DNA from: Xylanimonas protaetiae
GTDB taxonomy: Bacteria; Actinomycetota; Actinomycetes; Actinomycetales; Cellulomonadaceae
Reading direction: 5' to 3'
Assembly: GCF_004135385.1 (NCBI RefSeq)
Contig: NZ_CP035493.1
Location: 62,001 to 126,000 of the forward strand
DNA length: 64,000 nt
Part shown: in pieces, positions 1 through 64,000 of the stretch
Layout of the letters: the number at the start of each line of letters is the position of its first letter
Position numbering within the stretch: the first letter of the stretch is position 1
Notes under the pieces: model-generated
Databases searched by the model: none
Told to the model about the DNA's origin: nothing
What the model saw: the letters and a program-made list of their open reading frames with translations, nothing else
Translations under genes and position numbers: made by a program

Positions 1-27
1 CCGGCGCGGCCAGGCACAATGCGTCGT

Positions 28-528
28 ATGGCGACACGGAACGCGAGGTCTGTCCACGGCGGGACGCCGGCCGTCGTCGTGCTGGAACGTGCGGGCGTGG
101 CGCACACGCGGCACACGTACGAACACGACCCGGCCTCGACGGTCGGCTACGGCCTCGAGGCGGCCGCGGCGATGGGCGTGGACCCCGCGCAGGTGTTCAA
201 GACGCTGCTGGCCGACGTCGACGGCCGGCTCGTCGTGGGCGTCGTGCCGGTGGACAGGCAGCTCGACCTCAAGGCGCTCGCCCGCGCCGTCGGCGGCAAG
301 CGGGCGGCGATGGCGCAGCCCGCCGCGGCGGAGCGCGCGACGGGCTACGTGGTGGGCGGCATCTCCCCGCTGGGCCAGAAGCAGCGGCACGCCACCGTGG
401 TCGACGCGTCGGCGCAGGGGTACGACGTCGTCTACGTCTCCGGCGGGCGCCGCGGCCTCGACCTGGGCCTGGCCCCGGCGGACCTGGTGCGCCTGACCGG
501 CGCAGCGCTGGCGGACATCGCGCGCTGA
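28..528 (+). CDS. ybaK: Cys-tRNA(Pro)/Cys-tRNA(Cys) deacylase, YbaK family
   Basis: A 166-residue protein of the YbaK/EbsC editing-domain family, which hydrolyses Cys mischarged on tRNA(Pro) in the cytosol. Visible family features are the early segment with FKTLL and the central VVGVVPVDRQLDLKALA stretch, then GGISPLG and a C-terminal VSGGRRGLDLGL region. Length is normal for the family. An ATG at 19 is also in frame, but I prefer the ATG at 28: a CACAAT -10-like hexamer (15-20) ends 7 nt before it, the leaderless spacing seen for many genes in this window. Neighbours are unrelated; yccF converges from downstream. Family call is confident, exact substrate inferred from the family. Confidence 0.9.
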   Translation: MATRNARSVHGGTPAVVVLERAGVAHTRHTYEHDPASTVGYGLEAAAAMGVDPAQVFKTLLADVDGRLVVGVVPVDRQLDLKALARAVGGKRAAMAQPAAAERATGYVVGGISPLGQKQRHATVVDASAQGYDVVYVSGGRRGLDLGLAPADLVRLTGAALADIAR

Positions 529-581
529 GCGCCGGCGGCCTCCTCGCGCTGAGCGCTGGCGGCCTCCTCGCGCTGAGCGCT
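523..581. repeat. 24-bp tandem repeat over the ybaK stop codon
   Basis: Two copies of a 24-bp unit (523-546 and 547-570) that differ at one base, plus an 11-bp partial third copy. The unit begins CGCTGAGCGC and ends CCTCCTCG. The first copy contains the TGA of ybaK, and the array runs to the last codon of the convergent yccF gene. It looks like slippage or duplication of the gene end rather than a mobile element. Confidence 0.8.
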
Positions 582-952
582 CAGCTGCGGACGATCTCCT
601 TGCCGAGCGGCATGAGCGACACGGGGATCATCTTGAGGTTCGCCCATCCGAGCGGGATCCCGATGATCGACAGGAACAGCGGGATCGACGTGATGAGGTG
701 GCCGAGCGCGAGCCACCAGCCCGCGAGGAGCACCCACAGCACGTTGCCGATCACGCTGGGCGCGCCCGCGCCCGGCCGGTCGACGACCGTGCGGCCGAAC
801 GGCCACAGCGCGTAGGCGGCGATGCGGAACGACGCCAGCGCGAACGGGATCGTCACGATGGGGAGGAGCAGCAGCAGGCCCGCCAGGACGTAGGCGATGG
901 CGAGCTCGATGCCGGCGAACACGAACCAGATGATGTTGAGGATGGTCTTCAT
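581..952 (-). CDS. YccF domain-containing inner membrane protein
   Basis: A 123-residue membrane protein with two copies of the YccF domain. Each copy has a hydrophobic helix followed by an amphipathic stretch rich in I, P and F (IVTIPFALASFRIA near residues 32-45 and ISIIGIPLGWANLKM-like near 95-110). Start MKTILNIIWFVFAG is typical of the family. The function of YccF is not well established; it is a predicted polytopic membrane protein. It converges on ybaK with a repeat-filled gap of about 50 bp. Family assignment is confident; no function claimed. Confidence 0.85.
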   Translation of the reverse strand: MKTILNIIWFVFAGIELAIAYVLAGLLLLLPIVTIPFALASFRIAAYALWPFGRTVVDRPGAGAPSVIGNVLWVLLAGWWLALGHLITSIPLFLSIIGIPLGWANLKMIPVSLMPLGKEIVRS

Positions 953-1040
953 CGTGCGTCCATGATCCCTGCCGGACGCTCCCGGGTCATCCAGGGAGAC
1001 CCTGAGACGTCCCCTGATGTCGCGCTCCTACACTGGCGCC

Positions 1041-1814
1041 ATGCCGCAACCCCTCCCCGGGATCGCCTCCCGGATCGCCGCCGTGCGCGCCCGCGTCGAC
1101 GACGCCGCCCGTGCCGCCGGGCGCGACCCGCGCGAGGTCCGGGTGCTGCTGGCCACGAAGACGCAGGACGCCGCGACGGTGCTCGAAGCCGTCGCCGCGG
1201 CGGCCGAGGCCGGCCTCACGGGTGCCGGCCCAGTGCTGGTCGGCGAGAACCGCGTCCAGGAGCTCGTGGCCAAGGCGCCCGCCCTGGCGCCGCTCGTCGC
1301 GGCGGGAGCCGTCGAGGTGCACCTCATCGGGCACCTCCAGTCCAACAAGGTCAACCCGGCGCTCGCGACGGCCTCGTGCGTCGAGTCCCTCGACTCGCTC
1401 GCGCTGGCCGCCGCGCTGTCGACGCGCTGCGCGCGCGACGGCCGTGTGCTCGACGTCATGGTGCAGGTCAACGTCTCGGACGAGGCGTCGAAGTCGGGCG
1501 TCGCCCCCGCCGACGCGGCCGGGCTGGCCCGCGAGGTCGCGGCCCTCCCGGGGCTGCGCCTGGTCGGCTTCATGACGATCGGCGCCCGGCCGTCGCCTGC
1601 CGGGGCACCCGTGGGCGCGCGCAGCGGCGACGCCGTCGTGCGGGCGGGCTATGCCCGGCTGCGCGCGATCCGCGACGAGGTGCTGGCGGGCGGCGCCCCC
1701 GGCACCGGCGAGGCGCGCGAGCTGTCGATGGGCATGACGCTCGACCTGGAGGCGGCCGTCGCGGAGGGCGCGACGCTGGTCCGCGTGGGCACGGGGGCGT
1801 TCGGCCCGCGCTGA
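1041..1814 (+). CDS. YggS/PLPBP family pyridoxal-phosphate homeostasis protein
   Basis: A 257-residue single-domain fold-type III PLP protein. The PLP lysine is K40 in LLATKTQ. The conserved HLIGHLQSNKV motif, the FMTIG motif and the C-terminal SMGMTLDLEAAVAEGATLVRVGTGAFG signature are all present. The family keeps free PLP balanced and has no catalytic reaction of its own that is agreed on. An upstream in-frame ATG at 1017 exists, but a TACACT -10-like box (1028-1033) ends 6 nt before the ATG at 1041, so 1041 is chosen (probably leaderless). It is not next to ftsZ/sepF as in many actinobacteria. It converges with the lipoate-ligase gene with only 5 bp between stops. Confidence 0.9.
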   Translation: MPQPLPGIASRIAAVRARVDDAARAAGRDPREVRVLLATKTQDAATVLEAVAAAAEAGLTGAGPVLVGENRVQELVAKAPALAPLVAAGAVEVHLIGHLQSNKVNPALATASCVESLDSLALAAALSTRCARDGRVLDVMVQVNVSDEASKSGVAPADAAGLAREVAALPGLRLVGFMTIGARPSPAGAPVGARSGDAVVRAGYARLRAIRDEVLAGGAPGTGEARELSMGMTLDLEAAVAEGATLVRVGTGAFGPR

Positions 1815-1819
1815 GCCGG

Positions 1820-2896
1820 CTACGGCACGCGCGCGATCCACTCCGGCGTCGCGAACTTCGTCGCCACGAGCTTCTCCGCCCGGTCCAGCTCGTCGGGGCG
1901 CAGCTCCGAGTCGACCGTGCGGTACAGGCGCTTGAAGCTCGCCTCGAACGCGTCGACGATCGCCTCGCGCGCCATGCCGGTCTGCGAGCGCAGCGGGTCC
2001 ACGCGCTTGTTGGCCGACTTGGTGCCCTTGTCGGAGAGCTTCTCGCGCCCGATGCGCAGCACCTCGAGCATCTTGTCGCTGTCGATGTCGTACGCCATCG
2101 TCATGTGGTGCAGCACCGCTCCCCCGGCCAGCCGCTTCTGCGCGGAGCCGGCGAGCTTCCCGGCGGGCGAGGCGACGTCGTTCATGCCCGAGAAGTACGC
2201 CTCGACGCCGATGCTCGCGAGCGCCTCCAGCACCCAGGCGTCGAGGAACGCGTAGGACTGCTCGAACGACAGCCCGTCCACGAGCGACGCGGGCACCACG
2301 AGCGAGAAGGTCACGCAGTTGCCGGCCTCCATGAACATGGCCCCGCCGCCCGAGATGCGGCGCACCACGGTCACGCCGTGCTTGGCGACGCCCACGGGGT
2401 CGAGCTCGTTGGACAGCGACTGGAACGACCCGATGACGACGGCGCGCTCGTCCCAGTCCCAGAACCGCAGGGTGGGCCCGCGCAGCCCTTCGGCGAGCTC
2501 CTCGGTGAGCACCTGGTCGAGCGCCGCGAGGGTCCGCACGGGCAGCGGCCCGGGGCGCAGCACCTCGAAGGTGTGGTCCTCCCACGTCGTCGCGAGCCCG
2601 AGCGCGCGCCGCGCCGCGACGGCGACGGACCGCGCGTCGAACCCGACCATCGCGACCGGCCCGGCCAGCGTGCCCGCCGTCGCGGCCTCCGCGAGCGCCG
2701 CGTCGACCGCCTCGGCGAGGGCGTGCGTCGCGGTGGTCGTGGGGAGCCCCTCGAGCGCCCCGTCGATCACCGCGAGCGCCTCGTCGGGCTCGAGGAAGAA
2801 GTCCCCGGAGAGACGGACGTCGCTCAGGGCGCCGTCGACGACGTCGAGCTCGACGGCCACCAGCTTGCCGCCCGGAACCTTGTACTCACCACGCAC
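1820..2896 (-). CDS. lipoate--protein ligase-like protein, accessory domain at the N terminus
   Basis: A 358-residue protein of the biotin/lipoate A/B ligase family. The catalytic core (from about residue 95) carries the lipoate-ligase signature VRRISGGGAMFMEAGN and the KLAGSAQKR lysine motif, and would attach lipoate (or a related acyl group) to carrier domains such as PDH E2 or GcvH. Residues 1-80 (VPGGKLVAVELDV...LSGDFFLEPDEAL) match the lipoate-ligase accessory domain that in E. coli LplA is at the C terminus, so the domain order is permuted. The GTG start at 2896 was chosen because the family begins at VRGEYKVPGGKLV; much longer open frames upstream are GC-driven. Divergent from the EamA gene across 129 bp. 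Substrate not proven. Confidence 0.85.
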   Translation of the reverse strand: MRGEYKVPGGKLVAVELDVVDGALSDVRLSGDFFLEPDEALAVIDGALEGLPTTTATHALAEAVDAALAEAATAGTLAGPVAMVGFDARSVAVAARRALGLATTWEDHTFEVLRPGPLPVRTLAALDQVLTEELAEGLRGPTLRFWDWDERAVVIGSFQSLSNELDPVGVAKHGVTVVRRISGGGAMFMEAGNCVTFSLVVPASLVDGLSFEQSYAFLDAWVLEALASIGVEAYFSGMNDVASPAGKLAGSAQKRLAGGAVLHHMTMAYDIDSDKMLEVLRIGREKLSDKGTKSANKRVDPLRSQTGMAREAIVDAFEASFKRLYRTVDSELRPDELDRAEKLVATKFATPEWIARVP

Positions 2897-3025
2897 GCTG
2901 CCCACCGTACGACGCGGCGCGCCTCCGCGGCGGTGGCGTCGCTCACGGGCGCCGTCCTGGGCGGGCGGCGGCCGACGCGTGAAACGCGGGGCGCGACCCG
3001 TGCCGGTCGGGGCAGCATCGACCTC

Positions 3026-3958
3026 ATGCCCGTGACGCACCGCCTGCTCGCCGTCGCCGTCGCCGTCCTGTGGGGCGTGAACTTCGTCGCGATCGACGCC
3101 GCCCTCGACCAGTTCCCGCCGATGCTGGCCGTGGCGCTGCGGTTCGCGCTCCTCGCCGTGCCGACGGTGCTGCTGGTCCCGTGGCCGCGCGTCCCGGTGC
3201 GCTGGTGGCTGCTGTACGGGGCGGGGTTCGGGGTGCTCCAGTTCCTGTTCCTCTACGCCGGCATGGCGGCCGGGATGCCGGCGGGGCTCGCGTCGCTCGT
3301 GCTGCAGTGCTCGGCGCCCTTCACGGTGCTGCTGGGCGCGGTCCTGCTGCGCGAGCCGCTGCGCGCGCGGCAGCTGGCCGGCATCGCCGTCGCCGTGGCG
3401 GGTCTCGTCGTCGTCGGGCGCGAGCGCAGTGCCGCGACGGGCCTGGTCCCGTTCCTGCTGGTCGTGGCCGGCGGCCTGGGATGGGCGTTCGGCAACCTCG
3501 GCAACCGCCTCGCCGTCGCGGGGCGGCCCGACGTCAAGCCCCTGCACCTGGTGCTGTGGATGAGCGTGGTGCCGCCGGTCCCGATGCTCGCGGCGTCGCT
3601 CGCGTTCGATGGCCCGACGGCGATCGGCGACTCGTTCGCCACGCTCGGCACCCGCACGGGCCTGCTCGCGGTCCTGGGGATGGCCTACACCGTGGTGCTC
3701 GGCACGCTCCTGGGCTCGGGCCTGTGGACCGCGCTCATGGCCCGGCACCCTGCGGGGCGCGTGGCGCCGTACTCGATGCTCGTCCCCGTCGTCGGCATCA
3801 CGGCCGCCTGGCTGCTGCTCGGCGAGACGCCGACGTGGACCGAGCTCGCGGGGTCCGCGCTCGTCGTCGCGGGCGTGCTCGGGGCGAGCACGCGGGGCCG
3901 GACGCCCCCGGCGCGCGCGGTCGAGACGGCCCGGACCGCCTCGACCGCGCGGCGGTGA
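3026..3958 (+). CDS. EamA/DMT family transporter
   Basis: A 310-residue polytopic membrane protein with about ten hydrophobic segments in two EamA repeats (roughly residues 3-135 and 150-285). The N terminus VLWGVNFVAIDAALDQFPPMLAVALRFALL is the classical start of the drug/metabolite transporter superfamily, and the second repeat starts GGLGWAFGNLGNR. These proteins export metabolites, often amino acids or purines, but the substrate cannot be read from sequence. The ATG at 3026 is the first start giving a clean first membrane helix. Its TGA at 3956-3958 directly abuts the stop of convergent cimA (3959). Confidence 0.87.
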   Translation: MPVTHRLLAVAVAVLWGVNFVAIDAALDQFPPMLAVALRFALLAVPTVLLVPWPRVPVRWWLLYGAGFGVLQFLFLYAGMAAGMPAGLASLVLQCSAPFTVLLGAVLLREPLRARQLAGIAVAVAGLVVVGRERSAATGLVPFLLVVAGGLGWAFGNLGNRLAVAGRPDVKPLHLVLWMSVVPPVPMLAASLAFDGPTAIGDSFATLGTRTGLLAVLGMAYTVVLGTLLGSGLWTALMARHPAGRVAPYSMLVPVVGITAAWLLLGETPTWTELAGSALVVAGVLGASTRGRTPPARAVETARTASTARR

Positions 3959-5560
3959 TCAGCGCGGCTCGACGCCGGCCTGGAGCAGGCCGAACACGTG
4001 CGCGTCGAGCAGCGCCTCCCACGACGCCTCGATGATGTTGGGGCCGACGCCCACGGTCGACCACGTGCGCTCGCCGTCCGTGGTGACCACGAGGACGCGC
4101 GTCGTCGAGTCGGTGCCCTGCTCGGTGTCGAGGATGCGCACCTTGAAGTCGGTCAGCTCGAACCGGTCGATCTCCGGGTAGATGCGCGTGAGCGCGAGGC
4201 GCAGCGCCTGGTCGAGCGCGTTGACCGGGCCGTTGCCCTCGCCCGTGGTGACGAACCGCTCGCCACCGGCGCGCAGCTTGACGGTCGCCTCGGCGGCCGC
4301 CACCGCCCCGTGGCCCTGCCCCTGGCCGGGCTGGGTCTCGACGATCGTGCGCCACGACTCGACCTCGAAGTAGGCGGGGCGCTCCCCCGTCAGCTCCTCG
4401 CGCAGCAGCAGCTCGAACGAGGCGTCGGCGGCGTCGTACGTGTAGCCGCCGGCCTCGGACTCCTTGACCCGGTTGGTGACGCGCGTCAGCAGCTCGGCCT
4501 GCCCGGTGAGGTCGAAGCCGAGCTCACGGCCCTTGAGCTCGACGGCCGCGCGGCCCGCCATGTCCGAGACGAGCATGCGCATGTCGTTGCCGACGGCGGT
4601 GGGGTCGATGTGCTGGTAGAGGTCCGGGTCCACCTTGATGGCCGCGGCGTGCAGCCCGCCCTTGTGCGCGAACGCGCTGGCGCCCACGTACGGCTGGCGC
4701 TGGAACGGGGCGATGTTGGTGATCTCGGCGATGGCGTGCGCGATGCGCGTGGCCTCCCGCAGCCCGCCGTCGGCGAGCAGCTCCATGCCGAGCTTGAGCT
4801 CGAGGTTCGCGACGATCGCGACGATGTCGGCGTTGCCGGTCCGCTCGCCGTACCCGTTGACGCAGCCCTGCACGTGGCTCGCCCCGGCGTCGACGGCCGC
4901 GAGCGAGTTCGCGACGGCGCAGCCGGTGTCGTTGTGGGCGTGCATGCCCAGACGGAGCCCGTCGCCGAGCGTCGCCCGCAGCCCGCCGACGACGTCGGTG
5001 ACGCGGTCGGGCAGCATGCCGCCGTTGGTGTCGCACAGGGTGACCACCTCGGCGCCGGCGTCGAACGCGGCGCGGGCGGCGTCGGTCGCGAACGCCGGGT
5101 CGAACCGGTACCCGTCGAAGAAGTGCTCGGCGTCGAGGATGACGCGGCGGCCCTCGCCGACCAGGTAGGCCACGGTGTCCGTGATCATCGCGAGGCCCTC
5201 GGCCCGCGTGGTCTTCAGGGCCCGCTCGACGTGCCGGATGTCCGACTTCGCCACGAGCGTCAGCACCGGGGCCTCGGAGTCGAGCAACGCGCGCACCTGC
5301 GGGTCGGCGGTGACGGCCACGCCCGCCTTGCGCGTGGCGCCGAACGCGGCGAGCGTCGCGTTCTTCAGCGTCAGCCCCGTGCGCGCACGGCGGAAGAACT
5401 CGGTGTCCTTCGGGATGGCGCCCGGCCACCCGCCCTCGATGAAGCCGACACCGAGCTGGTCGAGCAGCGGCGCGATCGCGAGCTTGTCGGCAACCGTGAG
5501 GTTCATGCCCTCCTGCTGCGCGCCGTCGCGCAGCGTGGTGTCGTACACGTCGAAGGTCAC
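3959..5560 (-). CDS. cimA: citramalate synthase
   Basis: A 533-residue enzyme of the alpha-isopropylmalate/homocitrate synthase family. It condenses acetyl-CoA with pyruvate to (R)-citramalate, the entry to a threonine-independent isoleucine route that later uses LeuB-type steps. Evidence: DTTLRDGAQQEG near the N terminus, HAHNDTGCAVANSLAAVDAGA, HVQGCVNGYGERTGNADIV, and a C-terminal LeuA-type regulatory domain (about residues 395-530) ending DAHVFGLLQ. GTG at 5560 has AAGGA 6-10 nt upstream; upstream ORF codons lie across an attenuator. It is preceded by a leader peptide and intrinsic terminator (see 5605-5699). Adjacent to ilvE and leuB. CimA rather than LeuA or homocitrate synthase is judged from the short N terminus and motif order. 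Confidence 0.88.
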   Translation of the reverse strand: MTFDVYDTTLRDGAQQEGMNLTVADKLAIAPLLDQLGVGFIEGGWPGAIPKDTEFFRRARTGLTLKNATLAAFGATRKAGVAVTADPQVRALLDSEAPVLTLVAKSDIRHVERALKTTRAEGLAMITDTVAYLVGEGRRVILDAEHFFDGYRFDPAFATDAARAAFDAGAEVVTLCDTNGGMLPDRVTDVVGGLRATLGDGLRLGMHAHNDTGCAVANSLAAVDAGASHVQGCVNGYGERTGNADIVAIVANLELKLGMELLADGGLREATRIAHAIAEITNIAPFQRQPYVGASAFAHKGGLHAAAIKVDPDLYQHIDPTAVGNDMRMLVSDMAGRAAVELKGRELGFDLTGQAELLTRVTNRVKESEAGGYTYDAADASFELLLREELTGERPAYFEVESWRTIVETQPGQGQGHGAVAAAEATVKLRAGGERFVTTGEGNGPVNALDQALRLALTRIYPEIDRFELTDFKVRILDTEQGTDSTTRVLVVTTDGERTWSTVGVGPNIIEASWEALLDAHVFGLLQAGVEPR

Positions 5561-5604
5561 GTCGGGTCCTTCTTCCAAGGCTGGTCGCACGGGAGGTGCG
5601 TCAA

Positions 5605-5635
5605 CAAAAAAGACCCTCCGGGGCACGGAAGGTCT
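5605..5635 (-). terminator. intrinsic terminator/attenuator in the cimA leader
   Basis: On the minus strand a 10-bp stem (arms 5626-5635 and 5611-5620, one G-U pair) with a 5-nt loop is followed directly by a run of six or more U. It lies between the leader peptide and the cimA start. A second strong stem (arms 5653-5664 and 5636-5647, 12 bp with one G-U) sits just upstream and abuts the leader stop codon, so ribosome position could decide which structure forms. Confidence 0.85.
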
Positions 5636-5663
5636 GCGCGCTCGGCCAGGTGGGCCGAACGCG

Positions 5664-5699
5664 CTAGCCAATGATGGTGCGGGGGTGCTGCACGGTCAC
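5664..5699 (-). CDS. cimA leader peptide (MTVQHPRTIIG)
   Basis: An 11-codon ORF with GTG start ending TAG immediately before the attenuator stems. It encodes Thr at positions 2 and 8, Val at 3 and adjacent Ile codons at 9-10 (ATC ATT), as expected if stalling on scarce isoleucine or threonine controls cimA. A CACGAT hexamer ends 6 nt before the GTG, suggesting a leaderless transcript. Too short to prove by composition; the case rests on position, codon content and the adjoining terminator. Confidence 0.7.
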   Translation of the reverse strand: MTVQHPRTIIG

Positions 5700-5768
5700 G
5701 CCACCATCGTGCCACACGCGGGCTCGGACGCCGTCGGGCGTCCAAGCAGTGGCCCGGAACGGTCCCGC

Positions 5769-5800
5769 CCGCCCCGTGCGCGCTGAGCGCCCCGGGGCGG
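5769..5800 (-). terminator. GC-rich hairpin downstream of ilvE
   Basis: Arms CCGCCCC (5769-5775) and GGGGCGG (5794-5800) enclose an inner GCGC/GCGC pairing. It starts about 20 nt past the ilvE stop and lacks a U-tract, so it is only a possible terminator of the ilvE transcript. Confidence 0.45.
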
Positions 5801-5820
5801 ACGGTGCCGGGTGCAGCCCG

Positions 5821-6954
5821 TCAGGCCAGGCGGCGCATCCAGCTGTGACGGTCCGGCGTGCGGCCGTACTGGATGTCGGTGAGCTCCTCGCGGATCGCCA
5901 TCGTGAGCTCGCCGGGCTCGCCGTCGCCGAGCGTCGCGTCGAACGTCTCGCCCGCGAGGCGCCCCACGGGCGTGACGACGGCGGCGGTGCCGCACGCGAA
6001 CACCTCGACGATGCGGCCGGACCTGAGCCCGTCGATCACCTCGGCGAGCGGGATGCGGCGCTCGACGACCTCGCGCCCGCGGTCCTGCGCGAGCCGCAGG
6101 ATCGAGGAGCGCGTGACGCCCTCGAGGATCGACCCGGTCAGCTCGGGGGTGTGCACGGAGCCGTCGTCCATCACGAGGAAGACGTTCATGCCGCCGAGCT
6201 CCTCGAGCGTGGTGTTGGTCCCGCCGTCGAGGAAGCACACCTGGTCGAAGCCCTTGGCAGCGGCCTCCTGCTGGGGCAGCAGCGAGGCGGCGTAGTTGCC
6301 GCCGCACTTGGCCGAGCCGGTGCCGCCGGGGCCGGCGCGGTGGTACTCGGCGTCGACCCAGATGGACACGGGCTTCACGCCGCCGGAGAAGTACGCCCCG
6401 GCGGGCGAGGCGATGACGAGGAACTCGACCTCGTCGGCGGCGCGCACGCCGATGAACGCCTCGGAGGCGTACATGAACGGGCGCAGGTACAGGCTCGAGT
6501 CGGGGGCGCTCGGCACCCAGGCCAGGTCGGTGCGGACGATCGCGGCGCACGCGGCGACGAAGTCGTCCACGGGCAGCGCCGGCAGGGCCAGGCGGTGCGC
6601 GGAGCGGGCCAGGCGGGCGGCGTTCTGCTCGGGCCGGAACGTCCAGACGCTGCCGTCGGCGTGCCGGTAGGCCTTGAGCCCCTCGAAGATCTCCTGCGCG
6701 TAGTGCAGCACCGCGGTCGCCGGGTCGAGCTGGAGCGGCCCGTACTTCTCGACGCGGCGGTGGATCCACCCGTCCTCACGGCGCCACGAGATGCGGGCCA
6801 TGTGGTCGGTGAACACCGTGCCGAACTTCGGCGCCGCGAGCTTCGCCGCTCGCTCGTCGTCGGAGGTCGGGGTGTCCGTCGGGGTGACGTCGAACAGCGA
6901 CACGATCTCCTCGATGTCGCCCGAGAGGATCGTGTGGTCGGTCGTGCTCGTCAT
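5821..6954 (-). CDS. ilvE: branched-chain amino-acid aminotransferase
   Basis: A 377-residue fold-type IV PLP aminotransferase that performs the last step of Val, Leu and Ile synthesis (2-oxo acid plus glutamate). The PLP lysine is K216 in GSAKCGGNYAAS. FLDGGTNTTLEELGGMNVF and the C-terminal EVFACGTAAVVTPVG region are hallmarks of the BCAT group II family. ATG at 6954 is preceded by a purine-rich GGAAAGGCGAAG segment; longer upstream frames run through a hairpin. It lies downstream of leuB on the same strand and upstream of cimA. Length and motifs are complete. Confidence 0.95.
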   Translation of the reverse strand: MTSTTDHTILSGDIEEIVSLFDVTPTDTPTSDDERAAKLAAPKFGTVFTDHMARISWRREDGWIHRRVEKYGPLQLDPATAVLHYAQEIFEGLKAYRHADGSVWTFRPEQNAARLARSAHRLALPALPVDDFVAACAAIVRTDLAWVPSAPDSSLYLRPFMYASEAFIGVRAADEVEFLVIASPAGAYFSGGVKPVSIWVDAEYHRAGPGGTGSAKCGGNYAASLLPQQEAAAKGFDQVCFLDGGTNTTLEELGGMNVFLVMDDGSVHTPELTGSILEGVTRSSILRLAQDRGREVVERRIPLAEVIDGLRSGRIVEVFACGTAAVVTPVGRLAGETFDATLGDGEPGELTMAIREELTDIQYGRTPDRHSWMRRLA

Positions 6955-7007
6955 CGGTCTTCGCCTTTCCGTGTGAACGTGTCTGAGTCTTGCACGCCCA
7001 CAGGCGA

Positions 7008-7031
7008 GAACCCCGCCCGTGGGCGGGGTTC
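7008..7031 (-). terminator. perfect hairpin between leuB and ilvE
   Basis: An 11-bp perfect inverted repeat (GAACCCCGCCC at 7008-7018 and its complement at 7021-7031) about 40 nt beyond the leuB stop. There is no U-run on either side. Probably ends or stabilises the leuB transcript before ilvE. Confidence 0.6.
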
Positions 7032-7072
7032 CGGCGCCTCTCTGAGCCGAGCCTGTGGCTGCTGAGCCAGGC

Positions 7073-8116
7073 TCAGCCGCGCACGCGCGCGACGAGGTCG
7101 GCGCCGACCTCCGCCGTCGTGCGTACGACGCCACCGCGCTCGGCGAGGTCGGCGGCGACGGCGCGCTCCACGCGCTTCGCCTCGTCCGCCAGGCCGAGGT
7201 GGTCGAGCAGCATGCTCACGCTGAGCACGGTCGCCGTGGGGTCGGCCTTGCCCTGGCCGGCGATGTCCGGCGCCGAGCCGTGGATGGGTTCGAACATGCT
7301 GGGGAAGGTGCCGTCGGGGTTGATGTTGGCCGAGCCGGCCAGGCCCATGCCGCCCGTGATCGCGGCGGCCTCGTCCGTGATGATGTCGCCGAACAGGTTG
7401 TCGGTGACGATGACGTCGAAGCGCGACGGCTTCGTCACCAGGAAGATCGTGGCGGCGTCGACGTGCAGGTAGTCGGTGGTGACGTCGGGGAACTCGGCGT
7501 TGACGGCCTCGACGGTGCGGCGCCACAGGTGGCCGGCGTGCACGAGCACGTTGTGCTTGTGCACGAGCGTGAGGTGCTTGCGCTCGCGCTGCGCGGCCTT
7601 CTCGAAGGCATAGCGCACCACGCGCTCGACGCCGAAGGCGGTGTTGAGCGAGACCTCGGTGGCGACCTCGTGCGGGGTGCCCGTGCGGATCGCGCCGCCG
7701 TTGCCCACGTAGGGGCCCTCGGTGCCCTCGCGCACGACGACGAAGTCCACGTCGCCCGGGTTCGCGAGCGGGGAGGTGACGCCCTGGTAGAGCTTGTTGG
7801 GGCGCAGGTTCACGTAGTGGTCCAGCGCGAAGCGCAGCTTGAGCAGCAGGCCGCGCTCCAGGACGCCGGACGGGACGGTCGGGTCGCCGATCGCGCCGAG
7901 CAGGATCGCGTCGTGGCGCTTGATGGCCTCGAGCGTCTCGTCGGTGAGCGTCTCGCCCGTGGCGTGCCAGCGGCGTGCGCCCAGGTCGAACTCGGTGGTG
8001 CCGATCTTGGCGTCCGACCCGGCGAGCGCCGCCTCCAGGACCAGGAGGCCCTGCTCAACGACCTCCGTCCCGATGCCGTCACCTGCGACCACTGCGAGCT
8101 CGATGTTGCGCGTCAT
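7073..8116 (-). CDS. leuB: 3-isopropylmalate dehydrogenase
   Basis: A 347-residue NAD-dependent decarboxylating dehydrogenase of leucine synthesis; the same enzyme type also serves the citramalate route. Motifs: [10 protein letters not shown] at the N terminus, RxxLxLR-like [32 protein letters not shown], and the metal-binding [13 protein letters not shown] followed by [19 protein letters not shown] at 8116 is preceded by TACTCT (8124-8129) ending 7 nt upstream, so the mRNA is probably leaderless. Complete length. Confidence 0.96.
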
Positions 8117-8199
8117 GCTCCCGAGAGTACGCCCGCCGCGTCACGATGCGGGACGGCTGTCCCGGATGCTGGAACGCTGTGGCGCCCGATGTCGGCGCG

Positions 8200-8754
8200 C
8201 TACGACGCGGCGTAGAGCAGCTCGAACCGCTCGCAGACGACGTCCATCGCGAGGTCGAACTCGAGGCCCAGCGCGGGCAGCGTCCGGCGCCAGAACGCCT
8301 CGTGGTCCGCCCGCCACGACGCCAGCGTCCGGTCGCCCTCGCCCTCGCTCGCGGCGAACTCCTCCGTCACGTCGTCGAACGCGACGACGTCGACGCGCGA
8401 CGTGCGCACGAGGGCCCGCGGCTCGCCCCGGCCGTCGAGGAGGATCGACAGGTCGCCCTTCGCCGGGACCGGCTCGTCCGCGGCCTCGTACTCGACGACG
8501 GCCGACGACGTCCCCGTCTTCTGGCCCCGCAGCACGAGCGCCAGCAGCTCGTCGGCGAGCTCCGGCGAGTCGCCGAAGGACCACGCCGGCGGCGGCACCT
8601 CCTCGCCCCACGACGCCGCGACGACGACGTTCGTGAGCCGCCCGAGGCCGGCCTTCGTGCGGCTCGCCACCCAGAACTCCTGGATGCGCCGCGCCTGCTC
8701 GACGTCGTCGACGGGCGGCTCGGCGGCGTCAGGGGCAGACAGGTCGTCGGTCAC
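8200..8754 (-). CDS. ASCH domain-containing protein
   Basis: A 184-residue protein whose central part (about residues 50-180) fits the ASCH/PUA-like fold: GQKTGTSSAVVEY for the conserved G-x-K-x-x-T, then LSILLDGRGEPRALVRTSRVDVVAFDDV and EGEGDRTLASWRADHEAFW. ASCH proteins are thought to bind RNA or nucleosides; a few are amidohydrolases of modified cytidine. GTG at 8754 follows a TTGGAT-6 nt arrangement. It sits between leuB and ilvC on the same strand but no pathway link is evident. Family call good, function unknown. Confidence 0.8.
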   Translation of the reverse strand: MTDDLSAPDAAEPPVDDVEQARRIQEFWVASRTKAGLGRLTNVVVAASWGEEVPPPAWSFGDSPELADELLALVLRGQKTGTSSAVVEYEAADEPVPAKGDLSILLDGRGEPRALVRTSRVDVVAFDDVTEEFAASEGEGDRTLASWRADHEAFWRRTLPALGLEFDLAMDVVCERFELLYAAS

Positions 8755-8793
8755 GGCTCCATCCAACCAGGTCACCCGTCCCCGGGTACGACC

Positions 8794-8833
8794 GTGGCCC
8801 GGCCCCGTCGTTCGCTCGACGGGACCGGGCCAC
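8794..8833 (-). terminator. long hairpin after ilvC
   Basis: Arms 8794-8810 and 8817-8833 pair over about 15 bp with a two-base mismatch and a short loop. It begins about 25 nt past the ilvC stop. No U-tract; a plausible 3' end of the ilvBNC transcript. Confidence 0.6.
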
Positions 8834-8857
8834 AGGACGAGAGGATCAGCGCACTCC

Positions 8858-9949
<1,092 letters not shown>

Positions 9950-10474
9950 TCAGGCGGTGGTCCGGACGCGCTCGAGCGCCCGGTCGGTGATGGACCGCGA
10001 CCCGCGCCCGATGGCGATGGTCCCGGACTTGACGATCTCGCGGATGCCGTACGGCTCGAGCGCCCCGATCAGGGCGCCCAGCTTCGCGTCGGTGCCCACG
10101 GCCTCGACGACGACGGTGTCGGTGACGACGTCGACGACGTGCGCGCGGAACAGGTTGACGACCTCCAGCACCCCGGAGCGGGTCTGCGCGTCGGCGCGGA
10201 CCTTGACCAGCAGCAGCTGGCGGCCCACGGACGCGTCGTTCTCGAGCTCGACGATCTTGATGACGTGCACGAGCTTGTTGAGCTGCTTGGTGACCTGCTC
10301 CAGCGGCAGCGCGTCGACGTCGACGACGACGGTGATGCGCGAGATCTCCTCGTGCTCCGTCGGGCCGACGGCGAGGGAGTGGATGTTGAACGCGCGCCGG
10401 GCGAACAGGCCGGCGACGCGCGTGAGCACGCCGGGCTTGTTCTCGACCAGCACGGACAGGGTGTGACGGGTCAT
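9950..10474 (-). CDS. ilvN: acetolactate synthase small (regulatory) subunit
   Basis: A 174-residue regulatory subunit. Residues 1-75 form an ACT domain (LSVLVENKPGVLTRVAGLFARRAFNIHSLAVGPTE) that binds valine for feedback inhibition; residues 80-165 are the second ACT-like domain (RSGVLEVVNLFRAHVVDVVTDTVVVEAVG). It begins 7 bp after the ilvB stop, so translation is probably coupled, and continues to ilvC. Confidence 0.95.
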   Translation of the reverse strand: MTRHTLSVLVENKPGVLTRVAGLFARRAFNIHSLAVGPTEHEEISRITVVVDVDALPLEQVTKQLNKLVHVIKIVELENDASVGRQLLLVKVRADAQTRSGVLEVVNLFRAHVVDVVTDTVVVEAVGTDAKLGALIGALEPYGIREIVKSGTIAIGRGSRSITDRALERVRTTA

Positions 10475-10481
10475 GGCTCGC

Positions 10482-12323
10482 TCAGTCCTCTCGGTCCCAG
10501 CTCGGCGAGATGCCGCGCGCGTACTGGATCTCGTCGTTGCTCACGCCCGCGGCGACCATGGGCCACACGAGCGCGTCACGCGAGACGGTGAAGTCGACGA
10601 CGACGGGGCGGTCGTCGATCTCGTTGGCCCGCTTGATGGCGTCGTCGACCTCGGCCGGCGACTCGACGCGGATGCCGACCGCGTCGTACGCCTCGGCGAG
10701 CTTGACGAAGTCGGGCACACGGCGCGTGCCGTGTCCCGTGTGCAGGTCGGTGTTCGAGTAGCGCTGGTCGTAGAACAGCGTCTGCCACTGCCGCACCATG
10801 CCGAGCGAGCTGTTGTTGATCAGCGCCACCTTGATGGGGATGTCGTTGATCGAGCAGGTCGCGAGCTCCTGGTTGGTCATCTGGAAGCAGCCGTCGCCGT
10901 CGATGGCCCACACGGTGGCGTCCGGGCGGCCCACCTTGGCGCCCATGGCCGCGGGGACCGCGTAGCCCATGGTGCCCAGCCCGCCCGAGTTGATCCAGGT
11001 GCGCGGGTTCTCGTAGGTGATGAACTGCGAGGCCCACATCTGGTGCTGCCCGACGCCGGAGACGTACACGGCCTCGGGGCCGTTGATCTCGCCGAGGCGC
11101 TGGATGACGTGCTGCGGGGAGAGCTGGCCGTCGTCCGTCGCGGTGTAGCCGAGCGGGTACGTGGCGCGCCACTGGTCGATCTGGTGCCACCAGCCGGCCA
11201 GGTCGGGCAGGCCGGTGCGCTCGTGCTCCGCCTGGAGCGCGGGGACGAGGTCCGCGAGCACCTCGCGCAGGTCGCCGACGATCGGCACGTCCGCGGCACG
11301 GTTCTTGCCGATCTCGGCGGGGTCGATGTCGGCGTGCACGACGGCGGCGTGCGGCGCGAAGCTCGACAGCAGGCCCGTGACGCGGTCGTCGAACCGGGCG
11401 CCGAGGGCGACGATGAGGTCGGCCTTCTGCAGCGCGGCGACGGCGGGCACGGTGCCGTGCATGCCGGGCATGCCCAGGTGCTGGGGGTGCGAGTCGGGCA
11501 CGGCGCCGCGGGCCATGAGCGTGGTGACGACGGCGGCGCCCGAGATGTCGACGAGCTTGCGCAGCCCGTCCCACGCGCCGGCGCGGATCACGCCGCCGCC
11601 GACGTACAGCACGGGGCGACGCGCGGTCGCGAGCAGCCGGGCGGCCTCGCGCACCTGCTTCGCGTGCGGCTTGGTCACCGGGTGGTAGCCGGGCAGGCGG
11701 GTCTCGTTGGTCCACGAGAACGACGTGCGGCCCTGGAGGGCCGACTTCGCGATGTCGACGAGCACCGGGCCGGGCCGGCCGGTCGCGGCGATGTGGAAGG
11801 CCTCCGCGATGGTCCGCGGGATCTCGTCCGGGTCGGTCACGAGGTACGAGTGCTTGGTGACCGGCATCGTGATGCCCACGATGTCGGCCTCCTGGAACGC
11901 GTCCGTGCCGATGAGCGACGCGCCGACCTGGCCCGTGATCGCCACCAGGGGGATGGAGTCCATGTTGGCGTCGGCGAGCGGCGTGACCAGGTTGGTCGCG
12001 CCAGGGCCCGATGTCGCCATGGTGACGCCGACCCTGCCCGTCGCGTGGGCGTAGCCGGAGGCCGCGTGCCCGCCGCCCTGCTCGTGGCGCACCAGGATGT
12101 GCCGCAGGCGGGTGGAGTCCATCAGGGGGTCGTACAGCGGGAGGATCGCGCCGCCGGGGATGCCGAAGACGACCTCCGCGCCCACCTCCTCGAGCGAGCG
12201 GACGACTGACTGTGCGCCAGTCATCGCCTCGCCGGCTGCGGCCGCGGGGGCCGTGGGTGCGCCGGGGAGGACGACGGAGCTGCGCGCGGCGACCTGTGCG
12301 GGGCTCGGGGGCGGCGTAGCCAT
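10482..12323 (-). CDS. ilvB: acetolactate synthase large (catalytic) subunit
   Basis: A 613-residue TPP- and FAD-dependent enzyme for the first common step of branched-chain amino-acid synthesis. The catalytic Glu is in [15 protein letters not shown], the TPP motif is [29 protein letters not shown], and the FAD-binding middle domain is intact. The first 35 residues are an Ala/Pro-rich extension. ATG at 12323 has AGGAG 7 nt upstream. An attenuator with leader peptide precedes it (12360-12486). Heads the ilvBNC operon. Confidence 0.97.
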
Positions 12324-12359
12324 CGGTGTCTCCTGCCGTTCGGTGGTGCGGGGGCAATG

Positions 12360-12406
12360 AAAAACCCCCCGATCCCAGGGATGGTGCTGCTGGGACGATC
12401 GAGGGG
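12360..12406 (-). terminator. ilvB attenuator terminator
   Basis: On the minus strand, CCTCGATC...CCCAG pairs with CTGGG...GATCGGGG, giving a long stem with a small bulge, followed by GGGGGG and a U-run (complement of 12360-12364). It lies 36 nt downstream of the leader peptide stop and 37 nt before the ilvB ATG, the standard place for an attenuator. Confidence 0.85.
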
Positions 12407-12441
12407 TGAGCGCGCTGACGATGCCGTCGGAACGTCTGGCT

Positions 12442-12486
12442 TCAGCCAGCGCGCCCGGTGAGTACTACGAGGCGGATCGTCTGCAT
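12442..12486 (-). CDS. ilvB leader peptide ([14 protein letters not shown])
   Basis: A 14-codon ORF with consecutive regulatory codons Ile-Arg-Leu-Val-Val-Leu-Thr, ending TGA. It closely resembles the ilvB leader peptides known from Corynebacterium and Streptomyces. A TAAGTT hexamer (complement of 12493-12498) ends 6 nt before the ATG, so the transcript is probably leaderless and starts with the leader peptide. Shortage of any of the three branched-chain aminoacyl-tRNAs would stall the ribosome and relieve termination. Confidence 0.85.
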
Positions 12487-12577
12487 GCCCAGAACTTACG
12501 CCCGCGCGGCGCGCGGTGTCATGCTGCGTGGCGCTCTTCCCACATCTTGGGATCGCTGTTCGTCCGTCGGACGGTGG

Positions 12578-12880
12578 TCAGGGCGCCTCGACGCCCAGCG
12601 CGAGCGCCGCCGCCGTGATCTCCTTCGCGAGCGCCGCGTCCCGCCGGGAGAGCCCGCCGACGTCGTGCGACGTGAGCCGCACGGTCACGGTGCCGTAGCG
12701 CAGGTCGACGTCGGGATGGTGGTTCGCGGCGTCCGCCAGCGCGGCGATGCGGGCCACGAGCCGCGCCCCGACGTCGAACGTGCCCGTGTGGAACACGGCG
12801 GTCGCGGCGGCCTCCGGCACCCAGGGGCCGGTGCCCACCGCGGCGTGGAAGTCCTCGGCTGTGATCGCGTCGTCGCTCAT
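12578..12880 (-). CDS. pterin-4a-carbinolamine dehydratase (DCoH/PhhB family)
   Basis: A 100-residue protein with the family signature ANHHPDVDLRYGTVTVRLTSHDVGGLSRRDAALAKEI. The family dehydrates 4a-hydroxytetrahydrobiopterin, recycling the cofactor of aromatic amino-acid hydroxylases, and may have other roles in bacteria that lack such enzymes. ATG at 12880 follows CAGGCT-7 nt. It stands alone between ilvB and ilvD; no hydroxylase partner is in the window. Family confident. Confidence 0.88.
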   Translation of the reverse strand: MSDDAITAEDFHAAVGTGPWVPEAAATAVFHTGTFDVGARLVARIAALADAANHHPDVDLRYGTVTVRLTSHDVGGLSRRDAALAKEITAAALALGVEAP

Positions 12881-12913
12881 GCCGCCCAGCCTGGCCCCAG
12901 CAGGGTCGGGCTG

Positions 12914-14623
12914 CTACTCGAGCACCGCGCCGCGGGAGGCGGACTGCACCAGCTTGGTGTACTTCGCGAGCACGCCCCGCGTGTAGCCGTGGGCCAGCGG
13001 CGCCCAGCCGTCGCGCCGGCCCGCGAGCTCGGCGTCGTCGACCAGCAGGTCGAGCGTCTTGGCGCGCACGTCCAGCCGGATCCGGTCGCCGTCGCGCACG
13101 AACGCGATCGGCCCGGCGTCGACCGCCTCGGGGGCGATGTGCCCCACGCACGGTCCGGTGGTGCCGCCCGAGAACCGCCCGTCGGTGATGAGCAGCACGT
13201 CCTTGCCGAGCCCGGCGCCCTTGATCGCGCCCGTGATGGCGAGCATCTCGCGCATGCCTGGCCCGCCCTTGGGCCCCTCGTACCGGATGACGACGACGTC
13301 GCCGGCCGTGATGGTGCCGTCCTCGAGGGCGTCGAGCGCGGCCCGCTCCCGCTCGAAGACGCGCGCGGTCCCCTCGAACACGTCCGCCGCGAGCCCCGCC
13401 GACTTCACGACGGCGCCGTCGGGCGCGAGCGAGCCGTGCAGGATCGTGATGCCGCCCGTCGTGTGGATCGGGTCGTGGACGGCGCGCAGGATCTTGCCGT
13501 CCGGGTCGGGCGGGTCGATCGCCGCGAGGTTCTCGGCGACCGTGCGCCCCGTGACGGTGAGCGCGTCCCCGTGCAGCAGGCCCGCGTCGAGCAGGGCCTT
13601 CATCACGACGGGCACGCCGCCCACGCGGTCGACGTCGTTCATGACGTACTGCCCGAAGGGCTTGAGGTCGCCCAGGTGCGGGACGCGGTCCCCGACCCGG
13701 TCGAAGTCCGCGAGCGTCAGGTCCACGTCGGCCTCGTGCGCGATGGCGAGCAGGTGCAGCACGGCGTTCGTGGACCCGCCGAAGGCCATGACGACGGCGA
13801 TGGCGTTCTCGAACGCGTCTCTCGTGAGGATGTCCCGGGCGGTGATGCCCGCCTTGAGGAGGCCGACGACCGCCTCGCCCGAGCGCAGCGCCAACGCGTC
13901 ACGGCGCCGGTCCGCGGACGGTGGCGCCGCCGACCCGGGCAGCGACATCCCGAGCGCCTCCGCGGCCGAGGCCATCGTGTTCGCGGTGTACATGCCGCCG
14001 CACGCGCCCTCGCCCGGGCAGATCGCCCGCTCGATGCGGCCGACGTCCTCCTCACTCATGAGCCCGCGCGCGCACGCCCCGACGGCCTCGAAGGCGTCGA
14101 TGATCGTGACCTGCTTCTCGGTGCCGTCGGAGAGCTTGACCCAGCCGGGCATGATCGAGCCGGCGTAGAGGAACACGCTGGCCAGGTCGAGCCGGGCGGC
14201 CGCCATGAGCATGCCGGGCAGCGACTTGTCGCACCCGGCGAGCAGCACGGAGCCGTCGAGCCGCTCCGCCGACATGACCACCTCGACCGAGTCGGCGATG
14301 ACGTCGCGCGACACGAGCGAGAAGTGCATGCCCTCGTGCCCCATCGAGATGCCGTCGGACACCGAGATCGTGCCGAACTCGAGGGGGTAGCCGCCGGCCG
14401 CGTGCACGCCCGCCTTGCACGCCTGGGCGAGCCGGTCGAGCGACAGGTTGCACGGCGTGATCTCGTTCCACGAGCTCGCGACGCCGATCTGCGGCTTCGC
14501 GAAGTCGTCGTCTCCCATGCCGACGGCGCGCAGCATGCCGCGCGCGGCCGTCGCCTCCAGCCCGTCCGTGACCTGCCACGACCGCGGCTTGATCGACCCG
14601 GGTGCTGCTCCGTCGGACGTCAT
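12914..14623 (-). CDS. ilvD: dihydroxy-acid dehydratase, plant/mycobacterial [2Fe-2S]-type
   Basis: A 569-residue IlvD/Edd-family dehydratase. Its N-terminal region ([18 protein letters not shown]) is of the type known from M. tuberculosis and plants, whose enzymes carry an O2-tolerant [2Fe-2S] cluster. Candidate cluster cysteines are C58 (TPCN), C131 (GCDKS) and C208 ([12 protein letters not shown]). The active-site [18 protein letters not shown] and [15 protein letters not shown] motifs are intact. TAGGTT (14630-14635) ends 6 nt before the ATG, so likely leaderless. A second, different ilvD lies just upstream. Could also act on sugar acids, but the sequence type fits DHAD. Confidence 0.92.
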
Positions 14624-14663
14624 GAGGGCAACCTACGGCCGAGTTCCCCGGCCCGCCCGTGAT

Positions 14664-14706
14664 GCCGAGAGGACGGCCCGCTGACGGCGCGGGCCGGCCT
14701 CTCGGC
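14664..14706 (-). terminator. hairpin terminator downstream of the second ilvD
   Basis: GCCGAGAGG (14664-14672) pairs with CCTCTCGGC (14698-14706), with an inner GGCCCGC/GCGGGCC pairing. It begins 12 nt past the stop of the ilvD at 14719 and separates the two ilvD genes, which therefore look independently transcribed. Confidence 0.7.
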
Positions 14707-14718
14707 GTGCGGATGCGC

Positions 14719-16581
14719 TCAGCGACGCTTGAGGCGGCTCACGTCGCGCACCGCGCCGCGGTCGGCCGACGTCGCCATGGCCGCGTAGGCCTGGAGCGCC
14801 GGGGACACGTAGCGGTCGCGGTCCTTCGGCTGCCACGGGAACTCCGACGCCTCCATCTTGGCGCGGCGCTCGGCCAGCACCTCGTCGGGCACGTTGACAC
14901 GGATGAGGCGCGACTCGACGTCGATCTCGATCTCGTCGCCGTCCTCGACCAGGCCGATGGTGCCGCCCGCGGCCGCCTCCGGCGACACGTGACCGACGGA
15001 GATGCCCGACGAGCCGCCCGAGAAGCGGCCGTCGGTGATGAGCGCGACGACCTTGCCCAGCCCACGGCCCTTGATGAAGGAGGTCGGGTAGAGCATCTCC
15101 TGCATGCCCGGCCCGCCGGAGGGGCCCTCGTAGCGCACGACGACGACGTGGCCCGGCTGGACCTGCTTCGTGAGGATCTTCTCGACGGCCTCGTCCTGCG
15201 ACTCGACCACGAGGGCCTTGCCGACGAAGTGGAACACGTCGGGGTCGATGCCGGCGGTCTTGATGATCGCGCCGTCCTCGGACAGGTTGCCCTTGAGCAC
15301 GGCCAGGCCGCCCTCGACCGTGTAGGCGTGCTCGATGTCGCGGATGCAGCCCTCGGCGGCGTCGGTGTCGAGCGAGTCCCACACGTTCGACGTCGAGAAG
15401 GCCTGCGTGGTGCGCACGCCGCCGGGCGCGGCGTGGAAGAGGTCGACGGCACGCTGCGTGGCGGACCCGCCGCGCACGTCCCACGCGTCGAGCCACGCGC
15501 GCAGCGTGGGCGTGTGCACCGACGTGACGGCGTGGTCGAGCAGGCCGGCGCGGTCGAGCTCGCCCAGCAGGGCGGGGATGCCGCCGGCGCGGTGCACGTC
15601 CTCCATGTGGAAGTTCGGGTGGTTGGGGGCGACCTTGCTCAGGCACGGCACGCGGCGCGAGATCGCGTCGATGTCATCGAGCGTGAAGTCGACCTCGGCC
15701 TCCTGGGCCGCGGCGAGGATGTGCAGCACCGTGTTGGTGGAGCCGCCCATGGCGACGTCGAGGGTCATGGCGTTGGTGAACGCCGCCTTCGTGACGATGC
15801 CGCGGGGGGCTGCGGTGTCGTCCTCGTCCTCGTAGTAGCGCTTGGCGAGCTCGACGATGGTGCGGCCGGCCTCGAGGAACAGGTCCTTGCGCGCGGTGTG
15901 CGTCGCGAGCGTCGAGCCGTTGCCCGGCAGCGACAGGCCCAGCGCCTCGGTGAGGCAGTTCATCGAGTTGGCGGTGAACATCCCGGAGCACGAGCCGCAC
16001 GTGGGGCAGGCGTTCTCCTCGACCTGGGCCAGCGCGCCGTCGGTGACGCCGTCGTCCGCCGAGTAGTTGATCGCGTTGATGAGGTTGAGCTTGGTCTGCG
16101 CGACGCCGTCGACGACGATCGCCTTGCCGGCCTCCATCGGGCCGCCCGAGACGAAGATCGTCGGGATGTTCAGGCGCAGCGCCGCGTTGAGCATGCCCGG
16201 CGTGATCTTGTCGCAGTTCGAGATGCACACGAGCGCGTCGGCCGTGTGGGCGTTCACCATGTACTCGACCGAGTCGGCGATCAGGTCGCGGCTGGGCAGC
16301 GAGTAGAGCATGCCCGCGTGGCCCATCGCGATGCCGTCGTCGACGGCGATGGTGTTGAACTCCTTGGCGACGCCGCCGGCCTCGCGGATCGCGGAGGCGA
16401 CGAGGTCGCCCATGTCCTTGAGGTGGACGTGCCCGGGGACGAACTGCGTGTACGAGTTCGCGATGGCGATGATCGGCTTGCCGAAGTCCTCCGAGCCCAT
16501 GCCGGTGGCGCGCCAGAGGGCACGCGCACCCGCCATGTTGCGACCGTGGGTGGAGGTCCGGGAACGCAGGGGGCGGCTCAT
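14719..16581 (-). CDS. ilvD: dihydroxy-acid dehydratase, E. coli-like [4Fe-4S]-type
   Basis: A 620-residue enzyme matching the E. coli IlvD type along its whole length: [29 protein letters not shown] (C123), [31 protein letters not shown] (C192, C195, C198), and the C-terminal [17 protein letters not shown]. coli IlvD has an O2-sensitive [4Fe-4S] cluster. The position equal to C58 of the neighbouring IlvD is Gly here (VPGH against TPCN). TAGGGT (16588-16593) ends 6 nt before the ATG. Two complete, divergent DHADs side by side suggest use under different oxygen or iron conditions; that is inference. Confidence 0.93.
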
Positions 16582-16671
16582 GCACGCACCCTACGCCGCC
16601 GTCCGCGGTGTGAGCAGACTTCGTCCGCGGGCTGACCGCGCGGGCGGCGTCGCGGGGCGGCGCGCCGGCGC

Positions 16672-18195
16672 TCAGTCGCCCGAGGTGTGCACGCCCTCGG
16701 CGACGTCGGCCGACCGCATCTTGCGCAGCACCCACGGGCCCAGCGCGGCGACGACCCCGGCGAACACGAGCGCGACGCCGCCGATGCCGCCGAAGAACGG
16801 CGTCGGCGCGACGCCCTCGGTGACCTGGACGAGCTGCGCGGTGATGGCCTGGCCCGCCGCGGGGGCGAGGAACCAGAGCGCCATCGCCTGGCCGCGGAAC
16901 GCGACGGGTGCGAGCAGCGTCGTGACAGCCAGGCCCACGGGCGAGATGAAGAGCTCGCCGATGGTCTGGATGACGTAGACGACGCCGAGCACCCAGGCGC
17001 CCGTCTTGCCGTCGACCACGCCGGAGAGGATCGCGAGGAAGATGAACGACACCGCGGCGAGCGCCAGGCCGATCGCGAACTTGTACGGCGTCCCAGGGCG
17101 GTCCTTCGTCCGGAGCCACAGCCACGCGAAGACCGGCGACAGGATGATGATGCCCAGCGGGTTGATGGACTGGAACGACTCCGGGTTGATGTGGTCGAAC
17201 CAGAGGAACGACAGCACCGTCTCGTCGCGGGCGTACGTCGACAGCGTCGTCGCGGCCTGCTCGAAGATCATGAAGAAGAGCATCGCGGCGACGAACAGCG
17301 GGATGTAGGCCAGCAGGCGGCTGCGCTCCGGGTCGGTCACCTTCGGCGAGCGGTACATGACGAGGAAGAACAGGATCGGCACCACGAACGCCAGGTAGCT
17401 CAGCGTGTCGATGACGGCCTCGAGCCCGAGCGTCCCGTCGATGGCGGCGACGATCGCGTACAGCGCGGCGACGCCCACGGCGATCGTCGCCAGCAGGCGC
17501 ACGACCTTCGGGCGCTCCTGCACCGAGATCGGGTTGGGCACGTAGTCCCCGGCGCCCGCGAGCAGCCGGCGGCCGATCACGAAGGTCGTCAGCGCGAACG
17601 CCATGCCGATGGCGGCGACGAGGAAGCCCGCGTGGTACCCCCACTGGTGCCGCACCCACCCGACGATGAGCGGGCTGAAGAACGAGCCGATGTTGATGCC
17701 CATGTAGAAGATCGAGAAGGCCGACTGCCGCCGCGGGTCGTCGCGCTCGAACAGCTCCCCCACCATGGACGACACGTTGGGCTTGAGGAAGCCCGTGCCC
17801 AGCGCGACCAGGGCGATGCCCAGCCAGCTGAACCCCGCCGACGGGATCGCCAGCGACACGTGGCCGGCGGCGATGATCACGCCGCCCAGGAACGTCGACC
17901 GGAACGCCCCGATGAGCCGGTCCGCGAACCAGCCGCCCACGACGGACAGCAGGTAGACGGCCGTGCCGTAGACGGACACCACCGCGTTGCCCATCGAGTC
18001 GGCGATCCCCAGGCCGCCGTTCGCGATGGTGTCGGTGATGTAGTAGACCAGGATGGCCCGCATGCCGTAGTAGCTAAAGCGCTCCCACAGCTCGGTGCCG
18101 AAGAGCGTGAAGAGGCCCAGCGGATGGCCGAAGAACCGTCGGTCTCCGACGAGGGCCGCGGCGGGGTCAGGGCGAGTCAGCTCCGGGGTGCTCAC
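16672..18195 (-). CDS. POT/PTR family proton-dependent oligopeptide transporter
   Basis: A 507-residue membrane protein with 12-14 hydrophobic segments. The ELWERFSYYGMRAILVYY motif near residue 34 is the proton-coupling ExxERFxYYG signature of POT transporters, and ALGTGFLKPNVSSMVGELFE plus the FSIFYMGINIGSFFSPLIVG segment are the family's PTR2 signatures. It imports di- and tripeptides by proton symport. GTG start at 18195. Downstream of the GNAT gene on the same strand, no obvious operon partner. Confidence 0.92.
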   Translation of the reverse strand: MSTPELTRPDPAAALVGDRRFFGHPLGLFTLFGTELWERFSYYGMRAILVYYITDTIANGGLGIADSMGNAVVSVYGTAVYLLSVVGGWFADRLIGAFRSTFLGGVIIAAGHVSLAIPSAGFSWLGIALVALGTGFLKPNVSSMVGELFERDDPRRQSAFSIFYMGINIGSFFSPLIVGWVRHQWGYHAGFLVAAIGMAFALTTFVIGRRLLAGAGDYVPNPISVQERPKVVRLLATIAVGVAALYAIVAAIDGTLGLEAVIDTLSYLAFVVPILFFLVMYRSPKVTDPERSRLLAYIPLFVAAMLFFMIFEQAATTLSTYARDETVLSFLWFDHINPESFQSINPLGIIILSPVFAWLWLRTKDRPGTPYKFAIGLALAAVSFIFLAILSGVVDGKTGAWVLGVVYVIQTIGELFISPVGLAVTTLLAPVAFRGQAMALWFLAPAAGQAITAQLVQVTEGVAPTPFFGGIGGVALVFAGVVAALGPWVLRKMRSADVAEGVHTSGD

Positions 18196-18253
18196 CCCAC
18201 GATGCTCGCACCATGCGTCGTCCGCCGCCGCTCCGCCCGGAGCCCGGCCGGCG

Positions 18254-18853
18254 TCACGACCGCGACGACGTGCGGAACTCGTCCTCGAGGATGCTCATGA
18301 CGTGCACGTCCACCCAGCCGTCGCCGTCGCGGTGCGCGTCGCGCAGGCGCCCCTCCTCGCGGAAGCCGAGCGACTCGTACAGGGCGCGGGCCCGCGGGTT
18401 GATGCTCAGCACGTCGAGCGACACGCGGTGCAGCCCCAGGCCGGGCTCGAACTCGCCGTCGACGCGGACGCCGTCGAACGCGAACTGCAGCACGAGCGTG
18501 ATCGCCTCGCGGCCGTAGCCGCGGCCGCGGTAGTCGGGCAGGAACTGCAGGCGCAGGTTCGCCGACCGGGACACGTCGTCGATCTCGTTGAGCACGATCT
18601 CGCCCAGCAGCACGTCGCTGACGAACGCCCCGTCGCGCACGACCCCCGACGTGACCGCCCAGTCGTACCGGCCGGGCTGGTCGCTGACGGTCGCCGCCCA
18701 CGCGTCGACCTGCGCGCGCGTGAACGTCGCCCTCGTGCCCGTCTGGCGCATCCCGACGGGGTCCTGGACGGACTCCCAGAGGCGTTCGGCGTCGCGCGCC
18801 TCGATAGGGCGCAGCCGCACCATGTCGCCGTGCAGCTCCGGGCCGCGCGTCAT
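18254..18853 (-). CDS. GNAT family acetyltransferase (RimJ/RimL-like)
   Basis: A 199-residue acetyltransferase. The N terminus MTRGPELHGDMVRLRPIEARDAERLWESV and the acetyl-CoA loop LQFLPDYRGRGYGREAI (about residues 108-124), followed by VSLDVLSINPRARALYESLGFREEGRLRDA, are of the RimJ-type GNAT subgroup that acetylates protein N termini or small amines. No substrate can be assigned. It lies between gatB and the peptide transporter on the same strand. Confidence 0.87.
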   Translation of the reverse strand: MTRGPELHGDMVRLRPIEARDAERLWESVQDPVGMRQTGTRATFTRAQVDAWAATVSDQPGRYDWAVTSGVVRDGAFVSDVLLGEIVLNEIDDVSRSANLRLQFLPDYRGRGYGREAITLVLQFAFDGVRVDGEFEPGLGLHRVSLDVLSINPRARALYESLGFREEGRLRDAHRDGDGWVDVHVMSILEDEFRTSSRS

Positions 18854-18920
18854 CCTGGTCTCTCCGTCCTGCTCAGGGTGGTCCCCCGGGGCGCGCCGAG
18901 CGCGCCCCGGGGAGGGTGGT

Positions 18921-20417
18921 TCAGACGCCGATGCGCTCGAGCACGAGCTCGCGCACGCGCTGGGCGTCGGCCTGGCCCCTGGTCGCCTTCATGACGGCGC
19001 CGATGATCGCCCCGACCGGGCCGAGGTTGCCCCCGCGCACCTTCTCGACGACGTCGGGCTGGGCGGCCAGGGCCGCGTCCACGGCCTCGAGCAGCGCCCC
19101 GTCGTCGGAGACGACCTCCAGGCCGCGCGCGACGACGACGGCCTCCGGGTCGCCCTCGCCGGCGAGCACGCCCTCGAGCACCTGGCGCGCGAGCTTGTCG
19201 TTGATCCGGCCCGCGTCGACGAGCGACTGGAGCTGGGCGATCTGGGCAGGCGTGATCGCGACCTCGTCGAGGCTGACCTCCGCCTGCTTGGCCTGCCGGG
19301 CGAGCTCGCCCATCCACCACTTGCGCGCCGCCGCCGGGCTCGTGCCCGCCGCCGTCGTGGCCTCGATGAGGTCCAGGGCGCCGGCGTTGACGACGTCGCG
19401 CATCTCGGCGTCCGCGAAGCCCCACTCGGCGAGCAGCCGCTTGCGGCGTGCCGCGGGGAGCTCGGGCAGCGAGGACCGGATCTCCTCGACCCAGTCGCGG
19501 CTCGGCGCCACCGGCACCAGGTCGGGCTCGGGGAAGTAGCGGTAGTCCTCGGCGTCCGACTTCACGCGGCCCGACGACGTCGTCCCCGTGTCCTCGTGGA
19601 AGTGACGGGTCTCCTGGATGATGGCGATGCCCTCGTCGAGGAGCCCGGCCTGGCGCGAGATCTCGTAGCGCACCGCACGCTCGACCGACCGGAACGAGTT
19701 GACGTTCTTGGTCTCGGTGCGGGTGCCGAGCTTGTCCTGCGGGGTCGGGCGCAGCGAGACGTTGACGTCGGCGCGCACGTTGCCGCGCTCCATGCGGGCC
19801 TCGGACACGTCGAGTGCCCGGAAGATGTCGCGCAGCGTCTGCACGTAGGCGCGCGCAACCTCGGGGGCGCGGTCGCCCACGCCCTCGATGGGCTTGGTGA
19901 CGATCTCCACGAGCGGGATGCCCGCGCGGTTGTAGTCCACGAGCGAGTACTCCGCGCCGTGGATCCGCCCGGTGGCGCCGCCGACGTGGGTGTTCTTGCC
20001 GGCGTCCTCCTCCATGTGCGCGCGCTCGATCTCCACGCGGAAGACGGTGCCGTCCTCGAGCTCGACGTCGATCCAGCCGTCGTAGGCGATGGGCTCGTCG
20101 TACTGCGAGGTCTGGAAGTTCTTCGGCACGTCCGGGTAGAAGTAGTTCTTCCGGGCGAAGCGGCACGTCTCGGCGATCTGGCAGTTGAGCGCCAGGCCGA
20201 TGCGGATGGCGTACTCGACGGCCTTGCCGTTGACGACCGGCAGCGCGCCGGGCAGGCCCAGGCTCACCGGGGTGGTCTGCGTGTTGGGCTCGGCGCCGAA
20301 CGAGACCTCGGCGGCGCAGAACATCTTGGTGCGGGTGCCGAGCTCGACGTGGACCTCGATGCCGAGCACCGGGTCGTAGCGCTTGACGGCGTCGGCGTAG
20401 TCGACCAGTTCAGTCAC
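18921..20417 (-). CDS. gatB: Asp-tRNA(Asn)/Glu-tRNA(Gln) amidotransferase subunit B
   Basis: A 498-residue GatB. Motifs: GIEVHVEL near the N terminus, [49 protein letters not shown], and a C-terminal YqeY-like tRNA-binding tail (about residues 330-498). Together with GatA and GatC it converts Glu-tRNA(Gln) and/or Asp-tRNA(Asn) to the amidated forms. Starts 16 bp after gatA; last gene of gatC-gatA-gatB. Confidence 0.97.
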
Positions 20418-20433
20418 TTTTCGTTCTCCGTCT

Positions 20434-21936
20434 TCAGAGCTCGGGCGCGTTCGACAGCAGGGTGGCGCCCCACTGGGTCTCGAGGAGGCCCTCGAGCGCC
20501 GCGCCGACGCGGTAGAGGCGGTCGTCGGCCTTCGCCGGGGCCAGGATCTGGAACCCGACCGGCAGGCCGTCGTCCGACAGGCCGTTGGGCACCGAGATGC
20601 CCGGCACGCCGGCCAGGTTCGCCGGGATGGTGGCGACGTCGTTGAGGTACATCGCCAGCGGGTCGTCGAGCTTCTCGCCCAGCTTGAACGCCGTCGTCGG
20701 GGCCGTGGGGCTGACGAGCACGTCCACCTGGGCGAACGCGGCGTCGAAGTCGCGCTGGATGAGCGTGCGGACCTTCTGCGCGCTGCCGTAGTAGGCGTCG
20801 TAGTAGCCGGCGCTCAGCGCGTAGGTGCCGAGGATGACGCGGCGCTTGACCTCGTCGCCGAAGCCCTGGCCGCGGGTGGCGGCCATGACGCGCTCGGCCG
20901 TGACCGGACCCTCGGTGGGCTCGACGCGCAGGCCGAAGCGCATGCCGTCGAACTTCGCGAGGTTGGAGGACGCCTCCGCGGGCATGATCAGGTAGTACGC
21001 GTCGAGCGCGTACGGGAAGTGCGGGCAGCTCACCTCGACGAGCTCCGCGCCGGCCTTCTCGAGCAGCGTCAGCGACTCCTGGAACCGCGCGAGGACGCCG
21101 GCCTGGTAGCCCTCGCCCTGCAGCTCGGTGACGACACCGACCTTGACGCCCGTGAGGTCGCCCGTCGCGCCCAGGCGGGCGGCGTCCGCGAAGGACGGCA
21201 GCGCCTCGGGGATCGACGTCGAGTCGCGCGGGTCGTGCCCGCCGATGAGCTCGTGCAGCAGCGCCGAGTCCAGCACCGTGCGGGTCACGGGGCCGGCCTG
21301 GTCGAGGCTCGACGCCATGGCGATGAGGCCGTAGCGGGACACGGAGCCGTAGGTGGGCTTCACGCCGACGGTGCCCGTGACGGCGCCGGGCTGGCGGATC
21401 GAGCCGCCCGTGTCGGTGCCGATGGCGAGCGGCGCCTCGAAGGCGGCCACGGCAGCGGCCGAGCCACCGCCCGAGCCGCCGGGGATGCGGTCGAGGTCCC
21501 AGGGGTTGTGCGTGTCCCCGTACGCCGAGTGCTCCGTGCTGGAGCCCATGGCGAACTCGTCCATGTTGGTCTTGCCGAGGATCGGCAGGCCCGCCGCCTT
21601 GATGCGCTCGACGAGCGTCGCGTCGTAGGGCGGGACCCAGCCCTCGAGGATCTTCGAGCCGGCCGTCGTCGGCAGGCCCTTCGTCACGACGACGTCCTTG
21701 ACGGCGATGGGCACGCCGGCGAGCGGGTGCAACTCCTCGCCCGCGGTGCGGCGCTTGTCGACGTCGTGCGCGGTGGCGAGCGCCTCCTCGGCGCTGACGT
21801 GCAGGAACGCGTTGACCTTGCCGTCGACGGCGGCGATGCGGTCGAGGTGGGCCTGCGTGGCCTCCACGCTCGTGATCTCGCCGCCCCGGAGGCGGGTCGC
21901 GAGCGCGGCGGCGGACAGCCGGGTCACGTCGGTCAT
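20434..21936 (-). CDS. gatA: Asp-tRNA(Asn)/Glu-tRNA(Gln) amidotransferase subunit A
   Basis: A 500-residue amidase-signature enzyme that supplies ammonia from glutamine. The Ser-cisSer-Lys triad is visible: Lys in [10 protein letters not shown], the cis-Ser in [12 protein letters not shown] and the nucleophile in [12 protein letters not shown]. It begins 1 bp after gatC and continues to gatB. Confidence 0.97.
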
Positions 21937-21937
21937 C

Positions 21938-22234
21938 TCACTCCTCCCCGAGGATCTGCGGGACGAGGAACTTGCCGTCCTCCGAGCCCGGCGCGGCCGC
22001 CAGCACGTCCTCGACCGGCAGAGGCGGCACCGGGACGTCCTCGCGGAACACGTTGGTCATCGGGAGCGGGTGGCTGGTCGCGGGCACGTCGGGGGTGGCG
22101 ACCTGGTTGACCTTCGCGATGGACTCGACGATGACGTCGAGCTCGCCGGCCAGCCGGTCGATCTCCTCCGGGCGCAGGTCGATGCGGGCCAGCACAGCCA
22201 CGCGCGCGACCTCGTCACGAGAGATGGTGGACAT
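21938..22234 (-). CDS. gatC: Asp-tRNA(Asn)/Glu-tRNA(Gln) amidotransferase subunit C
   Basis: A 98-residue GatC, the linker subunit that wraps around GatA and Gat[38 protein letters not shown] and the FREDVP-like C-terminal part are typical. TAGACT (complement of 22242-22247) ends 7 nt before the ATG, so the gatCAB mRNA is probably leaderless. First gene of the operon. Confidence 0.95.
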
Positions 22235-22358
22235 GGCCGCCAGTCTAGTGGGCGACCTGCTCTGCTCCTCCTGAGATGAACCGTGGCGGGCGCTGCGTCG
22301 TCTTCCTTAGGGGCGCCTGGAGCAGCCCCGCGCCTCCCTCTCCTCCTGGAGGCCGATC

Positions 22359-23252
22359 ATGAGACCCGTCATCCGTTCTGCCGTCGCCCTCGTGGCGGCG
22401 CTGTTCCTCCTGCTCACCGTCGTCCCGACGGCCACCGCGGCGGACACGACACCGCCCACCGCCCCCACGAACCTGCGCGTCCTCGCAGTGACGCCCACCG
22501 TCGTCACGGTCGCGTTCACCGGCTCCACCGACGCCGGCGGCCTGAAGTGGTACGTCCTGCGAGGCGCCGATCGCCAGCAGCCGACCACCAGCCCGTCGCG
22601 GACCGACTTCGGCGGCCTGAAGGCCGAGACCACGTACACGCTCGACGTCGTCGCCGTCGACCGGGCGGGCAACGTGTCCGCCCCCAGCGCTCCCGTGCGC
22701 TTCACGACCGGTGCCTGGCCGGCCGTCACCGGCCTGACGGTCACCGCCCGCTCCGGCGGCTCCGTCTCCCTCGCCTGGGACCGGTACGCCGCCATGGACC
22801 CGTACCGCTTCCTCGTGTACGACGCCGGCCGCGCCGAGGCCGTCGTCAAGGGCGAGCGTGTGACGCTCAGCGGCCTGGCCGCGGGGACGCACACGTTCAC
22901 CGTCCGCGGGTTCCACGTCAGCGGGAGCGTCACCGCCGCAAGCTCCCCGGTGACCGCCCCCGTCGAGCCTCGCAGCCCCGACCTCAGCGCACCCGGCAGC
23001 CCCGGCTCACCGACCGTGCGCCTGGACGAGGACACCTACGAGTTCACCACCACGTGGACCGCGGCGACCGATCCCGTCGATCCCGCGGCCTCGCTCCGGT
23101 ACGACGTGCTGCAGTTGTGGGCCGGCGACCTGTTCACGGCCGCGTACGGCATCCCGGGCACCAGCTACGTCGGGGTCTTCGCCTCGGCGGTGCGGACGGT
23201 CGACCCGGCGGGCAACCGTTCGGCGCCCGCGCTGGCGACGTTCGTGCCCTGA
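22359..23252 (+). CDS. secreted protein with fibronectin type III-like repeats
   Basis: A 297-residue protein with a Sec signal peptide (RPVIRSAVALVAALFLLLTVVPTATAAD, cleavage probably after ATA or AAD). Three FN3-like units follow, about residues 30-118 (TPPTAPTNLRV...YTLDVVAVDRAGNVSAPS), 119-207 and 208-297 (VRTVDPAGNRSAP). No catalytic domain, sortase signal or membrane anchor is visible. GGAGG lies 6 nt upstream of the ATG. The stop codon is part of the target duplication of the adjacent insertion sequence, but the reading frame is not truncated by it. Function unknown; extracellular binding or spacer role is a guess. Confidence 0.8.
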   Translation: MRPVIRSAVALVAALFLLLTVVPTATAADTTPPTAPTNLRVLAVTPTVVTVAFTGSTDAGGLKWYVLRGADRQQPTTSPSRTDFGGLKAETTYTLDVVAVDRAGNVSAPSAPVRFTTGAWPAVTGLTVTARSGGSVSLAWDRYAAMDPYRFLVYDAGRAEAVVKGERVTLSGLAAGTHTFTVRGFHVSGSVTAASSPVTAPVEPRSPDLSAPGSPGSPTVRLDEDTYEFTTTWTAATDPVDPAASLRYDVLQLWAGDLFTAAYGIPGTSYVGVFASAVRTVDPAGNRSAPALATFVP

Positions 23253-25017
23253 CCTGACTTCGGTCAGGTTCTCCACAGCCCGCGATCCGCAGTTCTCTGA
23301 CCTGCGGTGATGGTCGTGGCTCTGTGGGTTAGTGTCCTCCTGGAGGCACTAAGTACGCTGCCGGGGTGGTGTGGGTTCGGCGGGTGAGGACGGCGTCGGG
23401 TGCGACGGCGGTCCAGATCGTCGAGTCCGTGAACGGGCGGCGGCGGATCGTGCGGCATGTCGGGTCGGCGCATGACGAGGTCGCGCTCGGCCTGTTGATG
23501 GATGAGGCGGCCGATCTGATCAAGGGTGACCAGCAGTTGGAGCTCGACCTTGGCCTGCAGGCCGTGTCGAGGTACGCCCCGTTGATTCCCGTCCCGCAGC
23601 CGCCGGCCCTGTTCGGGCAGACGCCCTCCCGTGCGCGTGGGTGGATGCCCGCGCCCCTGCTGCGGCGCTCGTTCTCCCGGATCCTGTACGACGCGATCGG
23701 GGGCGTGTTCGACGAGCTCGGTTTCGACATCGTCGGCGACGACACCTTCCGCGACCTGGTGATCGCGCGGATCGTGGAGCCGACCTCGCTGCTCGACGTC
23801 GACCGGGTCCTGTCCGACCTGGGCCGGGTCGCCGCGTCGCTGTCCACGCGGAAGCGGACGTTGAAGCGGGCGCAGGACGGCCGGTACCGGGACCTGATCG
23901 CGAAGGCGTGCTTCACGTTCGCGCAGGCCAGCGATGATGTGTCCCTCGTGCTGTATGACGTGACCACGCTCTACTTCGAAGCGGAGAAGGAAGACGACCT
24001 GCGCAAGGTCGGCTACTCCAAAGAACGTCGCGTCGACCCGCAGATCGTCGTCGGCCTCCTCGTAGACAGGACCGGGTTCCCCCTCGAGATCGGCTGCTTC
24101 GAGGGGAACAAGGCCGAAACGCTCACGATCCTGCCCGTCATCAAGTCCTTCCAAGCCAGGCACGGCATCGAGGGCATGGTCATCGTCGCGGACGCCGGCA
24201 TGCTCTCCGGTGCGAACCTGCGCGAGCTCGACGACGCCGGGTTCTCCTTCATCGTCGGCTCCCGCCAGACCACCGCGCCCCTCGACCTGGCCTCGCACTA
24301 CCGGTGGCACGGCACCGTGTTCACCGACGGGCAGATGATCGACACGATCACCCCCAAGCACCGCGGCGCGACGCCCGTCAATGACGTCAACGTCAAGGCC
24401 GAGCCCGTGTGGACGAAGACCGGGACCCCGGCGTCATGGCGGGCCGTGTGGGCCTACTCCGCGAAGAGGTTCGCGAGAGACAACCGGACCCTGACCGCGC
24501 AGGAGGACCGCGCCCGATCAGTCATCGACGGTGACAAGCCCGCCCGCGCCACCCGGTTCGTCAAGACCACCGGAACCGCCCGCACCCTCGACGAGACCGC
24601 CCTGGCCAGGGCGCGGAAGGTCGCCGGCCTCAAGGGCTACGTCACGAACATCCCCGCCACGGTCATGGCCCCAGGCGAGGTCATCTCCAGCTACCACGAT
24701 CTGTGGCACGTCGAGCAGTCCTTCCGGATGTCGAAGACAGACCTGCAGGCCAGACCCTTCTTCGCGAGGACACGCGACGCGATCGAAGCCCACCTCACCA
24801 TCGTCTTCACCGCGCTGGCCGTCTCCCGCACGATCCAGGACCGCACCGGACTGTCCATCCGGAAAGTCCTGCGCGAGCTACGACCACTGCGCTCCGCGAC
24901 CATCGAGATCAACGGCGTCATCCGCGACGCCGAACCCGCCATCCCCGCCGACAAGCAGGCCATCCTCGACGCGATCAGGAAGCCCGCAAGGCACTAAGGC
25001 TCTTGACCCAAGTCAGG
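23253..25017 (+). mobile_element. IS1634-family-like insertion sequence, complete, 1765 bp
   Basis: Terminal inverted repeats CCTGACTTCGGTCA (23253-23266) and its near-complement (25004-25017) match at 13 of 14 positions. The element is flanked by a 5-bp direct repeat CCTGA at 23248-23252 and 25018-25022, which is the target duplication. It carries one intact transposase (23366-24997). The left end also folds as a 6-bp hairpin with a TTCG loop. Size, IR and duplication length agree with the IS1634 group. Intact ends and ORF indicate a recent insertion, between the FN3 gene and the rRNA operon. Confidence 0.9.
23366..24997 (+). CDS. IS1634-family-like DDE transposase
   Basis: A 543-residue transposase. 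Candidate DDE residues lie in VLYDVTTLYFEAE (first Asp), GMVIVADAGMLSG (second Asp) and LWHVEQSFRMSKTDLQARPFF (Glu with the YREK-like region). GTG at 23366 or the next codon GTG at 23369 are both possible starts; no clear ribosome-binding site decides. No frameshift, so the protein should be functional. It ends 6 nt before the right inverted repeat. Confidence 0.92.
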   Translation: MVWVRRVRTASGATAVQIVESVNGRRRIVRHVGSAHDEVALGLLMDEAADLIKGDQQLELDLGLQAVSRYAPLIPVPQPPALFGQTPSRARGWMPAPLLRRSFSRILYDAIGGVFDELGFDIVGDDTFRDLVIARIVEPTSLLDVDRVLSDLGRVAASLSTRKRTLKRAQDGRYRDLIAKACFTFAQASDDVSLVLYDVTTLYFEAEKEDDLRKVGYSKERRVDPQIVVGLLVDRTGFPLEIGCFEGNKAETLTILPVIKSFQARHGIEGMVIVADAGMLSGANLRELDDAGFSFIVGSRQTTAPLDLASHYRWHGTVFTDGQMIDTITPKHRGATPVNDVNVKAEPVWTKTGTPASWRAVWAYSAKRFARDNRTLTAQEDRARSVIDGDKPARATRFVKTTGTARTLDETALARARKVAGLKGYVTNIPATVMAPGEVISSYHDLWHVEQSFRMSKTDLQARPFFARTRDAIEAHLTIVFTALAVSRTIQDRTGLSIRKVLRELRPLRSATIEINGVIRDAEPAIPADKQAILDAIRKPARH

Positions 25018-25040
25018 CCTGACGTCCTGTCCATGAAATG

Positions 25041-25075
25041 CGAAAGACCCCGCACGTGGGGTGCGGGGTCTTTCG
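25041..25075 (-). terminator. rRNA operon terminator
   Basis: A 15-bp perfect stem (25041-25055 with 25061-25075) and a 5-nt loop, beginning 8 nt past the 5S 3' end. On the minus strand the 3' arm contains GGGTCTTTCG, so U residues are at its base. The strongest hairpin in the region and symmetric, so it may also stop transcription coming from the insertion sequence. Confidence 0.88.
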
Positions 25076-25082
25076 TGAAGGG

Positions 25083-25201
25083 TGTCCGGCGGCGTCCTAC
25101 TCTCCCACCCCGTCTCCAGGGCAGTACCATCGGCGCTGTAGGGCTGAGCTTCCGGGTTCGGAATGGGACCGGGCGTTTCCCCTACGCTATGACCGCCGTA
25201 A
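25083..25201 (-). rRNA. rrf: 5S ribosomal RNA
   Basis: About 119 nt. Minus-strand sequence starts TTACGGCGGTCATAGCG, has the conserved CCCGGTCCCATTCCGAACCC core, and ends in GCCGCCGGACACC, which pairs with the 5' end. Third gene of the 16S-23S-5S operon. Ends are accurate to a few nucleotides. Confidence 0.95.
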
Positions 25202-25273
25202 CAGTATCGAGTTGTCGGGTGCCCCCGTGTTCCCGCCCTGGTCGGGGGCGGGGGTGGGGGTGGTTGCCCGTTT

Positions 25274-25297
25274 CTCGGGAACCGCACAGTGGACGCG
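25274..25297 (-). other. 23S precursor processing stem, 3' strand
   Basis: This 24-nt segment in the 23S-5S spacer is complementary to 28531-28554 in the 16S-23S spacer (21 Watson-Crick pairs, two G-U, one mismatch). The two strands bracket 23S rRNA, as expected for the RNase III stem of pre-23S. Confidence 0.75.
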
Positions 25298-25317
25298 TAG
25301 CAAGTGTAAGTGTGTGT

Positions 25318-30443
<5,126 letters not shown>

Positions 30444-31003
30444 AAGAATATCGCCACCCCGGACAAAACCCAGGATAACAACCATACGGTGCTTGAAAAC
30501 TGGCCAGACGAGCTGAACTGCTCATCTGTCCAAAGGAATCCTCCCGAACCACCACAACGGTGACCCGACGAGGGTTATATTTGGCATTGACTATCAAACG
30601 CACTGTTGAGTTCTCAAACAACCGACGCACACCATCCGAACCGGTAAGCTCTTCGCTTTTCCGTTTCGCTCCGGGGCGATGTCTCTAACCTACCAGACGA
30701 TTTCCTTCTTGCCTAATCCGTGTTTCCGGAAGAACCGGAACCGGAATCGACAAGAATTGTCGTTCGGAGGGCCCCACACTACACGTCCTGAGAGCGCACT
30801 AAGCCCCTCAGAAACTTGCGGTGTGAGTTTCAGTCCCCGGCGCGGCCTCCCACCTTGCGGCTGCCTTGCGGCGTGGAGTCCGTCGGCCCGTCGGGCTGAC
30901 TTCGAGAACATTACACGGCCCCCCAGGCGGGGACAACCTGAGGGACGGTGACGGCGCCCACACCGCAGGCGCGCCGGCCCAAGCCGCCGGCCCGGCGTGG
31001 GGC
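30444..31003 (-). promoter_or_regulatory. rRNA operon leader and promoter region
   Basis: About 560 bp without a gene. On the minus strand it contains a GTTGTTTGAGAACTC element (complement of 30608-30622) like the conserved actinobacterial rrn leader motif, a 9-bp hairpin at 30505-30528, and the segment 30491-30507 that can pair with spacer 1. Best promoter candidates are TTAGGC-18-TAGGTT around 30685-30716 and a TATAAC hexamer near 30575. These are by eye and of low certainty. Confidence 0.5.
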
Positions 31004-31015
31004 TAGGTTCGGCCC

Positions 31016-31603
31016 GTGCCCACACGTCCCGCCGCCGATACCGTCGTCGTCCGCCCTGGTGAGCCCGCGGAGGCCGCCGAGATCGCGTGGCTCGCCGCCA
31101 CCACCTTCCCGCTCGCCTGCCCGCCCGGCACCGCCGTCGACGAGATGGCGCGCCACATCGCCATGCACCTGACGCCTGGCGCGTTCGCGCGGTGGGCACG
31201 CAGCGCGGACCACGCGCTGCTCGTCGCGGCCCGCGGCGGCGAGCTCGTGGGCTACGCGCTGCTCCACCTGGGGACGCCCGACGGCGTCGAGGAGGCCCAC
31301 GTCGTCGCCGCCGCGACGCGCGGCGACGGGACGTCGGTCGAGCTCTCCAAGATCTACGCGCACCCGCTCGCGCTCGGGAGCGGGACGTCGTCGGAGCTCA
31401 TGCGCGGGGCGATCGCCGCGGCCGCGGAGCTCTCGGCGGCGCACGGGCACTCCGCTCCCCTGCCCCTGTGGCTCGGCACCAACGGGCAGAACCTGCGGGC
31501 GCAGGCGTTCTACCGCAAGCACGGCTTCGTCGTCGTCGGGACGCGGACGTACGACGTCGGCGGGCACACGCACGACGACGTCGTCATGCTGCGCCGGCCG
31601 TAG
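31016..31603 (+). CDS. GNAT family N-acetyltransferase
   Basis: A 195-residue GNAT protein. The acetyl-CoA region is ELSKIYAHPLALGSGTSSELMRGAI (about residues 117-141), followed by LWLGTNGQNLRAQAFYRKHGFVVVGTRTYDVGG, the classical GNAT C-terminal motif B. TAGGTT (31004-31009) ends 6 nt before the GTG start, so leaderless. Substrate unknown; stands alone between the rRNA promoter region and the sugar operon. Confidence 0.85.
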   Translation: MPTRPAADTVVVRPGEPAEAAEIAWLAATTFPLACPPGTAVDEMARHIAMHLTPGAFARWARSADHALLVAARGGELVGYALLHLGTPDGVEEAHVVAAATRGDGTSVELSKIYAHPLALGSGTSSELMRGAIAAAAELSAAHGHSAPLPLWLGTNGQNLRAQAFYRKHGFVVVGTRTYDVGGHTHDDVVMLRRP

Positions 31604-31608
31604 GCCGG

Positions 31609-32610
31609 TCAGCGCGCCGAGAACGCGGCGTCGAACGCCGCGGCCGGAGCGTCGAACGCGAGACGACGCACGAACGCCAGCGCCTCGGGCGCGCCGACCA
31701 GGCGGTCCATGCCCGCGTCCTCCCACTCCACCGAGATCGGGCCCTCGTAGCCGATGGTGTTGAGCATGCGGAACGCGTCCTCCCACGGGACGTCGCCGTG
31801 GCCCGTCGAGATGAAGTCCCAGCCGCGGCGCGGGTCGGCCCAGGGCAGGTGCGAGGACAGGCGGCCGTTGCGGCCGTTGCCCAGGCGCTTCTTCGTGTCC
31901 TTGCAGTCGACGTGGAAGATGCGGTCCTTGAAGTCCCACAGGAACGAGACCGGGTCGAGGTCCTGCCAGACCATGTGCGACGGGTCCCAGTTGAGGCCGA
32001 ACGACTCGCGGTGGCCGATCGCCTCCAGGGTGCGGACCGTCGTCCAGTAGTCGTAGGCGATCTCGCTCGGGTGGACCTCGTGCGCGAACCGGACGCCCAC
32101 CTCCTCGAAGACGTCGAGGATCGGGTTCCAGCGGTCGGCGAAGTCCTGGTAGCCCGCCTCGACCATCGCCTCCGAGGCCGGCGGGAACATCGCCACGTAC
32201 TTCCAGATGGAGGAGCCCGTGAAGCCGATGACCGTCTTCACGCCCAGCTTGGCCGCGAGGCGGGCGGTGTTCTTCATCTCCTCGGCGGCCCGCTGCCGCA
32301 CCCCCTCCGGGTCGCCGTCGCCCCAGACGACGTCGGGCAGGATGTCGCGGTGCCGCTGGTCGATGGGGTCGTCGCAGACCGCCTGGCCCTTGAGGTGGTT
32401 GGAGATCGCCCAGACCTTCAGGCCGTACCGGTCCAGCAGGGCGAGCCGGTCGGCGACGTACGCGTCGTCGTCCCAGCGCCAGGGGTCCAGGTGGTCCCCC
32501 CAGCAGGCGAGCTCGAGGCCGTCGTAGCCCCAGCCGGAGGCGAGGCGGGCCACCTCCTCGAGCGGGAGGTCGGCCCACTGGCCGGTGAACAGGGTGACGG
32601 GACGCGCCAT
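31609..32610 (-). CDS. sugar phosphate isomerase/epimerase family protein (TIM barrel)
   Basis: A 333-residue AP-endonuclease-2-like TIM-barrel protein. The N terminus [38 protein letters not shown], the metal-ligand region [35 protein letters not shown] and the C-terminal [13 protein letters not shown] are consistent with a metal-dependent ketose epimerase or isomerase. Last gene of the ABC sugar operon, with AGGAG upstream of the ATG. Paired with a Gfo/Idh dehydrogenase, as in inositol, levoglucosan and related catabolic clusters; exact substrate unknown. Confidence 0.85.
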
Positions 32611-32666
32611 GGTGGCTCCTCGGGTGGCGTTCGAGCGGGTGGTCGGGACGGTCGTCGTCGGCGCGG

Positions 32667-33842
32667 TCAGGGCAGGTCGACCCAGGCGCCCTGCGCGCCG
32701 GCGCTGCGCTCGACGGCGTCGAGCACGCGCTGCACCGCGAGGCCGTCGGCGAACGAGGGCTCCGGCTGGCGGCCCGCGGCGATGTCGCCGAGCAGGTCCA
32801 CCACCTGGTGGCTGAACGCGTGCTCGTAGCCGAGCCCGTGGCCGGGCGGCCACCAGTGTCCGCCGTACGGGTGCACGGGCTCGGTGACCTGGATGCGACG
32901 GAAGCCGGCCGTCTGCGGGTCCTCGGCGGCGTCGAAGAAGTGCAGGACGTTCATGTCCTCGAGGTCGAAGGCCACGGAGCCCGCCGAGCCGTTGACCTCG
33001 AGGCGCAGGGCGTTCTTGCGCCCCCACGCGAACCGGGTCGCCTCGAAGGTCGCCAGGCCGCCGCCGGACAGCCGGCCCAGGAACACCGCCGCGTCGTCGA
33101 CCGTGACCGGGCCCGTCCCCGTGCCCGCCGCGCCGCTCAGGCCGCTGAACGACGCGGGGAGCGGGCGCTCCCGGACGAACGTCTCGAGGATCCCGTTGAC
33201 GCCCGTCAGCCGCTCGCCCGTGACGAACTGGGCGAGGTCGACGACGTGGGCGCCGATGTCGCCGAGCGCCCCGGACCCGGCCTTCGCCCTGTCGAGCCGC
33301 CAGGACAGCGGCACCTGCGGGTCCGCGACCCAGTCCTGGAGGTACTGCGCGCGCACGTGCCGCACCTGGCCGACCCGCCCCGCCTCGACCAGGCGGCGCG
33401 CGAGCTGGACCGCGGGGACGCGGCGGTACGTGAACCCCACCGAGGCCCACACGCCGCGCTCCGCCGCGGCGGAGGCCGCGGCGGCCATCGCCTCGGCCTC
33501 CGCCACCGTGTTGGCGAGCGGCTTCTCGCACAGCACGTGCTTGCCCGCCGCGAGCGCCGCGACCGCGATCTCCGCGTGCGTGTCGCCCGGCGTGCAGACG
33601 TCCACCAGGTCGACGTCGTCGCGCGTCAGGAGGTCCCGCCACGACGGCGTCGACGACTCCCAACCGAGCCGCTCGGCCGCCGCCGCCACGGCCGCGGCGT
33701 CGCGGCCGGCGACGACCCGCAGGCGCGGGGTCAGCGGGAGGTCGAAGAACCGCGGTGCCGTGCGCCAGGCCTGGGAGTGCGCCGCGCCCATGAAGGCGTA
33801 GCCCACCATCCCGACGCCGAGGTCGGGCGCGTGCTGCGTCAC
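32667..33842 (-). CDS. Gfo/Idh/MocA family oxidoreductase
   Basis: A 391-residue NAD(P)-dependent sugar dehydrogenase. Rossmann N terminus [18 protein letters not shown]; nucleotide-domain end [30 protein letters not shown] with the conserved EKP lysine; catalytic region [20 protein letters not shown] with the typical Asp and His. GTG start at 33842 overlaps the stop of the binding-protein gene by 4 bp, so translation is coupled. The segment around [32 protein letters not shown] resembles levoglucosan/inositol-type dehydrogenases as I remember them; this is a weak hint. Confidence 0.88.
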
Positions 33843-34894
33843 GACTCGAAGCCGATCGACAGGTAGTCGTCGACGTTGTCCGCCGTCACTACCGGGGCGT
33901 AGAGCTGGATCTGGCGCGGCACGCCGAGCGAGGCGAGGTCGCCCAGGGTCTTGTTCTGGGCGATGAGGCGGGCGAGCTTGATGCCGTCGGCCGCCTGCGT
34001 GGACGGGTAGATGACGGTGGCTTCCAGGACGGAGTCGCCGTCCTGGATGTGCCGCATGACGTTGGCGGACCCCGCACCGCCGACCATGAAGAACTCGTCG
34101 CGGCCTGCGTTCTCGATGGCCTGGAGCACGCCGACGCCCTGGTCGTCGTCGTGGTTCCACACGGCCGTGAGCTTCGGGGCGGCCTGGAGCAGGTTGGTCG
34201 CGGCGGCCTCGCCGCCCTGGACGGTGAAGTCCGCGGCGACGCGGTTGTCGACCTCCTGGCCGCAGTCGGCCAGCGCGTCGGCGAAGCCCTGGCTGCGGTC
34301 CTGCGTGAGCGGCAGCGAGTCGATGCCTGCGATCTCGCCGATCACGGCGTCGGGGTCGTCGCCCACCTTCTCGCAGATGTAGGTGCCCGCCGAGACGCCC
34401 ATGCCGTAGTTGTCGCCGAGGATCGTGGCACGCGCGGCGAACGGGCTGGAGAACTCGCGGTCGACGTTGACCACCGGGATGCCGGCGTTCATCGCCCGCG
34501 TCGCGACGTCGGTGAGGGCCGCGCCGTCGAACGGGAGCAGCACGATGGCGTCGACGCCGTCGTTGATGAAGCCCTCGATCTGGCTGATCTGGAGGTTGAC
34601 GTCGTTGGTGCCCTCGGCGACGTTGAGCGTGACGTCGGAGTACTTCTCGGCCTCGGCGCGGGCGGCCGACGTGATGGCGCCCATCCAGCCGTGGTCGGAC
34701 GCCGGGGCGGAGAAGCCGATGACGATCTTGTCGCCCGGCTCGTCGTTGTCGCTGCCGGGGGCGACCGCCGCCCCGGCGGTGTCGTCGTCGGTCGGCTCGG
34801 GCTCGTTGCTGGTGCAGGCCGCGGCCAGGAGGACCGCGGTCAGTGCCGTCGTCACGCCGGCGACGAGGCGACGGCGCTGCGTGCGTGCGGACAT
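33839..34894 (-). CDS. sugar ABC transporter substrate-binding lipoprotein
   Basis: A 351-residue type-I periplasmic-binding protein (ribose/galactose group). Signal peptide with lipobox LLAAAC (Cys at about residue 27), then an acidic linker and the mature domain [44 protein letters not shown], and [25 protein letters not shown] lies upstream of the ATG. It captures a sugar outside the membrane for the permease and ATPase encoded upstream. Third gene of the operon. Confidence 0.92.
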
Positions 34895-34933
34895 GGGATC
34901 TCCTTCGATCGGTGCGCGTGGAGCAGGGATGGG

Positions 34934-35929
34934 TCAGCTGCCTCGGCCCTCGCGGGCGGCGAAGCGCTGCTGCAGCAGCACGGCGGCCACGATGATCGCG
35001 CCCTTGGCGACCTGCTGGACCGAGCTGTTGAGGTTGTTGAGCACGAACACGTTGGTCAGGGCGGTGAAGATCAGGACGCCGAGGACGGTCCCGACGATGG
35101 TGCCGCGGCCACCGACGAGCAGCGTCCCGCCGACGACGACGGCGGCGATGGCGTCGAGCTCGTAGAGCGTGCCGTTCGTGGAGGACCCCGCGCCGGTGCG
35201 GGCGAGCATCATGGCCCCGCCGATCCCGGCGGTCAGCCCCGCGAGGGCGTACAGGGACATCGTGTGCCGCTTGACCTTGATGCCGGCCAGGCGGGCGGCC
35301 TCGGCGTTCCCGCCGACGGCGACCGTGCGACGGCCGAACGTGGTGCGCGCCAGCAGGAACCACCCGGCGACGGCGACAGCCGCGAAGATCCACACGATCT
35401 TCGGCACGCCGAGCAGGTTGCCCTGGAGGGCGGACTTGAACGAGGTGGCCGTGACCAGCTGGGTGCGGCGGTTGGCGATGAGCTCCGCGAGGCCGCGGGC
35501 GGCCACGAGCATGGCGAGGGTGGCGATGAACGGCACCACCTTGCCGTAGGCGACGAGCAGGCCGTTGACGAGGCCGGCGCCCAGGCCGACCGCGAGCGCG
35601 CAGAACACCATGACGAGCCACGTCGACTCCTGGGCGATGCGCTGCGTCTCGAGCGTCGACGCCCACACCGACGCGAGCCCCAGCACCGAGCCCACCGACA
35701 GGTCGATGCCGCCGCCGGTGATGACGAACGTCATGCCGATGCTCAGCACGCCCGTGATGGCGGCGAGGCCGAGCACGACGAGCAGGTTGGACACGCTCAG
35801 GAACCTGTCGCCGGCGGTAGCCCACCCGACGATGCACAGCACGAGGAGGGCGAGGACGAGCCCGCCGTTGCGCGCGCCGCCGGAGGCGAGCGCGCGGCGC
35901 ACCGGGCTGGACGTGGTCTGGTCGGTCAC
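34934..35929 (-). CDS. sugar ABC transporter permease (RbsC-like)
   Basis: A 331-residue polytopic protein with 8-10 membrane segments and the family motif GGIDLSVGSVLGLASVWAS plus VVGGTLLVGGRGTIVGTVLGVLIFTALTN near the C terminus, as in RbsC/XylH-type permeases. GTG start overlaps the ATPase stop by 4 bp. Second gene of the sugar operon. Confidence 0.93.
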   Translation of the reverse strand: MTDQTTSSPVRRALASGGARNGGLVLALLVLCIVGWATAGDRFLSVSNLLVVLGLAAITGVLSIGMTFVITGGGIDLSVGSVLGLASVWASTLETQRIAQESTWLVMVFCALAVGLGAGLVNGLLVAYGKVVPFIATLAMLVAARGLAELIANRRTQLVTATSFKSALQGNLLGVPKIVWIFAAVAVAGWFLLARTTFGRRTVAVGGNAEAARLAGIKVKRHTMSLYALAGLTAGIGGAMMLARTGAGSSTNGTLYELDAIAAVVVGGTLLVGGRGTIVGTVLGVLIFTALTNVFVLNNLNSSVQQVAKGAIIVAAVLLQQRFAAREGRGS

Positions 35930-37446
35930 GCGGCACTTCCTTCCATGACGAGGTCGAGCACCCGGTGCTCGTCGATGGCGCCGGCGTCGGTGCTGTGCAC
36001 CACGCGGCCGTCGGCGACGACGAGGACGCGGTCGGCGAGGCCGAGCACCTCGGGGATCTCGGAGGAGACGACGACGATGGCGGCCCCGGCGTCGGCGAGC
36101 CGGCGGACGAGCCCGTAGATCTCGGCGCGGGCGCCGACGTCGACGCCGCGCGTGGGCTCGTCGAGCAGCAGCACGTCGCAGCCGTGCACGAGCCAGCGCG
36201 CGAGCAGCGCCTTCTGCTGGTTGCCGCCGGACAGGGTGCGGGCCTCGCGCCCGACCTGCGCGGGCCGCAGGTCCAGCGCGGCCACCTGCTCCTGCGCCGC
36301 GCGGCGCTCGGCGCGCTCGTCGAGCACACCGCCCCGGGCGAACCGCGCGAACGTGGACAGCGTGATGTTCCGGTAGACGGGCTCGGCGAGCAGCAGGCCC
36401 TGGCTCTTGCGCTCCTCGGGGCAGAGCCCCACGCCGGCGGCGACGGCCGCGTCGACGGCGCCGGGGCGCAGGCGGCGGCCGTTGACCGTCACGGTCCCGG
36501 CGGTCGCGCGGCGCGCACCGTAGATCGTCTCGAGGATCTCGGAGCGCCCCGAGCCGACCAGGCCCGCGAGCCCCAGGATCTCCCCGGCGCGCACCTGGAG
36601 GTCCACGTCGCGGAACGTGCGGCCCAGGCCGAGGCCGGCGACGTCGAGCACCACGGGCGCCCCGGCGGCGACGCCGGGACGGGCGGGGAACGCGTACTCC
36701 ACCGCGCGGCCGGTCATCAGGCGGATGAGCTCGCTGGTCGGGGTGGTGGCGGGGAGGTTGCGCGCGACGGTCCGCCCGTCCTTGAGGACGGTGATGCGGT
36801 CGCCGACGCGGCGGATCTCCTCGAGGCGGTGCGAGATGTAGACGACGGCGACGCCGCGCGCCGTGATGCCCTCGACGACGCGGAAGAGGTTCTCCGCCTC
36901 CTCCGCGTCGAGGACTGCCGACGGCTCGTCCATGACGATCACGCGCGCGTCGTGCGAGAGGGCGCGGGCCATGGAGACGATCTGCTTGCCCGCCGCCGAG
37001 AGGCGCGCGACCTCGCGGTGCGGCGGGATCTCCGGGTGGCCGAGGCTCGTCAGCAGCTCGCGGGTGCGGCGGGCCGCCTCGCGCCGCCGGGAGAACCCGG
37101 CCGTGGCCAGCTCGTGGCCGAGGAACACGTTCTCGGCGACCGTGAGGCCGTCGACGACGTCGAGCTCCTGGTAGATGGTGGCGATGCCGAGCCGCAGGCC
37201 GGCGACGGGGTGCGGGATGGTGACGACCTCGCCGTCGAGCAGGACCTCGCCCTCGGTCGGCTGGTGGGCGCCCGAGAGGATCTTGATGAGCGTGGACTTG
37301 CCCGCGCCGTTCTGGCCGAGCAGGCAGTGCACCTCGCCCGGGGCGACGTCGAGGTCGACGCCGTCGAGAGCCCGGGCGCCGGGGAACTCCTTGACGATGC
37401 CGCGCACGGCGAGCAGCGGCTGCGCGTCGAGGTCGCCAGTGACCAT
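35926..37446 (-). CDS. sugar ABC transporter ATP-binding protein (RbsA-like, two domains)
   Basis: A 506-residue protein with two ABC domains. The first has Walker A GQNGAGKSTLIKIL, signature LSAAGKQIVSMARALS and Walker B VIVMDEPSAVLD; the second has a degenerate P-loop GLVGSGRSEILETIYG, signature LSGGNQQKALLARWL and DVLLLDEPTRGVDVGA. This asymmetry is normal for RbsA/XylG. ATG at 37446 lies exactly 7 nt from a TAACGT -10 box, so it is probably leaderless and first in the operon. Confidence 0.94.
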   Translation of the reverse strand: MVTGDLDAQPLLAVRGIVKEFPGARALDGVDLDVAPGEVHCLLGQNGAGKSTLIKILSGAHQPTEGEVLLDGEVVTIPHPVAGLRLGIATIYQELDVVDGLTVAENVFLGHELATAGFSRRREAARRTRELLTSLGHPEIPPHREVARLSAAGKQIVSMARALSHDARVIVMDEPSAVLDAEEAENLFRVVEGITARGVAVVYISHRLEEIRRVGDRITVLKDGRTVARNLPATTPTSELIRLMTGRAVEYAFPARPGVAAGAPVVLDVAGLGLGRTFRDVDLQVRAGEILGLAGLVGSGRSEILETIYGARRATAGTVTVNGRRLRPGAVDAAVAAGVGLCPEERKSQGLLLAEPVYRNITLSTFARFARGGVLDERAERRAAQEQVAALDLRPAQVGREARTLSGGNQQKALLARWLVHGCDVLLLDEPTRGVDVGARAEIYGLVRRLADAGAAIVVVSSEIPEVLGLADRVLVVADGRVVHSTDAGAIDEHRVLDLVMEGSAA

Positions 37447-37453
37447 GTGACGC

Positions 37454-37481
37454 ACGTTACCGGACTTCTGACGGACGTCAA
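37454..37481 (-). promoter_or_regulatory. promoter of the sugar ABC operon
   Basis: TTGACG (37476-37481) and TAACGT (37454-37459) with a 16-bp spacer on the minus strand. The -10 box ends 7 nt before the ATG of the ATPase gene, placing the start of transcription at or next to the A of ATG. Confidence 0.7.
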
Positions 37482-37489
37482 CCATAAGT

Positions 37490-37505
37490 TGCCACCTCGG
37501 TGGCA
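37490..37505. promoter_or_regulatory. candidate operator palindrome for the ROK regulator
   Basis: TGCCACC-TC-GGTGGCA is a perfect 7-bp inverted repeat with 2-bp spacer, flanked by ATAAGT on one side and GAGTTAT on the other, which extend the symmetry imperfectly. It is 9 bp upstream of the -35 box of the ABC operon and 65 bp before the ROK gene. Assignment to that regulator is inference from position. Confidence 0.55.
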
Positions 37506-37570
37506 GAGTTATCCGCACTGGACGCCCAACTTCGGGATGGGTGCCGATGATTCATGGTTGACTGGGGCGC

Positions 37571-38754
37571 ATGGAGGAACCGCCGACGCTCGCTCCGCGC
37601 CCCACCGGCATCGGCGGGATGTTCCAGCTGCTGCGGGACGGCAGGCCCCGCACCCGCGCCGAGCTGGCCGCGGTCACGGGGCAGGCCAGGTCCACGATCG
37701 CGGCCCGGATCGAGCTCCTGTCCAGCGTCGGGCTCGTCAGCCCGGCCGGCGAGGCCTCCTCCACCGGCGGGCGCCCGCCCGCCACGTTCGCGTTCCGGCC
37801 GGGCGCGCGCGTCGTCGTCGCCGTCGACCTCGGCGCGACGCACGCCCGGCTCGCCGTCACCGACCTCGCCTCGACCATCCTCGCCGAGGAGGAGTCGGCC
37901 CTGAACATCGCCGACGGCCCCGACGTCGTCCTCGCGCAGGTCGCCGAGACGGCGGCCAAGCTCGTCGCCACGGCCGGGCGGTCGCTCGACGACGTCGCCG
38001 CCGTCGGCGTCGGGCTGCCCGGACCCGTGGAGCACACGACCGGGCGGCCGATCAACCCGCCGATCATGCCCGGCTGGGACAACGCCACCGTGCCACAGCT
38101 GCTGCAGAGCCTCTTCGTGCCCGTCCCGGTGCTCGTCGACAACGACGTCAACATCATGGCGCTCGGCGAGCACCGCGCGACCTGGCGCGACGAGGCCGAC
38201 CTGCTCGTCGTCAAGGTCGCCACCGGCATCGGCGCCGGCATCATCACCGACGGCGAGCTGCGCCGCGGCGCCCAGGGGGCCGCGGGCGACATCGGCCACG
38301 TCACGGTCCCGAACGCCCCCGACGTGCTGTGCCGGTGCGGCAACACCGGGTGCCTCGAGGCCGTGGCCAGCGGGACGGCCGTCGCCGCGGCGCTGCGGGC
38401 CCAGGGGCTCGCTGCCGGGTCGAGCGCCGACGTCGTCGCGCTCGTCCGCTCGGGGACCTCGCGGCGAGCCACGCCGTCCGGCAGGCCGGCCGGGACATCG
38501 GCGGGGTGCTCGCGGTGTGCGTCAGCATGCTCAACCCGTCGGTCATCGTCGTCGGCGGGAGCCTGGCCGGCGTCGGAGAGCAGCTCGTCGCGGGCATCCG
38601 CGAGGTCGTCTACCGCCGCTCGCTGCCCCTCGCGACGCAGCACCTGCGCATCGTCACCTCGCAGGTCGGCTCGCGCGCGGCGGTCATCGGGGCCAGCACG
38701 ATGGCCGTCGACCACGTGCTCTCGCCCTCCGCGATCGAGGCGCTCGCCACCTGA
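37571..38754 (+). pseudogene. ROK family transcriptional regulator, 1-bp frameshift
   Basis: Two overlapping frames together encode one ROK-type regulator of about 394 residues. Frame one gives an N-terminal winged HTH (RTRAELAAVTGQARSTIAARIELL, about residues 32-55), the sugar-kinase ATPase fold with AVDLGATHARLAV, and the zinc motif CRCGNTGCLEAVASG. The frame is lost at a run of four G (38452-38455); with a fifth G the protein continues ...RSGDLAASHAVRQAGRDIGGVLAV...NPSVIVVGGSLAG to 38754. Either a real loss of function, which would derepress the divergent sugar operon, or a sequencing indel. Ends 16 bp from convergent ligA. Confidence 0.85.
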
Positions 38755-38770
38755 CGGCGGCGGGTCGCGC

Positions 38771-42366
<3,596 letters not shown>

Positions 42367-42371
42367 AGGGC

Positions 42372-42531
42372 GTCCGGGCCACGATCCGGACACCCGCGCG
42401 CCTGGCCCGAAGGCCGGCGCGGCGCGAGCGGGGCCACGATCCCGCTCGCACGGTGCCCGCCCCCGGGGCCACGATCCCGGGGGCGGGGTGCACCCCGTGC
42501 GGAGTGCGCACCCGGGCCACGATCCGGGTGC
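42372..42531. repeat. array of four hairpins with an invariant 8-nt loop
   Basis: Four perfect stem-loops share the loop GCCACGAT (plus strand; AUCGUGGC in adhE-sense RNA): 42372-42391 (6-bp stem), 42424-42449 (9 bp), 42456-42487 (12 bp) and 42508-42531 (8 bp). The stems differ in sequence but each is fully complementary; only the two closing GG/CC pairs are constant. Between the first and second lies another hairpin (42397-42421) with a UUCG tetraloop on the minus strand, and a GGGGTGCACCCC palindrome follows the third. The array starts 54 bp past the adhE stop. The rest of the 320-bp intergenic region holds no gene. Function unknown. Confidence 0.85.
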
Positions 42532-42584
42532 TGTCCGCCGCCGTCGCCCGGAGGAGTGGGCGGGCGGCGAAGCCGAACAAGAAC

Positions 42585-45320
42585 TCAGGCCTTGACGCGG
42601 GCCGGGTTCATGTCCAGGTACTCGACGCCGGCGAGACGCTGCTCGCGCACCGTGTCCTGGGTGATGCCGTAGTACGCGGCGACCATGATGTCCTTCATGT
42701 CCTGCAGCATCGGCAGACGCGGGTTCGCCGGGGCGCACTGGTCCTCGTAGGCGCGCATCGCCAGGGCGTCGAGCCCGCCGATGTAGTCCTGCTCGGAGAC
42801 GCCCTGCGCCGCGAACGACGGCTCGACGCCGATGCGGGTGGCGAGGTCGCGGCACGCGTTGGCGTACGACTCCACCGCCTCCTGCGGCGTCGAGGCCGGC
42901 AGGCCGAGGTGCTTGGCGATGACCTGGAAGCGCTCCGGGGCGACGTACTTCTCCGCCTTCGGCCAGCCGGTGACCTTGCCCGGGACGAGACCGTTGTAAC
43001 GGATCGCGTAGGGCAGGAACATGGCGTTGGTGCGGCCGTGGATGAGCTTGTGCGTCGCGCCGACGGTGTGCGACATGGCGTGCACGATCCCCAGGAACGC
43101 GTTGCCGAACGCCATGCCGGCGATCGTCGCGGCGTTGTGCATCTTCTCGCGGGCCTCGGTGTCGCCGCTCAGGGCCGACTTCTCGATGTTCTCGAAGACG
43201 AGCTTGATGGCGTGCAGCGCCAGGCCGTCCGTGAAGTCGTTGGCGTAGACGGAGACGAACGCCTCGGTGGCGTGCGTCAGGGCGTCCATGCCCGAGTCGA
43301 CGGCGAGCTTGGCCGGCATCGACGCGGTGAGCACCGGGTCGACGATCGCGACCGACGGGGTCAGCGCGTAGTCGGCCAGCGGGTACTTGTAGCCGGTCTT
43401 GTGGTCGGAGATGACCGCGAACGGCGTGACCTCGGCGCCCGTGCCCGACGACGTCGGGATGCACACGAGCTGGGCGAGCTTGCCGAGCGTCGGGTACTGG
43501 AAGGCGCGCTTGCGCACGTCGAAGAACTTCTCGCGCAGGTCGGCGAAGTCGAGCTCGGGGTGCTCGTACTTGAGCCACATGACCTTCGAGGCGTCCATCG
43601 GCGAGCCACCGCCGATGGCGATGATCGTGTCGGGACGGTGGTCGCGCATGAGCTGCGCGCCCTTCTCGACGGTCTCGACGCTCGGCTCCGGCTCGACGGT
43701 GTCGATGATCTGCACGGCGACGGGGTTGTCGCGGCGGTGCAGGACGTCGAGCACCTTGTCGACGATGCCGATCTCGGGCGAGGCCATCACGCGGTCGGTG
43801 ACGATGGTGACGCGCTCGACGCCGCGCATGTCGGCCAGGTACTGGATCGAGTTCGGCTCGAAGTACGTCTTCGGCGGGACCTTGAACCACTGCATGTTGT
43901 TGTTCCGCCTCGCCACGCGCTTGACGTTGATCAGGTTGACGGCCGACACGTTGTTCGACACCGAGTTGGCGCCGTAGGAGCCACAGCCCAGCGTGAGCGA
44001 CGGGATCAGGGCGTTGTAGATGTCGCCGATGCCACCGAGGGCGGACGGCTGGTTCCACAGGATGCGGACGGCCTTGACGCGGCGGCCGTACTCCTCGGAG
44101 AGCGCCTTGTCGAGCGTGTGGATGGCGGCCGAGTGGCCCAGGCCGTCGAACTCCACCATCTGCTCGGCGAGGCGGATGCCCTCCTCGGTGCTGTTGGCGC
44201 GCAGCACGGCCAGCAGCGGCGAGAGCTTCTCGCGCGACAGCGGCTCCTGCGGGCCGACGCCCGAGATCTCCGCGAGCAGGATGCTCGTGTCGGCGGGCAC
44301 CGTGAAGCCGGCCTGCTCGGCCAGCCAGACGGCGGACTTGCCGACGACGGCGGCGTTGAGCTTGGCGCCGGCGCAGTTCTCCGACATCGCGGTGACGCCG
44401 AAGAAGTACTCCTCGAGCTTCGCCTTCTCCTCGGCGTTCACGACGTAGGCGTGCATGCGGCGGAACTCCGCGAGCGCCTCGTCGTAGATCTCGGCGTCGA
44501 GGATGACGGCCTGCTCAGAGGCGCAGACCACACCGTTGTCGAAGCCCTTGGACAGGACGATGTCGTTGACCGCGCGGCCCAGCTTGGCGTCCTTGGCGAC
44601 GTAGGCGGGGACGTTGCCGGCGCCGACGCCGAGGGCGGGCTTGCCGGTCGAGTAGGCGGCGCGGACCATCGCGTTGCCGCCGGTGGCGAGCACGAGCGAG
44701 ACGCCCGGGTGGTTCATGAGCTCGGAGGTCGCCTGGATCGAGGGGTGCTCGATCCACTGGACGCAGTCCTCGGGGGCGCCGGCCTCGATGGCGGCGTCGC
44801 GCACGATCTTCGCGGCGGCGATCGAGCACTGCTGGGCGCTCGGGTGGAAGCCGAAGATGATCGGGTTGCGCGTCTTGATGGCCATGAGGGCCTTGAAGAT
44901 CGCGGTCGACGTCGGGTTGGTGACCGGGGTGACGCCGGCGATGACGCCGACGGGCTCGGCGATCTCGACGATGCCGCGCAGGTCGTCGCGGCCGATGACG
45001 CCGACGGTCTTCATCTTGGCCATCGAGTGCGTGACGTGCTCGCACGCGAAGATGTTCTTGGTGGCCTTGTCCTCGAAGATGCCGCGGCCGGTCTCCTCGA
45101 CGGCGAGCTGGGCGAGGGTGCCGTGCTCGTGCAGGGCGGCGATCGACGCCTTCTTGACGATGTGGTCGATCTGCTCCTGCGTGAAGTTCGCGTAGGCGTC
45201 GAGCGCCTTCAGGCCGCGCTTGACCAGCGCGTCGACCTCGGCGGCGGCGTCGTGCGCGACGACGGCGGGCTGCGCGGCGGCGACCTCGTCGGCCTGCTGG
45301 GCCTTCTTGGTGGGGCTCAC
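42585..45320 (-). CDS. adhE: bifunctional acetaldehyde-CoA/alcohol dehydrogenase
   Basis: A 911-residue AdhE that reduces acetyl-CoA to ethanol in fermentation. The N-terminal aldehyde dehydrogenase half (1-450) has the catalytic Cys in FDNGVVCASEQAV; the C-terminal iron alcohol dehydrogenase half (460-911) has AIGGGSPMDASKVMWLKYEHPE and the metal-ligand region FLGIVHAMSHTVGATHKLIHGRTNAMFLPY. AdhE proteins form long spirosome filaments. GTG at 45320 has AGGAGG 8 nt upstream. A Rex/CRP-type palindrome lies 49 bp upstream, fitting redox or catabolite control. Its presence indicates facultative fermentation. Confidence 0.96.
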   Translation of the reverse strand: MSPTKKAQQADEVAAAQPAVVAHDAAAEVDALVKRGLKALDAYANFTQEQIDHIVKKASIAALHEHGTLAQLAVEETGRGIFEDKATKNIFACEHVTHSMAKMKTVGVIGRDDLRGIVEIAEPVGVIAGVTPVTNPTSTAIFKALMAIKTRNPIIFGFHPSAQQCSIAAAKIVRDAAIEAGAPEDCVQWIEHPSIQATSELMNHPGVSLVLATGGNAMVRAAYSTGKPALGVGAGNVPAYVAKDAKLGRAVNDIVLSKGFDNGVVCASEQAVILDAEIYDEALAEFRRMHAYVVNAEEKAKLEEYFFGVTAMSENCAGAKLNAAVVGKSAVWLAEQAGFTVPADTSILLAEISGVGPQEPLSREKLSPLLAVLRANSTEEGIRLAEQMVEFDGLGHSAAIHTLDKALSEEYGRRVKAVRILWNQPSALGGIGDIYNALIPSLTLGCGSYGANSVSNNVSAVNLINVKRVARRNNNMQWFKVPPKTYFEPNSIQYLADMRGVERVTIVTDRVMASPEIGIVDKVLDVLHRRDNPVAVQIIDTVEPEPSVETVEKGAQLMRDHRPDTIIAIGGGSPMDASKVMWLKYEHPELDFADLREKFFDVRKRAFQYPTLGKLAQLVCIPTSSGTGAEVTPFAVISDHKTGYKYPLADYALTPSVAIVDPVLTASMPAKLAVDSGMDALTHATEAFVSVYANDFTDGLALHAIKLVFENIEKSALSGDTEAREKMHNAATIAGMAFGNAFLGIVHAMSHTVGATHKLIHGRTNAMFLPYAIRYNGLVPGKVTGWPKAEKYVAPERFQVIAKHLGLPASTPQEAVESYANACRDLATRIGVEPSFAAQGVSEQDYIGGLDALAMRAYEDQCAPANPRLPMLQDMKDIMVAAYYGITQDTVREQRLAGVEYLDMNPARVKA

Positions 45321-45368
45321 GGGTATCTCCTCCTGGCGGGGCCTTGACGGCCCTGATGTCCCTGTTGC

Positions 45369-45386
45369 TTGTGAAGACTTTCACAT
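45369..45386. promoter_or_regulatory. Rex- or CRP/GlxR-type operator upstream of adhE
   Basis: TGTGAA-N4-TTCACA (45370-45385) matches the Rex consensus core (TTGTGAA...TTCACAA) and equally the CRP/GlxR consensus TGTGA-N6-TCACA. Rex represses fermentation genes such as adhE when NADH/NAD is low; GlxR responds to cAMP. The sequence alone cannot decide between them. Confidence 0.75.
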
Positions 45387-45387
45387 G

Positions 45388-45402
45388 TGTGGTCTGACCA
45401 CA
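45388..45402. promoter_or_regulatory. second palindrome upstream of adhE (GntR-like)
   Basis: TGTGGTC-T-GACCACA is a perfect 7-bp inverted repeat, 2 bp from the Rex/CRP-like site. Its TGGTCTGACCA core is like operators of FadR-subfamily GntR regulators (for example LldR). Assignment is by similarity to known cores only. Confidence 0.5.
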
Positions 45403-45572
45403 ACCCGGATGGCGTGTGACGTACGCCTCTCCGGCCGGATCTGCGCGACCCTGACCGTGGTGCCAGGGGGGTCGCGCCTCCGTCATGCACTGTCACGCGC
45501 GAGGGCAACACCCGGCAAACGGAAGGCGTCTCGCGAGCGGGCGCGCGGCGCGCCCGGCCGGGCCGGACCCGC

Positions 45573-46223
45573 TCAGGGCAGCGTGCGCCACCCGCGGGCC
45601 CCGGCCTCGTCCGCCATGCGGGGGTCAGGTCCCACGACGACGCCCGCGCCGACGAGGGCCAGCAGCGGCAGGTCGCTCGGGTGGTCCCCGTAGGCGACGG
45701 CGTCGGACGCGGCCACGCCCCACGCGTCCAGGAGGGCGGCGGCGCGGTCCACCTTGACCGTGTCCACCACGGGCACCTCGACCTCGCCCGTGACCGTCCC
45801 GTCGGCGACGACGAGCCGGGTGCACTCGACGCGGTCCGCCCCCACGGCCTCGCCGAGCGGCTCGACCACCACCTCGCACGACCCGGACAGGAGGACGACG
45901 CGCCCACCCCCGCGGCGCACGGCGTCGAGCTCCGCGACCACCGACGCGCGCACGAGACCGGGCAGCGCGGCGTGCAGCCAGTCGCGGCCGAGCGCGCGCA
46001 GGCCCGCGTAGCCCTCGCCGGCGAACTGCCGGTGGTACTCCCGGTTCGTCCGCGTGCGCGTCGGGTCGACGGCGTCGAGCGCCAGGAGGTGGGCCACCCG
46101 GTCCGCGAGCTCGTGCTCGCGGCCCCGCTCGCGCAGGTAGTGGCGCAGGAACAGCGCCATCGTGTTGGCCTGGACGAGGGTGTCGTCGACGTCGACGAAC
46201 GCGACGGCCGGTGATGCGGGCAC
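45573..46223 (-). CDS. HAD superfamily (IB) phosphatase
   Basis: A 216-residue HAD hydrolase of the SerB-like IB group. Motif I is FVDVDDTLV (D11 and D13), motif II VVLLSGSCEVVVEPL, and motif IV GDHPSDLPLLALVG. The alpha-helical cap is between residues 20 and 90. TAGGTT (46230-46235) ends 6 nt before the GTG start. Its substrate is unknown. It lies next to the AfsA/TetR locus; gamma-butyrolactone synthesis needs a phosphatase step, so a role there is possible but unproven. Confidence 0.85.
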   Translation of the reverse strand: MPASPAVAFVDVDDTLVQANTMALFLRHYLRERGREHELADRVAHLLALDAVDPTRTRTNREYHRQFAGEGYAGLRALGRDWLHAALPGLVRASVVAELDAVRRGGGRVVLLSGSCEVVVEPLGEAVGADRVECTRLVVADGTVTGEVEVPVVDTVKVDRAAALLDAWGVAASDAVAYGDHPSDLPLLALVGAGVVVGPDPRMADEAGARGWRTLP

Positions 46224-46292
46224 GCTCGCAACCTACCGGCGTCCCGCGCGCCCCGTCGCGCCGGGCCGGGCAACCCCGGGCGGGGCGGTCAT

Positions 46293-46390
46293 GGCCGAGC
46301 GGTCACGGCCGAGCGGTCACGGCCGAGCGGTCACGGCCGAGCGGTCACGGCCGAGCGGTCACGGCCGAGCGGTCACGGCCGAGCGGTCAC
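46293..46390. repeat. 14-bp tandem repeat, seven exact copies
   Basis: Seven identical head-to-tail copies of GGCCGAGCGGTCAC (46293-46390). The last two copies overlap the 3' end of the SagB-like gene and supply its stop codon. Such arrays vary in copy number by slippage and make a strain-typing marker. No spacers, so not CRISPR. Confidence 0.95.
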
Positions 46391-47532
46391 AAGCGGCCGC
46401 GCGGCCCGCAGCTCGCCGTCGCCGGGCCACCCGCGCAGCCAGAGCTGGTGGACGGGCACCTGGTCGGCGGGCAGCCCCAGCAGGCGACCCCAGTCCGCGT
46501 CCTCGTGCGCCCGCGCCGGGCGCGCCGTGACGCGGTGCGCGGTGGCCGCCAGGGCCCCCCACTGCGTGATCCACCCGAGCGCCGTGCTCAGCATCGTCGC
46601 GGCACCGTCCCCGTAGGCGTCGAGCCAGGCGTCGACGCGAGCCGTCAGCGTGAGGCCCGACGACGCCATGAGGCCCGGGTCCCCCGCCGCGCGGCCGGCG
46701 GGCCCCGGCCTGTCGACCCGCCGCACCTCGCCGACGGCCGGGAGGTCGTCGGCGAGGTGGTGCTCGTAGACCCGCAGCGCGTCGTCGTCGGGCAGGACGC
46801 CCGCGAGCGCCGCCCGGGCCGCGACCACGGCGCCGACGACGGCGTCGTGCCGCCCGCGGTCCACGCGGTCGCCCATGGCGAGGCCTGCCCCCACCACCCG
46901 CCCGACCGCCGGTCGAGCCACGTCTGGAGGGTCTCGGACGCCGGAGCCGTGCGGGCCTCGAGACCCCCGACGACGTCGCAACCGACGTCGTGAGCGTCGT
47001 CGAGCGTGATCCGGACGACGGACGTCGGCCCGGCGCCGAGCTCGACGCGGGCGGCGAGGCCCGCGCGCCACGCCGTGAGGGCGAGCGTCGCGGCGACGTG
47101 GCCCGCCTCGAGCAGCGCGAGGGACGTCCGCAGCGTGCCGAAGCCGGTCGGGTACCGGTCGGGGTGCGCGACGACGGCCGCCTCGTGGGGCACCGCCGGG
47201 GCCGGGCCGTCGCCGCGGAGCACGAGGTCCCACGGGTCCACCCACCAGGACGACCCGTCGGGCGCGCCCAGGCGCAGGTCGGCGCCCACGAGGCCGCGGC
47301 CCGGGAGGTCGCGGACGAGGTCACGGGCGGGGGCCGTGCCCCCGCACGGCCCCCGCCCACGGACCCGGACGGCCTCGAAGGCGGCCGCGAGGACGCGGTC
47401 GCCGAGCGCGTGCCGGGTGTCGAGCCGCTCCCCCGCCCGGGTGGCGCGGAGCGCGTCGAGGGTCCCCGCGGGGGCCGTCCGACGCGCCGGCGGCACCCCG
47501 CCGGCGGGCTGTAGCCCCTGGCGCAGTCCCAT
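46373..47532 (-). pseudogene. SagB/nitroreductase-like flavoprotein, frameshifted
   Basis: Two frames join to one protein of about 386 residues. Frame one (from ATG 47532, strong AGGAGG upstream) ends near 46890 within ...QTWLDRRSGGWWG; frame two continues AGLAMGDRVDRGRHDAVVGAVV... to the stop at 46373. One extra G in the run complementary to 46888-46892 restores a single frame. Each half has a nitroreductase/SagB-like helix motif (SLALLEAGHVAATLALTAWRAGLAARV; MLSTALGWITQWGALAATAHRV), suggesting a duplicated thiazoline-oxidase-like flavoprotein fold; this is a remote assignment. Its promoter overlaps the 24-bp operator element shared with the AfsA and TetR genes. Confidence 0.6.
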
Positions 47533-47565
47533 GGGATCCCTCCTTCCACCGTGGAGTCACAAAGC

Positions 47566-47589
47566 ATACCGGTCGTCCGGTTCTGTTTG
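47566..47589. promoter_or_regulatory. operator-like element 1, SagB-like gene promoter
   Basis: A 24-bp element beginning ATACCGGTCGTCC and ending TGTTTG. It overlaps TATGCT (complement of 47563-47568), a good -10 box for the minus-strand SagB-like gene. Aligns without gaps to the elements at 47651 and 49350. Interpreted as a binding site (ARE) of the TetR receptor. Confidence 0.65.
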
Positions 47590-47650
47590 ACCCTAGGCGG
47601 GTCCTCTCGGCGCCGTCAAGGCCCGGGATCACCCCCGTCCGGCCCGCAAA

Positions 47651-47674
47651 AAACCGGTCGTACAACTTGTTTTG
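47651..47674. promoter_or_regulatory. operator-like element 2, AfsA-family gene promoter
   Basis: Begins AAACCGGTCGTAC and ends GTTTTG. It overlaps the -35 box of a promoter TTGTTT (47667-47672)-17-TACTGT (47690-47695) that points to the AfsA gene at 47750. Invariant positions with the other two copies are A-x-A-CCGG-x-CG-x-x-C and T-x-x-x-T-x-TG. Confidence 0.7.
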
Positions 47675-47749
47675 AGGCGGTCGCGGGCCTACTGTCCGAG
47701 CAGACCGGTGGCGGCGAGGTCCGCCGCCTCCCAGCTGGAGGGGACGGCC

Positions 47750-48709
47750 ATGCCGCACACCGCGCCCGACGACATCCGGGTCGACGCCCGTCACGTCCAC
47801 AAGAAGGACCCACGCGGCGTCCTCGTCACCGCCGCGCGCAGCGTCACGACCTCGGCCGCGCGCGGCGTCACCACGGCCCGCGCGCTCGCGGTCGGCGACG
47901 TCTGGCAGGTCGACGCCCACCTGCCCCTCGCCGAGAGCCAGGGAGAGGTCTTCGCGCACGCCGACGCGCTCGTCATCGCCGTCGAGGCGCTGCGCCAGGC
48001 CGGCATCGCCCACGCGCACGTCGCCGCGGGCGTGCCCGTCGGGCACCGGTTCATCGCCTCGCACATGGGGCTCACGTGGCTCGTGGACCCCGGGTTCCTC
48101 GGCACCGCGCCCGTCGACGTGACGTTCGCGATCGTCACCGAGGAGGTGCGCCACCAGCGGGGCAGGCTCGTCCGGCACGTCTTCACGGCGGCGCTGCTGT
48201 GCGACGGCGTCCGCATCGCGCGCGGCACGGGGTCGCTCCAGGTGGTCGAGGCCCGCGTGTACGAGCGGCTGCGCGCCGGGGCGACGCCGTGGTCGGAGGT
48301 CAGCGCGCACCACGACCCGTCGTCGCTGCTCGGGATCGCCACGACCGACCACGAGCTCACGGCGCGCCTCGGGTGGTCGGCGTCCGACCCCATCACGTTC
48401 GACCACGGCAACGACCACATGCCGGCCATGCACCTCGCGCGGACGGCGCTCGCGGCGCACCACGCGCTCGACCCCGCCAGCTCGCCCACGGGGCTGCTCG
48501 TGCGGTGCACGGCGTTCGTCGAGCTCGGCGGCGACGTCGCCGTCCGGGCGGTGCGCACCGCCCACGGCGGCGTGGAGACGACGTTCGCGCAGTCGGGCGT
48601 CGTCGCCGCGACCGTCGTGACGACCGACGACGTGTCGACCGCGACCCAGACGGCCGCCGGCCGCGCCGGGCGGACCGTCCCTATGCTCTCCGGAGCAGGC
48701 CCGGAATGA
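47750..48709 (+). CDS. AfsA-family gamma-butyrolactone synthase-like protein
   Basis: A 319-residue protein with two AfsA hotdog repeats. The first has VHKKDPRGVLVTAARSVTT, the second half-site ALVIAVEALRQAGIAHAHVAAGVPVGHRFI; the C-terminal repeat contains FDHGNDHMPAMHLARTALAAHH. In Streptomyces, AfsA condenses a beta-ketoacyl-ACP with dihydroxyacetone phosphate, the key step in A-factor-type signal synthesis. GGAGGGG lies 7 nt before the ATG. Convergent with the TetR receptor gene, overlapping by 29 bp. The signal made here is unknown. Confidence 0.85.
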   Translation: MPHTAPDDIRVDARHVHKKDPRGVLVTAARSVTTSAARGVTTARALAVGDVWQVDAHLPLAESQGEVFAHADALVIAVEALRQAGIAHAHVAAGVPVGHRFIASHMGLTWLVDPGFLGTAPVDVTFAIVTEEVRHQRGRLVRHVFTAALLCDGVRIARGTGSLQVVEARVYERLRAGATPWSEVSAHHDPSSLLGIATTDHELTARLGWSASDPITFDHGNDHMPAMHLARTALAAHHALDPASSPTGLLVRCTAFVELGGDVAVRAVRTAHGGVETTFAQSGVVAATVVTTDDVSTATQTAAGRAGRTVPMLSGAGPE

Positions 48710-49310
48710 TGTGCTCCCTGCCGGGGGCGACGATCCCCGGCAGGACGATGGCCCACATCTCCCGCAGGCGCGGCATGAGGTCCTCGAGCTGGCTCGTGGC
48801 GACCGACACCGTCTGCATCCCCGTGAACGCCGCCACGAGGAACCGCGCGAGCGCGGCGGCGTCGAGCCCGGCGCGCAGGTCGCCCTCCGCGACCGCCTGG
48901 CCGATCACGTGCTCGGTCGGGCCGATCCAGGCCTCGTAGGTGCCGCCGACGTCCTCGAGCTCCCCGGTCGGCACCTCGACGGCGAGGCGCATCGACGCCC
49001 GCGCGACGACGTCGTCGCGCATGAGGACGCCGAGCTCGCGGACCATCGCGACGAGCATGGCGACGGCGCTCGGCGAGCCCGCGACGCTGCGCTCGCGCAC
49101 CTGCGTCGCGAGCTCGTCCTGGGCGTCGACGACGGCCCGCGCGAGGAGCTCCTTCGAGCGGAAGTGGAAGTACACGGCACCCTTGGTGATCCCGGCCTCG
49201 TCGGCGATCTCCGAGATGCTCGCGCCGGCGTACCCGTGGCGCACGAACACGCTGGCGGCCGCGTCGACGATGCCCTTCCTGGTCGCAATCGCTCGGGCCT
49301 GCGTCGCCAC
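48681..49310 (-). CDS. TetR family regulator, ArpA/ScbR-type gamma-butyrolactone receptor
   Basis: A 209-residue TetR protein. HTH: ASISEIADEAGITKGAVYFHF (about residues 25-45) with RKGIVDAAASVFVRHGYAG before it, the form typical of ArpA/ScbR. The ligand domain has VEVPTGELEDVGGTYEAWI, where receptors carry a conserved Trp. GTG at 49310 with GGGGGA upstream was chosen; TATAGT just before 49346 is its likely -10 box and overlaps operator element 3, so autoregulation is expected. Adjacent AfsA homologue supports the receptor role. Confidence 0.85.
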   Translation of the reverse strand: MATQARAIATRKGIVDAAASVFVRHGYAGASISEIADEAGITKGAVYFHFRSKELLARAVVDAQDELATQVRERSVAGSPSAVAMLVAMVRELGVLMRDDVVARASMRLAVEVPTGELEDVGGTYEAWIGPTEHVIGQAVAEGDLRAGLDAAALARFLVAAFTGMQTVSVATSQLEDLMPRLREMWAIVLPGIVAPGREHIIPGLLRRA

Positions 49311-49349
49311 GGGTCGGTCCCCCTTCAGCCGGAAAAGTCGCCGCATACT

Positions 49350-49373
49350 ATACCGGCCGGTCGTCTTGTTCTG
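49350..49373. promoter_or_regulatory. operator-like element 3, tetR/oligopeptidase divergent promoter
   Basis: Begins ATACCGGCCGG and ends GTTCTG. It covers the region just upstream of the tetR -10 box (TATAGT) and lies 77 bp from the ATG of the prolyl oligopeptidase gene on the other strand, so it could control both. Confidence 0.65.
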
Positions 49374-49426
49374 CGGTGCGACCAGCTCCGGTGGCCTGCG
49401 GAACCGGATCACCTAGGGTTCGGAGC

Positions 49427-51580
49427 ATGAGCCCGCAGCCGGACCTCGACCCCCTTCCTAGCACCCCGCTGGACCCGGATCGCGACGACCCGTACGCGTG
49501 GCTCGAAGACGTCGAGGGCGCGGCCGCCCTGGCGTGGGTCCGCGAGCGCAACGCGCACGCCCACCACGCCGTGGGCTCGGGGCCGGCGTTCGAGGCCACC
49601 GAGGCGGCGATCCTCGAGGTGCTCGACTCCGAGGACCGCATCCCCGACGTGTCCCGGATCGGGCCGCACCTGTACAACTTCTGGCGCGACGCCGCGCACC
49701 CGCGGGGCCTGTGGCGCCGCACCACGCCCGAGAGCTACCGCACGGACTCCCCCGGCTGGGAGACCGTGCTCGACCTCGACGCCCTGGGCGAGGCCGAGGG
49801 CACTGCCTGGGTGTGGCACGGCGCCTCGCTGCTGCGCCCCACCCCCGAGCAGCTCGCGGCGGGCGAGCCCTGGCGCCGCGCCCTGGTCGACCTGTCGGTC
49901 GCCGGGTCCGACGCCGACGTCACGCGCGAGTTCGACGTCGTCGCGCGCGAGTTCGTCGCCGGCGGCTTCGAGCGGGCCGAGGCCAAGGGCGGCCTCGCCT
50001 GGGCCGACGAGGACACCGTCTACGTGTTCACCGACCTCGGCCCCGGCACGACGACGACGTCCGGCTACCCGCGCACCGTGCGGCTGTGGCGGCGCGGAAC
50101 ACCGCTCGCCGACGCGCCCGTCGTCTACGAGGGCCTTGAGGACGACCTGTACATCTCCGGCCGCCGCTCGCGCACGCCCGGGTTCGAGCGCGACATCGTG
50201 CACCGCTCGATCGCGTTCTACCGCTCCGAGACGTTCCTCGTCTCCGACGTCGGCACCCCCGCGCAGGTCCTGCGCCGCATCGACGTGCCCGAGTCCGCCG
50301 ACGTGGGCCTGCACCGCGAGTGGCTGCTCGTGGAGCTGCGCGACGACTGGGACACCGAGGGCCGCACCTACCTGGGCGGGTCCCTGCTGGCCGCACGCGT
50401 CGACGACTTCCTGGCCGGGTCGCGCGACCTCGACGTGCTCTTCGAGCCGACGCCGACGACGTCGCTCGCGGGCGCCACCTGGACCCGCCACCATCTCGCC
50501 GTCAACGTGCTCGACGACGTCGTCAACCGCCTCCACGTGCTCACCCCGCCCTGCGACGCGGGCGGGGCCTGGGTGCGCTCGGAGTTCCCCGCGACCGACC
50601 CCGTGGCGACGGTGGGCGCGCGGGCGGTCGACCCGCTCGACTCCGACGACGTCTGGGTGACCACGACCGGGTTCCTGCTGCCCACGACGCTCTCGCTCGC
50701 CACCCTGGGGAGGAGCGGGGCGGAGCTCGACCCGCTCAAGGCCGCGCGGTCGTTCTTCGACGCCCGCGGGCTCGTCGCCGAGCAGCACTTCGCCACGTCC
50801 GACGACGGCACGCGCGTGCCGTACTTCGTCGTCGGGCGGGCGGACGTGCTGCACCGGCCGCGGCACGCGGAGCCGGCACCCACCCCGACGCTGCTGTACG
50901 GGTACGGCGGGTTCGAGATCTCGCTGACGCCGTCGTACTCCGGCGGGATGGGCCGGGCGTGGCTGGAGCGCGGCGGCGTGTACGCCGTCGCGAACATCCG
51001 CGGCGGCGGCGAGTACGGGCCGGCCTGGCACCAGGCCGCCCTCAAGGAGCACCGGCACCGGGCCTACGAGGACTTCGCCGCCGTCGCGCGCGACCTCGTG
51101 CAGCGCGGCATCACCACGCCGGCGCACCTGGGCGCCCAGGGCGGGTCCAACGGCGGGCTGCTGACCGGCAACATGCTGGTGCGCTACCCGGAGCTGTTCG
51201 GCGCGATCGTGATCCAGGTGCCGCTGCTGGACATGAAACGGTACTCGCACCTGCTCGCCGGGGCGTCGTGGACGGCCGAGTACGGCGACCCGGACGACCC
51301 CGCCGACTGGGCGTACCTGCGGCAGTACTCGCCCTACCACCACATCGCCGCCGGGACGGCCTATCCCCCGGTGCTGCTGCTGACGTCCACGCGCGACGAC
51401 CGCGTGCACCCCGGCCACGCCCGCAAGGCGGCCGCGCTGCTCGAGGCGATCGGCGCCGACGTCACCTACTACGAGAACGTCGAGGGCGGCCACGGCGGCG
51501 CCGCCGACAACGCGCAGGCCGCGCACATGTCGGCGCTCGCCTGGGAGTTCCTGGGCAGGCGACTGGGGCTCAGAGCCTAG
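49427..51580 (+). CDS. S9 family prolyl oligopeptidase
   Basis: A 717-residue serine peptidase. The N-terminal beta-propeller (about 1-420) begins DPYAWLEDVEGAAALAWVRERN; the alpha/beta-hydrolase domain has the nucleophile S574 in GGSNGGLLTG, Asp at about 656 in STRDDRVHPGH and H689 in EGGHGG. These enzymes cleave short peptides after proline; no signal peptide is seen, so cytosolic. TAGGGT (49414-49419) ends 7 nt before the ATG, so leaderless. Divergent from tetR with an operator-like element between. Confidence 0.93.
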   Translation: MSPQPDLDPLPSTPLDPDRDDPYAWLEDVEGAAALAWVRERNAHAHHAVGSGPAFEATEAAILEVLDSEDRIPDVSRIGPHLYNFWRDAAHPRGLWRRTTPESYRTDSPGWETVLDLDALGEAEGTAWVWHGASLLRPTPEQLAAGEPWRRALVDLSVAGSDADVTREFDVVAREFVAGGFERAEAKGGLAWADEDTVYVFTDLGPGTTTTSGYPRTVRLWRRGTPLADAPVVYEGLEDDLYISGRRSRTPGFERDIVHRSIAFYRSETFLVSDVGTPAQVLRRIDVPESADVGLHREWLLVELRDDWDTEGRTYLGGSLLAARVDDFLAGSRDLDVLFEPTPTTSLAGATWTRHHLAVNVLDDVVNRLHVLTPPCDAGGAWVRSEFPATDPVATVGARAVDPLDSDDVWVTTTGFLLPTTLSLATLGRSGAELDPLKAARSFFDARGLVAEQHFATSDDGTRVPYFVVGRADVLHRPRHAEPAPTPTLLYGYGGFEISLTPSYSGGMGRAWLERGGVYAVANIRGGGEYGPAWHQAALKEHRHRAYEDFAAVARDLVQRGITTPAHLGAQGGSNGGLLTGNMLVRYPELFGAIVIQVPLLDMKRYSHLLAGASWTAEYGDPDDPADWAYLRQYSPYHHIAAGTAYPPVLLLTSTRDDRVHPGHARKAAALLEAIGADVTYYENVEGGHGGAADNAQAAHMSALAWEFLGRRLGLRA

Positions 51581-51610
51581 GACGACGCGGCGGCCGCGCA
51601 CTCGGGACGA

Positions 51611-51788
51611 GGGTCGCGCACGACCTGCGCTGCGCTACGTGCGGGTGCCTCGTTCCTCGGCCCCCACCCTCCGCTACGCTCCGGCCGCGCGCTCGGGCTG
51701 AGGGGTCGCGCACGACCTGCGCTGCGCTACGTGCGGGCGCCTCGTTCCTCGGCCCCCACCCTCCGCTACGCTCCGGCCGCGCGCTCGG
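51611..51788. repeat. 92-bp tandem duplication at the end of the MetE-like gene
   Basis: Copy one 51611-51702, copy two 51703-about 51788, one mismatch in the shared part. The unit starts GGGTCGCGCACGACC. Copy two contains the last 23 nt and stop codon of the MetE-like gene on the minus strand, so copy one is an extra, displaced gene end. The 185-bp gap between this gene and the oligopeptidase is made almost entirely of this repeat. Confidence 0.85.
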
Positions 51789-52818
51789 CGAGCGCCTCGG
51801 CGATGCGGCCCAGGTTGGCCAGCTCCGCGCGGTGGGCGTCCGTGCCCGTGAGCGTGCGGCGCGGGGAGGCGAGCAGCGTCACGGCGTCGAGGCCCGACGC
51901 CGGCAGGCCGATGCGGCGCCACGGCTCGGCGACGGTCCGCACGAGCTCACCCAGCATAGGCCCCGCGCACTGGGAGACCTGCGCGGGCGGCAGGCCGGCC
52001 CACAGGCGCACGTCCTTCTCGGCGGCGCGGGCGACGAGCTCCCAGGCGCGCTCGTCCCAGCCGGGCGTGTTCGCGGAGCCTAGGGCCCCCAGGTCCAGCC
52101 CGACGGCGTCGGCGCCGGCGAGCACGGCGGGGGCGATGCCGGACCACGTCGCGCCCAGGTGCAGGACGGCCGTGGCACCGGCGTCGTGCACGGCGTCGAC
52201 GACGGGCCGGAGCCCCTCGACCAGGTCCGGGCCGGGCACCGCGCGCAGGCGCGCGTAGCCGGAGAACGTGGGCAGCACGCCCGCGTGGACGGCCCCGAGC
52301 TGCGGCTCGGCGAGCTGCACGACGACGTCGCCGAGCCCGGGCACCTGCTCGCGGACGGCCGCGACGTGCGCACGGACGCCCTCGGCGAGCGACTCCGCGA
52401 TCTCACGCCGGGCGCCGGCGTCGGCGAGCACGCGGTCACCGCGGGCCGACCAGAGGGTCGCGGCGAGCGTCCAGGGGCCGACGACCTCCAGCGTGAGCGG
52501 GCCGGTGTGACCGTGGGCCGCGATGGCCAGCGCCCCGAGGTCCTCGCGCAGGAACGCGTCGGCGCGACGCTGGTCCATGCCCTCGTGGTCCGCGAGCTTC
52601 CAGCCGTGCGGGCCGAGCTCGACGGGCAGCCCGGCGAGCAGGGCGGCGGTGCGCCCGACGGCGTCCGCGCCCGGGCCGCGGTCGGCGAGCTGCGTGAGGA
52701 ACGGGAGCGGGTCGACGCCCGTGGGCAGCTCGGCGAGGTCGCCGAGCACCATCTGCTGGGCCTCGAGCTCGTCGCGCTCCCGGCCGGGCCACGGTCCGTG
52801 GCCGCTGACGGCGGTCAC
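51766..52818 (-). CDS. MetE-like (UROD/MetE superfamily) protein, single domain
   Basis: A 350-residue protein with the barrel fold of cobalamin-independent methionine synthase C-terminal halves: [66 protein letters not shown]. It lacks the N-terminal half of full MetE (about 750 residues). A gene of this kind lies between ligA and trmU in mycobacteria. GTG start overlaps the mnmA stop by 4 bp, so translation is coupled. Methyl-transfer role is inferred; substrate not known. Confidence 0.8.
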
Positions 52819-53966
52819 GGGCGAGCCCCGGCGGACGCGGCGTCGTGCGACTGCGCGCCCGCCGCGGCGCGGGGCGCACGCCAGGCGCGCGACACGGTCG
52901 CCTGGCCCAGCACCTGGGTGCCGCGGTAGACCACGAGCGACTGGCCGGCGGCGACGCCGCGGAGCGGGGTCCCGGTGAGCTCGGCGACGAGGCCGGCCCC
53001 GTCGTCCGACGGGACGATCCGGGCCGGGACCGGGGTGCCGTGGGCGCGGACCTGGATCGTGAGCTCCTCCTGCTGGGTACCCGGCGCAGGGTCGACCAGC
53101 CAGACGGCCTTGTCGGCCGCGATGCGGTCGACCGTCAGCAGCTCCGCCGGCCCGACGACGACCGTGTTCGTGGCCGTCTGCACGTCGAGCACGTACCGCG
53201 GCTTGCCGTCTGCCGCCGGGCGCCCGAGCGCGAGCCCCTTGCGCTGCCCCACGGTGTACGCGTACGCGCCGTCGTGCTCGCCCACCTGGGCGCCGGAGGC
53301 GTCCACCACGGCGCCCGGCCGCGAGCCGAGCCGGTCGCGCAGGAACCCGCGCGTGTCGCCATCGGCGACGAAGCAGATGTCGTACGAGTCGGGCTTGGCG
53401 CTCACGGCGAGACCGCGTGCGGCGGCCTCGGCGCGCACCTCGGCCTTGGACGTGAACTCTCCCAGGGGGAAGATCGCCCGCGCGAGCCGCTCGGGGCCCA
53501 TGACGGCCAGCACGTAGGACTGGTCCTTGTCGGCGTTGGGCGACCTGTGCAGCTCACGCCCGTCCGGCCCGTCGACGACGCGGGCGTAGTGCCCCGTCGC
53601 GACGGCGTCGAACCCGAGCGCGGTGGCCTTGTCGAGCAGCGTCTCGAACTTGACGTGCTCGTTGCAGCGCACGCACGGGTTGGGGGTGCGCCCGGCCTCG
53701 TACTCGGCGAGGAAGTCCGCGACCACGGTGTCCTCGAAGCGCTCCGAGAGGTCCCACACGTAGTACGGGATGCCGAGCACGTCGGCCGCGCGGCGCGCGT
53801 CCGAGGCGTCCTCGATGGAGCAGCAGCCGCGCGAGCCCGTGCGGAACTGGTCCCGGTTGCGCGACAGGGCCATGTGCACGCCGACGACGTCGTGCCCCGC
53901 CTCGACCGCGAGCGCGGCCGCGACGGCGGAGTCCACCCCGCCCGACATGGCTGCCAGCACCCTCAC
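52815..53966 (-). CDS. mnmA: tRNA-specific 2-thiouridylase
   Basis: A 383-residue enzyme that thiolates U34 of Lys, Glu and Gln tRNAs. The P-loop [14 protein letters not shown] is at residues 5-18. Catalytic cysteines are C98 ([12 protein letters not shown]) and C198 ([11 protein letters not shown]). GTG start overlaps the cysteine desulfurase stop by 4 bp; that enzyme is the likely sulfur donor, as in the equivalent mycobacterial pair. Confidence 0.96.
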
Positions 53967-55165
53967 GGGCGGCCACCGCCCACCAGGCCGGCCGCCTGCG
54001 CCCGCGCCACCACGGAGGGCAGGGCGGCGACGAGCGCGGCGACGTCGTCGGGCGTGGACGGGACGCCGAGCGAGAACCGCAGCGCGCCGCGGGCCTCGCT
54101 CTCGGGGACGCCCATCGCGAGCAGCACGTGGGACGGCTGCGGCACCCCGGCCTGGCAGGCCGAGCCGGTGGAGGCCTGCACGCCGGCCGAGTCGAGCAGG
54201 TAGAGCAGCGAGTCGCCCTCGGCGTCGGGGAACGTGAAGTGGGCGTTGCCGGGCAGGCGCAGCCCGGGCGCGAGCGCCGGGTCGGGGCCGCGCAGGACGG
54301 CGTCGGGCGCGGCCTCCCGCACGCCGGCGACCAGGGTGTCGCGCAGGGAGGCGAGGTGCGCGGCGCGCTCGGTGCGCGTCGCGACGGCCTCGGCGGTCGC
54401 GACGGCGAACGCGCGGATCGCGGGCACGTCGAGCGTGCCCGAGCGCACGCCGCGCTCCTGCCCGCCGCCGTGCTGCACGGCCTCGATGGCCAGGTCGCGC
54501 CGCGCGAGCAGCGCGCCGACGCCGAGCGGCCCGCCCACCTTGTGCCCCGTGACGGTCATCGCGTCGACGCCCAGGGCGGCGAAGTCGACCTCGACCTGCC
54601 CGACGGCCTGGACGGCGTCGGTGTGCACGGGGACGCCGTGCTGGTGGGCGATGCGCACGACGTCGCGCACGGGCTGCACGGTGCCCACCTCGTTGTTGGC
54701 CAGCATGACGCTGACCAGCGCGGTCTCCTCGGCGTGGGCGGCGAGCTCGGCGCGCAGGGCGTCGAGGTCGAGGAGGCCGTCGCCGTCGACGGGCAGCAGC
54801 ACGATGTCGGCGCCGGCGTGCCCGGCGAGCCAGAACGCGGGGTCGAGCACGGCGTGGTGCTCGACGGCGGAGACGAGCACGCGCGTGCGGCGCGTGTCCT
54901 GGGAGCGGCGGCCCCAGAAGATGCCCTTGATGGCGAGGTTGTCGGCCTCCGTGCCGCCGCCGGTGAAGATCACCTCGGACGGGCGGGCACCGAGCGCCGC
55001 GGCCACCTGCTCGCGCGACTCCTCGACGACGCGGCGCGCCGCCCGGCCGGCCGCGTGCAGCGACGACGCGTTGCCCGGCTTGCCGGCCTCCTCGACGAAC
55101 GCCGCGAGCGCGGCCGCCGACATGGGGGTCGTGGCCGCGTGGTCGAGGTAGGCGCCGGGTGTCAC
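53963..55165 (-). CDS. cysteine desulfurase (IscS/NifS family)
   Basis: A 400-residue fold-type I PLP enzyme that takes sulfur from cysteine. [10 protein letters not shown] at the N terminus, [12 protein letters not shown] lysine K209 in [21 protein letters not shown], and the persulfide Cys C337 in [15 protein letters not shown] (55174-55179) ends 8 nt before the GTG start, so I place the start at 55165 rather than farther upstream. Co-transcribed with mnmA, so tRNA thiolation is its likely main use. Confidence 0.94.
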
Positions 55166-55206
55166 GAGGGTCAAGTCTACGAACGGATCGCCGCCGGCCC
55201 GCGCGG

Positions 55207-56211
55207 TCAGCCCGCCTGCTGCGACTCCTTGTGCGCGCGGATGACGGCCGCGGCCTGCGGCAGCACGTCCGCGAGGTCGCCGACGACGGCGAAGTCGCTG
55301 ATCTCGAAGATCGGCGCCTCGGGGTCGTTGTTGACGGCGACGACGACCTGCGAGGCCTGCATGCCGCCGCGGTGGTGCGGGGCGCCCGAGATGCCGGCGC
55401 CGACGTACAGGCGCGGGGCCACGGTCACGCCCGTCTGCCCGATGTACCGGTCGAACCAGCCCTCGAAGACGACGTCGCGCGTGGCTCCGACGGCGGCGCC
55501 GAGCGCCTCCGCGAGCTCGTTGACAGGGCCGAAGTCGCCGTTCGTCCCGCGCCCGCCGGCGACGACGACGGCCGCCTCCTCGAGGGTGGGGCGCCCGATG
55601 GTGCGCGCCTTGAGCGTGCGCTCGACGACGGTGACCTGCGGGGCGTGCACCTCGACGGGCAGCGGCTCGACCGTGGCCGACGTCGCGACCTCGGCAGGCT
55701 CCGCCACGACGGCGTTGGCCCGGATCGTGACGACGGCGGGGTCGGAGGCGACGGTCGAGACCGTGTCCCAGGTGCCGCCGAACACGCGCTTGCCGATGCG
55801 CAGCGGCGCGGCGCCGTCCCCACCCCACGACAGCGACGCGGCGTCGACGACGAGCCCGGCGCCGAGGCGGGCGGCGGTCACGGCGGCGGCCTCCTTGCCC
55901 GCGAAGCTCGACGGGACCAGGAGCACGTCGGCGTCGTTGCGGCGCACCGCCGTCGTGAGCACGGAGGCCAGCACGGATGTGAGGCGGTACGACTGCTCGG
56001 GCACGGACGTCGGCAGCTGGGCCTGGTGCACGAGCTCGACGCCGTAGGCGCCGAGCGTGGCCAGCACCTCGACGCTCGGGGCGCCCAGGGTGACGACGTC
56101 GACGCGGCCGAGCGTGCGGCCCAGCGTGATGAGCTCGAGGACGGCCGGGCGCACCTCCTCGACGCTGCGCGCCGGGCTGTCGAGGAGGACGAGGACGGTG
56201 GGGCGTGTCAT
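55207..56211 (-). CDS. etfA: electron transfer flavoprotein subunit alpha
   Basis: A 334-residue EtfA/FixB. The C-terminal FAD-binding signature is clear: [51 protein letters not shown], and [24 protein letters not shown]. With EtfB it carries electrons from acyl-CoA and other dehydrogenases to quinone reductase. Follows etfB by about 28 bp. Confidence 0.95.
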
Positions 56212-56239
56212 GGTTGCGCCTCTCTCAGGCCTGCAGTCG

Positions 56240-57034
56240 TCAGACGAGGTCGTTGCGGATGAGGAACTCGGCCAGGGCGGTGCCGCCCTCGCCCTTGTCG
56301 ACCACGAGCTGGAGCTCGGGGCGCGGCGGGCGCGGCGCGGCCTCGACCGTGACGGTGCGCGCGGCGGCGATGCCGACGTCGGCCGGGTCGAGCCCGAGGT
56401 CGGCGGCGGACCACTCCTCGACCGCCTTGGAGCGCGCGGCCATGATGAGCTTGAAGTTCGGGTAGCGCGGGCTGTTCGCCGTGTCCGTGACCGACAGGAC
56501 GGCGGGCAGCGGGGCGGACAGCGTCTCGTAGGCGTCGTCGGCCTCGCGCGTGATGGTCAGGGCGCCGTCGTCGAGGGCGACGGTCTTCGCGAGCGTGAGC
56601 TGCGGCCAGCCGAGCTCCTCGGCGAGCAGCGCCGGGACCACGGAGCCGAGCCCGTCGAGGGCCGCCATGCCCGTGATGACCAGGTCGACCGGCTGCTCGT
56701 CGCCCAGGCGGCGCACGGCCGCGGCGAGCGCCGCCGTGGTGCCGAAGTAGTCGGAGCCGGCCAGGGCGTCGTCGGTGACGCGGATGCCGCGCTGCACGCC
56801 CATCTGGTACGCCTTGCGGACCGCGATGTCCGCGGTCGCGGGCGCGACGGTGACGGCGACGACCTCGTGCTCGCCCTCGGGCTGAGCCTCGATCAGCTGC
56901 AGGGCAGCCTCGACCGCGTTCTCGTCGAGCTCGTTGAGGGAGCCGACGGCGGGGTCGCGCACCACGCGACCGTCCTCGAACCGGCGGTCGCTGGTGATGT
57001 CCGGGACGTACTTCAGCAGGACGACGATGCGCAC
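56240..57034 (-). CDS. etfB: electron transfer flavoprotein subunit beta
   Basis: A 264-residue EtfB/FixA: RIVVLLKYVPDITSDRRFEDGRVVRDPAVGSLNELDENAVEAAL, AYQMGVQRGIRVTDDAL, GMAALDGLGSVVPALLAEELGWPQLTLA, and the LPAVLSVTDTANSPRYPNFKLIMAA signature. TAGTCT (57043-57048) ends 8 nt before GTG 57034, which I take as the start (leaderless); a GTG two codons upstream is also possible. Divergent from glgX. Confidence 0.94.
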   Translation of the reverse strand: MRIVVLLKYVPDITSDRRFEDGRVVRDPAVGSLNELDENAVEAALQLIEAQPEGEHEVVAVTVAPATADIAVRKAYQMGVQRGIRVTDDALAGSDYFGTTAALAAAVRRLGDEQPVDLVITGMAALDGLGSVVPALLAEELGWPQLTLAKTVALDDGALTITREADDAYETLSAPLPAVLSVTDTANSPRYPNFKLIMAARSKAVEEWSAADLGLDPADVGIAAARTVTVEAAPRPPRPELQLVVDKGEGGTALAEFLIRNDLV

Positions 57035-57116
57035 GAGCACCGAGACTACCCGCTGGCCGGTGCGCGGCTGCGCCAGGGGTTCGCGTTGTCTCACGTGGTA
57101 CGCCACGATGACCACC

Positions 57117-59432
57117 ATGAACGCCCGAGCCGCCGAGCCTCCCGCGCCACGTCCCGTGGTCCGGCCGTTGACGCGCCCGACCGCCCGCCGTTCCCACGTG
57201 CCCCCGCTCGGGGTCACCGCCACGCCCGGCGGCGTCGACGTCGCCGTCGTGGCCACGCACGCCGCCGCCGTGGACTTCTGCCTCATCGACGTCGTGCGCC
57301 CCGACCTGCCGGAGGGCGACCCGGCACGCTACGCCGAGCGGCGCGTGCCGCTGTTCGGGCCCACGTACGGCGTGTGGCACGCGCACGTTCCGGGCGTGCG
57401 CCCGGGCCAGCGCTACGGGTTCCGCACGCGCGGCGCCTGGGACCCCCGCTCGGGGCTGCGCCACAACCCCGCCAAGCTGCTCGTCGACCCGTACGCGCGC
57501 GGCCTGGTGGGCACGCTGCGCTACGGGCCGGAGACGCTCGGCGCGGTGAGCGCCCCCCGCTCGGACGACCCGACGACGCCCGACGGCCGCTGGTGGATCG
57601 GCGAGCGCTACGGCGAGGCCGACACCACCGACTCCCTGCCGTACGTGCCGCACTCGGTGGTCATGCCGCCCATGACGGCGCCGCCGCCGCTCTCGCGCCC
57701 GCGCGTCCCCTGGGCGGACACGGTCGTCTACGAGGCGCACGTGCGCGGCTTCACCCTGCTCAACGAGGCCGTCCCCGAGGAGCTGCGCGGCACCTACGCA
57801 GGCATGGCCCACCCGGTCACCATCGCGCACCTCAAGGAGCTGGGCGTCACCACGCTGGAGCTGCTGCCGATCCACGCGATCGCGTCGGAGCCGCGGCTGC
57901 CCGCGCACGGGCTGACCAACTTCTGGGGCTACTCGACGCTGGGCTTCTTCGCCCCCGAGCCCAGCTACGCCACGCGCGCCGCCCAGGAGTCCGGCCCCGC
58001 GGCCGTGCTGGACGAGGTGCGCGGCATGGTGCACCTGCTGCACCAGGCCGGCATCGAGGTGATCCTCGACGTCGTCTACAACCACACGTGCGAGGGCGGC
58101 GACGACCAGCTCCACGTCTCCTGGCGCGGCCTCGACAACCCCCTGTACTACCTGCACGACGGCAACTCGCCCGCCGCGCTCGCCGACGTGACCGGCACGG
58201 GCAACTCGCTCGACTTCCGCCGGATGCGCGTGGTCCAGATGGCCCTCGACTCGCTGCGCTACTGGGCGCAGGTCGTGGGCGTCGACGGCTTCCGCTTCGA
58301 CCTGGCCGTGACGCTCGGGCGCGGCACCTACGGCTTCGAGCCCGACCACCCGTTCCTCGTGGGCCTGCAGACCGACCCGGTGCTCAACAACCTCAAGCTC
58401 ATCGCCGAGCCCTGGGACGTGGGCCCCGGCGGCTGGCAGACCGGCAGCTTCCCCCCGCCGATGGCCGAGTGGAACGACCGCTTCCGCGACACCATGCGCG
58501 CGTTCTGGCTCGCCTCGGCCGCCGCCGGCTCGCACGGGCGCCCGATGGACGGCGTCCGCGAGCTGACCACCCGCCTGTCCGGCTCGGCCGACCTGTTCGG
58601 CCACTCCGACCCGCCGCTCATGCGCGGGCCGGTCGCCTCGGTCAACTACATCACCGCGCACGACGGGTTCACGCTCGCCGACCTCGTCGCGTTCGACCAC
58701 AAGCACAACTGGGCGAACGGCGAGGACAACCACGACGGCACCTCGAACAACCTCTCGTGGAACCACGGCGTCGAGGGCCACACGGGCGACGGCGACGACG
58801 CGACCACCGAGCCGTGGTCGGCCGTCGTGCCGCTGCGGCGGCGCTCGCAGCGCAACCTCATGGCGATGCTGCTGCTCGCCGCGGGCACGCCGATGATCAC
58901 GGCGGGCGACGAGTTCGGCCGCACGCAGGACGGCAACAACAACGCGTACGCGCAGGACAACGCCATCTCGTGGGTCGACTGGGCCCTCGACGACGCGGGG
59001 CGCGAGATGCTGGAGACCACGCGGTTCCTGCTCGGGCTGCGCCGCGACCACGCCGCGCTGCGCGCCGACTCGTTCTTCCTCGGCACGCCGCGGCCCGGTG
59101 AGGAGTTCGCCGACCTGCTGTGGTTCACCGAGGCGGGCACGCCCATGGACCACGACGCGTGGAACGAGGCCGAGCGCCGCGTGGTGCAGATGCTGCGCCC
59201 CGGCCCCGGCCAGGGCGACGCCGACGTGCTCGTGGTGATCAACGGGCGGCTGGCCGACCTCGACGTGACGCTCCCGCCGGTCCTGCCCGGCGCGCGCGCC
59301 TGGGACCGCGTGTGGAGCTCCACGTGGGACCGGCCGGTCGAGCCGGCGGACGAGCGCGACGACGACGGGGCCGACGGCGTGCTGCGCCAGGAGTCCCTGA
59401 GCATCAAGGTGTTCGTGGCCCGTCGCGACTGA
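57117..59432 (+). CDS. glgX: glycogen debranching enzyme
   Basis: A 771-residue GH13 enzyme. N-terminal CBM48-like region with HVPGVRPGQRYGFRTRG; catalytic barrel with VILDVVYNHTCEGG, nucleophile D395 in DGFRFDLAVT, acid E431 in LIAEPWDVG, and NYITAHDGFTLADLVAFDHKHNWANGE typical of GlgX. It removes alpha-1,6 branches left by phosphorylase. The ATG at 57117 was chosen because CACGAT ends 7 nt before it; another ATG at 57108 is in frame. First of a glucan/trehalose gene group on the plus strand. Confidence 0.93.
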   Translation: MNARAAEPPAPRPVVRPLTRPTARRSHVPPLGVTATPGGVDVAVVATHAAAVDFCLIDVVRPDLPEGDPARYAERRVPLFGPTYGVWHAHVPGVRPGQRYGFRTRGAWDPRSGLRHNPAKLLVDPYARGLVGTLRYGPETLGAVSAPRSDDPTTPDGRWWIGERYGEADTTDSLPYVPHSVVMPPMTAPPPLSRPRVPWADTVVYEAHVRGFTLLNEAVPEELRGTYAGMAHPVTIAHLKELGVTTLELLPIHAIASEPRLPAHGLTNFWGYSTLGFFAPEPSYATRAAQESGPAAVLDEVRGMVHLLHQAGIEVILDVVYNHTCEGGDDQLHVSWRGLDNPLYYLHDGNSPAALADVTGTGNSLDFRRMRVVQMALDSLRYWAQVVGVDGFRFDLAVTLGRGTYGFEPDHPFLVGLQTDPVLNNLKLIAEPWDVGPGGWQTGSFPPPMAEWNDRFRDTMRAFWLASAAAGSHGRPMDGVRELTTRLSGSADLFGHSDPPLMRGPVASVNYITAHDGFTLADLVAFDHKHNWANGEDNHDGTSNNLSWNHGVEGHTGDGDDATTEPWSAVVPLRRRSQRNLMAMLLLAAGTPMITAGDEFGRTQDGNNNAYAQDNAISWVDWALDDAGREMLETTRFLLGLRRDHAALRADSFFLGTPRPGEEFADLLWFTEAGTPMDHDAWNEAERRVVQMLRPGPGQGDADVLVVINGRLADLDVTLPPVLPGARAWDRVWSSTWDRPVEPADERDDDGADGVLRQESLSIKVFVARRD

Positions 59433-59459
59433 CGCCGCGGACCGCTAGGGTCCGGCTCC

Positions 59460-59534
59460 ATGAGCAAGCGGGCCAGCCACCACCGGTCGTTCCGTCCCTC
59501 GTGCCCGCCCGCCGCGGGCCGAGCACACGCATGA
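59460..59534 (+). CDS. small leaderless upstream ORF, 24 codons
   Basis: Starts at an ATG 8 nt after a TAGGGT -10 box (59446-59451), begins MSKRASHHRSF, and is rich in Arg, His, Pro and Ala. Its TGA overlaps the ATG of the FAD-dehydrogenase gene (ATGA at 59531-59534), so the small ORF probably brings ribosomes to that gene, which has no Shine-Dalgarno sequence. No peptide function claimed. Confidence 0.6.
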   Translation: MSKRASHHRSFRPSCPPAAGRAHA

Positions 59535-61246
59535 GCCGGGACGTCGCCGCCGACGCCGACGTCGTCGTCATCGGGGCGGGCCTGTCCGGCCTGGTCGCCG
59601 CGTGCGAGGCGGCCGACGCGGGCCGCCGCGTCGTCGTGCTCGACCAGGAGCACGCCGACTCGCTCGGCGGGCAGGCGTGGTGGTCGTTCGGCGGGCTGTT
59701 CCTCGTGGGCTCGCCCGAGCAGCGGCGCGTCGGCGTGCGCGACTCCGCGGAGCTCGCGTGGGACGACTGGCTGGGGTCGGCGGCGTTCGACCCCGCGGCC
59801 GAGCGCGGCGAGGGACCGGACCGGCACGGCTACGCCTGGGCGCGGCACTACGTCGAGTTCGCCGCCGGCGGCATGCGGTCGTGGCTGCACGGCCTGGGCG
59901 TGCGCTGGTTCCCGCTGGTGCAGTGGGCCGAGCGCGGCGGGTACCCGGCCGGCGGCCACGGCAACTCCGTGCCGCGCTTCCACATCACGTGGGGCACGGG
60001 CCCGAGCATCGTCGCCCCGTTCGTCGCCCGCGCCCGCGCGCACCGCGACGCGGGCCGGCTCGAGATCCGCTTCCGGCACCGGGTCACGTCGCTGGTCGTC
60101 ACGGACGGCCGGGTCACGGGCGTCCGCGCCGAGGTCCTGGAGGCCGACGACGCGGCACGGTCGTCGCTGCCTTTCGGGGGCCGGGCGGCGCCGTCGTCGC
60201 GCACCGTCGTCGGGGAGGTCGAGCTGAGCGCGGGCGCCGTCGTCGTCGCGACGGGCGGCATCGGCGCCGACCACGACGTCGCCCGGGACCGCTGGGACCC
60301 GGCCGCGGGGACGCTGCCGGCCCGGATGCTCCAGGGCGTGCCGGACTCCACGGACGGGCTCATGCTCGGGCACGCGGCCGCGGCGGGGGCCGCGCTCGTG
60401 CACGAGGACCGCATGTGGCACTACCCGGAGGGCATCGCCGACCACTCCCCCGTGTGGACCCGCCACGGCATCCGCATCCTCGCGGGCCCGTCGGCGCTGT
60501 GGCTCGACGCCGACGGCGTGCGGCTGCCCGCGCCGCTCTACCCGGGGTTCGACGCGCTGGGGGCGCTGCAGCACGTGACGCGCGCCGGGCACGACCACTC
60601 CTGGTTCGTGCTCAACAAGCGGATCATGGAGGCCGAGCTCGCGCTGTCGGGGTCGGAGCAGAACCCCGACCTGACCGGCAAGGACGTGCGGCTGCTCGCC
60701 GGCCGGGTGCTGCCGGGCGCGGTGGGGCCCGTCGAGCGGTTCGCGAAGGAGTCGCCCGAGTTCCTGTGGGCGTCGTCGCCGGGCGAGCTGGCCGCGAAGA
60801 TGAACGCGCTGACGGCCGCGACGCCCGGCTCGGCCGGGACCGTCGACGCCGGCGCGCTGGCCCGCGTGATCGAGCAGCGCGACGCCCAGGTGCGCTCCGG
60901 GCTGGGCAAGGACCCCCAGGTGGTGGCGACGCGCGCGGCGCGCGACTTCTGGGTGGACCGCCGCATCCGCGTGGCGCCCCCGCGGCCGCTCACCGACCCC
61001 CGGGACGGGCCGCTGCTGGCGGTGCGCCTCTCGGTGCTGACGCGCAAGACCCTGGGCGGGGTGTGGTGCGACCCGTCGGGCCGTGCGCTGCGCGCCGACG
61101 GGTCGGTGCTCGACGGGCTGTGGGCCGTGGGCGAGGCGGCAGGGTTCGGGGGCGGGGGCGTCCACGGGCACCGCGCGCTCGAGGGCACGTTCCTGGGCGG
61201 GTGCCTGCACACGGGACGCGTGACGGGGCGGGCGCTGGCCCGGTGA
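59531..61246 (+). CDS. FAD-binding dehydrogenase (KstD/flavocytochrome c family)
   Basis: A 571-residue flavoprotein. N-terminal dinucleotide motif VVVIGAGLSGLVAACEAADAGRRVVVLDQE, second FAD segment ELSAGAVVVATGGIGADHD, and C-terminal GLWAVGEAAGFGGGGVHGHRALEGTFLGGCLHTGR. It belongs to the large group related to 3-ketosteroid dehydrogenases and fumarate reductases; substrate unknown. Start overlaps the small upstream ORF. It sits between glgX and glgE without evident functional link. Confidence 0.88.
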   Translation: MSRDVAADADVVVIGAGLSGLVAACEAADAGRRVVVLDQEHADSLGGQAWWSFGGLFLVGSPEQRRVGVRDSAELAWDDWLGSAAFDPAAERGEGPDRHGYAWARHYVEFAAGGMRSWLHGLGVRWFPLVQWAERGGYPAGGHGNSVPRFHITWGTGPSIVAPFVARARAHRDAGRLEIRFRHRVTSLVVTDGRVTGVRAEVLEADDAARSSLPFGGRAAPSSRTVVGEVELSAGAVVVATGGIGADHDVARDRWDPAAGTLPARMLQGVPDSTDGLMLGHAAAAGAALVHEDRMWHYPEGIADHSPVWTRHGIRILAGPSALWLDADGVRLPAPLYPGFDALGALQHVTRAGHDHSWFVLNKRIMEAELALSGSEQNPDLTGKDVRLLAGRVLPGAVGPVERFAKESPEFLWASSPGELAAKMNALTAATPGSAGTVDAGALARVIEQRDAQVRSGLGKDPQVVATRAARDFWVDRRIRVAPPRPLTDPRDGPLLAVRLSVLTRKTLGGVWCDPSGRALRADGSVLDGLWAVGEAAGFGGGGVHGHRALEGTFLGGCLHTGRVTGRALAR

Positions 61247-61331
61247 CGCGGCGGAGCGGAAACGGTCTCGCCGTGTGACGCGCCGCGTCCTGAGCGCGCG
61301 TCCCTGATGCCCGCTCGTTAGCGTGGTCCGG

Positions 61332-63668
61332 GTGACGACGAGCACGAGCAGCCTGCCCACCCCCGACCCGACGGCGCCGAAGGTTCCGGGCACGGCGTCG
61401 GCGGCCCCGAAGAAGCCCGCGACCCGCCGGAAGGCCCCGGCGAAGGCGGCACCGAGGACCACCACGAAGAGCACCGCGAAGGCCGCGCCGAGGGCCAGGG
61501 CCGCCGCGGCCGAGCAGCCGCACGCGACCGCCGCGAGCGCCGCGGTCACCAAGGTCCTGGAGCCGACCTCCCACCACGTCCCGGTCGTCGTCGCGACGCC
61601 GGCGCCGCGCCCCACCCCGCACGTCTCCATCGGCCGCATCCCCGTCGTCGAGGTCTCGCCGGTGGTCGAGGGCGGCCGCTGGCCGGCCAAGGCGACGCCG
61701 GGCGAGGTGGTGCCGGTCGAGGCGACGGTGTTCCGCGAGGGGCACGACGCCGTCAGCGCGACGGCGGTGCTGCTCGACCCCGCGGGCACGGTGCACTCGA
61801 CCGCCCCGATGCACGACATCTCCCCGGGCAACGACCGCTTCCAGGGCTTCCTGCAGCCCGACGCCGAGGGCGACTGGACGTTCCGCGTCGAGGCGTGGAG
61901 CGACCCCTACGCGACGTGGGCGCACGACGCGACGGTGAAGTTCGAGGCGGGCATCGACCAGGAGCTCATGCTGGCCGAGGGCGTGCTGCTGTTCGAGCGC
62001 ATCGCCGCCGACGACGCGCAGGCCACGCGCTCGCCCGAGGACGCGCGGGTCGTCGCGGAGGCCGCCCACGTGCTGGCCGACGAGACCCGCCTGCCCGCGG
62101 CCCGCCTCGCGATGGCGACGACGCCGGCGGTGCGCGAGGCGCTGACCCGCAGCCCGCTGCGCGACCTGGTGTCCCCGAGCGCCGACTTCCCGCTGCGCGT
62201 GCACCGGCGTCGGGCCCTGTACGGCTCGTGGTACGAGATCTTCCCGCGGTCCGAGGGCGCGACCCGGGCCCCCGACGGGACGTGGACGTCGGGCACGTTC
62301 GCGACCGCCGCGGAGCGCCTGCCGGCCATCGCCGGCATGGGCTTCGACGTCGTCTACCTGACGCCGATCCACCCGATCGGCACGCAGTTCCGCAAGGGCC
62401 GCAACAACACGCTCGACGCGAAGCCGGGCGACCCGGGCAGCCCCTACGCCATCGGCGCCGCCGAGGGCGGGCACGACGCCATCCACCCGGACCTGGGCAC
62501 GGAAGCGGACTTCGTCCAGTTCGTCCAGGTGGCGGCCGACCACGGGATGGAGGTCGCGCTCGACCTCGCGCTGCAGTGCTCGCCGGACCACCCGTGGGTC
62601 ACGAGCCACCCGGAGTGGTTCAAGACGCGCGCGGACGGCACCATCGCCTACGCCGAGAACCCGCCGAAGAAGTACCAGGACATCTACCCGCTGTACTTCG
62701 ACAACGACCCGGAGGGCCTGCGCCAGGCCGTCCTCGACGTCGTGCTCGTGTGGATCGAGCGGGGCGTGACGCTGTTCCGCGTCGACAACCCGCACACCAA
62801 GCCGCTCGACTTCTGGGAGTGGCTGCTCGCCGAGGTGCACGCGAAGCACCCCGAGGTCCTCTTCCTCTCGGAGGCGTTCACCAAGCCGGCCATGATGGCC
62901 ACGCTCGCCCGGATCGGGTTCCACCAGTCGTACACGTACTTCACGTGGCGCAACGGCAAGGACGAGATCCTCGAGTACCTCCAGGAGGTCTCGGGCCCGT
63001 CCGGCTCCGTCATGCGCCCGTCGTTCTGGCCGACGACGCACGACATCCTGCCGCCCTACCTCCAGCACGGCGGCGTCGGCGGCTTCGCGGTGCGCGCTGT
63101 GCTCGCCGCGACCGGCAGCCCGACGTGGGGCGTCTACTCCGGCTACGAGCTGGTCGAGAACGTCCCGCGCCCCGGCGTCGAGGAGCAGGTCGACAACGAG
63201 AAGTACGAGTTCAAGCCCCGGTCGTGGGGGCACGCCGACGACATCGGGATCTCGCTGCTGCTCGGCAGGCTCAACCAGGTCCGCCGCGAGCACCCGGCCC
63301 TCCAGCAGCTGCGCAACCTCTCGGTGCACCACGCGGAGAACGGCAACGTGCTCGTCTTCTCGCGCCGCGTGCGGGCCGAGCACCTGCCGCTCGCCGCGGG
63401 CGGAGACACGACGCAGGTGGCGGGGCACACGGACGACGTGATCCTCGTGGTCGTCAACCTGGACCCGTGGGGCACCCAGGAGTCGACGATCCACCTCGAC
63501 CTCGCCGCGTTGGGGCTCACGCCACCGCCGGGCACCGACGGGTCGGCGCCGTTCTTCGTGGCCCACGACCTGCTCACGGGCGACTCGTTCCCGTGGGGCG
63601 CGCACCCGTTCGTCCGGCTGGACCCGCGCCACCAGGTCGCGCACGTGATCCAGGTGGGCCTGGGATGA
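61332..63668 (+). CDS. glgE: alpha-1,4-glucan:maltose-1-phosphate maltosyltransferase
   Basis: A 778-residue GH13_3 enzyme that transfers maltosyl units from maltose-1-phosphate to alpha-glucan. Motifs: [34 protein letters not shown], nucleophile D485 in [10 protein letters not shown], acid E514 in FLSEAFTKP, and [13 protein letters not shown]. Residues 1-85 form an unusual Lys/Ala/Pro/Thr-rich tail like a histone H1 C terminus, absent from most GlgE proteins (about 660-700 residues). TAGCGT (61319-61324) ends 7 nt before the GTG. Stop overlaps treS, forming the TreS-GlgE pathway. Confidence 0.95.
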
Positions 63669-64000
63669 CCACCGCGGAGGTCCCCCGGCCCGTGACCCAG
63701 GCGCTGCCCGTCCAGGCGCTGCCCCCGAAGCGGCAGCCCGAGCCGCCCACCGCGGGCCGGCCCGGGCTGAGCGACGACCCGGACTGGTACCGCAAGGCCG
63801 TGTTCTACGAGGTCATCGTGCGCGCCTTCAGCGACTCGCAGGGCACGGGCACGGGGGACCTCCGCGGCATCATCGACCGCCTCGACTACCTCCAGTGGCT
63901 GGGCGTCGACGCGCTGTGGCTGCCGCCGTTCTTCCCGTCGCCGCTGCGCGACGGCGGGTACGACGTCAGCGACTACACGGCGATCGCGCCGCAGTACGGC
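63665..64000 (+). CDS. treS: trehalose synthase, partial (cut by window end)
   Basis: The first 112 codons of TreS. After a Pro-rich tail of about 38 residues comes [39 protein letters not shown] and [24 protein letters not shown], the GH13_16 start. TreS interconverts trehalose and maltose, and the maltose is phosphorylated for GlgE. ATG overlaps the glgE stop (ATGA). The missing part may include a fused maltokinase, which cannot be seen here. Confidence 0.93.

Follow-up and report, generated by a model that had tools for sequence, protein, structure and literature searches.

The hairpin row behind adhE

In the window, by which we mean the whole stretch of 64,000 nucleotides from Xylanimonas protaetiae that was analysed, the ~250 nt on the 3' side of the adhE stop codon carry a row of hairpins on the adhE-sense (minus) strand, arranged in the order H0-H1-H1b-H2-H3-H3b-H4-T (Table 1). 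The feature is wider than the interval 42372..42531 to which an earlier note on this DNA had assigned it, as it runs from the CUCCUCC-loop hairpin H0 through the terminator-like hairpin T, 3' of which there is no clear T-run. That note had described four hairpins just past adhE with one invariant 8-nt loop on stems of 6, 9, 12 and 8 bp, and both points hold: the exact loop (GCCACGAT on the plus strand, ATCGTGGC on the minus strand) is present in each of H1-H4, and the lengths are correct as strict Watson-Crick counts in coordinate order, i.e., for H4, H3, H2 and H1, the stems comprising 10, 11, 12 and 8 pairs in the same order if minus-strand G.U is allowed.

Table 1. Positions, within the window, of adhE, the hairpins behind it and the sites in front of it
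Feature	Position	Strand	Basis or remark
adhE, bifunctional aldehyde/alcohol dehydrogenase	42585..45320	-	Pfam Aldedh, Fe-ADH and ADH_Fe_C above cut-off; array at the 3' end
H0, CGCCC-ACUCCUCC-GGGCG with CUCCUCC in the loop	42545..42562	-	CUCCUCC invariant in 7 carriers
H1, 8-bp stem, loop AUCGUGGC at 42516-42523	42508..42531	-	Stem invariant; loop altered in G010 and G005
H1b, spacer hairpin with variable loop	42490..42507	-	Folding and alignment; absent in G005
H2, 12-bp stem, loop AUCGUGGC at 42468-42475	42456..42487	-	Two-sided change in 3 pairs
H3, 11-bp stem with one wobble, loop AUCGUGGC at 42433-42440	42422..42451	-	Two-sided change in 3 pairs
H3b, spacer hairpin with UUCG loop	42398..42420	-	UUCG only in the window's genome among 7 compared
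H4, 10-bp stem with one wobble, loop AUCGUGGC at 42378-42385	42368..42395	-	Complementarity and folding
T, strong terminator-like hairpin, arms 42334-42347 and 42349-42362 (14 bp)	42334..42362	-	Closes the array; two-sided change in 5 of 14 pairs
adhE Shine-Dalgarno sequence GGAGGAG, complementary to the H0 loop	45327..45333	-	Shared by all seven carriers of the array
adhE upstream region, TTGTGGTCAGACCACA palindrome and TGTGAAAGTCTTCACA	45370..45403	-	Comparison of 7 carriers

Chance can be rejected as the origin of the shared-loop hairpins, since none of 5000 dinucleotide shuffles of 42265-42590 placed the same 8-nt loop on at least two hairpins and, among 200 shuffles of the whole window, two hairpins with a shared 8-nt loop arose in one and three in none. 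The real window contains one further repeated 8-nt hairpin loop, TGACCGCT, which stems from a 14-bp tandem repeat at 46285-46390 (GCGGTCACGGCCGA, 7.6 copies) that yields repeated hairpin-like loops; another tandem repeat, with a unit of 92 bp (2.2 copies, 95% matches), lies at 51591-51788. The word GCCACGAT is itself common, with 303 places in the window's genome and 8 in the window, where 3.09 would be expected, so that the signal resides in the hairpins and not in the word. The 14-mer SGGGCCACGATCCS is not diagnostic alone either, being present in 28 of 59 relatives, often once or twice, and its fifth match in the window's own genome falls inside an open stretch that, by eye, looks like a peptide deformylase gene.

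The array is adjoined by a ligA frame (38771-42265, minus strand, 1164 aa) with ~340 residues before the ligase domains that have no Pfam match and in which GIY-YIG-like words can be made out by eye. A ligA-like start also lies close behind the array in two of the related genomes (G010 and G002).

Recurrence and conservation of the array

The earlier note had staked its reading on the array recurring in related genomes, and this is what was found: it is present after adhE in seven genomes in total, namely six of the eleven genomes of the genus and one (G027) of another genus. Each carrier has a single array, always after adhE, and in all seven it starts directly 3' of the stop codon, as the note's placement implied. 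The seven carriers are closely related, with adhE 88-100% identical to that of the window. The gene itself was found in 11/11 genus genomes and in 171 of the 221 family genomes (E <= 1e-200), and five genus genomes have adhE without the array (G003, G004, G007, G008 and G009); these five are left out of the seven-genome alignment used below.

A two-unit pattern (GGNTCGTGGCCC-N20-50-GGNTCGTGGCCC) matched in 8 of 221 family genomes, with zero matches for the reversed control, and these eight are the six genus genomes, G027 and G012, the match in the latter being a 12-bp tandem repeat. A three-unit scan of contigs from 84,980 species, which recovered just 3 of the 7 carriers, returned 13 loci. 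The array accounts for three (L086, L097 and L098), which come from a Promicromonosporaceae MAG (WRHK01000074), Xylanimicrobium pachnodae (BCWJ01000023) and Xylanimonas oleitrophica (NZ_QKWH01000013), and the other 10 were rejected as tandem repeats or long open frames in which four such hairpins are absent, judging by eye from sequence, fold and frames. Two matching loci in viral contigs were likewise discarded, both lying inside long open frames. In an order-wide search, 3 of 396 matched (the window's genome, G427 and G581). In G427 the match consists of 22-bp direct repeats that include GGTTCGTGGCCC; they occur at 7 places (L099, L101-L106) and represent a different, dispersed repeat.

A model of the single unit (R1), built from 17 of the 27 available rows (16 distinct units and one shorter unit of the window's genome), gives the arrays of the carriers scores of 27.1 to 39.5 bits, and all other places listed in the 11 genus genomes 27.1 bits or less. 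Of these non-array places, the nine best that were read all coincide with a long open frame in one strand or the other, although in DNA so rich in GC this counts for little. At E <= 0.1, R1 has matches in 34 of 221 family genomes, 27 of which are non-carriers with single or few candidate matches of up to 33.4 bits. In the adhE 3' ends read in other genera, the UCGUGGC repeat is absent and one to several hairpins are found; for 18 of the 19 additional adhE loci the frame was not recognised, and the folds were taken from a fixed offset and judged by eye.

Within the seven-genome alignment, none of the 21 columns at loop positions 2-8 of H2-H4 and none of the 7 columns of the H0 CUCCUCC vary, whereas the H3b loop (5/5 columns), the T loop (3/3), the H1b region (17/17) and the downstream DNA (42/42) are variable throughout. 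The UUCG-loop hairpin that the earlier note had seen inside the array is real in the window's genome but not conserved in its loop. Over the four hairpins and seven genomes, 26 of 28 loops read NUCGUGGC, with N being A in 16, U in 9 and G in 1, and in G002 loop position 1 is U in all four hairpins. The two exceptions both concern H1, namely GCCGUGGC in G010 and GCAGCAGC in G005, the latter being missed by the loop pattern and counted as an exception. In this hairpin 4 of 7 loop columns but none of the 16 stem columns vary, and an invariant stem beneath a loop that changed in two species counts against a pure loop reading. Varying stem columns amount to 2/18 in H4, 11/24 in H2 and 10/22 in H3; in G005, which has no H1b, the outer stems of H2 and H3 are broken while four H2 pairs and six H3 pairs are intact. 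The claim that loops vary less than stems hence stands for the H2-H4 loops against the H2 and H3 stems and fails for H1, and the claim of differing stems, right between hairpins, needs qualifying within one hairpin position, where stems are also well conserved, H1 and H4 in particular.

In H1-H4 and T, standard pairs fill 97.9% of 375 cells and 11 of 54 pairs show two-sided changes. None of 500 shuffles reached that pairing or that number of two-sided pairs, and slid versions of the structure gave 0 to 4 such pairs, although the structure was derived from the same sequences on which it was tested, which favours it over the slid controls. The occurrence of further pair types is unremarkable (70/500 shuffles as high), and all eight H1 pairs are invariant and thus uninformative on compensation.

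Folding energy does not choose between the strands, as the minus-strand RNA of the array stretch folds at z = -6.1 and the plus strand at z = -5.6. Among the stem wobbles, read on the adhE-sense strand, G.U predominates, with nine G.U vs one A.C in H1-H4 and three vs none in T (cells that are not independent of each other), which points to a sense RNA; H0, which is loosely aligned between species, has two A.C and zero G.U. On balance, the functional strand is the adhE-sense RNA; G.T in single-stranded DNA would mimic G.U, so that the strand test alone is also compatible with single-stranded DNA. A guanidine-II-like reading, based on ACGR in the plus-strand loop and checked via Rfam scans only, was rejected since the wobbles favour the other strand. 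Judged from the alignment, the loops of H0 and H2-H4 are constrained and that of H1 less strictly so, the spacer loops are not, and the stems are kept as those of an adhE-sense RNA. Compensated stems, sense-strand wobbles and constant loop columns hence bear out the notion that the strand folds, as opposed to a DNA operator that was duplicated.

The H0 loop and possible functions of the array

In all seven carriers, the CUCCUCC of H0 is the complement of the adhE Shine-Dalgarno sequence GGAGGAG. CUCCUCC-loop hairpins are not unique, as two others exist in the window; GGAGGAG is a common kind of Shine-Dalgarno sequence (2 of 15 crude GGAGG starts read GGAGGAG); and G012 has GGAGGAG in front of adhE, yet its terminator loop is CCCCUCC. 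In the genus g23, the adhE Shine-Dalgarno region reads CUGGAGGAG and the last hairpin 3' of adhE carries UCCUCCAG, each in 7/7 genomes, and UCCUCCAG matches CUGGAGGA of the former with eight complementary bases, in a hairpin different from H0. The first hairpin 3' of adhE has the loop GGAGCAGC in six of these seven genomes (it was not found in L114), in several of them on GGCGUCCGG/CCGGACGCC, the stem that H4 also has in the window. From the g23 hairpins we take a hint, short of proof, that the array may belong to a wider family in which loops are exchanged. The structured adhE 3' region of this genus (L113, L115-L119) also has a GACCC-GAGCGGUAC-GGGUC hairpin.

Upstream of adhE, a TGTGAAAGTCTTCACA-like motif occurs in 7/7 and the palindrome core TGGTCNGACCA in 6/7 carriers; we take TGTGAAAGTCTTCACA to resemble a Rex operator and TTGTGGTCAGACCACA presumably the site of another regulator. 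A kissing interaction of H0 with the UCGUGGC loops via CCAC/GUGG was rejected, because CCAC is missing from the H0 of G001 and G006.

From our point of view, the array may best be understood as an adhE 3'-UTR regulatory RNA with release of a small RNA, in which four loops would serve redundantly for docking and that of H0 would be directed against a Shine-Dalgarno sequence, a tentative proposal to which we would give somewhat less than an even chance. Its parts differ in firmness: that the RNA is constrained at its loops we hold, from the comparison of carriers, with fair confidence, and the exact mechanism with low confidence. A loop-reading partner would be expected to leave such a pattern, with some loops of a transcript constrained and the spacer loops next to them free to change, and the array loops are probably read by some such partner; four equal loops would in addition suggest multivalent docking or redundancy. 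Acting as a 3'-UTR regulatory RNA, the array would be part of an adhE transcript that is probably trimmed to a small RNA ~200-250 nt long, whose four NUCGUGGC loops may dock copies of one trans-acting partner, with a loop-reading RNA-binding protein as our first and a complementary RNA as our second choice. The CUCCUCC loop of H0 could pair with Shine-Dalgarno sequences, foremost the GGAGGAG of adhE itself, and thereby damp translation, and the site upstream of adhE, presumably Rex-like, would suggest that the RNA is made at high NADH. With R1, no second clear site on which a sponged protein might act was found in the 11 genus genomes.

One could go further and imagine a new actinobacterial 3'-UTR riboregulator in which the four loop copies recruit a novel loop-reading protein and a fifth loop feeds back on its own Shine-Dalgarno sequence, an extension that the sequences make conceivable but that we consider improbable. 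If it were true, GGAGCAGC of g23 and GCAGCAGC in the H1 of G005 would represent a second loop type, and the arrays would form a modular family with exchangeable loops. To our knowledge, few RNA-binding regulators are known in this bacterial group, and a protein partner, if found, would be a candidate for a new one; with an RNA partner, on the other hand, the array would be a sponge or a small RNA with several seeds. A short loop that is kept so strictly and in four copies is an unusually good bait, so that a single pull-down could name the partner, with the drifting-loop spacer hairpins of the same array as a built-in control.

Two rivals deserve weight, both of them rather unlikely. The UCGUGGC loops could act as seeds or as a sponge for GCCACGA in another RNA, and the array would then be a small RNA with several seeds, or else a decoy for one. 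The 7-nt loop core is seed-sized and repeated, its word is frequent in the genome (see above), and redundancy of two loops has a precedent in the small RNA B11, where the two are C-rich (PMC10470900). However, in the one arrangement tested, i.e., between GGAG and ATG in 11 genomes, GCCACGA shows no excess (101 real vs 102 in the reversed control), and loop position 1 varies between A, U and G with no known change in a partner. It is similarly doubtful that the array is a multi-hairpin transcript end, whose GC-rich hairpins would stop transcription and shield the adhE mRNA from 3' exonucleases, the identity of the loops then reflecting recent descent. Hairpin T closes the array, one to several strong hairpins follow adhE in other genera of the family, and the H1 and H4 stems are conserved as much as the loops. 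Recent descent is nevertheless difficult to reconcile with the spacer loops and the downstream DNA, which have fully diverged over the same time, and such a transcript end would leave a shared loop on four different stems unexplained; moreover, U-tracts are absent after H1-H4. Finally, a DNA element (a repeated protein-binding site, a cruciform or the mobile single-stranded DNA hairpins that the earlier note had considered) could account for a 16-bp word in four near-copies, but is very improbable given compensated stems, wobbles that are for the most part allowed on just one of the strands and the single array of each carrier genome, always after adhE.

Comparison with known RNA systems

In agreement with the earlier impression that no named element matches the array, no Rfam family reached the gathering score in eight related loci, the three sub-threshold matches within 42000-43000 of the window belong to unrelated families, and none reaches the cut-off. 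No description of the element was found in the open-licence literature.

The ANTAR target RNAs resemble the array in that tandem hairpins are read at their terminal loops by a protein dimer; their rule demands dual hairpins with hexanucleotide loops, A1 and G4, and a linker of 2 to 25 nt (PMC3369931, PMC8164766). An actinobacterial survey of such targets gives only over 50% conservation of A1/G4. The loops of H1-H4 comprise 8 and not 6 nt, with G4 in 28/28 but A1 in 16/28 of them. As for the linker, the spacing of 4 nt between H2 and H3 fits in the window, and the intervals H1-H2 and H3-H4 are each interrupted by a hairpin. Unlike the ANTAR targets in leaders, the array lies 3' of adhE. ANTAR proteins are encoded in 9 of 11 genus genomes, with 3 genes in that of the window, in carriers and non-carriers alike. 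By that family's own rule, the array is not an ANTAR target RNA.

Protein-titrating RNAs of the CsrB/RsmZ type place one loop motif on many hairpins of a single RNA, which the array does likewise, but its loops lack GGA. The CcsR1-4 small RNAs have CUCCUCC-type loops. In Rhodobacter, a single mRNA gives rise to them through maturation of its 3' UTR into several homologous units (PMC8307010), and the array, with several homologous units in one mRNA 3' UTR, resembles them. In contrast to the array, CcsR1-4 are alphaproteobacterial, are separate processed small RNAs and are not known to have UCGUGGC loops.

With 6C and B11, the array shares repeated, redundant hairpin loops, and in B11 a C-rich loop is able to pair with G-rich ribosome-binding regions (PMC10470900). 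The array differs from both in that its four repeated loops read UCGUGGC and H0 alone is C-rich, rather than two hairpins with C-rich loops, in that it is located in an mRNA 3' UTR, and in that it matches neither 6C nor any other Rfam family at cut-off. As in small RNAs derived from 3' UTRs, its structure is conserved and is bounded, on a single strand, by a stop codon on one side and a terminator-like hairpin on the other. By analogy, the array would seem to work most like multi-loop small RNAs such as B11 or 3'-UTR arrays such as CcsR1-4.
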